Assembly: GCF_032854445.1 (NCBI RefSeq)
Contig: NC_088295.1
Location: 95,783,805-95,847,804, forward strand
Reading direction: 5' to 3'
Source: Liolophura sinensis
Lineage: Eukaryota; Mollusca; Polyplacophora; Chitonida; Chitonidae
Length of the DNA: 64,000 nucleotides
Shown here: one piece after another, positions 1-64,000 of the stretch
Position numbering within the stretch: the first letter of the stretch is position 1
Layout of the letters: the number at the start of each line of letters is the position of its first letter
Translations under genes and position numbers: made by a program
Notes under the pieces: model-generated
Told to the model about the DNA's origin: nothing
What the model saw: the letters and a program-made list of their open reading frames with translations, nothing else
Databases searched by the model: none

Positions 1-1368
1 GTGTACAGACTAAATATTTGTGCCTAAACAAACTGTCCTCTCCAGTGTGTACAGACTCAATATTTGTGACTAAACAAAATGTCCTCTCCAGTGTGTACAG
101 ACCAAATATTGGTCTAAACAAACTTTCCTCTCCAGTGTGTCAGGCTAAATATTTGTGTCTAAACAAACTGTTCTCTCCAGAGTGTACAGACTAAATATTT
201 GTGTCTAAACAAACTGTCCTCTCCAGTGTGTACACACTCAATATTTGTGTCTAAACAAACTGTCCTCTCCAGTGTGTACAGACTCAATATTTGTGTCTAA
301 ACAACTGTCATCTCCAGTGTGTACACACTCAATATTTGTGTCTAAAGAAACTGTTGTCTAGAGTGTACAGACTAAATATTTGTGTCTAAACAAACTGTTC
401 TCTACAGTGTGTACACTCTCAATATTCATGTCTAAACACATGTTCTCTCCAGTGTGTACAGACTAATATTTGTGTCTAAACAGACTGTCCTCTCCAGTGT
501 GTACAGACTAAATATTTGTGTCTAAACAAACTGTCCTCTCCAGTGTGTACAGACTCAATATTTGTGTCTAAACAAATGTTCTCACCAGTGTGTACAGACT
601 CAATATTTGTGTCTAAACAAATGTTCTCTCCAGTGTGTACAGACTCAATATTTGTGCCTAAACAAATAGTCCTCTCCAGTGTGTACACACTCAATATTTG
701 TGTCTAAACAAACTGTTCTCTCCAGAGTGTACAGACTAAATATTTGTGTCTAAACAAACTGTTCTCTCCAGAGTGTACAGACTACATATTTGTGTCTAAA
801 CAAACTGTTCTCTCCAGTGCGTACAGACTAATATTTGTGTCTAAACAAACTGTCCTCTCCAGTGTGTACAGACTCAAAATTTGTGTCTAAACAAACTGTC
901 CTCTCCAGTGTGTACAGACTCAATATTTGTGTCTAAACAACTGTCATCTCCAGTGTGTACAGACTCAATATTTGTGTCTAAACAAAGTTCTCTCTAGAGT
1001 GTACAGACTAAATATTTGTGTCTAAACAAACTGTCCTATCCAGTGTGTACAGACTCAATATTTGTGTCTAAACAAATGTTCTCCCCAGTGTGTACAGACT
1101 CAATATTTGTGTCTAAACATATGTTCTCTCCAGTGTGTACAGACTAAATATTTGTGTCTAAACAAACTGTCCTCTCCAGTGTGTACAGACTCAATATTTG
1201 TGTTTAAACAAACTGTCCTCTCCAGTGGGTACAGACTAAATATTTGTGTCTAAACAAACTGTCCTCTCCAGTGTGTACAGACTAAATATTTGTGTCTAAA
1301 CACACTGTTGTCTCCAGTGTGTACAGACTCAACATGTGTGCCTAAACAAATTGTCCTCTCCAGTGTGT
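1..1368. repeat. Minisatellite array, ~46-bp unit
   Basis: About 30 head-to-tail copies of a unit of about 46 bp that contains the core aatatttgtgtctaaacaaa followed by ctctccagtgtgtacagact. Copies differ by single-base changes and 1-2 bp indels. The array runs off the left edge and stops abruptly at 1368, where exon-like minus-strand sequence begins. Short ORFs on both strands here are repeat artefacts. Confidence 0.95.
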
Positions 1369-1371
1369 TTC

Positions 1372-1561
1372 GCAAATGAGCTGTAAATCATCCATTTCTT
1401 CATTCATAGCCTTATATTTATGTAATCTCAAGAGGGTTGTTCCAAGGGGGCAGACTGATAAGACACCTGTAGTATCATGCACAGGTAGTTGTTTTGTGAT
1501 TGCTTCTTTCAGACTGTCTTCTTTCACACCATGCCAGCTTGTGTTCAATCTGTAGGCCAAC
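1372..1561 (-). CDS. Exon-like minus-strand ORF, unrecognised, abutting the array
   Basis: Reading leftward from about 1561, the minus strand is open and of normal amino-acid composition (for example SWHGVKEDSLKEAITKQL and LLRLHKYKAMNEEMDDLQL), unlike the repeat-encoded ORFs nearby. A stop codon sits just upstream, beside a weak acceptor-like TAG. On the other side the coding character stops exactly where the 46-bp array begins, and no clear splice donor is visible. It could be an exon truncated by array growth, a pseudogene fragment, or part of an undescribed gene extending outside the window. I do not recognise the family. Confidence 0.3.
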
Positions 1562-1568
1562 GACAGAA

Positions 1569-2034
1569 GCCCTGCCTACACCTCTTTTTGAGGATCACAA
1601 GTGAATGGCATGAATTCTACCCGGCACACCACCCTGTCTGTTCAGGCTTAGGAGTCCTTGTATTTTGAAATGTAAATTAAGAGATGCGTTTAAGAATTGA
1701 GTCCCAGAGTTTATAGTCTGCTGGACATTTTGATGGAGAGGACAGTCAAAGGGAGGTAATTCACGTGTGTGGAACTGTGAGCCTTGAGGAAATCTCCGCT
1801 GTCACAGTAATGACCATTTTAACAAAGAATGTTTGCAAATCAAATATTTACAAAAAACAAACACCTTATTACATGAGCGAACTACAAATGCACAGCACTA
1901 GTGTGACTTACACGTTGGGGTTACAGGATGGGTAGCAGCTGTCCTGGCCTGGGGTGGGGTTTCCTGCTCCGTGTTTCCTGTTGGGTGATGCTGGGCTTTC
2001 AGAGCAGCTTGGACTTTATGGAAGGTGTTCGCTC
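1569..2034. other. Non-repetitive spacer
   Basis: Single-copy sequence between two arrays. I see no convincing exon or RNA gene in it. A short plus ORF starting near 1928 runs straight into the next array and is not supported. Confidence 0.5.
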
Positions 2035-3484
2035 CTATTATCATGCGTGGTGCATCATCAGGGGCCAGAATCTCCTGCTCAAAGCTGAGGACATAACAAA
2101 AGACAACGCAACGTTATTATCTTGTGTGATGCATCAACGGAGGCCAGAATGTCCGGCTCAAAGCTGAGAACATAACAAAAAGCACATGGTTATTATCATG
2201 TGTGATGCATCAACAGGTGCCAGAATGTCCTGCTCAAAACTGAGGACATAACAACAGACAACACATGCTTATTATCATGTGTGATGCATCATCAGGAGCC
2301 AGAATGTCCGGCTCAAAGCTGAGAACATAACAACAGACAACACATGGTTATTATCATGTGTGATGCATCATCAGGGGCCAGAATGTCCTGCTCAAAGCTG
2401 AGGACATAACAACAGACAACACATGGTTATTATCATGTGTGATGCATCATCAGGGGCCAGAATGCCCGGCGCAAAGCTGAGAACATAACAACAGACAACA
2501 CATGGTTATTATCATGTGTGATGCATCATCAGGGGCCAGAATGTCCTGCTCAAAGCTGAGGACATAACAACAGACAACACATGGTTATTATCATGTGTGA
2601 TGCATCATCAGGGGCCAGAATGTCCGGCTCAAAGCTGAGAACATAACAACAGACAACACATGGTTATTATCATGTGTGATGCATCATCAGGGGCCAGAAT
2701 GCCCGGCGCAAAGCTGAGGACATAACAACAAAAAGCACATGGTTATTATCATGTGTGATGCATCATCAGGGGCCAGAATCTCCTGCTCAAAGCTGAGGAC
2801 ATAACAACAGACAACACATGGTTATTATCATGTGTGATGCATCATCAGGGGCCAGAATCTCCTGCTCAAAGCTGAGAACATAACAACAGACAACACATGG
2901 TTATTATCATGTGTGATGCATCATCAGGGGCCAGAATGTCCTGCTCAAAGCTGAGGACATAACAACAGACAACACATGGTTATTATCATGTGTGATGCAT
3001 CATCAGGGGCCAGAATGCCCGGCGCAAAGCTGAGAACATAACAACAGACAACACATGGTTATTATCATGTGTGATGCATCATCAGGGGCCAGAATGCCCG
3101 GCTCAAAGCTGAGGACATAACAACAGACAACACATGGTTATTATCATGTGTGATGCATCATCAGGGGCCAGAATGCCCGGCGCAAAGCTGAGAACATAAC
3201 AACAGACAACACATGGTTATTATCATGTGTGATGCATCATCAGGGGCCAGAATGCCCGGCTCAAAGCTGAGGACATAACAACAGACAACACATGGTTATT
3301 ATCATGTGTGATGCATCATCAGGGGCCAGAATGTCCTGCTCAAAGCTGAGGACATAACAACAGACAACACATGGTTATTATCATGTGTGATGCATCATCA
3401 GGGGCCAGAATGTCCGGCTCAAAGCTGAGAACATAACAACAGACAACACATGGTTATTATCATGTGTGATGCATCATCAGGGGC
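2035..3484. repeat. Minisatellite array, 79-bp unit with dimeric higher-order structure
   Basis: About 18 copies of a 79-bp unit (catgtgtgatgcatcatcag is the conserved core). Spacing of the core is 79 bp. Units fall into two types, one with gctgaggacat and one with gctgagaacat, and these alternate almost without exception along the array. The amplification unit is therefore largely a 158-bp dimer. The first three copies are the most diverged. Confidence 0.95.
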
Positions 3485-3986
3485 TAGACTCTCCAAGGCC
3501 CAGAATGGCAGGCTCTCTGACCAGTGGCTGGGCAGCCATGATTATGGTGTATCAAAATATTTCTGAACCTGCTAATCAGTGTATTCACTTGGACTAGAAT
3601 ACCAGAGCAGTGGCCATCTGACTGTGCCAGGTCAGAGCTTTCAGGTCCAAAGTCAGCTCGTTGTGAAAAACTAGTTCTTGAATGAATTGACATACTTGAA
3701 TATCACTAACTTTACCACGTGATAGCAACCTCAAATTTCATATTCCCCCAAACAGTCACTCTGGCTGACGACAGATCCTGCAATATAGGCAAGTACTGGA
3801 GATCTGCTCGTGAACGATACTGATGAACAAAAGTTGGTGATTGTGTGACAATAATTGAGCATCCAATCATACATGGATCTTTCATTTCGCATCTGATCAT
3901 CATTTATCTATCGGTGTTCATCACTTCTGGGTAAACCATTTATCAGTTTACTGTTAGCTACAGTAGCTAATCAGAACAGATTTTTT
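3485..3986. other. Spacer, probable intron of the minus-strand gene starting at 4045
   Basis: Single-copy AT-rich sequence. Given the donor at 3992/3993 on the minus strand, this stretch would be intronic for that gene. I could not identify a second exon here. Confidence 0.35.
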
Positions 3987-3992
3987 ACGTAC

Positions 3993-4045
3993 CGGTTCAT
4001 TTCCGCCTCCATCTCCATACGCTTTTCTTCTGTGAGCTCAGCCAT
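3993..4045 (-). CDS. First coding exon of a minus-strand gene, RBM42-like N-terminus (tentative)
   Basis: On the minus strand an ATG at 4045 in a good Kozak context (aaaATGG) opens a 17-codon frame, MAELTEEKRMEMEAEMN, plus two bases of a split Arg codon. A consensus donor follows (CG|GTACGT). The acidic/basic helical motif with EMEAEM resembles the extreme N-terminus of the RNA-binding protein RBM42, from which I recall a similar EMEAEM segment preceding an FEQE motif. I did not find the expected second exon, which would lie to the left, possibly beyond the window. Exon structure is seen directly; the family name rests on a very short match and is uncertain. Confidence 0.45.
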
Positions 4046-5937
4046 TTTGCAGTCGTTGTACAGACGTTGTTGTTGTATCCTGGTGTGCTGTTTACCGCGA
4101 ACAGGAAGTAGAAAGTCGGCCTGCGTTACCTCCCCTAGCTCTAATAACACGTCAATCGGATCAATCGTCTGTACAAGGCTACTGATGAAGGTCTGATTTC
4201 AGTAAAGTTAAAAAGGCAACGCACTCCTCAACAACCCAGCACTTCTGCTGTTTGTGATGAAATCAATTTAACAAAAGTGTAAAAAAATGATAAAAAAATA
4301 GAATGTAAAATAATAAATACCGGTATATATATATTTTTTTAAAAATAATAAAGTGCAATGAAGAGCACATATAGGTTTGATTCTCATTCCCTGACGGAAA
4401 TATCCTTACTTCTATCCACAGTGGTCTCCACAAATATGGTTGAAGATTAGCAGATAGGCCTACCTCGAGGAACAATTGAATTTAGGCCTACCTACCATAT
4501 TGTCACGTCCCACATAACATTACACTTACTCTGGAAGCTCTGAAGGAGCTACATCGCCTTAGAGACGATTTGACGTAGGCCTATCTTAGATATCCCAATT
4601 GAGGTGTTATTGACTATTTAAACCTGCTTCAAAAGATTGAAATAGACGTTTAACTCAGTTGTTGACGCTTTTGCCTGGGTCAACAAAGAACATTGTAACA
4701 ATTTATCCAGAATTCAACATTAAACTCATGCATGTCGGAGAGAGGTTGGCTTACTTTCGATTCTCGGTCATCCCTCTCTCGTCAATAAATACAGGCATAT
4801 TATCAGAATAACTTTGTGGAACATAGGCCTGTTGGCCCTGTATCTGGAGACTGTATATGTAGACGATGCATGTTTTTTTTTATTCTTTAACAGCCGTTTG
4901 TATTTGATTCAAAACAACAATAATAATTGTAAAAAATAAACGTTTAAAAAACGCCAATCGGGCTATAGGAGAGACTGCACGCCCTATTGTTATTACAAGC
5001 TAATTTTGTCAAATATTTAGGACTAAACTTCGCATATGATAACACTTTAGAAGCTAGTATTAAGAAAAGTTGGGATTTTGTACATTAAATAATCACACAC
5101 TTTTGACGTTTTATCCCTAGGTTATCACTATGAGTAGACCAATTTTCAAAAATACAAATTTAGATCCCATAAAATATTTTTTTCTTAAATTATACCCAGA
5201 CATATGACAAAGTTGTCAGCAGTTCATAATATTTATTTATAAATGTATTACGCTATAGTAGTTGTTGTTGTTTATTTTTTTATTGTTTACCTCTTGATTT
5301 GCTGTTGGCGGTGTATTAATTTGCCTCCCTAAAAATTAGTGAAGTACATAGTTTTACAAGCCAATACATACATGTCACATATGTATTAATTTAGGTGGAT
5401 TTTAGTATTTAGACAAGTTTATCAAGCTTCTATGGGTAAACCAAATGACTCATCATGAAACCTAAAACAAATGTCAAAAATGAAACCATGGTGTAAGTCA
5501 GTTACTCCCTTTGGTGTCTTTGTTCAAGCTCAATGATCGTGCAGTCTTTGACGTCTTTTGTCGCCTCCGTCGCTTTGCAGCCTCGGTGGCAAATGACAGT
5601 GATCATCCATAGCATAAGCACCTTAAGGTCAGGCGGTATCTGTTTCTTGTCCGCCGTTTTCGGATTGCGAATTGCAGTCTTGTTATACCTCTAAGAGATT
5701 TAATATATATGGAGTACTGTTTAGAAAGATAACATAAGGAATTCTTCTTGATTATAATCGCGCACTCTTTCACTCCAATCTTCTTTTTTGGAGATAAATT
5801 TCACTTACAAAAGGGTATTTTAATTCCTTTTAACCCCATAATCTTCTCTTGAGCAAGCTTCCCCTTAAGTAACTCAAGAGTTTTCGTCGATTTAGAATAC
5901 ATTTTCAAGCATCTTTTGGATGGGCAATTAATGCAAG
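4046..5937. other. AT-rich single-copy region upstream of the minus-strand first exon
   Basis: The first 150 bp (4046-4200) are less AT-rich and would be the 5'UTR and promoter of the minus-strand gene beginning at 4045. The rest is AT-rich with simple tracts near 4280-4350. A CpG-richer patch at about 5540-5690 has no ORF or splice pattern I can support. Confidence 0.4.
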
Positions 5938-7104
5938 CAGATGGAGTGCGTGTAGACGTACTGTAGTGACAGCACACAGCACACGTGTAGACATTGGCCT
6001 ACTGCCGTCACACCACGAGGAGCACGGTATAGGGCTACTACCGTTACACCAGAAGGAGTGTGTGTATAGATATACTGCCGGCACACCAGATGGAGAGCGA
6101 ATAAAGCTACTGCAGTGACAGCACACAGCGTGCGTGTAGACATACTGCCGTCACAACAGGAGTGTGTATAGACATACTGCCACGACACCACGATGAGTTG
6201 GGCATAGGGCTACTGGCGTCACACTAGAAGGAGTGCGATATAGGCTACTGTATAGGGCTACTGGCGTCACACTAGAAGGAGTACGATATAGGGCTACTGT
6301 AAAGGGCTACTGTATGGCATAGGGCTACTGCCGTCACGCCAGAAGGAGTGTGTAGAGACATACCAACACACCACGAGGAGCACGGTATAGGGCTACTGCC
6401 GCCACACCAGATGGAGTGAGTATAGGCCTGCTGCAGTGACAGCACACAGCGTGCGTATAGACATACTGCCAACACACTGCGAGGAATACGGTATAGGACT
6501 ACTGCAGTCACACCAGACATACCAACACACCAATAGTGTGTATGGCATAGGGCGACTGCCGTCACCCCAGAAGAGGTGTGTGTGGACATACTGCCGTCAC
6601 ACCACGAGGAGTGTGTAGAGACATACTGCCAACATATCACGAGTATGTATGGCACAGGACTACTGCCGTCACACCAGAAGGAGTGTGTATAGATATACTG
6701 CCAACACACCACGCGGAGTACGGTTATAGGGCTACTGCCGTCACACAAGAAGGAGTGTGTATAGACATATCAACACACCACGAGGAGTACGGTACAGGGG
6801 TACTGCCGTCACACCAGAAGGAGTGTGTATAGACATACTGCCGTCACGCCACGAGGAATACGGTATAGGTCTATTGTCGTCACACCAGGAGTAGTGTGTA
6901 TAGATATACTGCCAACGCACGACGAGGAGTACGATATAGGGCTACTGTTGTTACAGCAGAAGGAGTGTGTATAGACATACTGCCAACACACCACGAGGAG
7001 TACGGTATAGGGGTACTGCCGTCACACCAGAGGGAGTGTGTATAGACATACTGCCAACACACCACGAGGAGTACGGTATAGGGCTACTGCCGTCACACCA
7101 CGGG
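5938..7104. repeat. Minisatellite array, ~71-bp dimer (left, inverted arm of a pair)
   Basis: Units of about 71 bp are made of two related halves of 35-36 bp. One half contains ctgccgtcacaccagaagga, the other ctgccaacacaccacgagga. The reverse complement of the first half is the unit of the array at 8081-10405, so the two arrays are opposite-orientation members of one family. ORFs on both strands are repeat-derived. Confidence 0.93.
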
Positions 7105-8080
7105 AGTACCGTATGCCCTATGGGGGGGGGGAGGGGGGCAACATGAGTTGGATTCAACCACTAGATTGTCAAGAGAGAGGAAATTTCAGTTATTTGTGCG
7201 CTGCTGAATGTAGGTCTGTTTGGGGTTTACGCCCACTTCAGTTGATTATGAAAGTGATAGGTATAAATTTATAGATCACACTGCTGCTTGATGTTTGAAT
7301 AAAAAAAATTGAATAAAAATTGCTCCATGTTGAATTAGTATTTCGACCTTTGTTTCGCCATCATCAGGAGATAAACGAATAGTTATATATTAGGTAAAGA
7401 TGAGTAAGAATAATTCTCTGACGTGTTCAGGGTTGGCGATACATGAGTACTACGTGTCTCATTTAATGACAAGATGAGCGTAATTAACCCGGGTAAATCC
7501 AGTCCGACTATTATTTCAAACTACCCTTGTCAGAAAAAATTATATATATATATATAACAATTAGTTATAGGACTATTAAAGTTCATTATTATAATGGTGG
7601 AGTCAAACGGGAAGATAACGTGCTGGGACATGTTCCCTGATTTATCGTAAATGTAAATTCTCAGTACTAGAAACCCTAGATATGAGCGCGTGGTTGAGGC
7701 CGCGGGGGATTTCCCATGGAAAACACCAGTTAAGTGTAGACGACCTTACCAGCGCACTGACGGCTCGGTGAGGGAAGAAAGGAGGTGGGGTGGCAATGAG
7801 AGGTTGGTTCGCGGGGTGGGACCGGCCGATATTTTTGTTTGTTCTGTATTGCACCTGTCATCTGGGTATTCACAAAGCTGTAAACTAGGAGATCTGACTC
7901 TGACATGAAAACAGGTCAGACACTGAGGTATCTTGTGTAAGGATTTATTATCAATAAGCTTTCACGAAAGCCGGATTTTATAACAAAAACCAAGCCGTAC
8001 AGCACAGAAAGTTTTAACATACAGAGTATATGTCATCGTCAGCTATACAACCTCCTTGTGGTGTCGGGGCAGAAGGTGTA
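7105..8080. other. Single-copy spacer between inverted arrays
   Basis: About 1 kb separating the two oppositely oriented arrays. It begins with a G-rich tract at 7121-7138 (ten G, A, six G) and includes a short AT dinucleotide run near 7542-7556. The part at 7680-7830 is GC-richer than its surroundings but shows no recognisable exon. Confidence 0.5.
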
Positions 8081-10405
8081 TACATACTCCATCTGGCGTA
8101 AAGTCAGTAACCCTAAACACACTCCCTCTGGTGTGACGACAGTAGCCCAATACACACTCCTGGTGTGACAACAGTAGCCCTGTACACACCCCTCTGGTGT
8201 GACGGCAGTAGCCGTATACACACTCCTTCTGGTGTGACGGGAGCAGCCCCATACCCTCTCCCTCTGGTGTGACAGCAGTAGCCCTATTAAAACTCCTTCT
8301 GGTGTGACGGCAGTAGTCCAATACACACTCCTTCTGGTGTGACGGCAGTAGTTCTATACAAACTCCTTCTAGTGTGACGGCAGTAGCCCTATACACACTC
8401 CCTCTGGTGTGACGGCAGTAGCTCAATACACACTCCTTCTGGTGTGACGGAAGCAGCCCCATACCCACTCCCTCTGGTGTGACAGCAGTAGCCCCATACA
8501 AACTCCTTCTGGTGTGACAGCAGTAGTCCCATAAAACTCCTTCTGGTGTGACGGCAGTAGCCGTATACACACTTCCTCTGGTGTGACAGCAGTAGTCCAA
8601 TACACACTCCTTCTGGTGTGACAGCAGTAGCCCTTTACACATTCCCTCTGGTATGACAGAAGTAGCCCTATTAAAACTCCTTCTGGTGTGACGGAAGCAG
8701 CCCCATACCCACTCCCTCTGGTGTGACAGCAGTAGCCCTATTAAAACTCCTTCTGGTGTGACGGAAGCAGCCCCATACCCACTCCCTCTGGTGTGACAGC
8801 AGTAGCCCTATACACACTCCTTCTAGTGTGACAGCAGTAGCCCTATACAAACTCCTTCTGGTGTGAAAGCAGTAGCCCTATACAAACTCCTTCTGGTGTG
8901 ACGGAAGCAGCTCCATACCCTCTCCCTCTGGTGTGACAGCAGTAGCCCTATTAAAACGCCTTCTGGTGTGACGGAAGCAGCCGTATACACACTTCCTCTG
9001 GTGTGACAGCAGTAGCCCAATACACACTCCTTCTGGTGTGACAGAAGTAGCTCTATACACACTCCTTCTAGTGTGACAGCAGTAGCCCTATACAAACTCC
9101 TTCTGGCGTGAAAGCAGTAGCCCTATACACACTCCTTCTGGTGTGACGGCAGTAGCCCAATACACACTCCTTCTGGTGTGACGGGAGCAGCCCCATACCC
9201 TCTCCCTCTGGTGTGACGGAAGCAGCCGTATACACACTCCCTCTGGTGAGACGGCAGTAGCCCTATACACACTCCTTCTGGTGTGACAGCAGTAGCCCTA
9301 TACACACTTCCTCTGGTTTGACAGCAGTGGCCCAATACACACTCGTTCTGGTGTGACGGCAGTAGCGCAATACACACTGCTTCTGGTGTGACAGAAGTAC
9401 CCCTATACACACACTCCTTCTGGTGTGACAGCAGTAGCCCTATACACACTTCCTCTGGTTTGACAGCAGTGGCCCAATACACACTCTTTCTGGTGTGACG
9501 GCAGTAGCGCAATACACACTGCTTCTGGTGTGACAGAAGTAGCCCTATACACACACTCCTTCTGGTGTGACAGCAGTAACCCAATACACACTCCCTCTGG
9601 TGTGACGGCAGTAGGCCTGTACACATTCATTCTGGTGTGACGGCAGTAGCCATATGCCATACTCCTCGTGGTGTGTTGGCAGTATGTGTATACCGTACTC
9701 CTCGTGACGGCAGTATGTCTATACGCACTTCTTCTGGTTCGACGGCAGTAACCCTATATCGTTCTCGTGGTGTGACAGTATGTCTGTATGCATGCTTTGT
9801 GATGTAACGGCAGTAGGCCTATACACACTCCTTCTGATATGACGGCAGTAGGTCTATACGCACTTCTATTTGTGTAACGGCAGTCTGTCTATACGCACTC
9901 CTTCTAGTTCAAAGGTAGTGACCCTATACCGTACTTGTGGTGTGACAGCAGTAAGTCTATACGCACTCCTTTTGGTGTGACAGCAGGAGGTCTATACACA
10001 ATCCTTCTAGTTCGACGGCAGTAGGTCTATACGCGCTCCTTCTGGTGTGACGGCAGGAGCGCTATACCGTACTCCTGGTTGCATGGCGACAGGCGCCTTA
10101 TGCTGTACTCTTCGTGGTGTGTTGACAGTATGTCTATACGCACTCCTTCTGGTGTGACGGCTGTAGTCCTTATATCGTACGAGTGGTGTGACGACAGTAT
10201 GTCTGTATGCACGATTTGTGGTGTGACGACAGTAGTTATATACGCACACCATCTGGCGTGACGACAATAGCCGTTTACCGTACACCTCGTGGTGTGACGG
10301 CAGAGGGTCTATATGCTCTCCATCTGGTGTGACGACAGTAACACTATACCGTACTCTTCGTGGTGTAACGGCAGTATGTCTGTAAGCACTCTCTCTGGTG
10401 TTACG
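8081..10405. repeat. Minisatellite array, 35-bp unit (right arm of the inverted pair)
   Basis: Roughly 65 copies of a 35-bp unit with the core tccttctggtgtgacggcag. From about 9655 the organisation changes to a dimeric form, alternating copies with tctatacgcactcctt and copies with the tcgtggtgtg variant. This mirrors the dimeric organisation of the inverted array at 5938-7104. Confidence 0.95.
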
Positions 10406-10424
10406 TGATTCGACGTTTATACCT

Positions 10425-12657
10425 GAAGGGTATCCTCGTATGTGTCCATACCTGACCGAAAGATGTGAACATTGCTACATGTGAGCGTCCATACCTGACG
10501 GAAAGATGTGAACATTGCTACATGTAAATGCCATACTTGGCCGAGAGATGTGGACATTGCTACATGTGTATGGCCATACCTGACCAAAAGATGTAGACAT
10601 TGCTACATGTCAGTGTCCGTACCTGACCGAAAGATGTAGACATTGCTACATGTGAGTGTCCATACCTGACGGAAAGATGTGGACATTGCTACATGTCAGT
10701 GTCCATACCTGACCGAAAGATGTGAACGTTGCTACATGTGTGTGTGTGTGTGTGTGTGTCCATGCCTGACGGAAAGATGTGGACATTGCTACATGTGAGT
10801 GTCCATACCTGACGGAAACATGTGAACATTGCTGTAAGTGTCCATACCTGACCTAAAGATGTGAATCTTACTACATGTGTATGTGAGTGTCCATGCCTGA
10901 CTGAAAGATGTGAACATTGCCACATCCGACTGTACATATCTGGCCAAAAGCTGTGTGAGCCTTGCTATATGTGAATGTCCATATCTGGCCAAAACATGTG
11001 AACATTGCTAAATGTGAGTGTCCATGTCTGGGCTGAAAAGTGTGAACATTGCCACATGTGAGTGTCCATGTCTGGGCTGAGAAGTGTGAACATTGTCACA
11101 TGTGAGTGTCCATGTCTGGGCTGAGAAGTGTGAACATTGCCACATGTGAGTGTCCATGTCTGGGCTGAAAAGTGTGAACATTGCCACATGTCAGTGTCCA
11201 TGTCTGGGCTGAGAAGTGTGAACATTGCCACATGTCAGTGTCCATGTCTGGGCTGAGAAGTGTGAACATTGCCACATGTGAGTGTCCATGTCTGGGCTAA
11301 AAAGTGTGAACATTGCCACATGTGAGTGTCCATGTCTGGGCTAAAAAGTGTGAACATTGCCACATGTGAGTGTCCATGTCTGGGCTGAAAAGTGTGAACA
11401 TTGCCACATGTGAGTGTCCATGTCTGGGCTGAGAAGTGTGAACATTGCCACATGTGAGTGTCCATGTCTGGGCTGAAAAGTGTGAACATTGCCACATGTG
11501 AGTTTCCATGTTTGGGCTGAGAAGTGTAAACATTGTCACATGTCAGTGTCCATGTCTGGGCTGAGAAGTGTAAACATTGTCACATGTGAGTGTCCATGTT
11601 TGGGCTGAGAAGTGTGAACATTGCCACATGTCAGTGTCCATGTCTGGGCTGAGAAGTGTGAACATTGTCACATGTGAGTGTCCATGTCTGGGCTGAGAAG
11701 TGTGAACATTGCCCCATGTGAGTGCCCATGTTTGGGCTGAGAAGTGTGAACATTGCCACATGTGAGTTTCCATGTCTGGGCTGAGAAGTGTAAACATTGT
11801 CACATGTGAGTTTCCATGTTTGGGCTGAGAAGTGTAAACATTGTCACATGTGAGTGTCCATGTCTGGGCTGAGAAGTGTAAACATTGTCACATGTGAGTG
11901 TCCATGTCTGGGCTGAGAAGTGTGAACATTGTCATATGTGAGTGTCCATGTCTGGGCTGAGAAGTGTGAACATTGCCACATGTGAGTGTCCATGTCTGGG
12001 TTGAGAAGTGTGAACATTGCCACATGTCAGTGTCCATGTCTGGGCTGAGAAGTGTAAACATTGTCACATGTGAGTGTCCATGTTTGGGCTGAGAAGTGTG
12101 AACATTGCCACATGTCAGTGTCCATGTCTGGGCTGAGAAGTGTGAACATTGTCCCATGTGAGTGCCCATGTTTGGGCTGAGAAGTGTGAACATTGCCACA
12201 TGTGAGTTTCCATGTCTGGGCTGAGAAGTGTAAACATTGTCACATGTGAGTTTCCATGTTTGGGCTGAGAAGTGTAAACATTGTCACATGTGAGTGTCCT
12301 TGTCTGGGCTGAGAAGTATGAACATTGCCACATGTGAGTTTCCATGTCTGGGCTGAAAAGTGTAAACATTGCCACATGTGAGTGTCCATGTCTGGGCTGA
12401 GAAGTGTAAACATTGCCACATGTGAGTTTCAATATCTGGGCTGAGAAGTGTAAACATTGTCATATGTGAGTGTCCATGTCTGGGCTGAGAAGTGTGAACA
12501 TTGCCACATGTGAGTGTCCATGTCTGGGCTGAGAAGTGTGAACATTGCCACATGTGAGTGTCCATGTCTGGACTGAGAAGTGTTAACATTGCCACATGTC
12601 AGTGTCCATGTCTGGACTGAGAAGTGTGAACATTGCCACATGTAAGTGTCCATGTCT
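10425..12657. repeat. Minisatellite array, 44-bp unit
   Basis: About 50 copies of a 44-bp unit with the core gtccatgtctgggctgagaa and gtgaacattgccacatgtga. The left 550 bp (to about 10980) is clearly more diverged (catacctgaccgaaagatgt), and the right portion is homogeneous, indicating recent expansion from that side. A (TG)n run lies at 10739-10759. Confidence 0.95.
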
Positions 12658-13422
12658 TCTAACCTATGTGAAAACTGTAACTGTATCGCTCTGTCTTTTA
12701 TTTTCCTGATGCATTTCCTGGGTGGCGCCAATGTGTATATTTTAGCATGTACGCCACTGACATTGCTCCCCCCCCCCCCCCGCCTCCCCACACACACCCA
12801 ATATATAATTATCTCGTTCCAATCTTAGTGGATTCACTATTTTGAAATGTATTGCCAGTCAAAAGTCTATTTTTGGGCAAAGATGATAATTTATCACTTG
12901 TTATATTTATTTATTTATTTATTTCATTAGTGTTTCACGACGAACGCAAAAATATATCACTTATACGACGGCGGCCACATTATGGTGACACCAACCAAAT
13001 AAATAAATAAATATATTTTCATACATAAATCATTTTCTTTTACGGTTTTTAGGTTTTATTAAAATGCATTCGAAGAATGCATTCTATGTTCATTAGTTCA
13101 TTCTATCATTATTTGGTCGCGAAGCTGAGGAAACGAAAGTAGGTTACAACTACTGTGCAGGAAGAACAAGGTCATCAAATACAGAGCACCATGCGACCTA
13201 CAAATAAGCGTCACTAACACACAATTGTGTTCACAACTCGGTCCCACGAGTGATTTCTCAGTATTCCAACAACTTGTATGGTGATAATAACAGGACGGAA
13301 AGCAATCCGTGGACGCAGTAGCGGAAAGGATTTCGGATTTAGATGATGTTAGATTTAGATTTCTGAATACATTATCACTCCCCTGAGAAGTGTTCGACCC
13401 CAAAGGATATAGCAGAGGAAGA
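12658..13422. other. Upstream region of gene A
   Basis: Single-copy sequence containing a C-rich tract (12767-12785) and a truncated SINE tail (12900-12990). It should hold the promoter and 5'UTR of gene A, but I see no unambiguous TATA box or initiator. Confidence 0.4.
12900..12990 (-). mobile_element. SINE 3'-tail fragment (family 1)
   Basis: Reverse-orientation fragment beginning with TTTA repeats and followed by cacttatacgacggcggcca, the same 3' end seen in the fuller SINE copies at 43562, 53443 and 55389. It lacks the tRNA-related head, as expected of a 5'-truncated insertion. Confidence 0.75.
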
Positions 13423-13480
13423 ATGCTCAACCTGTGCTGCACTCTCATTTGCTGGCTAGTTTGGGCCAGTTACGGTGAAG
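13423..13480 (+). CDS. Gene A exon 1: signal peptide
   Basis: The ATG (AGAATGC context) begins a hydrophobic leader, MLNLCCTLICWLVWASYGE, ending in a strong donor AAG|GTAAGA in phase 1. The codon split is completed by GT at the start of exon 2, giving Gly. The last about 30 bp of this exon and its donor are the seed of the following tandem array. Confidence 0.85.
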
Positions 13481-16400
13481 GTAAGACAAACCCCAGTAGA
13501 TACGTCATTACTTGCAGTTACCTTGGAGGTAAGACAAACCCCAGTTGTCTATACGTCAACACCTGCTGGCTAGTGTGGGCCAGTCACCGTGGAGGTAAGA
13601 CAAACCCCAGTAGATATGCCATCACTTGCCGGATAGTGTGAGCCAGTTACCGTGAAGGTAAGACAAACCCCAGTAGATACGTCATCACTTGCAGTTACCG
13701 TGGAGGTAAGACAAACCCCAGTAGATATGCCATCACTTGCTGGATAGTGTGGGCCAGTTACCGTGGAGGTAAGACAAACCCCAGTAGATATGCCATCACT
13801 TGCTGGATAGTGTGGGCCAGTTACCGTGGAGGTAAAACAAACCCCAGTAGATATGCCCTCACTTGCTGGATAGTGTGGGCCAGTTACCGTCGAAGTAAGA
13901 AAAACCCCAGTAGATATGCCATCACCTGCTGGATAGTGTGGGCCAGTTACCGTGGAGGTAAGACAAACCCCAGTAGATACGTCATCACTTGCTGGATAGT
14001 GTGGGCCAGTTACCGTGGAGGTAAGACAAACCCCAGTAGATATGCCATCACTTGCTGGATAGTGTGGGCCAGTTACCGTCGAAGTAAGAAAAACCCCAGT
14101 AGATATGCCATCATTCGCTGGATAGTGTGGGCCAGTTACCGTGGAGGTAAGACAAACCCCAGTAGATATGCCATCATTCGCTGGATAGTGTGGGCCAGTT
14201 ACCGTCGAGGTAAGACAAACCCCAGTAGATATGCCATCACTTGCTGGATAGTGTGGGCCAGTTACCGTCGAGGTAAGATAAACCCCAGTAGATATGCCAT
14301 CACCTGCTGGATAGTGTGAGCCAGTTACCGTCGAGGTAAGACAAACCCCAATAGATATGCCATCACCTGCTGGATAGTGTGGGCCAGTTACCGTCGAAGT
14401 AAGAAAAACCCCAGTAGATATGCCATCACCTGCTGGATAGTGTGGGCCAGTTACCGTGGAGGTAAGATAAACCCCAGTAGATATGCCATCACCTGCTGGA
14501 TAGTGTGAGCCAGTTACCGCCGAGGTAAGACAAACCCCAATAGATATGCCATCACCTGCTGGATAGTGTGGGCCAGTTACCGTTGAAGTAAGAAAAACCC
14601 CAATAGATATGCCATCACCTGCTGGATAGTGTGGACCAGTTACCGTGGAGGTAAGACAAACCCCAGAAGATATGCCATCATTCGCTGGATAGTGTGGGCC
14701 AGTTACCGTGGAGGTAAGACAAACCCCATTAGATATGCCATCACCTGCTGGATAGTGTGGGCCAGTTACCGTGGAGGTAAGATAAACCCCAGTAGATATG
14801 CCATCACCTGCTGGATAGTGTGAGCCAGTTACCGTCGAGGTAAGACAAACCCCAATAGATATGCCATCACCTGCTGGATAGTGTGGGCCAGTTACCGTGG
14901 AGGTAAGACAAAAGACAGTAGTCTATACGTCAACACCTGCTGGGTAGCATGGGCCAGTAAGCAAATATGATGTAGATATAGAGAAATTCCTAAGTTTCAT
15001 TCATTTTTGTCTTTCTTTAACTCAGAGCCATTCCGCCATTCTTATTTCAACAAAGTTTTCTATGCGTGAAATTGTAAGCCTTCTTATATGTCTTTAAACT
15101 CTTTTAGTTGGATGAACCGTCAGATCAATAGTGAGACCACCATACATACATTCACATAAGCGACCCACCATACACATATTCACATAAGCGGCCCGCCATA
15201 CACACGTTCACATAAGCCGCCCACTATACATACATTCACATAAGCGTCCCACCATGCACACATTCACGTAAGCCGCCCACCATACATACATGCACATAAG
15301 CGTCCCACCATGCACACATTCACGTAAGCGACCCACCTTACACACATTCACATAAGCGGCCCACCATGCACACATTCACGTAAGCGACCCACCCTACACA
15401 CATTCACATAAGCGGCCCACCATGCACACATTCACGTAAGAGGCCCACCAAACATACATGCACATAAGCGTCCCACCATGCACACATTCACATAAGCGGC
15501 CCACCATACACACATTCACATAAGCGTCCCAACCTACACACATTCACATAAGCGGCCCGCCATACACACGTTCACATAAGCCGCCCACCATACATACATT
15601 CACATAAGCGTCCCACCATGCACACATTCACGTAAGCGACCCACCATGCACACATTCACATAAGCGGCCCGCCATACACACGTTCACATAGGCGCCCACC
15701 ATACATACATTCACATAAGCGCCCCACCATGCACACATTCACGTAAGCGACCCACCCTACACACATTCACGTAAGCGGCCCACCATGCACACATTCACGT
15801 AAGCGACCCACCCTACACACATTCACATAAGCGTCCCACCCTACACACATTCACATAAGCGGCCCACCATACATACATTCACATAAGCGTCCCACCATGC
15901 ACACATTCACATAAGCGACCCACCCTACACACATTCACATAAGCGGCCCACCATACACACGTTCACATAAGATGCCCACCATACATACATTCACATTAGC
16001 GACCCACCATACATACATTCACATAAGCGACCCACCATACACACATTCACATAAGCCGCTCACCATACATACATGCACATAAGCCGCCCACCGTACATAC
16101 ATTCACATTAGCGGCCCACCATACATACATTGACATAAGCGTCCCACCATACATACATTCACATAAGCGGCCCAACATACATATATTCACATAAGCGGCC
16201 CACCATACATACACTGACATAAGCGACCCACCATACATACATTCACATAAGCGTCCCACCATACATACACTCACATAAGCGTCCCACCATACATATATTC
16301 ACATAAGCGGCCCACCATACATACATTCACATAAGCAGCCCACCATACATACATTCACATAAGCGACCCATCATACATACAATCACATAGAGGCACACCA

Positions 16401-19400
16401 TACACTCATTCGCTTTTAAGCGGCCCACCATACATACATTCGCTTTTAAGTGGCCCACCATACATTCACTGGCTTTAAGCGGCCCACCTTACACACATTC
16501 GTTTATATATAGTTGTGACGTCATTTTTTTCTCTCAAACATGTCAATATTTAGTATATGATATTATGTGTATGGGTAATATACTCGGAGAACATTTCATT
16601 AAAAGCATTGGGTTGTTCGTTCTGTGTAAATTCTGTGTAAACAAACGTAAATTAATAAATAAACACATGTGGGTAGTTTACACATGTTCTAATCTGTCTT
16701 TTACAGGTTGCTATGGCAATTGGTCAAATGTCATCTTGGAAGTCCCTAAAGATGTAAAAGTGGAGTTATATTGTCTTGTGCAGTCCAAACACTGTTTAAA
16801 GCACGCGCCCATTGCCAGGGGCAGCTGGACGCTCAGTAGTAATAATACTATTGTGGCCAAATTGGATTCCATGGGAAATGAATCTGTTGTCTTACCTGGT
16901 TATCAGCTGGTAGAAAAGTTTACACTGATTGTGACCAAAACTCGGCCTGGAAAATGGGTCTATACGTGTCAAGCATACAACAAAACAGATGGGAGATTTC
17001 CGGTTCACCAGATTTCCCTAAATGTCAAAGGTAGACTTTATCGGATTTTTCTTTCATAACACGCTTATCACAGTTTTTCCATTTTCAGATAATTCTCCGA
17101 TTTGATATGAACTTGTAGATAACACATCAGAGCTTTGGAGTTTAAGTTTGTTCTGTCTGTTTAAGTTGAAAATCCACGTGTATATCCGTGATCAATGGCA
17201 GACAGAAAAAACTGCAGGGGAGGGTGGGGTGGGGTGTACGGGGGAGACTCCGTTGCCGATGTGATCATTTGTTTGGCGCAATGACCCAGAAGCCTGTCAG
17301 AAACGCGGTCGCTGTGAGTTCAAGTCCAGCTTATGCTGGCTTCATCTCCGGTCGTACATGGGAAGGTCTGCAGCAATCTTGGGATGCCCATGGGTTGGTT
17401 TCCTCCCACCATAATGCTAGCCGCCGTCGGATGTGGTTTATTCTTGAGTACGGCCGAAGACGTCATTCCGATAAATAAATAAATAAATGTTTCCACCCAC
17501 TTGAAATTCTGCTGCTCTTTAACTTCTTCAGATTCATCTCCGCAAGTCGTGAATGTTTCGCCTGGTAATGTCGTCACACTGAGTTGTCCCGTTGATGAAG
17601 GGTCAAAAGTCACGTGGTACAAGTTGACAACCAGTAGTGTGAAGATTAAGGAGGCTTCAGGAGTACAGCTGACCATCCTGGTGGTTAGCCAACTTGACAA
17701 TTACATTTGTGAGGTGAAAAGAAAACAAGGAGGGAGGGTACACACACAGCGCCATTATTTCTCCCTGAGTGTCACTTCAGGTAAGTCGTTGCTGGTGGAA
17801 ATGTGACTGGGTGGAAGAAAAGGATTAGGTACAAAATAATTCCATATGGAAAATCTTTGATATTAAGAAACATTTCCATCCACATGACATAATGTCTTAG
17901 TCATCTCGGTGTACGTTATGGTTAAGTTTCCATCCACATGACATAATGTCTTAGCCATCTCGGTGTACGTTATGGTGAAGTTTCCATCCACATGACATAA
18001 TGTCTTAACCATCTCGGTGTACGTTATGGTTAAGTTTCCATCCACATCACATAATGTCTTGTCCATCTCGGTGTACGTTATGGTTAAGTTTCCATCCACA
18101 TCACATAACGTCTTAGCCATCTCGGTGTACGTTATGGTTAAGTTTCCATCCACATCACATAACGTCTTAGCCATCTCGGTGTACGTTATGGTTAAGTTTC
18201 CATCCACATCACATAACGTCTTAGCCATCTCGGTGTACGTTATGGTGCAGTTTCCATCCACATGACATAATGTCTTAGCCATCTCGGTGTACGTTATGGT
18301 TAAGTTTCCATCCACATCACATAATGTCTTAGCCATCTCGGTGTACGTTATGGTTATGTTTCCATCCACATCACATAACGTCTTAGCCATCTCGGTGTAC
18401 GTTATGGTTAAGTTTCCATCCACATGACATAATGTCTTAGCCATCTCGGTGTACGTTATGGTGAAGTTTCCATCCACATCACATAACGTCTTAGCCATCT
18501 CGGTGTACGTTATGGTGAAGTTTCCATCCACATGACATAATGTCTTAGCCATCTCTGTGTACGTTATGGTTATGTTTCCATCCACATCACATATCGTCTT
18601 AACCACCTCGGTGTACGTTGTGGGCTAGACTATTTGCTGTGTCGAGTCATTTGGATTGAGCTAATTGGCTTTATTGGGTCCTGTGTACAGCGCTGAGTTG
18701 GCTGTCGGGTCATGTAGATAGCTGAGTTGGCTGTCGGGTCATGTAGATAGCTGAGTTGGCTGTCGGGTCATGTAGATAGCTGAGTTGACTGTCGGGTTAT
18801 TTTCAGCTGGGATTTGTTGGGTCATGTGGACTGGGAAGGGTACATCGTGTTTTATTTTGACTGGGCTGAGTTGGCTTGGGTTATTCGGGCTGAGCTGAGT
18901 GGGCTGTGTTGTGTCTTTTGGAGTTTTGGAGTTTTTGTCTTTGTTTTGGAGTTTTTTTTAGAGTTGGCTTTGTCGGGTTGACAGAGGTGTGTTGGCTCTC
19001 GGATCATTTTGGACAGAGATGAGTTGGCTGTCGGGTCATGTGGACAGAGATGTGATGGCTGTCGGGTCATGTGGACAGAGACGAGTTGGCTGTCCGGTCA
19101 TGTGGACAGAGGTGTGTTGGCTGTCCGGTCATGTGGACAGAGGTGTTTTGGCTGTCGGGTCATGTGGACAGAGGTGTTGGCTGTCGGGTCATGTGAACAG
19201 AGGTGTGTTGGCTGTTGGGCCATGTGGGCAGAGATGAGTTGGCTGTCGGGTCATGTGGACAGAGGTGTGTTGGCTGTCGGGTCATGTGAACAGAGGTGTG
19301 TTGGCTGTCGGGTCATGTGGACAGAGGTGAGTTGGCTGTTGGGTCATGTGCAGATATGAGTTGGCTGTTGGGTCATGTGGACAGAGATGAATTGGTTGTT

Positions 19401-22400
19401 GGGCCATGTGCAGATATGAGTTGGCTGTTGGGTCATGTGGACAGAGATGAATTGGCTGTTGGGCCATGTGCAGATATGAGTTGGCTGTTGGGTCATGTGG
19501 ACAGAGATGAATTGGCTGTTGGGCCATGTGCAGATATGAGTTGGCTGTTGGGTCATGTGGACTGAGATGAATTGGCTGTATCAGGTCATTTGGATCAGGC
19601 TTGGTTTGCTGCGCCGGGTAATTTTGATCGGATTAGCTTTACTGAGTTGGCTGTGTCGGGTCATTTGGGCCGAGCAGAGTTGGCTGTGTCGGGTCATTTG
19701 AGCCAAGCAGAGTTGGCTTTGTCGGGTCATTTGAGCTGGGTTGACTTGGCTGCATTGGGTCATTTGGGCTGTGTCGGATCATTGTGGCTGACCCTGAATG
19801 TTTGGATATACCTGTATGATTAATGTAAACGAACCATTAACCCTTTTTTGTTGCAGCCAACACCAAGGACTGGATTTTCCCTACATGTACATTTCTCGCC
19901 ATCGTCTTAATCCTAGGGCTTGTCATAGCCGTTGTTATCTGGTGGAAGCGAAATAAGAGGGGAGACAACGGTTAGTGTGTTGCTTCAGTTATTTGCCTTA
20001 CGTTATTGTACACTGTATGGCTGTACGTAGTATGCCTGTACACTGCACGCCTGTACATTGTATGTCTGTACACTGTATGCCTGTACAGTGTATGCCTGTA
20101 CATTGTATGCCTGTACAGTGTATGCCTGTACACTGTATACCTGTACACTGTATGTCTGTACACTGCATGCCTGTACACTGTATGCCTGTACACTGTATGC
20201 TTGTACACTGTATACCTGTACATTGTATGCTTGTACACTGTATGCCTGTGCACTGTATGTTTGTACACTGTATGCCTGTACACTGCATGCCTGTACACTT
20301 TATGCCTGTATACTGCATGTCTGTACAGTGTATATATGTACACTGCATGCCTGTACGCTGATGGCCTGTGCACTGTATACATGTACACTGCATGCCTGTG
20401 CACTGCATGCCTGTACACTGTATGCCGTACACTGTATGCCTGTACACTATATGCCTGTACACTACACGCCTGTACACTGCATACCTGTACACTGTATGCC
20501 TGTACACTACACGCCTGTACACTGCATACCTGTACACTGTATGCCTGTACACTACATGCCTGTACACTGTATGCCCGTACACTATGCCTGTACACTGTGT
20601 GTTTGTACACTGCATGCATGTACACTACATGCATCTACACTGTATGTCTGTACACTGCATGCCTGTACACTGTATGCCTGTACACTGTATGCTTGTACAC
20701 TGTATACCTGTACATTGCTTGCCTGTACATTGTATGCTTGTACACTGTATGCCTGTACATTGTATGCTTGTACACGGTATGCCTGTGCACTGTATGTTTG
20801 TACACTGTATGCCTGTACACTGCATGCTTGTACTCTGCATGCCTGTATACTGCATGTCTGTACAGTGTATATATGTACACTGCATGCCTGTACGCTGATG
20901 GCCTGTACACTGCATGCTTGTACACTGCATGCCTCTGCACTGTATGCCTGTACACTGCATGCATGTACACTATATACCTGTACACTGTATACTTGAACAC
21001 TGTATGCCTGTACACTGCATGCCTCTGCACTGTATGCCTGTACACACTGCATGCTTGTACACTGTATGCCTGTGCACTGTATTCCGTGCACTGTACGCCT
21101 GTACACTGCATGCTTGTACACTGGATGCCTGTACACTATATGCCTGTACATTGTATGCCTGTGCACTGTAGGCCTGTACACTATATGCCGGTACACTGTA
21201 TACTTGAGCACTGCATGCCTGTACACTGCATGCCTGTACACTATATGCCTGTACATTGTATGCCTGTGCACTGTAGGCCTGTACACTATATGCCGGTACA
21301 GTGCGTGCCTGTATAATGTATGCCTGTACACTGCATGCCTGTACACTGCATGCGTGTACACTGCATGCCTGTAAACTGTATGCCTGTACATTGTATGCCT
21401 GTACACTGCATGCCTTTACACTGTATGCCTGTACACTGTATGCCTGTACACCGTATGACTGTACACTAGGAGGTGGGTGTTATTTCTAGCATAACCTCTT
21501 TGCACACTTTGTTTTGGTTGTCCTTGACTACTCTTTGTCTGACCTACCCGACGTTTCACATTATCCAACATCTTGGTTTTTGGTATTGTCCTAAGCAGTT
21601 AAATTATGCTGGGCAATGACATTTATAACCTAGACACCGATACTGTCCCAGGCACTGTTATTGTCCATGACGCCGATGTTGTCCTTGACACTGATATTGT
21701 CCTTGACACTGATAATGTATTTGACTCTGATATTGCCCTTGACGCTAAAATTTTTCTTGACACTTATATTGCTCTTGACATTTATATTGTCCTTGTCAGT
21801 GATATCGTCCTTGGCACTGATATTGTCTACGGTACTGATATTGTCCTCGGCACTGAGATTGTCGTCGACCCTGATATTAACTTAGGCACTGAATATCTTA
21901 AACACTGATGAATTTATAGACTCTGAATTTATATCCTAGACACTTACATTGTCCTTGACACTGATATTATTCTCGGTACTGATATCAGCACAGGCACTGA
22001 TACCATTGTAAGCACCGATGCTATACTAGGCGTTGTACTTGTATCCTAGGCACTGATATTATCCTAGACACTTATATTATCCTTGTGTTACGACCCAGAC
22101 TGTCTGTATTATAAAGAGATGGCTTGTTCGAAATACATGACAGTTTAGCCGCACAAAAAAGTAACCAAAACCAGCAGATTTTATTTGACAACAATTTATT
22201 AGGTTTAAGAACAGATAACAAGACTTTTACAAATACTAAAGTACTTAAGTTTAACAAGAAAGGATAACAGTATCTATACAAATACTAAAGTACTTACACG
22301 AACAACATGTCAAGTCCAAACGGACGCATACATTCCACAATGCGGAAAACCATACAGGCATAAATGCACAAATAAGAGGGAAAATTCACAGTATAACTGA

Positions 22401-23531
22401 GTGTATGACGAAATATACACAAAATTCCACTGACAGGGTCCGTTTACTAATAAGCACTGTGTACACAAGAGCACAAATTAAATATACAAGTTCAGACTGA
22501 ACAAGTGCTCGGTGGAGATAGGATATAACAAAGCCAGAGGCTATAAAGACACCAAAATTCAGCGCAAAAGGCCTACTAAAGTAATACACAGCGAAAGCAT
22601 CCAAAACTCTCAATAATTCTCCTTTCTCCTCCTTTGACCTGCTTTCATAGGTCTTGTATAGACTGGTGGAATTCTCTAGAATAAGAAAATTCTTGAACAC
22701 TTGTTGTAAACAAACAGGCCCCGAACTCAGGGTATTCTGGAACATTCTAAGGCAGAGACAGACAGCAGGCTCTGAACTCAACATATGTAAACAAGCTAAA
22801 TTTAGAAGCTGACGGCAGCACATAACACTTGGCACCCATATTGTCCGAGACACTGTTAATTTTACAGGGTCTGATATTGTTCTAATGACTGACGTATTAG
22901 TATAACTAGTATTATCCTAGTCACTGATATTGTCATAATGACTGATGTTATCCTAGTAATATAATCTTAAGCACTGACATTAACCTGGCAACTAGTATTA
23001 TCGCAGGCACTGACATTATCCTAGTCACTGATATTGTCATAATGACTGATGTTATCCTAGTAATATAATCTTAAGCACTGATATTAACCTGGGAACTAGT
23101 ATTATCGCAGGCACTGACATTGTCCTAGTCACTGATATTGTCATAATGACTGATGTTATCCTAGTAATATAATCTTAAGCACTGATACTAACCTGGGAAC
23201 TAGTATTATCGCAGGCACTGACATTATCCTAGTCACTGATATTACCATATACATTTATAATTTCCTAGCACTGATTTTGTCCTAGGCACTGATATTGTCT
23301 TCATTTCCGCCCTGGTAAGCAGTGTTATCAAGTTTCCAGCCCCGAGCCTGTGCATTGATTACGATATCTTTGACTTCAGAGAGGGATGACAAAAAAAAGG
23401 TAGTTGAAATGTTATCGCTAAATTTCTTTTTATCCCCAGAAACGAAGGATGGGAAGACAGAAGGCCAAGGACCGGATGTAGTGCCGTTAACTGAGGGTGA
23501 AGTAAAACTGAACGGTTTGGGTCCCGTGTGA
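13423..23531 (+). CDS. Gene A: two-Ig-domain single-pass membrane receptor-like protein (5 exons, 278 aa)
   Basis: Assembled by hand from exons 13423-13480, 16707-17030, 17532-17780, 19857-19970 and 23440-23531. All four introns obey GT-AG and are phase 1, and the joined frame stays open to a TGA. Predicted protein: signal peptide (1 to about 18), Ig-like domain 1 (about 21-127, Cys42/Trp60/Cys107 with the PGKWVYTC motif), Ig-like domain 2 (128-210, Cys146/WYK at 156-158/Cys187), TM helix (about 217-240), basic stop-transfer (KRNKR) and a tail of about 35 residues without tyrosines. NxS/T sequons lie at residues 24, 65, 77, 111 and 135. One-exon-per-domain, phase-1 structure is typical of Ig superfamily genes. 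Gene B is a close tandem paralogue. Introns 1, 3 and 4 carry large minisatellites, intron 2 a SINE. Likely a cell-surface recognition or adhesion protein; the ligand is unknown. Confidence 0.85.
13450..14955. repeat. Exon-derived minisatellite, 63-bp unit, each copy with a 5' splice site
   Basis: About 24 tandem copies beginning inside exon 1 of gene A. Each unit repeats the exon end (tgggccagttaccgtggag in most copies), the donor gtaagac and about 30 bp of intron (aaaccccagtagatatgcc). The unit is 63 bp, or 21 codons, in the same frame as the signal peptide, so an ORF runs through many copies until variants with gtgtgagcc introduce a stop. A few copies are shortened to about 48 bp by loss of the ctggatagtgtgggcc part. 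Donor variants include gtaagac, gtaagat, gtaaaac and gtaagaa. Confidence 0.93.
15138..16503. repeat. Minisatellite array, 28-bp unit (gene A intron 1)
   Basis: About 49 copies of a 28-bp unit containing cacataagcggcccaccata. Copies alternate irregularly between cataca and cacaca and between gcggccc, gcgaccc and gcgtccc variants. Entirely within intron 1 of gene A. Confidence 0.95.
16707..17030 (+). CDS. Gene A exon 2: Ig-like domain 1
   Basis: Acceptor cttttacag|gt and donor aaag|gtagac, phase 1 at both ends, 324 bp, exactly the length of exon 2 of gene B. It encodes an Ig-type fold with VELYC, a central Trp (SWTL), and LIVTKTRPGKWVYTC. The paralogue has LIVNKTEPGKWLYKC at the same place. 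Additional Cys residues at 21 and 49 could form an extra disulfide. Confidence 0.88.
17270..17488 (+). mobile_element. SINE (family 1) in gene A intron 2
   Basis: Plus-orientation copy with the box-B-like gtgagttcaagtccagct, the internal cgtacatgggaaggtctgca, and a 3' end attcttgagtacggc followed by AAAT repeats. The tRNA-related 5' head is diverged or truncated. It ends only about 45 bp before the exon 3 acceptor and makes up nearly half of the intron. ORFs predicted across it are spurious. Confidence 0.85.
17532..17780 (+). CDS. Gene A exon 3: Ig-like domain 2
   Basis: Acceptor aacttcttcag|at and donor cttcag|gtaagt, both phase 1, 249 bp. It encodes VVTLSCPV, VTWYK, LTILVVSQLDNYIC and a C-terminal strand YFSLSV. 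The usual D-x-G-x-Y-x-C signature is reduced to QLDNYIC, and the domain is about 6 residues shorter than in gene B. Confidence 0.86.
17868..18625. repeat. Minisatellite array, 54-bp unit (gene A intron 3)
   Basis: About 14 copies of a 54-bp unit (core tcggtgtacgttatggttaa). Because 54 is a multiple of three, the minus strand has an uninterrupted ORF of 18-residue repeats (KTLCDVDGN). I regard that ORF as a repeat artefact. Variants atcaca/atgaca and taacg/taatg are intermixed. Confidence 0.94.
18690..19795. repeat. Minisatellite array, ~31-bp unit with a 60-bp higher-order segment (gene A intron 3)
   Basis: Repeats of gagttggctgtcgggtcatg with spacing of about 31 bp. At about 19340-19570 the array becomes a regular 60-bp dimer, alternating gtggacagagatgaattgg with gtgcagatatgagttgg. 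The right end (19570-19795) is made of older, longer variants. Confidence 0.92.
19857..19970 (+). CDS. Gene A exon 4: transmembrane segment
   Basis: Acceptor ttttgttgcag|cc and donor aacg|gttagt (phase 1), 114 bp. It encodes a membrane-proximal stalk, a hydrophobic helix (FLAIVLILGLVIAVVIWW) and the basic stop-transfer KRNKR. Gene B has a 111-bp exon of the same design. Confidence 0.85.
20006..21468. repeat. Minisatellite array, 15-bp unit (gene A intron 4)
   Basis: About 97 copies of ctgtacactgtatgc and close variants. The unit is five codons long, so several frames on both strands stay open for hundreds of residues. These long ORFs are not evidence of a gene. The unit includes the self-complementary GTAC and TGCA, so single strands could form many small hairpins. 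Confidence 0.95.
21612..22081. repeat. Minisatellite array, ~18-bp unit, left part (gene A intron 4)
   Basis: Diverged repeats of actgatattgtccttgac, split from the right part at 22832-23300 by an LTR insertion. Copies have drifted more than in most arrays of this window. Confidence 0.88.
22082..22831. mobile_element. Solo LTR (22086-22827) with 4-bp target duplication
   Basis: A 742-bp segment begins TGTTACGACC and ends CATAACA, a TG...CA unit with 5-bp terminal inversions (TGTTA/TAACA). It is flanked on both sides by cttg (22082-22085 and 22828-22831). It interrupts the 18-bp array cleanly. No gag/pol sequence is present, so it is a solo LTR left by recombination, by superfamily probably Gypsy-like. 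Orientation is not decided. Confidence 0.82.
22832..23300. repeat. Minisatellite array, ~18-bp unit, right part with 104-bp higher-order copies
   Basis: Continuation of the array at 21612-22081. Between about 22917 and 23240 three copies of a 104-bp block recur exactly spaced (tcactgatattgtcataatg at 22921, 23025 and 23129). Confidence 0.9.
23440..23531 (+). CDS. Gene A exon 5: cytoplasmic tail and stop
   Basis: Acceptor tttttatccccag|aa after a pyrimidine-rich tract. It encodes about 30 hydrophilic residues (starting ETKDGKTEGQGPDVV) ending LNGLGPV and TGA at 23529-23531. No tyrosine is present, so there is no ITIM or ITAM, in contrast to gene B. The 3'UTR probably follows; no clear AATAAA is visible nearby. 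Confidence 0.8.
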
Positions 23532-23784
23532 TACCTGCGATCATATCTGTATATATGTACAGTCTTCTGATGTAACAATTTGTTTCGCTAATTTGATTTG
23601 ATATGACGCTTATGTGTACAGAAGGTAGCTGGATTCGAACATTATCTCAGTTGTCAAGATGGTGTAATCTGCATGGTCGATCTCTAGGAACTCGGTGTCT
23701 AGAGTTCACGCTGCGTGCGCAAGCTCGGTTAGGTAGAACGCTGCGTGCACAATGATCTCTTTGTACAGTGTGAAATTAAATTAG

Positions 23785-24305
23785 TTCTCTCATGAACCTG
23801 TTGTTTGATGGTTGTCTGTGCATACATGTAGATTAGTGCTCTCATGAACCTGTTGTTTGATTATTGTCTGTGCATACATGTAGATTAGTGCTCTCATGAA
23901 CCTGTTGTTTGATGGTTGTCTGTGCATACATGTAGATTAGTGCTCTCATGAACCTGTTGTTTGATGATTGTCTGTGCATACATGTAGATTAGTTCTCTCC
24001 TGAACCTGTTGTTTGATGATTGTCTGTGCATACATGTAGATTAGTGCTCTCATGAACTTGTTGTTTGATGATTGTCTGTGCATACATGAAGATTAGTGCT
24101 CTCATGAACCTGTTGTTTGATGGTTGTCTGTGCATACATGTAGATTAGTGCTCTCATGAACCTGTTGTTTGATGATTGTCTGTGCATACATGTAGATTAG
24201 TGCTCTCATGAACCTGTTGTTTGATGATTGTCTGTGCATACATGTAGATTAGTGCTCTCATGAACCTGTTGTTTGATGGTTGTTTGGTATACATGTAAAT
24301 TAGTG
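23785..24305. repeat. Minisatellite array, 52-bp unit downstream of gene A
   Basis: About ten very similar copies of a 52-bp unit (core agtgctctcatgaacctgtt). It lies about 250 bp after the gene A stop codon and may be in its 3'UTR. Confidence 0.93.
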
Positions 24306-24564
24306 CGCTCACATAAAATCTCAAAATGTCGAAATCTTGTGTTTAACAAGTGTTCACTTTATATTCTGTGTTTACAGTATTTTCGTGTGAAAGAAAGACA
24401 TGGACATCTTGGAAATTAAAATGTTTCCAATTTCTGTCAATGCTGAAACATTTATTATTGACGTGATCGACGTTTCTCCGCGCTGCAAACATTATGGAAT
24501 GTCTTACTGAGGTAAACTGGCAAGAGGTCGTATTTCATCGGTTACGGTTACGTGTGACCATTTG

Positions 24565-25628
24565 CCACCTTTCTCTCTGTCGTTGCTGCTCTGGTTTTAC
24601 TCCCTATGATGCACGTCTATCACACTGTCGTTACTGCTCTGGTTATACTCTCTGTGGTGTACGTCTGTCACACTGTCGTCACTGCTTTGGTTTTACTCTC
24701 TGTGGTGTACATCTATCACACTGTCGTCACCGCTCTGGTTTTACTCTCTGTGGTGTACGTCTGTCACACTGTCGTTGCTGCTCTGGTTTTACTCCCTATG
24801 ATGCACGTCTATCACACTGTCGTTACTGCTCTGGTTATACTCTCTGTGGTGTACGTCTGTCACACTGTCGTCACTGCTCTGGTTTTACTCTCTGTGGTGT
24901 ACGTCTGTCACACTGTCGTCACTGCTCTGGTTTTACTCTCTGTGGTGTACGTCTATCACACTGTCGTTGCTGCTCTGGTTTTACTCCCTATGATGCACGT
25001 CTATCACACTGTCGTTACTGCTCTGGTTATACTCTCTGTGGTGTACGTCTGTCACACTGTCGTCACTGCTCTGGTTTTACTCTCTGTGGTGTACGTCTGT
25101 CACACTGTCGTCACTGCTCTGGTTTTACTCTCTGTGGTGTACGTCTATCACGCTGTCGTTTCTGCTTTGGTTTTACTCTCTGTGGTGTACATCTATCACA
25201 CTGTCGTTACTGCTCTGGTTTTACTCTCTGTGGTGTACGTCTATCACACTGTCGTTGCTGCTCTGGTTTTACTCTCTGTGGTGTACGTCTATCACACTGT
25301 CGTTGCTGCTCTGGTTTTACTCCCTATGATGCACGTCTATCACACTGTCGTCGCTGCTCTGGTTTTAGTCTCTATGCTGTATGTCTACCACACTGTCGAT
25401 GCTACTCTGGTTTTAGTCTCTATGCTGTATGTCTATCACACTGTCGTTGCTGCTCTGGTTTTACTCCCTGTGGTGTACGTCTATCACACTGTCGTTGCTG
25501 CTCTGGTTTTACTCCCTATGATGCACGTCTATCACACTGTCGTTGCTGCTTTGGTTTTACTCTCTGTGGTGTACGTCTATCACGCTGTCGTTGCTGCTCT
25601 GGTTTTACTCTCTATTGTGTGGTCTTTT
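24565..25628. repeat. Minisatellite array, 48-bp unit with 192-bp higher-order repeats
   Basis: About 22 copies of a 48-bp unit (core tctatcacactgtcgttgct). The variant tccctatgatgcacg recurs at 24601, 24793 and 24985, that is every 192 bp or four units. Two plus-strand frames are open throughout (399 and 360 codons) because 48 is a multiple of three. One of them reads as Cys-rich 16-residue repeats. Confidence 0.94.
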
Positions 25629-25689
25629 CTATTGTATTTCCTACAAAGACCTACATCCCCGAGATCTGGCCACTTTGCAATGTTATAAT

Positions 25690-26160
25690 GTGATCTCACC
25701 AAACACTGGTGTTGTATGAACACAAAGTTGTGTTCGTTCTAACGCGTCTTGTGTTGAAAGAATTGAACACAAGACGCGTTGGATGTTATACACAATACTG
25801 TCAGTAATATGCATATTTTGTTCTACTAACTCAAGTTAGGTAAACTATATTATATGCATAAATTATCTCATTTGCGTTCACCACAAGTTTTTGTTTTATT
25901 GTTTCGTAAAACTCTGTACTTGTACGTGTACTTCACATTTGTTCAACACATGTTTATGTCGAGGTACCACATTTCTGTGTTGAATGAAAACAACACAAGA
26001 TGCTGTGTTAGATTTCAACACAAATGAATTTTGTGTGATTATATTAAATGCGATGACAACCGCATTCTCAGTAATTGTAGGCCAGTGCCGTCTAGCAATT
26101 TGCAGCTATCAGCATTTTACCTAATTTTGTTAAGTATGTACATAGCTGTAATGAAACCCT
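25690..26160. other. Insert with a perfect 15-bp hairpin between duplicated arrays
   Basis: AT-rich sequence containing a perfect inverted repeat at 25741-25780: aacgcgtcttgtgtt, a 10-base loop, then its exact reverse complement. Motifs of the form aacacaag or its complement recur at 25718, 25735 and 25990-26035. This suggests a small palindromic element or MITE, but no target duplication could be fixed. Confidence 0.45.
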
Positions 26161-26217
26161 AACTGAGGTAAATTGACAGGTGGTCAGATCTCACCGGTAT
26201 TATGTGATCATTGGCTA

Positions 26218-26412
26218 CAAATCACACTGTCGTCGCTGCTCTGGTTTCGCATCCTATGCTGTACGTCTATCACTATGTCCTCGCTGCTTTGGTTTTACTC
26301 TCTATGCTGTATGTCTATCACTATGTCCTCGCTGCTCTGGCCTTACTCTCTCTTCTGTACGTCTATCGCATTGTCGTCGCTACTCTGGTTTTACTTTCTA
26401 TACCGTAGGTCT
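26218..26412. repeat. Second, diverged copy of the 48-bp array
   Basis: Four copies of the same 48-bp family as 24565-25628. The preceding sequence at about 26160-26215 (actgaggtaaattgacaggt) also matches the sequence preceding the large array at 24507 (actgaggtaaactggcaaga). The array and its flank were therefore duplicated together. Confidence 0.85.
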
Positions 26413-27068
26413 TTTATTGCATTACCAATCATATTCGATTTGATTTGTTCACCCAAAAGCGCATAGGGCATATGACATAAATAATATATAAAATAGGTCC
26501 AATATTTATGCATCTTTAACCTAATTCTTACATAATCAGACTGTAAAATAACCCAAGTCCTTATGTAAGCCTCAGTCGTAGCACGACTCTATTCAGTGCC
26601 GTCTGTAAACTGGAAGCTACCTAAATAAATCTTTGGACTTGTTATTACGAGTTATTTCCGAGAACAGATCTGGTTTATGAAGTGCCAGTGTTGTATATTT
26701 AATATATGTAATATGCCTGGAAATCGATAGCAGAAACATACAGGCTCTTCAAGTGATGACTCGGTTTTCGGTTTCAGATTACATGACTGATAACGCCATT
26801 ATACGCTTATTGTAGACCATCTAGCGCCTCATTTATATAGTAAACATGCGGATGCAGACATCCTGGTTCGTAAATTTCCTTCAGGTTTGGAAGGTCAGAG
26901 TACACGTACGTAAACACAGGTCTTGCACAATAACAATTGCCGATCAGAATTGCAATTCTATACTAGCCTTACTCATTAATGTACGCTTGACTGAGTGAGT
27001 CATAAATATGAGCGAGGGCTTAGGGTTTAAGGTCGTACTAAACAATTCTTCAGTAATACAGTAATATA
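26413..27068. other. Single-copy AT-rich spacer
   Basis: No exon, RNA gene or repeat family that I recognise. Confidence 0.45.
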
Positions 27069-28264
27069 GTACAGCCACAGATATTTACTTGACGCCATGG
27101 TATTCAGGTACAGCCACAGATATTTACTTGACGCCATGGTATTCAGGTACAGCCACAGATATTTACTTGACGCCATGGTATTCAGGTACAGCCACAGATA
27201 TTTACTTGACGCCATGATATTCAGGTACAGCCACAGATATTTACTTGACGCCATGATATTCAGGTACAGCCACAGATATTTACATGACGTAATTGTGTTC
27301 AGGTACAGCCACAGATATTTACTTGACGCCATGGTATTCAGGTACATCCACAGATATTTACATGACGCCATGATATTCAGGTACAGCCACAGATATTTAC
27401 TTGACGCCATGGTATTCAGGTACAGTCACAGATATTTATATGACGCCATGATATTCAGGTACAGCCACAGATATTTATATGACGTAATTGTGTTCAGGTA
27501 CAGCCACAGATATTTACTTGACGCCATGGTATTCAGGTGCAGCCACAGATATTTACATGACGCCATGATATTCAGGTACAGCCACAGATATTTACTTGAC
27601 GCCATGGTATTCAGGTACAGCCACAGATGTTTACTTGACGCCATGGTATTCAGGTATAGCCACAGATATTTACATGACGTCATGATATTCAGGTACAGCC
27701 ACAGATATTTACTTGACGCCATGGTATTCAGGTACAGCCACAGATGTTTACTTGACGCCATGGTATTCAGGTACAGCCACAGATATTTACATGACGTCAT
27801 GGTATTCAGGTACAGCCACAGATATTCACATGACGCCATGGTATTCAGGTACAGCCACAGATATTCACATGACGTCATGGTATTCAGGTACAGCCACAGA
27901 TATTTACTTGACGCCATGGTATTCAGGTACAGCCACAGATATTCACATGACGCCATGGTATTCAGGTACATCCACAGATATTTACTTGACGCCATGATAT
28001 TCAGGTACAGCCACAGATATTTACATGACATAATTGTGTTCAGGTACAGCCACAGATATTTACATGACGCCATGGTATTTAGGTACAGCCACAGATATTT
28101 ACATGATGCCATGGTATTCAGGTACAGCCACAGATATTTACATGACGTAATTGTGTTCAGGTACAGCCACAGATATTTACATGACGTAATTGTGTTTAGG
28201 TACAGTCACAGATATTTATATGACGTAATTGTGTTCAGGTACAGCCACAGATATTTACGAGACA
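27069..28264. repeat. Minisatellite array, 39-bp unit
   Basis: About 31 copies of a 39-bp unit (core ggtacagccacagatattta). Unit variants ttgacgccatgg, atgacgtcatgg and atgacgtaattg are interspersed. Several contain the palindrome TGACGTCA, a CRE-like octamer. Both strands are open because 39 is 13 codons. Confidence 0.95.
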
Positions 28265-28568
28265 CGATTGTATTGTTGTCTTCTTTTTAACTTGCCTATA
28301 TTCAGGTGTCTGAAAATCAGTGTTATTATAATCGATATTAAATATCAATGCTGTGTAGAGCGTGGGGTGTTACGTGTTATTTGAAAATTTCTACATGCGA
28401 GGAATCTCCGCATCTAATAATACAGCCTGGGTATTTCCGCGCTCAGGTCACACGCCAATGCGTAACTGGAAAATCAGTTTCAGTTTCCCATTTCTCCCAT
28501 TTCTTATAGGCGGCCTCTATCGTAAGATTTTCTTTCATTACAGCCAGCTACTGCTGAGCTTAGTCGTG
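28265..28568. promoter_or_regulatory. Upstream region of gene B (promoter/5'UTR expected)
   Basis: Single-copy sequence between the 39-bp array and the gene B start codon. A promoter is inferred from position only; I see no definite core element. Confidence 0.3.
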
Positions 28569-28632
28569 ATGTCTTCCCCTTATCCGTACTGTATTCTAGC
28601 GTATTGGTTGACATGGACTGTTAACTATGGAG
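28569..28632 (+). CDS. Gene B exon 1: signal peptide
   Basis: The ATG opens MSSPYPYCILAYWLTWTVNY followed by Gly and a GGAG|GTAAGAG donor in phase 1. The pattern W-L-x-W-x-x-x-Y-G at the exon end parallels gene A exon 1, supporting common descent. Confidence 0.8.
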
Positions 28633-31600
28633 GTAAGAGGTATACATTGTATACACAGGTTATACCGTGTCCCAGTTCACACTGAGTTCTTAATTGACAT
28701 GCCGTGATGCGCAAGTTAACCGTTCGTCTATCAGCTACTGTATGTACTTCACCCAACAGGTCAACACGTCAACCCAACTTAGGATCAAAACATCAGAACA
28801 GGAATAGGCCTAACTTATGTAGTTAAGTAGGTGTTTATACCAGTGGTGGCTATATGCCAGTTGTGGTTATATGGCAGTTGTGGCTATATGCCAGTTGTGG
28901 TTATATGCCAGTTGTGGTTATATGCCAGTTGTAGATATATGCCTGCTGTGGTTATATGCCAGCTGTGGTTATATGCCAGTTGTGGATACATGCCAGTTGT
29001 GGTTATATACCAGCTGTGGTTATATGCCAGTTGTGGCTATATGCCAGTTGTGGCTATATACCAGTTGTGGTTATATGCCAGTTGTTGCTAAATGCCAGTT
29101 GTGGATATATGCCAGCTATGGTTAACTGGCATTGTGGATATGCCAGTTGTGGATATATGCCAGTTGTGGTTATATGCCAGTTGTGGTTATATGCCAGTTG
29201 TGGTTATATGCCAGTTGTGGTTATATGCCAGTTATGGTTATATGCCAGTTGTGGTTATATGCCAGTTGTGGTTATATGCCAGTTATGGTTATATGCCAGT
29301 TGTGGTTATATGCCAGTTGTGGATATATGCCAGTAGTGGTTATGTGCCAGTTGTGGCTATATACCAGTTGTGGTTATATGCCAGTTGTGGCTATATGCCA
29401 GTTGTGAATATATGCCAATTGTGGTTAACTGGCATTGTGGATATGCCAGTTGTGGCTATATGCCAGTTGTGGTTGTATGCCAGTTGTGGTTAACTGGCAT
29501 GCCAGTGGTGGTTATATGCCAGTTGCGGTTAAATGTCAGTTGTAGTTATATGCCAGTTGTAGTTATATGCCAGTTGTAGTTATATGCCAGTTGTGGATAT
29601 ATGCCAGTTGTGGATACATGCCAGTTGTAGATATATACCAGTTGTGGTCATATGCCAGTTGTGGTTGTATGCCAGTTGTGGATATATGCCAGTTGTGGTT
29701 GTATGCCAGTTGTGGATATATGCCAGTTGTGGTTATATGCCAGTTGTGGTTATATGCCAGTTGTGGATACATGCCAGTTGTAGATATATACCAGTTGTGG
29801 TCATATGCCAGTTGTGGTTGTATGCCAGTTGTGGTTATATGCCAGTTGTGGTTGTATGCCAGTTGTGGATATATGCCAGTTGTGGTTGTATGCCAGTTGT
29901 GGATATATGCCAGTTGTGGTTATATGCCAGTTGTGGATATATGCCAGTTGTGGATACATGCCAGTTGTAGATATATACCAGTTGTGGTCATATGCCAGTT
30001 GTGGTTGTATGCCAGTTGTGGTTATATGCCAGTTGTGGTTGTATGCCAGTTGTGGATATATGCCAGTTGTGGTTATATGCCAGTTGTGGTTATATGCCAG
30101 TTGTGGATATGCCAGTTGTGGATATGCCAGTTGTGGTTATATGCCAGTTGTGGTTATATGCCAGTTGTGGATATGCCAGTTGTGGATATGCCAGTTGCGG
30201 AAATATGCCAGTTGTGGCTATATACCAGTTGTGGTTATATGCCATTTGTGGCTATATGCCAGTTGTGGCTATATGCCAGTTGTGGTTATATACCAGTTGT
30301 GGTTATATGACAGTTGTGGTTGTATGCCAGTTGTAGTTATATGCCAGTTGTGGCTATATGCCAGTTGTGGCTATATGCCAGTTGTGGTTGTATGCCAGTT
30401 GTGGATATATGCCAGTTGTGGTTATATGCCAGTTGTAGTTATATGCCAGTTGTTATATGCCAGTTGTGGTTATATACCAGTTGTAGTTATATGCCAGTTG
30501 TGGATATGCCAGTTGTGGATATGCCAGTTGTGGTTATATCCCAGTTGTGATTATATGGGTGATTCTACGAAAAGTGACCCCATTACCGTCACGCGCTTTA
30601 TATATTAAATTTCAGATCTATATAGACATATTTCACGTCATTTTCAATATAATGTTAATGAATGATGATTAAAAGAGTTTCCTGCAATTTTATCATGAAC
30701 CACATTAAGTTTTTGGGGGGGAAATTTTGAAGTTTTGTCTTACTTTTCTTTGTGTCACTATGATATACTGTCACAATGAAACAACAATTTCTGTTTGATT
30801 TAACTAACAAAATTTTTACAAGTGGTTTGAATTTGAAACTCCCAATTCACTCACATCCTGTCAATCATTCGGCTGCCCATTAAATATAGAGGGCGCAACT
30901 GAGACTAGTCACGTGTTCTGAAAACAGACGACATACTTTGCGATACATATGGAGCAATAATTATTTATCTGCTGTGCAAATTTTCATGTAAGTATTCTTG
31001 TCCATTGAGTCTATGATTAATTTGTCTTTACCCTTCACCATCCTGATAATTAAGTTGTCTTAATAATAAGCTCATCTTCGCTTTATTTTTCCATCCCTAA
31101 TGTCGATGACATTCACTTTATTTTACAATCCCTAATGTCGATGACAATCACTTTATTTTACAATCCTTCATGTCGATGACAATCACTTTATTTTTCCATC
31201 CCTAATGTCGATGACAATCACTTTATTTTACAATCCTTGATGTTGATGACAATCACTTTATTTTACAATCCTTGATGTCGATGACAATCACTTTATTTTA
31301 CAATCCCTAATGTCGATGACAATCACTTTATTTTACAATCCCTAATGTCGATGATAATCACTTTATTTTACAACCCTTGATGTTGATGACAATCACTTTA
31401 TTTTTCCATCCCTGATGTTGATAACAATTCTCACAAATCTCATGATGTATACACACAATCTGTACCTGGACAGTTACCTAATAAAGGTCTTGATATATAA
31501 ACACAGTGCGCACCTGGACACTTACCTGACAAACCCCTTGCTCTTGATGACATTCACTTTATTTTGCAATCCTTGATGTTGATCCCATTCACTTTGTTTT

Positions 31601-34600
31601 AACAATCCCAGATGTCGATGACAATCACTTTATTTTACAATCCCTGATATTGATGACAGTTACTTTATTTTTCCATCCCTGATGTTAATAACAATTCCGA
31701 TAAATCTCATGATGTATACACACAACCTGCACTTGGACAGTTACCTGATAAATCTCGTGATGTATAAACACTGGCGCACTGGGGCACCTGGACAGTTACC
31801 TGACAATCCCCCTGACGTATACACACAGTCCACACCTGGACAGTTACCTGACAAAGGCCCTGATGTATACACACAGTCAGCACCTGGACAGTTACCTGAC
31901 AAATCTCCTGATGTATACACCCAATCCGTATCTGGACAGTTACCTGAAAGGTTTGATTGTCTAACAATCTACATACTTGTTTTTGTCATTTCGTTCTCAC
32001 AGGCTGCTCTGACAGAAACCCCCCTGTTACGATCGACGTGTCAGTACCAAAAAGTGTCAGTGTTGAACTACCCTGTCTTATTGGCTACCGGTTGTCAGGG
32101 CATCCGTCCTTTGAGAGAGGCTGGTGGGAACTTAACAGTCAGGATAACGTGGTCAAAAAGGATTCTTCCGGAACAGTAAATAGTTCAGAAGGTTATGGGA
32201 TAACTGACGAGTTTTCTCTGATCGTGAACAAAACTGAGCCCGGAAAATGGTTGTATAAGTGCACAGTGATGAACGATACAGCCCTCGACAACCTACGACA
32301 ACAGCTGACTACACTCGTCGTCACAGGTACGTCTATAGGCCGTCCAGAAAACGACAGTCATTGACAGTCTCCATAAACTTTCTTTAAATACAATGTTAAC
32401 ACTATTAAGAACTGGGAAAGTTGCCTATTCACCATTTTAAACACTTCGCTCTTGCTTATCCAGATGACGTCACAGAGGTCATTAATCGATCTTCCGGTAA
32501 TGACGTCACATTGCATTGCCCTGCTGATAAAGGATCTCTGGCCACGTGGTATAAGGGGATGAGCATACCCAGGAAGACTGTAGCCGCCAGTGCGCCCAGC
32601 CCAGGGTCAGAGTTCACGATACCGTCGGCTTCGGAGTCAGATTCGGGGATTTATGTCTGTGACGTTATCGCTGAGAACCACGGCCAAGTCAAGAGAAAAC
32701 TCCTGTATTTCGCGGTGTCTGTCACTGAGGGTAGGTTCATTATCATAAACTGGTGTCCGCTTCGTTGGCCTTGTGTTTATATCATCCGCCTCGAAGTCGG
32801 GAGACCTGGGATGAAACTTGAGTCGGGTCCTTCCAAAGCCTGTAAAAATGGTAGGCCTACTTGTTGCTGCCTAGCTTGGCGCTTAACACTGATAGATTAG
32901 AGCGAGCAAACAAGATTGGTTGGTCCGGTGTCAGTATAATGAGACTGGATGGGGTGTCATGCCTGATGTCTTCGGCCTGATACTTCAATTGCGGCAGCAC
33001 TTTGGCAGTATGGATTCGCCCTGCACAGTATATGTTCACATTCCTAGTGACTCCTCGTCCTCATATGGCTGAAAAATTGTTAAGTACGACGTTAAATCCC
33101 AAGCATAAATAAGATGAGTTTATCTGTTTTCCTTGTTTTGGGGCTTTATAAAAACATAAATCCTGTTACAAGGGAACTAATCATCAATTTTCCTTGGTTG
33201 TAGCTGAAGGGGACGGGCTCCAGCTAAGCCTGATAGTTAGCACGGCAGTGATACTATGTGTCGTGTTAGCAGTAGGAGTTATATGCTACAGAAGGAGGAA
33301 GACGAGAAACACAGGTGAGTCGGTATCTATTCTGGACTTCACGTACTGATGCGTGTCACAACTGAAGAACTTTCGTCTAAGATGACAATCAAATTTACTT
33401 GTCCTCTCTTGGTATCGTACTAGATGTTTATTATTTAACACAAGATCTCAGTAACGAGCCTTAGTAACTGCACTTCTGGTATACGATGATGACATTAATA
33501 ACACTTTCTTCATGATAACTTCAATAATAACACCTTTTTGATGATATCTTCAGTAATGGCATCTTCTTGATGATAGCTTCAGTAAGGACACTTTCTTCAT
33601 GATAGCTTCAGTAATGACACCTCCTTGATGATACCTTCGCTTATGACACCTTCTTAATGATAAGTTCAGTACTGACACGTTCTTGATGATACCTTCAGGA
33701 CTGACACCTTCTTGATAATAGCTTTAGTAATGACCCCTTCTTGATGATAGCTTCAGTACTGACACCTTCTTGATGATAGCTTCAGTATTGACACCTTTTT
33801 GATGATAGGTTCAGTACTGACATCTTCTTGATGATGACTTCATTAATGGCATCTCCTTAATGATAGCTTCAGTACTGACACGTTCTTGATGACAGCTTCA
33901 GTGATGACACCTTTTTGATGATAGCTTCATTAATGAGACCTTCTTGATGATAACTTCAGTAATGACACCTCCTTAATGATAGCTTCAGGACTGACACCTC
34001 CTTAATGATAGCTTCAGGACTGACACTTTCTTGATGATAGCTTCAGGACTGACACCTCCTTAATGATAGCTTCAGGACTGACACGTTCTTGATGATAGCT
34101 TCAGGACTGACACCTCCTTAATGATAGCTTCAGGACTGACACGTTCTTAGCTTCAGTAATGACACCTTCTTGATGATAGTTTCCTCAATGACACCTCCTT
34201 GATGATAGCTTCAATGACACCCCCATAACGATATCTTCAGTGCTGACACTTCTTGATGATAGCTTCAGTAATGACACCTTTTTGATGATAACTTTAGTGG
34301 TGACACCTTTTTGATGATATCTTCAGTAGCGACACTTCCTTGAAGATAGCTTCAGTACTGACACGTTCTTGATGATAGCTTCAATTACCTTGTGCCCATG
34401 ACCTCTGTGGTGGCTCCTCTCACCTACAGGGATTATTTTTGTACCTCTTGTCTGTGTTTTTACAAGTATCTCTTCATGCCCATGACATCAGTGATGGCCC
34501 TAGTGTGCTCTTCCTTCAGACATAGTTTTCTGAACCTTCAGGTCGGGATGATACAAGTATTCGATATCAGTCATCTGTCTCCCAGACTCCAGATGTGTGC

Positions 34601-34663
34601 CAGTATGTGAAAGTTGGCTCAAATATATCTCCTGACGAGAGTGTAGTGATGGAGACAGGTTGA
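28569..34663 (+). CDS. Gene B: two-Ig-domain membrane receptor-like protein, paralogue of gene A (5 exons, 295 aa)
   Basis: Assembled from exons 28569-28632, 32003-32326, 32464-32730, 33204-33314 and 34542-34663. All introns are GT-AG and phase 1, as in gene A. Predicted protein: signal peptide (1 to about 20), Ig domain 1 (about 22-129, Cys46/WW62-63/Cys108), Ig domain 2 (130-218, Cys148/WYK158-160/Cys195 with the classical SDSGIYVC), TM helix (about 226-247), basic RRRKTR, and a 40-residue tail. The tail has two tyrosines; Tyr277 lies in CQYVKV, which fits Y-x-x-V but has Cys rather than S/I/V/L at -2, so it is only ITIM-like. NxS/T sequons lie at 81, 97, 112, 137 and 283, the last one cytoplasmic. 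Intron 1 is filled by arrays, intron 3 by a SINE, intron 4 by a 29-bp array. Same-strand tandem duplicate of gene A. Likely cell-surface recognition; ligand unknown. Confidence 0.85.
28838..30558. repeat. Minisatellite array, 17-bp unit (gene B intron 1)
   Basis: About 100 copies of tatatgccagttgtggt, with 12-bp-shorter and 5-bp-shorter variants (for example gatatgccagttgtgg) and a block near 29600-30000 repeated at higher order. Because 17 is not a multiple of three, all three frames on one strand read the same 17-residue repeat. Confidence 0.95.
30559..31084. other. Single-copy AT-rich intron segment (gene B intron 1)
   Basis: No exon-like ORF or mobile element recognised. Confidence 0.45.
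31085..31685. repeat. Composite arrays, 35-bp unit with an embedded 48-bp family (gene B intron 1)
   Basis: About ten 35-bp copies (core tttattttacaatccctaat, 31085-31430), then two copies of a 48-bp family (31440-31545), then four more 35-bp copies (31546-31685). The pattern shows that a block holding both families was duplicated. Confidence 0.9.
31686..31955. repeat. Minisatellite array, 48-bp unit (gene B intron 1)
   Basis: About five copies of a 48-bp unit (core ggacagttacctgacaaatc). Same family as the two copies at 31440-31545. Ends about 50 bp before the exon 2 acceptor. Confidence 0.9.
32003..32326 (+). CDS. Gene B exon 2: Ig-like domain 1
   Basis: Acceptor cgttctcacag|gc and donor tcacag|gtacgt (phase 1), 324 bp. 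It encodes VSVELPC, a WWEL segment, and DEFSLIVNKTEPGKWLYKC. Length, phase and the PGKW-Y-C block match gene A exon 2. The first Cys follows the Gly at the exon junction in both genes. Confidence 0.88.
32464..32730 (+). CDS. Gene B exon 3: Ig-like domain 2
   Basis: Acceptor cttatccag|at and donor gagg|gtaggt, phase 1, 267 bp. It encodes DVTLHCPADKGSLATWYK and a canonical SESDSGIYVC, ending in a YFAVSV strand. It starts with Asp at the split codon, as in gene A. The preceding intron is only 137 bp. Confidence 0.88.
32755..33113 (+). mobile_element. SINE of a second family in gene B intron 3
   Basis: The head (32768-32840) resembles a decayed tRNA with cctcgaagtcgggagacctg. The 3' part has gcggcagcac and cctgcacagtatatgttcac, and the tail gaaaaattgttaagtacgac followed by gttaaat and A-rich sequence. 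I recognise this tail from common molluscan SINEs (established knowledge, not searched). It fills most of the 473-bp intron. Minus ORF 32857-33039 is spurious. Confidence 0.75.
33204..33314 (+). CDS. Gene B exon 4: transmembrane segment
   Basis: Acceptor ccttggttgtag|ct and donor acag|gtgagt, phase 1, 111 bp. It encodes a short stalk, the helix LSLIVSTAVILCVVLAVGVI and the basic YRRRKTR. Matches gene A exon 4 in position, phase and size. Confidence 0.85.
33470..34390. repeat. Minisatellite array, 29-bp unit resembling 3' splice sites (gene B intron 4)
   Basis: About 30 copies of a 29-bp unit. Each carries tactgacaccttcttgatga then tagcttcag: a branchpoint-like TACTGAC, a pyrimidine-rich stretch, and CAG about 23 bp later. 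The real exon 5 acceptor lies 150 bp after the array. Confidence 0.93.
34542..34663 (+). CDS. Gene B exon 5: cytoplasmic tail and stop
   Basis: Acceptor tttctgaaccttcag|gt. It encodes about 40 residues starting GRDDTSIRYQSSVSQ, then VCQYVKVGSNISPDE, and ends VVMETG before TGA at 34661-34663. The frame follows from the phase-1 junction. Overlapping longer ORFs in other frames are not used. The last ten codons are the seed of the following 64-bp array. The tail has no similarity to that of gene A. Confidence 0.75.
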
Positions 34664-35062
34664 GTGGCCTCGTGCAGGTAGACTTGTGTAAACACCTCCA
34701 AACGACAGTATGATGGTGAGTGGTTGAGTGGCCTCGTGCAGGTAGACTTGTGTAAACACCTCCAGACGACAGTATGATGGAGACAGGTTGAGTGGCCTCG
34801 TGCAGGTAGACTTCTGTAAACACCTCCAGACGACAGTATGATGGGGAGTGGTTGAGTGGCCTCGTGCAGGTAGACTTCTGTAAGTACCTCCAGACGACAG
34901 TATGATGGGTACAGGTTGAGTGGCCTCGTGGAAACAGATTTGTGTAAACACCTCCTGACGACAGTATGATGGGGACAGGTTGAGTGGCCTCGTGGGAACA
35001 GATTTGTGTAAACACCTCCAGACGACAGTATGATCGGGAAGTAGTTGAGTGACTGCACTGGT
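34632..35062. repeat. Minisatellite array, 64-bp unit derived from the gene B coding end
   Basis: About seven copies of a 64-bp unit. It starts within exon 5 and includes gatggagacaggttgagtgg, that is the last codons, stop codon and first 3'UTR bases of gene B, plus cctcgtgcaggtagacttgt. Minus-strand ORFs across it are repeat artefacts. Confidence 0.92.
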
Positions 35063-35409
35063 AGATTTGTCTGCACAAATGTGACAATGGTATGGTAATA
35101 GTGACGAACAAAATATCGGACGACAAATGCACGTAAAAAATTTTATACACCGCTTTGAAAGAAATAATCATTTACTCAGAGTCATTCTGGCAGGGTCATT
35201 ATGTGTTTGTATCACGAATGCATTCCAAATGGAAGGAAATGTTAGTACACTGATTGTAACAAAAGGAAGCTCTGGTTTTTTTCGGGGGGGGGGGGGGGTT
35301 TCGTCCATTTTTTTCTATGCACCTCCATGTATTATGTACTATATATCAACCATGTTTCTGAAATAATAATAATAATAATACATGTAATAATTATATATAT
35401 ATATATATT

Positions 35410-35470
35410 TATTTATTTATTTATTTATTTGATTGGTGTTTTACGTCGTACTCAAGAATATTTCACTTTG
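35410..35470 (-). mobile_element. SINE 3'-tail fragment (family 1)
   Basis: TTTA repeats followed by gattggtgttttacgtcgta and ctcaagaatatttcac, the 3' end of family 1 in reverse orientation. It is preceded by a G14 tract (35285-35298) and AT/AATA microsatellites. Confidence 0.75.
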
Positions 35471-37462
35471 GTTGGTACATGTAGTTACCACTTACCACGT
35501 GACAACTCCGTTGTACTCAGTGAAAGAACTGCGAGTCCTGTATTTCGTAGGATTCACCCTGGACCTACCTCTCCCGATGCGGCTCAGTAAAAGAAATGAG
35601 TGTTGTACTCAGTAAAAGAACTGAGTGTCCAGTGTTTGGTAATTCATTACCACGTGACTTAATCTGGTTGTACTGAGTGACAGAACTGAGTGTCCTCTGT
35701 TTGGTACTTCATCAGCACGTGACATAATCTGGTTGTACTGAGTGACAGAACTGAGTTTCCTATGTTTAGTAATTCATTACCACGTGACGTAACCTGGTTG
35801 TAGTGAGTGACAGAACTGAGTGTCCTGTGTTCGGTACATCATTACCACGTGACATAAACTGGTTGTAATTAGCGACAGAATTGAGTGTCCTGTGTTTGAC
35901 ACTTCATTACCACGTGACATAAACTGGTTGTAGTGAGTGACAGAACTGAGTGTCCTGTGTTCGGTACATCATTACCACGTGACATAAACTGGTTGTAATT
36001 AGCGACAGAATTGAGTGTCCTGTGTTTGACACTTCATTACCACGTGACATACACTGGTTGTACTGAGTGACAGAACTGAGTGTCCTGTGTTCGTTACATC
36101 ATTACCACTTGACATAAACTGGTTGTAATTAGTGACAGAACTGAATGTCCAGTGTTTGGTATTTTATCACCACTTATCATAACCTGGATGTACTGAGTGA
36201 CAGAACTGAGTTTCCTGTGTTTGGTACTTCATTACCACGTGACATAAACTGGTTTTAATTACTGACAGAAATGAGTGTCCAGTGTTTGGTAATTCATTAC
36301 GACTTGACATAACCTGGTTGTGCTGAGTGACAAAACTGAGTGTCCTGTGTTTGACACTTCATTACCACGAGACATAACATGGTTCTACTTATTGCGAGAA
36401 ATAAGTGCCCTCGGTTTGGTACTTCATTACCACGTGACATAAACTGGTTGTAATTAGTGACAGAACTGAGTGTCCAGTGTTTGGTAATTCATCACCACTT
36501 GACATAACCTGGTTGTACTGAGTGACAAAACAGTGTCCTGTGTTTGGTAGTTCATTACCACTTGACATAAACTGGTTGTAATTACTGACAGAACTGAGTG
36601 CCCAGTGTTTGGTAGTTCATTACCACTTGACATAAACGGGTTGTAATTAGTGACAGAACTGAGTGTCCAGTGTTTGGTAATTCATTACCCCTTGACATAA
36701 CCTGGTTGTAGTGAGTGACAGAACTGAGTGTCCTGTGTTTGACACTACATTACCACGAGACATAACATGGTTCTACTTATTGCGAGAAATAAGTGTCCTT
36801 GGTTTGGTACTTCATTACTACGTGACATAAACTGGTTGTAACTAGTGACAGAACTGAGTGTCCAGTGTTTGGTAATTCATTACCACTTGACATAACCTGG
36901 TTGTACTGAGTGATAGAACTGAGTGTCCTGTGTTTGACACTTCATTACCACGTGACATAACCTGGTTGTACGGAGTGACAGAACTGAGTGTCCTGTGTTT
37001 GACACTACATTACCACGAGACATAACATGGTTCTACTTATTGAGAGAAATAAGTGTCCTCGGTTTGGTACTTCATTACCACGTGACATAAAGTGGTTGTA
37101 ATTAGTGACAGAACTGAGTGTCCAGTGTTTGGTAATTCATTACGACTTGACATAACCTGGTTGTACTGAGTGACAGAACTGAGTGTCCTGTCATTACCGT
37201 GTGACATAATCTGGTTGTACTGAGTGACAGAACTGAGTTTCCTGTGTTTGGTAGTTCATTACCACGTGACATAACCTGGTTGTACTGAGTGACAGAACTG
37301 AGTGTCCTGTGTTTGGTAGTTCATTACCACCTGACATAACCTGGTTGTACGGAGTGATAGAACTGAGGTTCCTGTTTTTGACACTTCATTACCACGTGAC
37401 ATAAACTGGTTGTACTGAGTGACAGAAGTGAGTGTTCGGTGTTTGGTAGTTTATTACCACGG
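35471..37462. repeat. Minisatellite array, 65-bp unit
   Basis: About 30 copies of a 65-bp unit (core ttcattaccacgtgacataa). The first copies, beside the SINE tail, are the most diverged. Many copies contain CACGTG, an E-box-type palindrome. Confidence 0.93.
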
Positions 37463-38390
37463 CATAGGTCACGTACAAATCCACGAATATTACTCAGGAG
37501 ATAAAACATGTCACGTATAGATCCACGTGTACCACTCAGGAGATAAGGCATAAATTACGTACAAGTCCACGATTACCATACAGGAGATAGAACATGTCAC
37601 GTATAGATCCACGTGTACCACTCAGGAGATAAGGTATAAGTCACGTACAAGTCCACGATTACCATACAGGAGATAGAACATGTCACGTATAGATCCACGT
37701 GTACCACTCAGGAGATAAGGCATGAGTCCCGTACAAGTCCACGATTACCATACAGGAGATAGAACATGTCACGTATAGATCCACGTGTACCACTCAGGAG
37801 ATAAGGCATAAATCACGTACAAGTCCACGATTACCATACATGAGACAGAACATGTCACGTATAGATCCACGTGTACCACTCAGGAGATAAGGCATAAGTC
37901 ACGTACAAGTCCACGATTACCATACAGGAGATAGAACATGTCACGTACAAATACACGTGTACCACTCAGGAGATAAGGCATGCGTCGCGTAAAAATTCAC
38001 GCTTAGTACTCAGTAAAAAAGGCATAAACCAAGTACAAATCCACGATTGCTACTCAGTGCGTAGTATTATACGAATATTTCACTTATACGACGGCGGCCA
38101 CCATTATGGTAAGAGGAAACCAGGCACATCCGCAAGTTGCTGGCAGACCTTCTCACATACGGCCGAAGAGGAAGCCAGTATGAGCTTGGCTTGAACTCGG
38201 TGCGACCACATTGGTAAGAGACTTCTGGGTCATTACAGTACGCTAGCGAGTTAACTAACTAACGGAGGCCCGGCCGTACAAATTAGCGATTACTACGCAG
38301 GAGATAAGACAAGTCAGGTATAAATCCACGAGTACCAGTGAGAAGGTAAGGCATAAATCACGCATTCGCGTGTACCACTCAGGAGATAAG
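37463..38390. repeat. Minisatellite array, 86-bp dimeric unit interrupted by a SINE
   Basis: Alternating 44-bp (gtacaagtccacgattacca) and 42-bp (acgtatagatccacgtgtac) halves, about seven dimers to 38065. A SINE occupies about 38073-38270, and a few further copies follow to 38390. Confidence 0.92.
38073..38270 (-). mobile_element. SINE (family 1), inserted in an array
   Basis: Reverse-orientation copy containing cacttatacgacggcggcca, the internal acatacggccgaagaggaag, and a diverged tRNA-related head near 38250-38270 (aactaacggaggc). The AAAT tail is missing. Confidence 0.8.
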
Positions 38391-38394
38391 CGTC

Positions 38395-39600
38395 TCACCT
38401 GATAAAAGCATATTGAGTATGTTATTGCTAAAAGCCAGAAAGTTTTGAATCTAATGAGGAGTATATCTGGGAAATCTTGTGGAGCTGATCGGCATCGTCT
38501 GTTGTTATATCGCTCTCTAACAAGGCTAGACTATTGTTGTGAGGGGTATGACTGCGGGTAATAGTCTGAAGCGGAAATAGGAGGCATACGGTCCTCTCCT
38601 CTGATAGCTGGCTAGGTTTTTATAATGAGTTGCCTTTGTATTTCTGGTATCTGCCTACGTGCCTACCCTCTAATGTTTATGTCAACCCTGTTATGATAGT
38701 TTATGTGGAGTTACCGGTAACTATGCCTTCAAATTCAGTCTGAGATCAGCAAGGGACCTCGGAATCTTTACATTCCATTAGTTTAAATATTCAGATTTCC
38801 TTTGTCCCTTTTATTTCCACAGATCGCCATAGCACATATAGGAAATCTGACAACCCCTTCATATCGTTCCTGTGTGTTAAAGACCATACTAAATCCAATG
38901 GTCTGAGTACCTACATATTTGTACGGATGCCTCAAAATGCCCAGATAGCATTTGTGTTAATGCGTCATTTTGCGTCCGTGAAACGAAATATAACACACGG
39001 TTTAAATTATCCAATTTCGTTTCTGTGTTTATTGCTGAACCTACTGCCATTTTCTGTCCCCTGCATTTTCTCCTTGAGTTAAAACCTATGCGAGCAGGTG
39101 TCTTTCCTGATTCCTTATCTTCGTCACATGTTTAATGACATCTACACCTAGTCTCCTCCACACGTGCATGAAATACGACACTGTGTACTGTGCTTAACTT
39201 TCAAACAGTTCAATGAACTTGCCGATACTTTAGCAAAACCGGCTCTTTTTGCCAGATATTTCACACATTGTTCTGTTGTCAATCCATCAAGCTTTAGACT
39301 ATATTAAGCCCAAATTCACTTATCTTTTCCAGCAGAACGGGACTTATTCCAACAATAAGCCTACAATCATGAAATATTGTCTGCACCTTAACCATCGTAA
39401 AGATGAAAAACTTGTTTTCCGTATTTTATTTGGGCATTTACCCACCAACTTAATATTTATATCATCCTGCCATCCATGATTCTGGTCTCTGTGAGGAGTA
39501 TCTTAAAGAAGGCTGCATTCCCCACCTGGTATTACATTGTGTCCGTCACACTGATGACCGGCCGTCTGTTACGTACGGATCTTATTCAGTCTGGGTATAC
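38395..39600 (+). pseudogene. Degraded non-LTR retrotransposon (LINE): RT end plus RNase H
   Basis: Frame-shifted coding remnants in order on the plus strand. 38440-38560 reads LNLMRSISGKSCGADRHRL and then RLDYCCEGY, the thumb region after the reverse transcriptase of jockey/I-type LINEs (typically LNLLRS...WGAD...LDYG). 38900-39110 reads ICTDASKCPDS and FIAEPTAIF, an RNase H start and core. 39215-39250 reads NELADTLAK, the RNase H end motif. 39475-39545 reads LCEEYLKEGCIPHLVLHC, a C-terminal CCHC-like motif. Multiple stops and frameshifts make it non-functional. The catalytic RT domain is absent. Confidence 0.78.
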
Positions 39601-41452
39601 GTCGTTTTAGACAATCACAACAAAGTGTTCCAAGCCGTGGCAAGCTTTCTTACTCGCTGTGAGGTTTTAACCACCCTCTCGTTTTCATTACACGATTTTA
39701 GGTTTGCATACTGACTAGCGTATCCCAGTTATTTTATTAAGGTGCTTGCTGTAAAAATTTACAATTCTCTTATGTAGGCTACATGGGATCTGTTCTGAGC
39801 TGCGTGACTTTGTATGATAGCTTATGCCTCTCTCAGTTCTCGCTATGCAAATGTCTAGTCCCATTGTACGCTTTAAGCTGCTCCTATACACTAACAAGCC
39901 CCATATACTAACCTCTGAATGCCTTTTAAACGCCCATCTCCTCTGCTCAGTCTGTCACTAATATCTGTAAGCATTGCATTATTATATTACAATCTAAAAT
40001 AAGCTGGCGTAATCGTCCACTTCGAACGGATAGGTCTACAGGCCATTACAAATTTAACCCTGCCCTCTCTGTTCTTAGACTGTTTTCATTCGTCACAAAG
40101 TCGTGTTACGACTTTACTGGTATTTTGAACTTTCGAACTGGGAAAAGTATGACGCCATTGTCTTTTTGCCCTTGGCTCCGCAAGAATGCCGCAAGGAGGA
40201 ACAAGTAAACTGTCAAATTTGCATCTATGATCTTGCCTTAAAAAGCACAGTCCCAGAAAATGTGCGAGATCAGTGGCGGTTAGGCGAGACTACACCTTGT
40301 TTAGTGCCGACGAGTGGAATTCAGCTATGGGCGTGTCAGAAAATCCTTGTGCTGCATCAGAAGTGAAGATTGTCATTGGTGAAGGGCATGTCATCTACAG
40401 CGACGCTGTACATAGACGGATTAAAACCCCACCTAAATTTAACGTTGACTTTGTGTGTAGAGCTTTAATGGGATAAATGCCAAATTAAAACACGGCAAGT
40501 TTTAATGGAACATTAACACTAGTTGACGCGAATACGTTGACGTTGGCTTTTGAAATTCGACGTCCATTTTAATGTGCCTCATACTAGGTTGTTTTTTTGT
40601 TTGTTTGTTTTTTTTGCACAAAAAGAACACAAGAACAACATAGGTACGGGTATGGTACAGGAAATTTACAACTAAAAGTGAGCACAGCGTCGGGCTGTCC
40701 CATCAGTGTCAAAATCAACCTAAAAAGGGCGTTCACTTTAAAGATGCCCGCAGTGGTCTGGGTAGCTTGACTGAGAGTAGACTGTCGCTACGATCATAGG
40801 AGTTATGTCCCCTGATGAGATCATACTTGTCACAAGGATATCTCGTCCAATACAATCTGACTGTGTTTATAGTTCTGGCTTGACACTCATTGCTCTTTGT
40901 TTTATAGCTGGGCTAAAAATTCCCATCTCTCAACAACAACAGCTTGCGCCCAAGAAATCGCTTATAACATCATGAAGGACTTGGTATGGTAAGGTGCGGA
41001 ATCGGCCCGAGTGCAAAAACCTCAGAAAGTGAAACTGACTATAGCTCTGAGTGACAGCTGCCCACACACTCGTAAGGCTGCTTCTTTTTCAGTTCTGATC
41101 TACTCTCTTTTTTCCTGTTATATGGCAAGCATGCGACTTATAAAGCTCAAAACATACACTGAAGCACTGTATAGGTCATAAAATCGAAAAATGGTAGACT
41201 GCTGCAGTCGCACTGAACTATCTTTTTTTTGGCATCAAGTACTTAGAGTGGGGAAAATCACCGCACCACAAGTGTAGCTTTCTGAAACAATACTGAGCAC
41301 CCAGTTATGCACCAATGAATTAAACACGCATATAAGAAATGTTCAGCTTCCTACTTCCGCTACGCATAGCATGTTAATCTTAACGATGGCTGGAAACCTC
41401 ATGCATAGATGTCACATGTTACGTAATACCACGGCTTAACAATTATCCATTC
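39601..41452. other. Single-copy region, possible LINE 3' end then unknown
   Basis: The first few hundred bases may be the LINE 3'UTR. ORFs at 40103-40366 and 40273-40476 overlap in different frames, show no domain I recognise and lack convincing splice or start context. I leave them unassigned. Confidence 0.4.
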
Positions 41453-42231
41453 TAATTCGTGATAACACTTATTTAATGAAAGACAGCCTATATCTTTACT
41501 CACACAAAAAGTATGTTGCCAAAGGAAAACAAAGGAACCGCAAATATTCGTTTCAAACGATTTCTCGAGGTGCAAGCTGTGACTTCGTTAGGTCACTGTG
41601 ACTTCGTTAGGTCACTGTTACTTCGTTAGGTCACAATGACTTACTTAGGTCACTGTACTGTGAAGGATGCCTGACAGACTATGGCCGAGATACGAACTTT
41701 AAATCTGTCAAAACATAACAAAGCTGATCACATTGTAAAGTTTATGTTTTACATGAACTTTATGTAACCAGACCGAAAGTTTGACAGCACGTAGAAATAC
41801 ACACATAAATGTTTCAGTAGAGACATTCTTCTGGTTAACGTTGATCTTCACACTGTAAATTAAAGACACGGTGTGTCGTTTTAACGAAAACGGAAGTGCA
41901 TTTTTGGCGGGTTATATTACTAAGCAACCATGTCTTTCATACTCATAAAACTTTTATGAGTGATTCGACCCACTGTATACTTATGATTTGGAAATTTACA
42001 GAACTGTACTGGGATTTTGAAATTTGTACTTTCTTATCGTATTGTCTGTCAGGCATCCTTCAAAGTACAGTGACCTAACGAAGTGAGTGACCTAACGAAG
42101 TCACAGCTTGCACCTCGAGAAATCGTTTGAATCGAATATTTGCGGATCCTTTGTTTTCCTTTGGCAACATACTTTTTGTGTGAGTAAAGATATAGGCTGT
42201 CTTTCATTAAATAAGTGTTATCATGAATAAG
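41453..42231. mobile_element. Foldback/MITE-type element with ~200-bp terminal inverted repeats
   Basis: The left arm (41453 to about 41690) and the reverse complement of the right arm (about 42032-42231) match nearly base for base: both contain gataacacttatttaatgaa, gtatgttgccaaaggaaaac, cgatttctcgaggtgcaagc and ggatgcctgacagac. A 19-bp motif (cttcgttaggtcactgtga) is present about four times in the left arm and twice in the right. The interior (about 340 bp) has no transposase ORF, so the element is non-autonomous. A target duplication could not be fixed by eye. Confidence 0.85.
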
Positions 42232-42235
42232 TGTC

Positions 42236-42440
42236 AGTCATGCCCCGTCAGTCAGTTTTCATATTAGACCAAGGCCCCGTCAGTCAGTTTTCCTATCAGA
42301 CCAAAGCCCCATCGGTCAGTTTTTCTATCAGACCAAAGCCCCGTCGGTCAGTTTTTCTATCAGACCAAAGCCCCGTCAGTCAGTTTTCTTATCAGACCGA
42401 AGACCTGTCAGTTATACCCCGTCAGTCAGTTTTACAGTCA
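42236..42440. repeat. Short array, 32-bp unit
   Basis: About six copies of ccccgtcagtcagttttcct with atcagaccaaag, starting directly at the outer end of the foldback element. Confidence 0.88.
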
Positions 42441-42462
42441 GATCGAAGGAAAGCGTGTTTTG

Positions 42463-42690
42463 AAACAGTCAAATCTCCCACTTGTACTTGTGCATGGCAG
42501 GGAACATCAAGTTACATCACCAGTTCAGACCTATGAAACAGTCAAATCTCCCACTTGTACTTGTGCATGGCAGTGAACATCAAGTTGCATCACCAGTTCA
42601 GACCTATGAAACAGTCAAATCTCCCACTTGTACTTGTGCATGGCAGGGAACATCAAGTTGCATCACCAGTTCAGACCTATGAAACAGTCA
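42463..42690. repeat. Three tandem copies of a 73-bp unit
   Basis: Three near-identical copies containing cccacttgtacttgtgcatg and catcaccagttcagacctat at 73-bp spacing. Confidence 0.92.
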
Positions 42691-42774
42691 TATTGTATAG
42701 GAGTCTGTTGCTGACGTGGACTGGCAAATGATCAATCGTGCTAACTTCATCTCTACACGTTAAGACAATTAAGT

Positions 42775-43130
42775 TTGTGGCCGAACGGTTAAGACAAGAT
42801 TGTGGCCGCCCGGTTAAGACAAGTTTGTGACCGCATAGTTAAGACAAGTTTGTGACCGCTTGAGTGAGAAGATTTTGTTTATTTCAGTATGACTGGAATG
42901 AAACAAACCAATTTCATATTACTTCAGGCCTTAATGTGTTGTCCACAGAGAACACTACAGAACTCACAGTACCTAAGACAAACAGCGCAAAGTAGAACTC
43001 CCAGTACCTCAGGCAAATACCGCAATGCAAAACTCACAGTAACCTAATACAGATACCGTAAGCAAGACTCACAGTTCCTAATACAAATATCGCAATGTAG
43101 ACCTCACAGTACGTAATACAGATATCGACT
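42775..43130. repeat. Two short arrays (28-bp and ~42-bp units)
   Basis: 42775-42870 holds four copies of a 28-bp unit (ggttaagacaagtttgtgac). 42955-43130 holds about five diverged copies of a unit with ctcacagtacctaatacaaa. Confidence 0.8.
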
Positions 43131-43273
43131 ATAACAACTGAATAACACGTATAATGCCATTTAATATTAGTTATAACAGAGCCCGTACGGTACATATTTA
43201 CTTCCAAACCCACAGCATCTGGAATGCACTTTAGATTACACTAGTGTTTGGGTAGATGACAAACTGGTTCTTT

Positions 43274-43413
43274 TTAGATTTCGACGCACTTAAGGTTAAA
43301 GCCAAGACGCCTCTGACAGCTGTGCACAGACAGCTTCCGTTTTCCCACAGAACATGCGCACACGTATCCTTCGACGCCATCCATATTCACCTGGTGGGCC
43401 TCAAACTTCATAC
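43274..43413 (-). CDS. Candidate Cys-rich terminal exon on the minus strand
   Basis: On the minus strand an acceptor-like ccatattattacag precedes a 140-bp open frame ending in TAA at 43274-43276. It reads MKFEAHQVNMDGVEG, then YVCACSVGKRKLSVHSC, and ends FNLKCVEI, with four cysteines and normal composition. It looks like the end of a small secreted Cys-rich protein. It could belong to the signal-peptide exon at 47648-47698 on the same strand, but the phases (0 versus 1) require at least one more exon that I did not find. The adjacent array starts at its acceptor. Confidence 0.42.
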
Positions 43414-44300
43414 CTGTAATAATATGGAATACTAGCTGAATGTCATACCTGTAGTAATATCGAACAACGGCTGAATGTAATACCTGTAGTAATATCGAAC
43501 AACGGCTGACTGTAATACATGTAGTGATATGGAACACTGGCTGAATGTAATACCTGTAGTGATATTTATTTATGTATTCATTTATTTAATTGGTGTTTTA
43601 CGCCGTACTCAAGAATATTTCACTTATACGACGGCGGCCAGCATTGTGGTGGGAGGAAACCGGGCAGAGCCCTGGGAAAACCCACGACCATCCGCAGGTT
43701 GATGGCAAAACCTTTCCACCTACAGCCGGAGAGAAAGCCAGCATGAGCTGAACTCACACCGACCTGTAGTAACATGGAGCATTGGCTAAATGTATATGGA
43801 ACACTGGCTGAATGTAACATTTGCAGTGATATGGAACACTGGCTGAATGTAACACCTGTGGTGATATGGAACACTGGATGAATGTAACATTTGTAGTGAT
43901 ATGGAACAATGGCTGAATGTAACATTTGTAGTGATATGGAACACTGGCTGAATGTTATACCTGTAGTAATATGGAACACTGGCTTTATGTAACACTTGTA
44001 GTGATATGAAACACTGGCCAAATGTAAACTTGAAGTGGTATGGAACAGTGGATGAATGTACTACCTGCAGTAATATGGAACATTCGGTAAATGTAATACC
44101 TATGGAACACTGGGCGAATGTAATACCTGTAGTGATATGAAACATTCGGTAAATGCAATACCTAAAGTAATTTGGAACGGTCTGATAGTAATCTATAGTA
44201 ATACATCTATAGTAATACGGAACACTGGCTGAAGGTAATACCTGTAGTAAGAAGGAAAACTGCGTGAATGTAATATCTGTAGCAGTATGGAACATTATGT
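43400..44300. repeat. Minisatellite array, 35-bp unit, interrupted by a SINE
   Basis: About 20 copies of a 35-bp unit (core gtagtgatatggaacactgg). Interrupted at 43562-43768 by a SINE. On the minus strand each unit reads ccatatcactacaggta, similar to the acceptor of the adjacent exon. Minus ORFs (HITTGITFSQCS repeats) are artefacts. Confidence 0.92.
43562..43768 (-). mobile_element. SINE (family 1), inserted in the 35-bp array
   Basis: Reverse copy with TTTAT tail, ggtgttttacgccgtactca, cacttatacgacggcggcca and ctacagccggagagaaagcc. The tRNA head is missing. The array motif acctgtagt borders both sides (43552-43560 and 43762-43770), consistent with a short target duplication, although the array itself repeats this motif. 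Confidence 0.85.
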
Positions 44301-45200
44301 ACGTCATTTTGATAATCGCTGAGTAATAAGGGTCACTGACTGAGTGTGCGTCATTGTGAAAGTCGCTGAGAAATATGGACCACTGACTGAGTGTATGTCA
44401 TTGTGAGAATCGATGAGTAATATGAGACACTGGCTGAGTGTACGTCATAGTGAGAATCGCTGAGTAATATGAGACACTGGCTGAGTGTATGTCATTTTGA
44501 GAATCGCTGAGCAATATGGAACACTGACTGACTGTATGTCATTGTGAAAATCAGTGAGCAATATGGATCACTGGCGGAGTGTAGGTCATATTGATAATCG
44601 CTGAGCACTGGCCGAACATGTCATTGTGTGAATCGCTGAGCAATATGAGACACTGGCTGAGTGTACGTCATAGTGAAATCGCTGAGCAATATGGAACACT
44701 GACTGACTGTATGTCATTGTGAGAATCGCTGAGCAATATGGAACACTGACTGACTGTATGTCATTGTGAAAATCAGTGAGCAATATGGATCACTGGCGGA
44801 GTGTAGGTCATATTGATAATCGCTGAGCAATATGGAACACTGACTGAGTGTACGTCATAGTGAGAATCGCTGAACAATGTGCAACACCGGCTGAGTGTAC
44901 ATCATAGTGAGAATCGCTGTGCAATATGGAGCACTGACTGGGAGTATGTCATTGTGAGAATCACTGAAAAATGTGCAACACTGGCTGAGTGTACATCACT
45001 TTGAGAATCACTGAACAATATGGAGTACTGGCTGAGCATGTAACTGTGAGACACGCTAACGAAAATGTGATGAGGAATAGAGGGCGAAAACAGTTGTGAG
45101 ATGTACTCAGCAATATGAAACACTGGCTGGCCATCTCATTCTCAGAAACACTGAGGAAAGTGAATTGAAGAATGAAGTGGCTCAGCATGTCACTGTGAGA
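44301..45200. repeat. Minisatellite array, 47-bp unit
   Basis: About 19 copies of a 47-bp unit (core gtcattgtgagaatcgctga followed by gcaatatggaacactgactg). It shares the atatggaacactg.ctga.tgta segment with the neighbouring 35-bp array and so is probably derived from it. Confidence 0.92.
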
Positions 45201-45239
45201 AACGAACAACTGTCTGTCTGAAGCGAATATCCGTATATA

Positions 45240-45828
45240 CATCACGTTGTGTCTATTCCAGTCCGTCCGTAGTGAATGTGCGTATCGCGTTGTCTTTATA
45301 TCATTTCGTCTGTTGCAAATATGCGTATCACGTTATCTTCTTTTCAGTTTATCTGTGGCGAATGAACGTGTGATGGTGTGTTGGTATCGTGTTATCTTTT
45401 TTGAGTTCGTCTGTAGCGAATGTGCGTATCACTTTATCTTATTTCAGTATATCTGTAGCGAATGTATGTATCTCTCTGCTTTTATTTCAGATCGTCTAAA
45501 GTGAATGTGCGTATCACGTTGTTTTCCGGTTGTGTATGACGGTGTATCTGCTGCAGTCCGTGGTAAATGTGCGTATCTCGTTTTCTTTATCTCAGTTCGT
45601 CTGTAGCGAGTGTGTAGCAGACTGTTGCAGACCGTCTGTAGTGAATATGCGTTTGGCTCTGTGTCTGCTCTAGACCGTCTGTACCGACTGTGTGTATGAT
45701 GCTGTGTCTACTCCAGACTTTCTGTAGCGAGTGTGCGTATGACACTGTGTCTGTTGCAGACCGTCTGTAGCGAGTGTGCGTATGACACTGTGCCTGTTGC
45801 AGACCGTCTGTAGAGAATATCTGTCTAT
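45240..45828. repeat. Minisatellite array, ~43-bp unit
   Basis: Diverged copies of tcgtctgtagcgaatgtgcg with tatcacgttatctt to about 45600, then copies with gtatgacactgtgtctgttg to 45828. Confidence 0.85.
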
Positions 45829-46556
<728 letters not shown>

Positions 46557-47220
46557 CGGAATGTTTTATTGCACCATCTCAACCCGTCGCTTCACACGAA
46601 GTACCTGGCATCGCTCTACAATGTTCAAACGTTTACGTGGGCTCGAAATTTATTGAGTGCATATTGCGTGCGCAAGTTAGATGTCTAATATGGAAATAAG
46701 GCCACAACTCTTAAAATGCGGCTTTGACATTGTCAACCGTTTTAGTGCGTGCTAACAGGGAATCAGACAGCGAGCATCGCTCTCGCTCAGCTTGCATTCT
46801 GAAAATGTTCACGTTTGAGAAGTGACACCCGTTTGAATAGAGTACGGAATGTATGTAAATTTGGATCACAGATCCTAGACCCTAGCTTCCGATGCTGGGC
46901 CATTAGCCCGATACTTGAAAACGTTCCACGTTACTGGAAACAAAGGCAGCCATATGCAACATAATTTGGGTTCTGGCCCAAAGCAGCTCCTGGACTCATT
47001 TTTGTACTGGAACGCCAACCGACATCAAGTGGGCGTGAATTATTCATCACTTTATGTTTACTATATGGTATTCACACTTCACTGTTCCCAACTATTTCGC
47101 TATTAAATGATTTACTCTGGTCTGTTATCGATAATTCTTCATACACATGCGTATTGTGAGGCTCATTCGCCCCACAATCCTTCAATCGTCTACCTGCCCA
47201 AGCACATGTTTGAACTAGTA
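46557..47220. other. Single-copy spacer, possible intron of gene C
   Basis: No supported exon. It would be intronic if the exon at 47648-47698 is spliced leftward. Confidence 0.4.
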
Positions 47221-47467
47221 TGTGTTTTACATTAATTTATTTATTTATTTTATTGGTGTTTTACACCATACTTAAGAATATTATGGTGCATTATGATGGG
47301 AGGAAACCGGGCAGAGCCCGCGAAAAACCCACGACCATCCGCAGATTGCTGCAAGACCTTCCCACGTACGACCGTAGAGGAAACCGCTTTGGTGAGAGGC
47401 TCCTGGGTGAATGCGCTGCTCTAGCGCGCTAACCAACTGAGCCACGGAGGCACCCTGTGTTTTACAT
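47221..47467 (-). mobile_element. Complete SINE (family 1) with 12-bp target duplication
   Basis: Body 47233-47455, reverse orientation. It starts with the TTTA tail and ttggtgttttacaccatact, and ends with the tRNA-related head whose complement reads gcctccgtggctcagttggt. Both sides carry tgtgttttacat (47221-47232 and 47456-47467), a perfect 12-bp target site duplication. Full-length and well preserved. Confidence 0.93.
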
Positions 47468-47647
47468 GAAACTTAACAACAATGTATGAGTTCAAAAAAC
47501 GCGTTGATCCACCAATTAGCCGAAAACGCGTTGATCCACCTATAAACCCCAAAACGCGGACAATAATGCGACGTAACAGGTTTTCGAAGTATCTATGCTT
47601 TTGTATTATGTATGTGTACAGCGTTATAAATTCTTCAAACTACTTAC

Positions 47648-47698
47648 CAGACAGGCGAGGAGAGCAATGTAGACGATGAGCTTGTTACCAGGCGACAT
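47648..47698 (-). CDS. Gene C exon 1: signal peptide of a minus-strand secreted/membrane protein
   Basis: On the minus strand ATG at 47698 (ctcaccATGt context) opens MSPGNKLIVYIALLACL, a short polar start followed by a hydrophobic core, and ends at a perfect donor CTG|GTAAGT in phase 0. Upstream (right) the sequence includes a TA-rich cataaaat about 60 bp before the ATG that could serve as a core promoter element. Later exons should lie to the left. The Cys-rich exon at 43274-43413 is a candidate but the phases do not join directly. The protein family is unknown. Confidence 0.55.
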
Positions 47699-48219
47699 GG
47701 TGAGCGATCACTGACTTCGTCCGAGTGAGGAGGAACGCCCTTTCATAGAGGATTTTATGTTTTATCATAATATATAATTAACAACTGACTCCGTGAAATG
47801 TCAGGGAAATGATTACCACGAGTTCGGCTGATTACGACAGAATCTGTGAGACTTGGTAATGGTCAAACCCATCTATAATTGTGCTCTTCCACTTTTTTGC
47901 AGAATCTCATGCATATTTTCCCGAAAACAACAATCTGTGGTTATCTAAGTACACTTTGAGTTGAATGTCACTCATAAATTGTACTTTATGCAAGGTAAGC
48001 ACGTGCTGCTGGAAGTTTTACCAGAGAAGGGGTAATTAAGACTTATGTCATACTGTCAGGACAAATAATACACATAACCTGACATCTTGTGTACACCTTA
48101 CTACACAATGCATATATTAGATATTCAGAATTATAAACCACAGCTGTACACAAGATAACAAGAAATCCACATTTTCGTCTATGAGTTATGGTGTGAGTCA
48201 CACGATTTGCCTGTCTACA
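47699..48219. other. Upstream region of gene C
   Basis: Single-copy AT-rich sequence expected to hold the gene C promoter. No other gene recognised. Confidence 0.35.
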
Positions 48220-48560
48220 TACACATGATTGGTCCTAAATACACATAATGGAGTCTTTATACACACGATTGGTTCTAAATACAGATGATGGGTTCTACAG
48301 GTACGCGATTGGCGCTAAAGACACATGGTGGGTTCAACATACACATAATTGGGTCTAAATACACACACGATCAGTTCGGCACGAACATTATTGGTCCAAA
48401 TTACGCATAAAGGCACATGAAGGTGTACGTTACTACCATGAAAGCACATGAAGGTATATGAAGGTGTACATCACTACCATGAAGGTGCATAAAAGTGTTC
48501 ATCACTATCATAAAGGTGTACCTCACTACCATGAAGGCACATCATAATGATGTAGACCTT
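48220..48560. repeat. Two short diverged arrays
   Basis: 48220-48390 holds about six loose copies of a ~27-bp unit (acacatgattggtcctaaat). 48405-48560 holds copies of a ~30-bp unit (cactaccatgaaggcacatg). Confidence 0.75.
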
Positions 48561-48579
48561 TATGTCTAACGTCCCAATG

Positions 48580-51500
48580 TTTCAGGATATATATGCACGG
48601 ATACCTCACGCTATGGTGGTGTCAGAATATATACGCACGTATGTCACCCGTTAAGGTGAGTCAAAATATATATTCAATTATGCCTCACGCTCTGGTGTGT
48701 ACGAATATATATGGACGTATGTCTCCCCTAAAGGTGAGTCAAAATACATATTCACGCATGTCTCACGCTAAGGTGAGTCAAAATAAATATACACGTGTAG
48801 CTCACGTTATTAAGGTGAGTCAGAAGATATATGCACGTATGCCTCACGCTCTGGTGTGTCAGGATATATATGCACCTGTGCCTCATGCTCTGGTGTGTCA
48901 GGATATTATATGCACCTATGTCTCACGCTCTGGTGTGTGAGAATATATATGCACGTAGGCCTCACGCTCTGGTGAATCAGATTATACACGCACGTGTGTC
49001 TCAGATTAGATATGCACGTATGCCTCGCGCTGGTGTGTCAGAAAATGCACGTATGCCTCACGCTCTGGTGTGTCATAATGTATTTGCACCTATGCCTCAC
49101 GCTCTATAGGATATATATGCACGTTTATACATACTGGTGAGTCAATATATATATATATATATACTTTATGTCTCACGCTCTGGTGTGTCAGAATATATAT
49201 CCACGTATGCTTCACGCTCTGGTGTGTCAAGATATACATGCATGTATGTCTCACACTCTAGTGTGTCAGAATACACATGTACGTATATCTCAAGGTGTGT
49301 CGGAATATATATGCACGTATGCCTCATTCTAAGGAGTTTCACAATATATCTATACATATGCATCACGATCTGGTGTGTCACGATATATATTCACGTCTGT
49401 CTTACGCTCTGGTGAATCAGGATATTCACCAGAAGCACATGTGCCTCACCCTCTGGTGTGTCAGTATATATATTCTTGTGTGTCTCACGGTAAGGTGAGT
49501 CAGAATACATATGTACCTATGCCTCACGATCTGGTGTGTCACGATATATATGCACCTGTGCCTCACTCTAGGGTGAGTCAGAATATATATGCACGTATGT
49601 CTCCCCCTAAGGTAAGTAAACTATATATTCACCTATGCCTCACGATCTGGTGTGTCACGATATATATGCACGAGTGCCTCTCGCTAGGGTGAGTCAGAAT
49701 ATATATGCACGTATGTCTTCCCCTATGGTAAGTAAAATATATATTCACGTATGCCTCATGCTCTGGTGTGTCACTATATATATGCACGTGTGTCTCACGC
49801 TGCGGTGAGTGAGAATATATATGCACGTGTGCCTCACGCTCTAGTGTGTCGGAATATACTTGCACATGTGCTTCGCGCTTCGGTGTGTCAGGATACACAT
49901 GAACGTATGTCTCACGCTCTGGTGCGTCAGGATATACATGCACGTTTGTCTCACGTTCTGGTGTGTCAAGATATATATTCACGTGTGTCACACGGTAAGG
50001 TGAGTCAGAATATATATGTACCTATCCCTCCCGATCTGGTGTGTCACGATATATACGCAAGTATGTTCACGCTCTGGTGTGTCATGATATATACTCACCT
50101 GTGTTTCACGCTAAGGTGACTCAGAATATATATGCACGTATGCCTTACGCTCTGGTGTGTCAGAATGTACGTGCACGTATGTTCACGCCCTAATGTGTCA
50201 GGATGTATATGCACGTGTGCTTCACCTTTTGGTGTGTCAGGATATACATGTACGTATGCCTCAGGCTCAGGTGCGTCCGGTCATACATTCACGTATGCCT
50301 CATCCTCAGGTGTGTCAGGATATATATATACACGTATGTCTCACACTCTAGTGTGTCAGGATGTACATGCACGTATGTCTCACGTATCCACGTATGCCTG
50401 ACGCTCTGGTGTGTCCGTTTATACATTTACGTATGCCTCATTCTTAGGTTGTCAAAACATATATATACGATCTGGTGTGTTAGGACATACATGCACGTAT
50501 GTCTCACGCTTTGGTGTGTCAGGATAGACCTGCACGTATGTCTCCCGCTAAGGTGAGTCAAAATATATATTTACGTATGCCTCACGATCAGGTGTGTCAC
50601 GATATATATGCACGTATGCCTCCCGCTAAGGTGAGTGAGAATATATATTCACGTATGCCTCACGGTCTGGTGTCTCAGGATATACATGTCCGGACACACG
50701 TGCAGGTCTGTCTCACGCTCTGGTGTGTCAGGATATACGTGCACGTATGTCTCACGCTCTAGTGAGTCAGAATATATACGCACGTGCGCCTCTTGCTCTG
50801 GTGTGTCAGGATATATATGCACTTATGCTTTACGCTCTGTTGTGTCAGGATATATATGCACGTATGTCTCATGCTCTGTTGTGTCAGGATATACGTGCAC
50901 GTATGTCTCACGCTCTAGTGAGTCAGAATATATATGCACGTATGCCTCACGCTCTGGTGTGTCAGAATATATATGCACGTATATCTCACGCTCCGGTTAA
51001 TCAGGATATACATGCACGTATCCCTCACGCTCTGTTGTGTCAGGATATATATTTACTTATGTCCCACGTTAAGTTGAGCATAATACATATGGACTTATGC
51101 CTGACGATTTGGTGTCTCAGAATACATGCGTATATGTCTTGCACCAAGGTGGGTCAGAATATATATGCACGTGCGTCTCATTTTCTGGTATGCAAGAATA
51201 TATATACACGTGTGGCTCCCGTTATTAAGGTGAATCGGAATATATATGCACCTATGCCTAAGGCTCTAGTGTGTCAGGATATATATGCACGTATGCTTTA
51301 CGCTCTGTTGTGTCAGGATATATATGCACGTATGTCTCGTGCTCTGGTGTGTCAGGATATATGTGCACGTATGCCTCATGCTCTGGAGCACGTATATATA
51401 TACTAGTGAGTTTATATGCACCTATGTCTCACGCTCTGGTGTGTGAGAATATATATGCACGTAGGCCTCACGCTCTGTTGAATCAGAATATACATGCACG

Positions 51501-51925
51501 TGTGTCTCACGCTCTGGTGTATCAGATTAGATATGCACGTATGCCTCGCGCTGGTGTGTCAGAAGATGCACGTATGCCTCATGCTCTGGTGTGTCAAAAT
51601 ATATTTGCACGTATGTCTCATGCACTGGTGTGTCAGGATATATATACACATTTATATATACTGGTGAGTCAGAATATATATATACCTATGTCTTACGCTC
51701 TGGTATATGAGAATATATATGCACGTAGGCCTCACGCTCTGGTGTATCAGAAAATATATGCACATATGCCTCACTCTCTGGTGTGTCAAAATATATATGC
51801 ACGTATGTCTCACGCTGTGGTGTGTCAGGATATATATGCACGTATGTCTCACGCTGTGGTGTGTCAGGATATATATGCACGTATGTCTCACGCTGTGGTG
51901 TGTCAGGATATTTATGCACGTTTAT
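48580..51925. repeat. Large minisatellite array, 39-bp unit (3.3 kb)
   Basis: About 85 copies of a 39-bp unit (cacgtatgcctcacgctctg then gtgtgtcaggatatatatg). Subtypes with ctaaggtgagtca and ctctggtgtgtca are mixed, and the right end is most homogeneous. ORFs in all frames and on both strands are artefacts. Note that the subtype aaggtgagtc matches a 5' splice site consensus. Confidence 0.96.
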
Positions 51926-51934
51926 ATATACATA

Positions 51935-51998
<64 letters not shown>

Positions 51999-52000
51999 CA
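51926..52000. repeat. (AT)n microsatellite
   Basis: A run of AT dinucleotides at the right end of the 39-bp array, followed by acacacacg. Confidence 0.95.
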
Positions 52001-52019
52001 CACACGTGTTTTTATTATG

Positions 52020-52337
52020 TTACTGATGTCACATGAACTGATAATCTTGATGTACGGATAATATAACGAGTTCATAGTGTCGCATGTGTTGCTAATATCA
52101 CACAATTTGATAATGTCACATATGATGATAATGTCACATGCGTTGTTAACCTCACAGGTCTTCATAACGTCACGTGTTGATAATGTCTCTGTGTTGCATG
52201 TGTTGATGATGTTACACGTGATGATGTTACAGTTGTTGATAATGTTACGTGTTCATAATGTTTGGTGCGCTGATAATGTTACGTGTATTGATAATGTGGC
52301 GTTTGTTGATAATATCACATGTATTGATAATGGCACA
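52020..52337. repeat. Diverged left part of the 34-bp array
   Basis: Irregular copies of gttgataatgtcacatgtg-like sequence, older than the homogeneous part at 52515-53352 and separated from it by a SINE. Confidence 0.8.
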
Positions 52338-52513
52338 AGGATATTTCACTTATACAACGACGAGCAGCATTGTGGTGGGAGGAAACCTTACAAAGCCCGG
52401 AGGAACTGCCGACCATCTGCAGATTGCTGACAGATCTTCCCACGTACGGCCGGAGAGGAAGCCAACATGAGCCGGGCTTGAACTCACAGCGACCGCACTG
52501 GTGGAGGCCCCTG
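52338..52513 (-). mobile_element. SINE (family 1), inserted in the 34-bp array
   Basis: Reverse copy without TTTA tail: starts at aggatatttcacttatacaa, continues through ccacgtacggccggagagga and ggcttgaactcacagcgacc, and ends in the head remnant ggaggcccctggg. Confidence 0.83.
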
Positions 52514-52514
52514 G

Positions 52515-53352
52515 GTTATGTGTGTTGATATTGTTACTTGTGTTTATAATGTTATGTGTTGACAATGTTACATGTATTTATAATGTTATGAATTGACAAT
52601 GTTACATGTATTTATAATGTTATGAATTGACAATGTTACATGTATTTATAATGTTATGTGTTGACAATGTTACATGTATTTATAATGTTATGTGTTGACA
52701 ATGTTACATGTATTTATAATGTTATGCGTTGACAATGTTACATGTATTTATAATGTTATGTATTGACAATGTTACATGTATTTATAATGTTATGTGTTGA
52801 CAATGTTACATGTATTTATAATGTTGTGTTGACAATGTTACATGTATTTATAATGTTATGTGTTGACAATGTTACATGTGTTTATAATGTTATGTGTTGA
52901 CAATGTTACATGTGTTTATAATGTTATGAATTGACAATGTTACTTGTGTTTATAATGTTATGTGTTGACAATGTTACATGTATTTATAATGTTATGTGTT
53001 GACAATGTTACGTGTTTATAATGTTATGAATTGACAATGTTACATGTATTTATAATGTTATGTGTTGACAATGTTACATGTGTTTATGTTGTGTTGACAA
53101 TGTTACATGTGTTTATAATGTTATGTGTTGACAATGTTACATGTGTTTATGTTATGTGTTGACAATGTTACTTGTGTTTATAATGTTATGTGTTGACAAT
53201 GTTACATGTATTGATAATGTTATGTGTTGACAATGTTACATGTGTTTATAATGTTATGTGTTGACAATGTTACATGTGTTTATAATGTTATGTGTTGACA
53301 ATGTTACATGTGTTTATAATGTTATGTGTTGACAATGTTACATGTGTTGTAT
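52515..53352. repeat. Minisatellite array, 34-bp unit
   Basis: About 25 highly similar copies of gttgacaatgttacatgta followed by tttataatgttatgt. Homogeneity suggests recent expansion. Confidence 0.95.
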
Positions 53353-53427
53353 AAGAATGTCTAATAAAGGTTGTTCAGCATGGAAAGTTCCTGATTAAAA
53401 ATTACTCTCGTATTTTATTCATAGCAG

Positions 53428-53705
53428 CACCCATGTATTTGATTTTTTTTTTGATTGGTGTTTAACGCCGTACTCAGGAATATTTCACTTATACGACGGC
53501 GGCCAGCATTGTGGTGGGTTGAAACCGTGCATAACGCGTGGGAAACCCACGACCATTCGCAGGTAACTGCAGACCTTCCCACATATGGCCGGAGAGGAAG
53601 CCAGCATGAAATGGACTTGAACTCACGGCCACCGCATTGGTGAGAGACTCCTGCGTCATCACGCTGCGCTAGCGCGCTAACCAACTGAGCCACCCATGTA
53701 TTTGA
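53428..53705 (-). mobile_element. Complete SINE (family 1) with 15-bp target duplication
   Basis: Body about 53443-53690, reverse orientation: T-rich tail, ggtgtttaacgccgtactca, cacttatacgacggcggcca, and a head whose complement reads tggctcagttggttagcg (box A-like). Flanking copies of cacccatgtatttga at 53428-53442 and 53691-53705 form a perfect target duplication. Confidence 0.92.
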
Positions 53706-55388
53706 ACTGAGTTGTTTGTCAAAGTGGTGGTTGCCGTGACGCCTGGACAGGGACGACGTGGGCCCTAAGTGTATGCCATGGGAGGGCGTGTATAATAAGC
53801 GACCACTGGGAGAAACAACCAACGGAAAACCCCCAACATCTTTCAATATTTCCACGTTCATTTCCTTGTATAGGGAGGGAAGTGTTGCTATTTTTTATTC
53901 CCCATTAGACTATGGTTTTGAAGCACTTGAGGGCAATTGCCATAGTGTTGTTACATGCCTCACAGCGTAACACCCGGCGTGTAACCATTGTGATGTGTGT
54001 TTCCACATGATGTGGATAAAGGATGTAATCATACGCTCTTCCCCCGGGGGGAAATGCCCCACTCCACTCCTCCAAATGCGGCTTGTGTGTCACACAGCTT
54101 ACCAGTTACCTGCCACACGCCGCTAGATTAGATAAATGTGATTGCATATTCCAGTACAGGTAGACTATATTATCTCTCATAGTTTATAAATGAGTACAAA
54201 AGTACATAAAATCGTGTGCGTATATTTAGCCACACAGCGTGTTGTGAAGGCCTGTAGATGCAAATAGAGCTCCGTGACCCTGCAGTCACACGTGCTAAGA
54301 CGCTTCCATCACCGAAAGTCTACAACACTTCAGACAACTTCAGCCAGGCCGTCACTGATCAGTGACCGCTGATCAGTCTGTGGGTGAGACTACTGCGGAC
54401 AGATCCACTGAGCCACGCATATCCAAGACCCACCATACACCATCCAAACCCCAAACCCTACCCCAACTCCTCAAACCCGCTCCTTTGTCTACCTACGAAG
54501 TGTGGGTTTTCCCGCGGGCGATTCACCAGACGTAGCTGAGTGCAAGCGGAAAATCGCATCGCAGCATCAACAGGTGAGTCGAGCTGTAGCCATGTTTACA
54601 GTTACACGCCAGCTGTAGTTTTGTAATTAACAAGCTGATAGGATATTAAAAGAGCGTTAAGCTAATAATCAGTTACTATTACCTAGGATTGTGCCCGAGC
54701 AGAACCTGCAGTATGTTCGGTAGAGAACTGTAACATCACGCTTCGCTGGATCGTGCTCACTGGAAAGGTATATACACATATAAAGCTGTAAAGGTTTGTA
54801 AGGTTTCATAGAAAATGCTTATTGCCGAGCACATTCCCACCGATTCCATGTGCACACTGATTTACAGACGCAGATGTCGTAGGTAACATCTGAGCCCTCA
54901 ATGGCCAGGGTGTCTCACAGACGGGATGGCGAACTCCGCTCGGTAACCCGTCATGCGTACAAGTTATACAGGTCAGCCACGTATAAATAAATGTATATAG
55001 ATGTATATTCAGCTGTAATGTAGCGTGGGACCCGGGAACAGTTGAGTACAAAGTCACTTAACTTGGCTGTATGATACGGTGCTATAAGCAGGCTAAAAAC
55101 TGATATGTATAATAATGTATAACAGGAAGGGACTGCAGTCATGGAGCGAGCGAAGCGTGTCGGTGCTTACGGGTATACTAGGTGGAGCCTGCAGCAGTGA
55201 GTTATCACGCGACAGTCACGACAATCAAGCCAGGGCGAGCAGTTGATATTGAATAAATAAATACAAAACATTATATCATATTTTTTACCCAGAGGTATGA
55301 GCGTTCACCTGGTAAACGATTGACTCGGTGTACGACAAATGGAGGCGCGTTTGCCACACCTCCTTCCTGTCGGTCTTAGATAATAGTG
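53706..55388. other. Single-copy region upstream of the EF-hand gene
   Basis: No array or coding exon recognised. It contains one strong splice donor (see the putative 5'UTR exon ending at 54573) and a C-rich stretch at 54420-54485. Confidence 0.4.
54490..54573 (+). other. Putative non-coding 5' exon ending at a consensus donor
   Basis: The sequence gcagcatcaacag|gtgagtc is a perfect CAG|GTGAGT donor in single-copy DNA on the same strand as the EF-hand gene. That gene has an acceptor-like gtgctcacag|aaatccc just 45 bp before its ATG. A 5'UTR exon here with a 4.5-kb intron would fit. The exon start is a guess. Confidence 0.3.
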
Positions 55389-55650
55389 GGGCCTCCGTGG
55401 CTCAGTCGGTTAGCACGCTAGCGCAGCGTAATGACCCAGGAGTCTTTCCCCAATGCGGTCGCTGTGAGTTCAAGTCCAACTCATGCTGGCTTCCTCTCCG
55501 GCCGTACGTGGGAAGGTCTGCCAGCAACCTGCAGATGGTCGTGGGTTTCCCCCGGGCTGTGCCCGGTTTCCTTCCACCTTAATGCTGCCCGCCGTCGTAT
55601 AAGTGAAATATTCTTGAGTACGGCGTAAAACATCAATCAAATAAATAAAT
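55389..55650 (+). mobile_element. Complete SINE (family 1), plus orientation
   Basis: Best copy for the family structure. The tRNA-related head gcctccgtggctcagtcggt (box A-like) is followed by box-B-like gtgagttcaagtccaact, the central body ccgtacgtgggaaggtctgc, and the 3' end cgtataagtgaaatattctt with gagtacggcgtaaaaca and AAAT repeats. The tRNA-derived promoter is for RNA polymerase III. Confidence 0.93.
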
Positions 55651-56084
55651 ACTTAGATAATACATGGTGACACATGGCGACACAGCAAAATTACAAGATA
55701 ATACATGGCGATTCAGCAAGATTACATTTCAGACATGTCCAGCCCGTGAGTTCTAAAGGGATAATGTTATAGTTTTCTTTGAGTAAATCTCTCATTTCGA
55801 GTTCATTACCATGCGTGACTTTTTTTATTGAGCCTTGTACATGGCATCGATACTAGAAGATAACCCAATATTTCGTCAACTGCATGTTATCTATGCCTAT
55901 TGTTCAGACATACGGTCAGATAAGAGCATACTCCGTACAGTGCAAGTGCCGCTCTTCACGCATGCTTTACCTTTGGATACTGTGCGACACACGTACGTAA
56001 GCTCGTTTAGGCTAGCCTCACCGTTGGAGTCCTGTTGAGGAATTATTTCATCAGCATTCAGCAATGAAATAGCTTGACGTGTTG

Positions 56085-56182
56085 GTCATAGAATATGTTA
56101 TGGATACACATAGAATATGTTATGGATACACATAGAATATGTTATGGATACACATAGAATATGTTATGGATACACATAGATA
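56085..56182. repeat. Four copies of a 22-bp unit
   Basis: Tandem acatagaatatgttatggat at 22-bp spacing, essentially perfect. Confidence 0.9.
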
Positions 56183-57099
56183 ACGAGAATATCTATGAAG
56201 TATAGACAAAGGTTGAGACAGAGTTTTTGTGTTTTCTGATATCATGTCCTGCCTCATCACCGTGCCCCAGTGACCTCCGCGTTGTTCAAGATTTCTGTAC
56301 GCATTTCGCTAGTTGTATCAGTGATCTAAAGCGAACGTAGAGAGTGGCGCATGTGCTATAAAGAACATGATACGGGAGTAGGGTAGGCTCTAGGTGCTGT
56401 CATTATCGGAACACGCTGATTAAGATTTGCTTTTAATGATATGCTTGTCAAAACGAGAATCATGAATGTCCTTTCGATTTATCCAATGAAAATATAGAGT
56501 GCGGGAAAGCCAACAATTCGAATCATACAAGCCGTTTGCTGTGTGTATGTAACCGTTTTAGCTGTGTTTTCATACAGCTGTGTTTAACATACTAACAGGG
56601 CATAGCACAAAACACGCTATTTTCTGTTGTCGCAACTCATACCTGCTGCTCAGTACATGTGTGGTTCAGTATACGTGTTATGTTATTTGACTCCACATGC
56701 AAAGGAGACTGTACATATATATAATACATCATATTTCTTAAAAATAACATGAAGTTTGAAACTGCAACAAAACTTGCAACAATCTGTGACACTGGATTAA
56801 AGTCTTAGTGTGTCATATACATGTATATAGAGCATGGTGAGAGAAAAGACGAGCGATGTAAACAATTTCTTCTTTATTCCATACATATATACCTGTCTAT
56901 TAATTTGCTCTGCAAAAAAGCTGAAACACTGAAAAAGAAATTTACACAATGAGTATACATTAAGGGAGCGGAACAAATGGGTTAACAACACGACAATGTA
57001 CGACACATAAAGTATATAAAATTTATATTAAGAGACAACATATAGGTATTACATTTATTCACTAACTTGCCGTACCCAGTGGTTAACAGAAAGAACTGG
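56183..57099. other. Single-copy AT-rich region
   Basis: No gene or repeat family recognised. Possibly intronic for the EF-hand gene. Confidence 0.4.
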
Positions 57100-58640
57100 T
57101 TTTCACAGGAATGACCTGGATGAACAGTTAAATGCCGTCATGTGAAATCTAAATCTACGTGTTGTGGTTCCCATGGGTGAACGCAACTCGTGGATTAAGG
57201 ATACTTTGAGTTTTATATAAAAGTATATAAATCAAGAGATAAGACGTGTTATAACGTGGTACATCGCTATATGTACAAAAAGGGGCTTGAAAAACACGAT
57301 CTGGGACGTACCAGCTATTGCTATATAGCATCGGAACCCACGTGATGGTGTTTGGGTGAGCAAAACACGTGGATTAACAACTCTTAACTTTATCACACAT
57401 AAATCAGGCGTGTTATGACGCCGCATATCGCCAAAGATCAGAGAAAAACAAAATGAGGCTTAAAGACATGAACTGGAATGTACAAGGTAATGTAATACAT
57501 GAATTCTGAACCCACGTGATGGTGTTTGGGTGAGCAGAACACGTGGATTAACAACTCTTTTTTTATATATATTTATTTATTTATTTGATTGGTGTTTTCC
57601 GCCGTACTCAAGAATATTTCATTTATACGACGGCGGCCAGCCTAACGTGTGGATTAAGAGCACTCCGATTTTTGACATATGTATATGTATGAATGTCAAG
57701 TATATATGAATACATCAAGAGATAAAACATGCGTTTTAGTGACCTGTATCGCTATTAGTAAATTAAAAGAAATCTGGTTTCAAGTCATGACCTGGGATAT
57801 ACAATCACGTGCTATACGAAATATTAATCCACGTGTTCGTATGAAACATACATGATACCGTATATAATAGGCAAAAATTATGAGTTTAATTATCGTCTGT
57901 GATATACTAAAGTTTTGCAATGTTATATGACATCTGCATTCGAGTGTTCAGGACAAAGCACGTGCAGAAGTTTTATGATATACAGAGCGAACTGATAATC
58001 ATAAATGGTGATATACAGTCGATCATTATATAAAATCGGAATCTTCGATTGCGGTTTTATAGGGTAAAGGACGTGGCGATGTTTGACATATAAGATATAC
58101 ATAAGAGATACACAAGACAATATTTTTACATTTGTCTTTACTAAATCGGTCCAACGCTGTATTTAATAGGTGTTAGAGTCATACACCGTTTGATACACAG
58201 GTTATATCTGAATCTGTCTTGAATGTCATGAGAGGGAACAACCGGAGTACGAACACACAGATGTGTAAAGTACGAGGTATGTATTATTAAGAAGTGACAC
58301 ACGGCTTTCACACTTTCACTTTTTTGGTCTTTGACGCTGTAATTGGTAAGAGAAAAAAATACATTTCACAGTCATAATCCTTGTATGTTCGTGTTTTATC
58401 AAATCTTAATCCACGTGTTGAGCATGTGTGACGGCATCACGTGGAATGAGAACAGAGCGATGTGTGATTATGGTATGAGAAAAAAAAGACACGAGTTTTG
58501 CAGTCAGAATCTGTGATATTACATGCTTAATATTAGTTTGAAAAGGAAATCTGAATCCATGCCTGGGTTGAAAATTTAGTTGCCGAAACACTTGGGTTGA
58601 ACACCACGAGGGGGTCTCCGAATTTGTGTTTTAAAAAAAT
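57100..58640. repeat. Decayed tandem repeat with ~180-190-bp period
   Basis: Diverged segments recur with the same order of motifs: ccacgtgatggtgtttgggt and cacgtggattaacaactctt at about 57338-57385 and 57510-57560, related forms at 57165-57200, 57640-57665, 57815 and 58390-58445, each followed by atcaagagataa(a)ac-like, cgcatatcgc-like and gacctggga-like elements. An old array, now 60-80% similar by eye, disrupted by a SINE tail. Confidence 0.6.
57562..57641 (-). mobile_element. SINE 3'-tail fragment (family 1)
   Basis: TTTA repeats, gattggtgttttccgccgta and catttatacgacggcggcca; truncated, inside the decayed 185-bp repeat. Confidence 0.8.
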
Positions 58641-59131
58641 ACAGGCCTGATAACTAGTATTCTTTTATGTGCTTTTGGTACATTACTTGTGGTAATGGGT
58701 CACATACTAAGTAAATGTAGACGGCATATGTACCGCGTGTTTAAGACATATAAGCAGGATAATAACTCATCTGTGAGAGGGTCTTACATGTGGCAACATA
58801 CCTTGTTTAATGCAACAGCAATAATTTAATTGTTTTGTACAGGTATCATACTTGAAAACACAATGAAAACGCTTATTTTACACACACAACAAACGGTTGT
58901 ATGAACCGAGTTGTTGACTTTCCCGCGCTGCGTATTTTCATTGGATAATACAGAGACATTCATGAGCCTCATTTCTGACCTGGAAAGTCAAATACCGGCT
59001 TTGATACCATAGAAAAAGCCTGCTCAATTTTAGTCATCTAACTATTTGATAAAAAAATACATTGTTGTCTCTGTTTTGTGCTCACAGAAATCCCATCCGG
59101 AGAGGACAAGGGTCTGTTATAAATATTGAAG
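58641..59131. promoter_or_regulatory. Upstream/5'UTR of the EF-hand gene
   Basis: Single-copy sequence. An acceptor-like gtctctgttttgtgctcacag ends at about 59088, so the bases from there to 59131 are probably 5'UTR of the coding exon. An in-frame TAA at 59120-59122 confirms that translation starts at 59132. Confidence 0.45.
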
Positions 59132-59704
59132 ATGAGCAAGTCGAGACTTCAAGCGAAGTGGCGAAACTTTTTTTGTATGTTGGACGAAGATGGTGACGAG
59201 CAGATTACAGTGGAAGATTTTGGCCTAAAGGCTCAGCGGATCATAGACAGTTACGGACTGGAAGAGCTGCTCAGAGTGAGGTGCACACAGATCCTATTGA
59301 GGTGGTGGCACATCTGCCAGGATCTCCTTGGAGATCCGAAACCCAAGAAAGTCTCCAAACAGCAGTTTGTGGAAATCTTGAGCAAGCTTTACTGCACTGA
59401 CAAAGATAAACTGGAGCAGACTATGAGGGAATTGAGCATGTATCTATTCGATCTGATGGACGCGGATGGGGACGGGTCGATTACGTCGGACGAACTAGAC
59501 AAGATGAACAAATGCTTAGGGATGAAGAACAGCTCACTGAACGCCGCCATCTTTGACGCCTGGGACGAGGATCAAGACGGTGAAATCTCGCGACAGGAGT
59601 ATTCAACAGGCATGATAGCTTATCTGACCAGTAATGACCCACAGAATGACTATGGCTTTGTGTTTCAGTATGAGCAAAACGTGATCCACAACAAGAGAAG
59701 ATAA
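59132..59704 (+). CDS. EF-hand calcium-binding protein, sarcoplasmic calcium-binding protein / calexcitin-like (190 aa)
   Basis: Uninterrupted 190-codon frame starting at ATG with A at -3. EF-hand loops: EF1 at 18-29 (DEDGDEQITVED, with Glu instead of Gly at loop position 6 and Asp at position 12), EF3 at 110-121 (DADGDGSITSDE, canonical), EF4 at 145-156 (DEDQDGEISRQE, canonical). The expected second loop (about 67-79, GDPKPKKVSKQQF) has lost its ligands. Length, the spacing of loops, the Trp-rich segment between EF1 and EF2 (LLRWWHIC) and the C-terminal SNDPQNDYGFVF block fit invertebrate SCPs and calexcitins, cytosolic Ca2+ buffers or sensors of muscle and neurons. No signal peptide or TM. 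The coding region lacks introns, unusual for this family and possibly a retrocopy, although the upstream acceptor argues for a UTR intron. Confidence 0.9.
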   Translation: MSKSRLQAKWRNFFCMLDEDGDEQITVEDFGLKAQRIIDSYGLEELLRVRCTQILLRWWHICQDLLGDPKPKKVSKQQFVEILSKLYCTDKDKLEQTMRELSMYLFDLMDADGDGSITSDELDKMNKCLGMKNSSLNAAIFDAWDEDQDGEISRQEYSTGMIAYLTSNDPQNDYGFVFQYEQNVIHNKRR

Positions 59705-59874
59705 ATGTCCATTTCATCCGCTCGTACAAGGATCTGTAGACTGACTATCATATATGCTGGACCTGTACAATATCGTGCAAAACTCAACCATGGGTGTCGT
59801 CGTGCTAAATCATCTGCTCATTCCCACTCTGCTCAACTGATTTACCTGTCGTCAAAGCCAAAATCAACTCCACA

Positions 59875-61832
59875 TTAGGTCTTCAGGCGTAGCCTCTGAA
59901 CGAGGCCAGATACAGGGATCATCCGGCGTAGCCTCTGGACGACGTCAGATACCTGGGAACATCAAGCGTAGCCTCCGGAAAGGTCGGATACCTGGGACCA
60001 TCATGCGTAGCCTCTGTACGAGGCCAGATACGTGGGACCATCAGGCGTAGCCTCTGAACGAGATCATATTACTCCAGACAGATAAACGTGGTCTGACTAT
60101 CCTAGGTACATGGAACCATCAGACGTAGACTCCGAACGTGGTCTGACTACCCTAGGTACATGGGACCATCAGGTGTGCCTCATGAACGAGGTCAGATACA
60201 TGATACCATCAGACGTAGCCTCTGAAGGAGGCCAGATGCATGGGGCCATCACACATAGCCTCTGAACGTGGTCTGACTACCCTAGGTACATGGGACCATC
60301 AGGCGTGCCTCATGAACGAGGTTAGATACATGATACCATCAGACGTAGCCTCTGAAGGAGGCCAGATACATGGGACCATCAGACGTAGCCTCTGAACGAG
60401 GCCAGATAGATGGGACTATCAGGCAGGCCTTATGAACGAGGTTAGATACATGATACCATCAGACGTAGCCTCTGAAGGAGGCCAAATGCATGGGACCATC
60501 ACACGTAGCCTCTGAACGTGGTCTGACTACCCTAGGTACATGGGACCATCAGACGTAGCCTCTCGACGAGGCCAGATACATGGGACCATCAGGCAGGCCT
60601 TATGAACGAAGTCAGATACAGGAGACCATCACACGTAGCCTCTGAACGTGGTCTGACTACCCTAGGTACATGGGACCATCAGGCGTGCCTCATGAACGAG
60701 GTTAGATACATGATACCATCAGACGTAGCCTCTAAGGAGGCCAGATGCATGGGGCCATCACACATAGCCTCTGAACGTGGTCTGGCTACCCTAGGTACAT
60801 GGAACCATCAGGCGTGCCTCATGAACGAGGTTAGATGCATGATACCATCAGACGTAGCCTCTGAAGGAGGCCAGATGCATGGGACCATCACACGTAGCGT
60901 CTGAACGTGGTCTGACTACCCTAGGTACATGGGACCATCAGACGTAGCCTCTCGACAAGGATACATGGGACCATCAAGCAGGCCTTATGAACGAAGTCAG
61001 ATACAGGAGACCATCAGACGTAGCCTCTGAACGTGGTCTGACTACCCTAGGCACATGGGATCATCAGACAGGCCTTATCAACGAGGTCAGATACACGAGA
61101 CCTTCAGACGAGGTCAGATACCTGGGACCATTAGGCACAGCTTCTGAAAGAGGCCACATATATGGAACCATCATGGATACCTGTGATATATGGATACCTG
61201 TGATCATCAGGCGAAGCCTCTGGCCGAGGCCAGATACCTGTAACCATCAGCCGTAGCCTTTGGCCGAGAGAAGATACCTGGGACCATCAGGCGTAGCCTC
61301 TGGCCGAGGCCAGATACCTGGGACCATCAGGCGTAGCCTCTGGCCAAGGCCAGATACCTGGGACCATCAGGCGTAGCCTCTGGCCGAGGCCAGATGCCTG
61401 GGACCATCAGGCGTAGCCTCTGGCCGAGGCCAGATAGATGGGACCATCAGGCGTAGCTTCTGGCCGAGGGCAGATCGATGGGACCATCAGGACGAAGCAA
61501 AATATATGGGGCCATCTGGACGAGGTCAGACACTTGGGACCATGATGCGTAGCCTCTGAACAAGGTTAGATACCTGGGATCATTACGTATAGCTTCTGAC
61601 CGAGGCCAGGTTACTCCAGGTAGATAGGACCATCATTCGTAGCCTTTGAACAACGCCAGATATATGGAACCATCATGTGTAGCTTCTGCACGATCTATCA
61701 GGAGTAGTCTCTGAACGAACTATCAGGCGAAGCCTCTGAGCGAGGTTAGATACCTGGGACCATCAGGCGTAGCCTCTGAACGAACCATCCGGCGTTGTCT
61801 CTGAAGGAACCATCATGCGTAGCCTCTATCTG
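59875..61832. repeat. Minisatellite array, ~40-bp unit with ~130-bp higher-order repeats
   Basis: About 48 copies of a 40-bp unit (gcgtagcctctggccgaggc then cagatacctgggaccatca). At 60120-61060 a three-unit block of about 130 bp, marked by gtggtctgactaccctaggt, recurs at 60268, 60518, 60648, 60777, 60907 and 61033. The array begins 170 bp after the EF-hand stop codon and may be transcribed in its 3'UTR. Confidence 0.93.
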
Positions 61833-61924
61833 TCACACACCTTTACAATATACATGTAAATGCCGAATTTTGAAACGTCTCTTTTCCGTTGTATATGTCT
61901 AGATTTAGAATAAGACAGGTTTAA

Positions 61925-62115
61925 TGCAATGTTGTCAACAAGACATGCACTGATTTATACCATACTGTAAACAAGACATGCACTGATTTATACCAGTCAA
62001 CAAGACATGCACTGATTTATACCATATTGTCAACAAGACATGCATTGAATTATACAATATTATTAGCAAAACATGCATTGATTAATACAATATTCTCAAC
62101 AAGACAAACATTGAT
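61925..62115. repeat. Short array, ~33-bp unit
   Basis: About six copies of caacaagacatgcactgatt with tataccatattgt; the right copies are diverged. Confidence 0.88.
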
Positions 62116-62356
62116 TTACATTTATTTGTTTATTTTTTAATTACAATTACATGCTCTTGCCTTGCCTGATTATCCAACTCTCCATGATTATCCAAAGCGG
62201 GCTGTGTATCATTGTACACACTGTACCAGCATCACTGCGTTGCTGAATGACTGTCATTGTCAAATATTGTCATATCGCACACTGCTCACTACTGAAGCAA
62301 AGGCCGAAATCCATTGGTATAGAATACTTGGGAGCCGTGAAACTGTAGACAGTTCC

Positions 62357-62412
62357 AGTTTATTTATTTATTTGTTGCTTAGCGCCATATACAGGAATTT
62401 TTCACTTATATG
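62357..62412 (-). mobile_element. SINE-like 3' tail that merges into the next array
   Basis: TTTA repeats, then gttgcttagcgccatataca and ggaatttttcacttatatga. This resembles the 3' end of SINE family 1 or a relative. It continues without a break into the 79-bp array, whose unit has atttatatgatggcgctcag at the equivalent place. Confidence 0.65.
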
Positions 62413-63640
62413 ATAACGCTCAGTTGTATGAGTGCAGAGACTGCCTGGGATAGCCCCCCTCCCGTCGCGAGTTACCCACCGATTTATATGAAGGCGCTCA
62501 GTTGTATGAGAGCAGAGTCTGCCCGCAATAACCCCCCTTCCGTCGCGAGTTACTCACCGATTTATACGATGGCGCTCAGTTGTATGAGGGCAGAGTCTGC
62601 CCGGGATAACCCCCCTACCCGTGGCGAGTTACTCACCGATTTATATGATAGTGCTCAGTTGTATGAGTGCAGAGTCTGCCCGCAATAACCCCCCTTCCGT
62701 CGCGAGTTACTCACCGATTTATATGATGGCGCTCAGTTGTATGAGGGCAGAGTCTGCCCGGGATAACCCTCACTACCCGTGACGAGTTACCCACCGATTT
62801 ATATGAAGGCGCTCAGTTGTATGAGAGCAGAGTCTGTTCGGGATAACCCCACTCCCGTCGCGAGTTACTCACCGATTTATATGATGGCGCTCAGTTGTAT
62901 GAGTGCAGTCTACCCTGGATAACCCCTCTACCCGTGACGAGTTACCCACCGATTTATATGATGGCGCTAAGTTGTATGAGTGCAGTCTGCCCGGGATAAC
63001 CCTCACTACCCGTGACGAGTTACCCACCGATTTATATGATGGCGCTCAGTTGTATGAGTGCAGAGTCTGCCCGAGATAACTCCCCCTACCCGTGACAAGT
63101 TACCCACCGATTTATATGATGGCGCTCAGTTGTATGAGTGCAGAGTCTGCCAGAGATAACCCCCCTACCCGTGACGAGTTACCCAGCGATTTATTTGAAG
63201 GCGCTCAGTTGTATGAGAGCAGAGTCTGCCCGGGATAACCCCACTCCCATGGCGAGTTACTCACCGATTTATACGATGGCGCTCAGTTGTATGAGTGCAG
63301 AGTCTGTCAGAGATAACCCCCCTACCCGTGACGAGTTACTCACCGATTTATATGATGGCGCTCAGTTGTATGAGTGCAGAGTCTGCCCGGGATAACCCCC
63401 CTACCCGTGACGAGTTACCTACCGATTTATATGATGGCGCTCAGTTGTATGAGTGCAGTCTGCCGGGGATAACCTACACCAGCCGTGGCGAGTTACTCAC
63501 CGATTTATATGATGGCGCTCAGTTGTATGAGTGCAGTCTGCCCGGGATAACCCTCACTACCCGTGACGAGTTACTCACCGGTTTATATGATGGCGCTCAG
63601 TTGTATGAGTGCAGTCTGCCCGGGATAAACCCCTACCGCA
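62413..63640. repeat. Minisatellite array, 79-bp unit, probably SINE-derived
   Basis: About 16 copies of a 79-bp unit (gatttatatgatggcgctca, gttgtatgagtgcagagtct, gcccgggataacccc, gtgacgagttactcacc). A shortened variant lacks gagtct. The first copy is continuous with a SINE-like tail, and the order of motifs parallels the body of a SINE. ORFs across it are artefacts. Confidence 0.92.
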
Positions 63641-64000
63641 CCCACAGTCGTTGTGAATCCGCATTAATTGATGGTCTAGCGGCTCAGCGCTCTGCCCTTT
63701 TACAGAAAGGTCGCCACAAATTACACGCATCAACTAGAATAAGCTATGTCTGCATGTCTTCGACCACGAGCGCGGAAATCTGCAGTCCCTGGCCAAGGCC
63801 GCCTTATAGCCCACTGAAGCTTCATGACACTGGACTTAGATTTGATCATCTTTTCATCCCCTTCACATGTTCGACAATGTAGCTGACAATAACCTTGTCC
63901 ATGTAATACCTGAGGAAAATCTGATGAGCCGTAAGAACTGATCAAAACGAGACTTGTTACTCCGCCCAATCGTACATCTGGGTTTGGACAACGTAGATGA
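63641..64000. other. Single-copy right edge
   Basis: Overlapping ORFs on both strands (63295-63882 plus, 63730-63969 minus). The minus one contains normal-looking sequence (LHCRTCEGDEKMIKSK) and could be an exon of a gene lying to the right, but boundaries cannot be set. A partial tRNA-like stretch at 63672-63715 does not fold into a full cloverleaf by eye. Confidence 0.3.

Follow-up and report, generated by a model that had tools for sequence, protein, structure and literature searches.

A minisatellite over the end of a putative signal-peptide exon repeats the 5′ splice site of a chiton immunoglobulin-domain gene, with similar arrays at other genes

Introduction

The closest described relatives of the locus reported here are the mirages of amphioxus and a VNTR in the human gene ABCA7. 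Mirages are minisatellites that span exon–intron boundaries, known from Adh3 in Branchiostoma and from the globin genes BflGb6 and BflGb9, and RT-PCR suggests that regular splicing is undisturbed by their presence (PMC3087553). The ABCA7 VNTR is located in intron 18 and has a unit of 25 bp, with 23.7 units in the reference and about 12–427 in people, and the retention of one unit, which corresponds to the use of the second donor, amounts to 2 ± 1% (PMC5954066).

A minisatellite from the chiton Liolophura sinensis belongs to this known kind. It is found in a window of 64,000 nucleotides (the whole stretch of DNA that was analysed), to which all positions refer unless a scaffold is named. As a single locus, it is probably a neutral by-product of repeat growth, and the recurrence of comparable arrays at other genes is the more interesting result.

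Genomic Setting

The assembly GCA_032854445.1 (PMC11068029), whose species has since been corrected to Liolophura sinensis (PMC12441733), was searched over 609,464,459 bases in 632 contigs, with scaffold_1 accounting for 96,433,062 bases. Since its HiFi reads have a mean length of 8.3 kb (14x; PMC11068029), they can span the array, which is 1.5 kb long. The distance between the window and the end of scaffold_1 is 0.59 Mb, and in the assembly paper a telomere repeat is tabulated at the start of this scaffold only (PMC11068029).

The surroundings are rich in repeats. Tandem repeats with a period of at least 10 and a length above 150 bp make up 51% of the window, whereas its flanking 10-kb stretches reach 76% on one side and 33% on the other; the coverage is 9.8% or less in 17 out of 20 samples from scaffold_1, and the median of all 20 is 2.7%. 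The three high-repeat samples, at 2.5, 90, and 93 Mb, are near scaffold ends, and together with the window and its flanks they span a coverage of 33–76%, compared with a few percent in the interior. In another part of the assembly, contig C99 (108,685 bases) holds seven copies of COX1 about 15.5 kb apart, and probably consists of head-to-tail mitochondrial genomes produced by the assembly. The mitochondrial order ND3-ND2-COX1-COX2-ATP8-ATP6 fits that of a mollusc, the names except COX1 coming from our own reading.

The Host Gene

The array starts in a putative first exon (13423..13480, + strand), delimited by its sequence features. This exon of 58 bases would comprise a start codon, the signal peptide MLNLCCTLICWLVWASYGE, and one additional base, ending in phase 1, and its last ~36 bases constitute the first copy of the array. 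A signal-peptide scan of the + strand returned seven candidates, three of which are upstream of the first Ig domain (Ig1), and exon 1 is the sole candidate among those three with a GTAAG donor.

The remaining exons, all on the + strand, encode four Ig domains and a membrane anchor. Exon 2 (16707..17030), preceded by an acceptor AG at 16705-16706, encodes Ig1, with a weak match to Ig_2 (E 0.057, below the cut-off), while exon 3 (17532..17780) encodes Ig2, recognized by its sequence and by a match to Ig_3 below the Pfam cut-off (E 6.2e-5). Exon 4 (32003..32326) holds Ig3, which is 40% identical to Ig1 and has no Pfam family on its own, and exon 5 (32464..32730) holds Ig4, which is 43% identical to Ig2 and matches Ig_3 in part (E 3.3e-4, below the cut-off). 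From its sequence, exon 6 (33204..33314) reads as a transmembrane segment and the start of a cytoplasmic tail. All these exons are read as joined in phase 1, and the stretch from 13423 to 33314, with signal peptide, Ig1 to Ig4, and transmembrane segment, as encoding one type I membrane protein. The original prediction had given its gene A too short an extent and had implied a second gene; the latter was rejected, as the resemblance of Ig1 to Ig3 and of Ig2 to Ig4 reads better as one gene with four Ig domains.

Cytoplasmic exons 3′ of 33314 were looked for, but not identified. Whole-genome searches in which the best candidates were scored did not reveal a close paralogue of this gene: Ig1 retrieved two matches, corresponding to Ig1 and Ig3 of the same gene, and Ig2 retrieved three, corresponding to Ig2, Ig4, and a third one at E 0.6. 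Elsewhere in the window, an EF-hand open frame (59123-59704) resembles a sarcoplasmic calcium-binding protein.

Structure of the Array

The minisatellite extends over 13445..14956 (+ strand), as delimited from the sequence, Tandem Repeats Finder, and the match to the consensus. Its main unit of 63 bp consists of the tail of exon 1, the donor, and approximately 30 bases of intron, and 24 units lie between 25 GTAA donors. The listing of donors in the array yields 25 GTAA[GA] sites from 13481 to 14957, 24 of which read GTAAG, in agreement with the original count of about 24 tandem 5′ splice sites, most of them GTAAG. The longer motif AG|GTAAG is present at 19 of the 25 sites; the others are GTAAA at 13832, GAA|GTAAG at 13895, 14084, 14399, and 14588, and CCA|GTAAG at 14957. 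The spacings between successive donors are 48, 66, 63, and 48, followed by nineteen of 63 and one of 54, each of them a multiple of 3.

The repeat crosses the boundary between the putative exon and its intron, copying bases of both, as in the mirages. Counting leftward from the donor, 31 out of 36 bases of the exon tail are identical to the unit consensus, and so are 32 out of 36 in the first intron copy. Apart from the self match, BLAST of exon 1 and its 60-base flanks against the window gave matches with E values as low as 4.9e-32, every one of them inside the array. Tandem Repeats Finder places the start of the array at 13515, omitting the exon part, and the overlap with the exon rests on the consensus identity and on BLAST. 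Thus, the tandem copying of exon end, donor, and intron that had been proposed for this locus is real, and its growth from the exon end is supported by a homology between exon tail and unit that is not due to chance. As in ABCA7, the array begins at a canonical donor that is repeated in each unit; in the chiton, the repeat includes the exon tail too. The core units are homogenised while the edge units diverge, as in the mirages, and by eye the units at 13529 (the second) and 14903 (the last) have in common a variant segment that the 63-bp core units lack.

The first 5′ splice site, AAG|GTAAGA, is located at 13481..13486 (+). If used, the second donor (13529..13534, +) would add 16 residues in frame and the third one (13595..13600, +) would add 38. 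The latter is the last donor before the first in-frame stop, a TGA at 13639..13641 (+), which would act as a premature stop for all 22 later donors, so that an open frame is possible from 13481, 13529, and 13595 only. The original prediction had been right about the first donor and the acceptor (16706/16707), but had placed the next two donors at 13530 and 13594. It had also anticipated that every donor ahead of a copy with a stop would be joined to exon 2 in frame, which is right, although the TGA leaves no more than three such donors.

The same intron holds a second, unrelated minisatellite of 28 bp (15137..16500, +), detected by Tandem Repeats Finder. Long open frames cross arrays whose period is a multiple of three, at 24577-25620 (+) and at 13570-14922 (−); the latter is an antisense frame of 450 codons over the 63-bp array, which exists because the unit is stop-free in one frame. 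One such frame comprises 376 codons with a hydrophobic repeat of 16 residues. These open frames are probably incidental.

Constraint on Units and Donors

Constraint was analysed in 20 of the 24 units, leaving out the two of 48 bp and those of 66 and 54 bp. Variable columns (17 out of 63) are distributed over the three codon positions as 5, 6, and 6, and differences as 17, 18, and 19; no codon-position bias was found among these 20 units. The GTAAG motif holds one difference in the 20 units, a conservation no better than that of 28 of the 63 five-base windows, and a G to A change at −1, which weakens the donor, has spread to four of them. An A at +5 occurs once in the array (13832).

The phase is preserved because the unit is 63 bp long. 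Within the window, 14 out of 36 arrays have periods divisible by 3, as do 24 out of 73 in all the DNA scanned; this is the level expected by chance, and therefore the uniform phase is no evidence of use. Selection on the reading frame was rejected on both grounds, the equality of codon positions and the chance level of these periods, and neither frame nor donor shows the conservation above background that a selected generator of isoforms would demand. The motif [ACG]AG|GTRAG is present in most copies of only one of the 73 arrays, that of 63 bp, a rarity that is expected if its donor derives from the exon.

Strength and Accessibility of the Donors

The pairing of the donors with U1 is nearly equal, with −9.6 for most array donors versus −9.5 for that of exon 1, while the donor PWM gives 10.35 for most array donors versus 11.14 for exon 1, a value tied by the donor at 13658. 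A hairpin, UUACC(GUGGA)GGUAA, can cover the donor in most copies, but not in exon 1, where the corresponding bases are UUACG and GAAG. When U1 pairing is combined with opening energy, the exon-1 donor ranks 1, 2, 1, and 2 out of 25 under four folding settings, and 1 co-transcriptionally. Under one folding setting, the median opening energy of the array is 4.1 kcal/mol, which exceeds that of the other five donors of the gene (2.6–3.1). However, this value falls inside the quartiles of the other 16 AGGTRAG sites of the window (2.93–4.92, with a median of 3.69), and the masking of array donors by the hairpin is consequently a weak explanation. For this reason, the position nearest the cap is given the most weight.

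Recurrence at Other Genes

Across the whole genome, three spaced copies of AGGTAAG matched at 1785 + 1994 places, versus 1275 + 645 for the reversed control, and the stricter CAGGTAAGT triple matched at 152 + 230, versus 102 + 74. Long arrays inflate these numbers, which we do not take as proof of enrichment. Among the matches listed, which come from the front of scaffold_1, 13 clusters of our own grouping were sampled: all seven of the first list, whose 5′ flanks were read, and six of the 18 further ones of the second.

Four of these 13 donor-bearing clusters begin at an exon end supported by homology. They correspond to a zinc-binding dehydrogenase (L040; 68-bp unit; scaffold_1 595,700-596,900; PF00107, E 2.4e-9), to Raptor (L044; 61 bp; 2,083,400-2,084,700; phmmer E 1.8e-15), where the donor is repeated at least four more times, to RPC1, the large subunit of RNA polymerase III (L047; 44 bp; 14,889,354-14,890,054, − strand; E 5.9e-8), and to a GH31 alpha-glucosidase (L048; 39 bp; 26,352,973-26,353,673; PF01055, E 5.5e-13), where the frame is open through the first copies. 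Each of these sister arrays repeats the last bases of the exon, with 17–20 of the last 20 matching the second copy, together with the donor. With the 63-bp locus included, two out of five exon-end arrays have units that are multiples of three, and three of the sisters do not.

Regarding the other database searches with these peptides, that of the dehydrogenase matched nothing in the PDB at an E of 0.001, and in NCBIfam had only matches below the cut-off (threonine dehydrogenase, E 4.4e-5), whereas that of RPC1 had no family in either Pfam or NCBIfam. Two Pfam matches of the Raptor peptide (E 0.065 and 0.079) were taken as chance. Among the nine clusters without exon support, L041 and L049 were searched, and their peptides had no Pfam match, while L038, L039, L042, L043, L045, L046, and L050 were left out of the homology search; for L039, L049, and L050, the sequence read barely reaches the edge of the array.

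The own donor of RPC1 is GTAAAT, with a U1 pairing of −8.3, while five later copies read GTAAGT and are stronger (−12.9 to −13.7). The frame would be shifted by four of the five later donors read in RPC1, three out of four in Raptor, and two out of three in the dehydrogenase. In GH31, five later donors were read as stronger than its own, and in frame. Because most later donors shift the frame, the first one is needed for a functional mRNA of RPC1 and Raptor, and it would therefore usually win at both genes, assuming that they are needed in the chiton as in other animals.

We consider it an evenly balanced proposition that minisatellites multiplying the donor at exon ends form a genome-wide class in the chiton that extends to conserved genes, RPC1 and Raptor among them. 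Neither a boundary array in a mollusc nor its recurrence in conserved genes was found in print among the matches listed of a search of open-licence papers (titles and starts of abstracts), which is not proof of absence. The value of the class lies in arrays where as many as two dozen nearly identical donors compete for one acceptor, in some conserved genes with most of the alternative donors shifting the frame. If the class were genuine, it would offer a large natural experiment in how the first donor comes to be chosen by the spliceosome when many nearly identical ones follow. In conserved genes like those two, several donors of equal or greater strength, tens of bases downstream, would have to be passed over. 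Leaky use would then give rise to minor isoforms that are polymorphic, with coding inserts for units that are multiples of three (the Ig receptor and GH31) and nonsense elsewhere. This raises questions about the first-donor rule, about its leakiness, and about whether the length of the repeat sets the leak, for which ABCA7 provides a parallel from human disease.

Origin of the Array and Rival Explanations

The array is probably a minisatellite grown by slippage over the exon–intron boundary, with the first donor mainly used and the rest either silent or leaking nonsense transcripts. It would have nucleated across the 3′ boundary of the signal-peptide exon, and would have grown by slippage or unequal exchange, like dozens of arrays in this repeat-rich end of the scaffold. 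As the exon tail and the donor chanced to fall within the unit, this growth would have left the first intron with near-copies of the 5′ splice site, 24 in addition to the original. Being the nearest to the cap and, less surely, lacking the hairpin that can cover most copies, the first donor is expected to serve most of the mRNA, although the comparable U1 pairing of most array donors argues against such a preference. The later donors would be mostly ignored, leading to premature-stop transcripts when used, and no more than two minor isoforms would appear in frame (+16 and +38 residues), accidental rather than selected.

The copies may also act as decoys or tune splicing. According to such a model, competition among them for U1 would channel a share of the pre-mRNA, dependent on the length of the array, into transcripts with premature stops that are decayed. 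The predominance of AG|GTAAG, its near-equal pairing with U1, and the stop that follows for 22 donors would all suit this model, and the removal of VNTR6-1 alters TERT splicing, in that case via a G-quadruplex. Longer ABCA7 alleles are associated with reduced expression and increased skipping of exon 19, but the isoform from the donor copy did not vary with the length of the array (PMC5954066). This, together with the absence of constraint on units and donors, makes tuning of expression unlikely. Far less can be said for the array as a generator of isoforms, in which alternative donors insert 21-residue blocks between the signal peptide and Ig1. It was suggested by the single phase of all donors and by a main unit of 21 codons; however, the stop after the third donor leaves steps of 16 and 38 residues as the only usable ones, no codon position stands out, periods divisible by three are at chance, and three out of four sister arrays have other periods. 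The functional modules of 21 residues that had been envisaged are thus not supported, and a role of the array in generating isoforms is very improbable.

The AG|GT copies could also be dual-specific sites, with parts of the array being spliced out as small introns, as tandem sites of this type reported for UBC would suggest (PMC10809524). Nevertheless, no pyrimidine tract was seen by eye before the AG of the unit, and the acceptor of intron 1 is located 1.75 kb beyond the array rather than within it, so we give hardly any credence to this possibility. It is just as hard to believe that exon 1 does not lie at 13423-13480 and that the array is just another minisatellite, intronic or intergenic, with GTAAG by chance. 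The thousands of genome-wide pattern matches, compared with about half as many for the reversed control, and the nine sampled clusters without exon support would fit a chance origin. On the other hand, exon 1 combines a start codon, a hydrophobic core, a phase-1 donor, and a matching acceptor; it has no competitor with a GTAAG donor upstream of Ig1; arrays with donors in most copies are as rare as one in 73; and four other donor-bearing arrays adjoin exons supported by homology.

Comparison with Known Systems

The mirages of amphioxus resemble the chiton array in being minisatellite-like tandem duplications over an exon–intron boundary, with many AG/GT copies and with edge units that escape homogenisation, including in BflGb9 a case at the 3′ end of an exon (PMC3087553). 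They differ in belonging to a cephalochordate and in their number of units, with 3 and 6 in two haplotypes of BflGb6 versus 24 in the chiton (PMC3087553). The ABCA7 VNTR shares with the chiton array a start at the exon's own donor GT, which is repeated in each unit (PMC5954066). The length of its unit is not a multiple of 3. However, this unit begins at the GT, with no copy of the exon tail described in the available excerpt (PMC5954066). Length variation and RT-PCR data have been provided for the mirages (PMC3087553), and donor use, polymorphism, and an effect on expression have been measured for ABCA7 (PMC5954066).

Two other systems are related. In the human internal tandem repeats of segmental duplications, minisatellite expansion also alters exon–intron boundaries, although their units average 30 bp, are repeated four times, and are supported by transcripts (PMC2812944). 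Similarly, the polyubiquitin gene UBC holds tandem AG|GT sites like those of the chiton, but its repeats are coding, and both splice sites are inside the array (PMC10809524).
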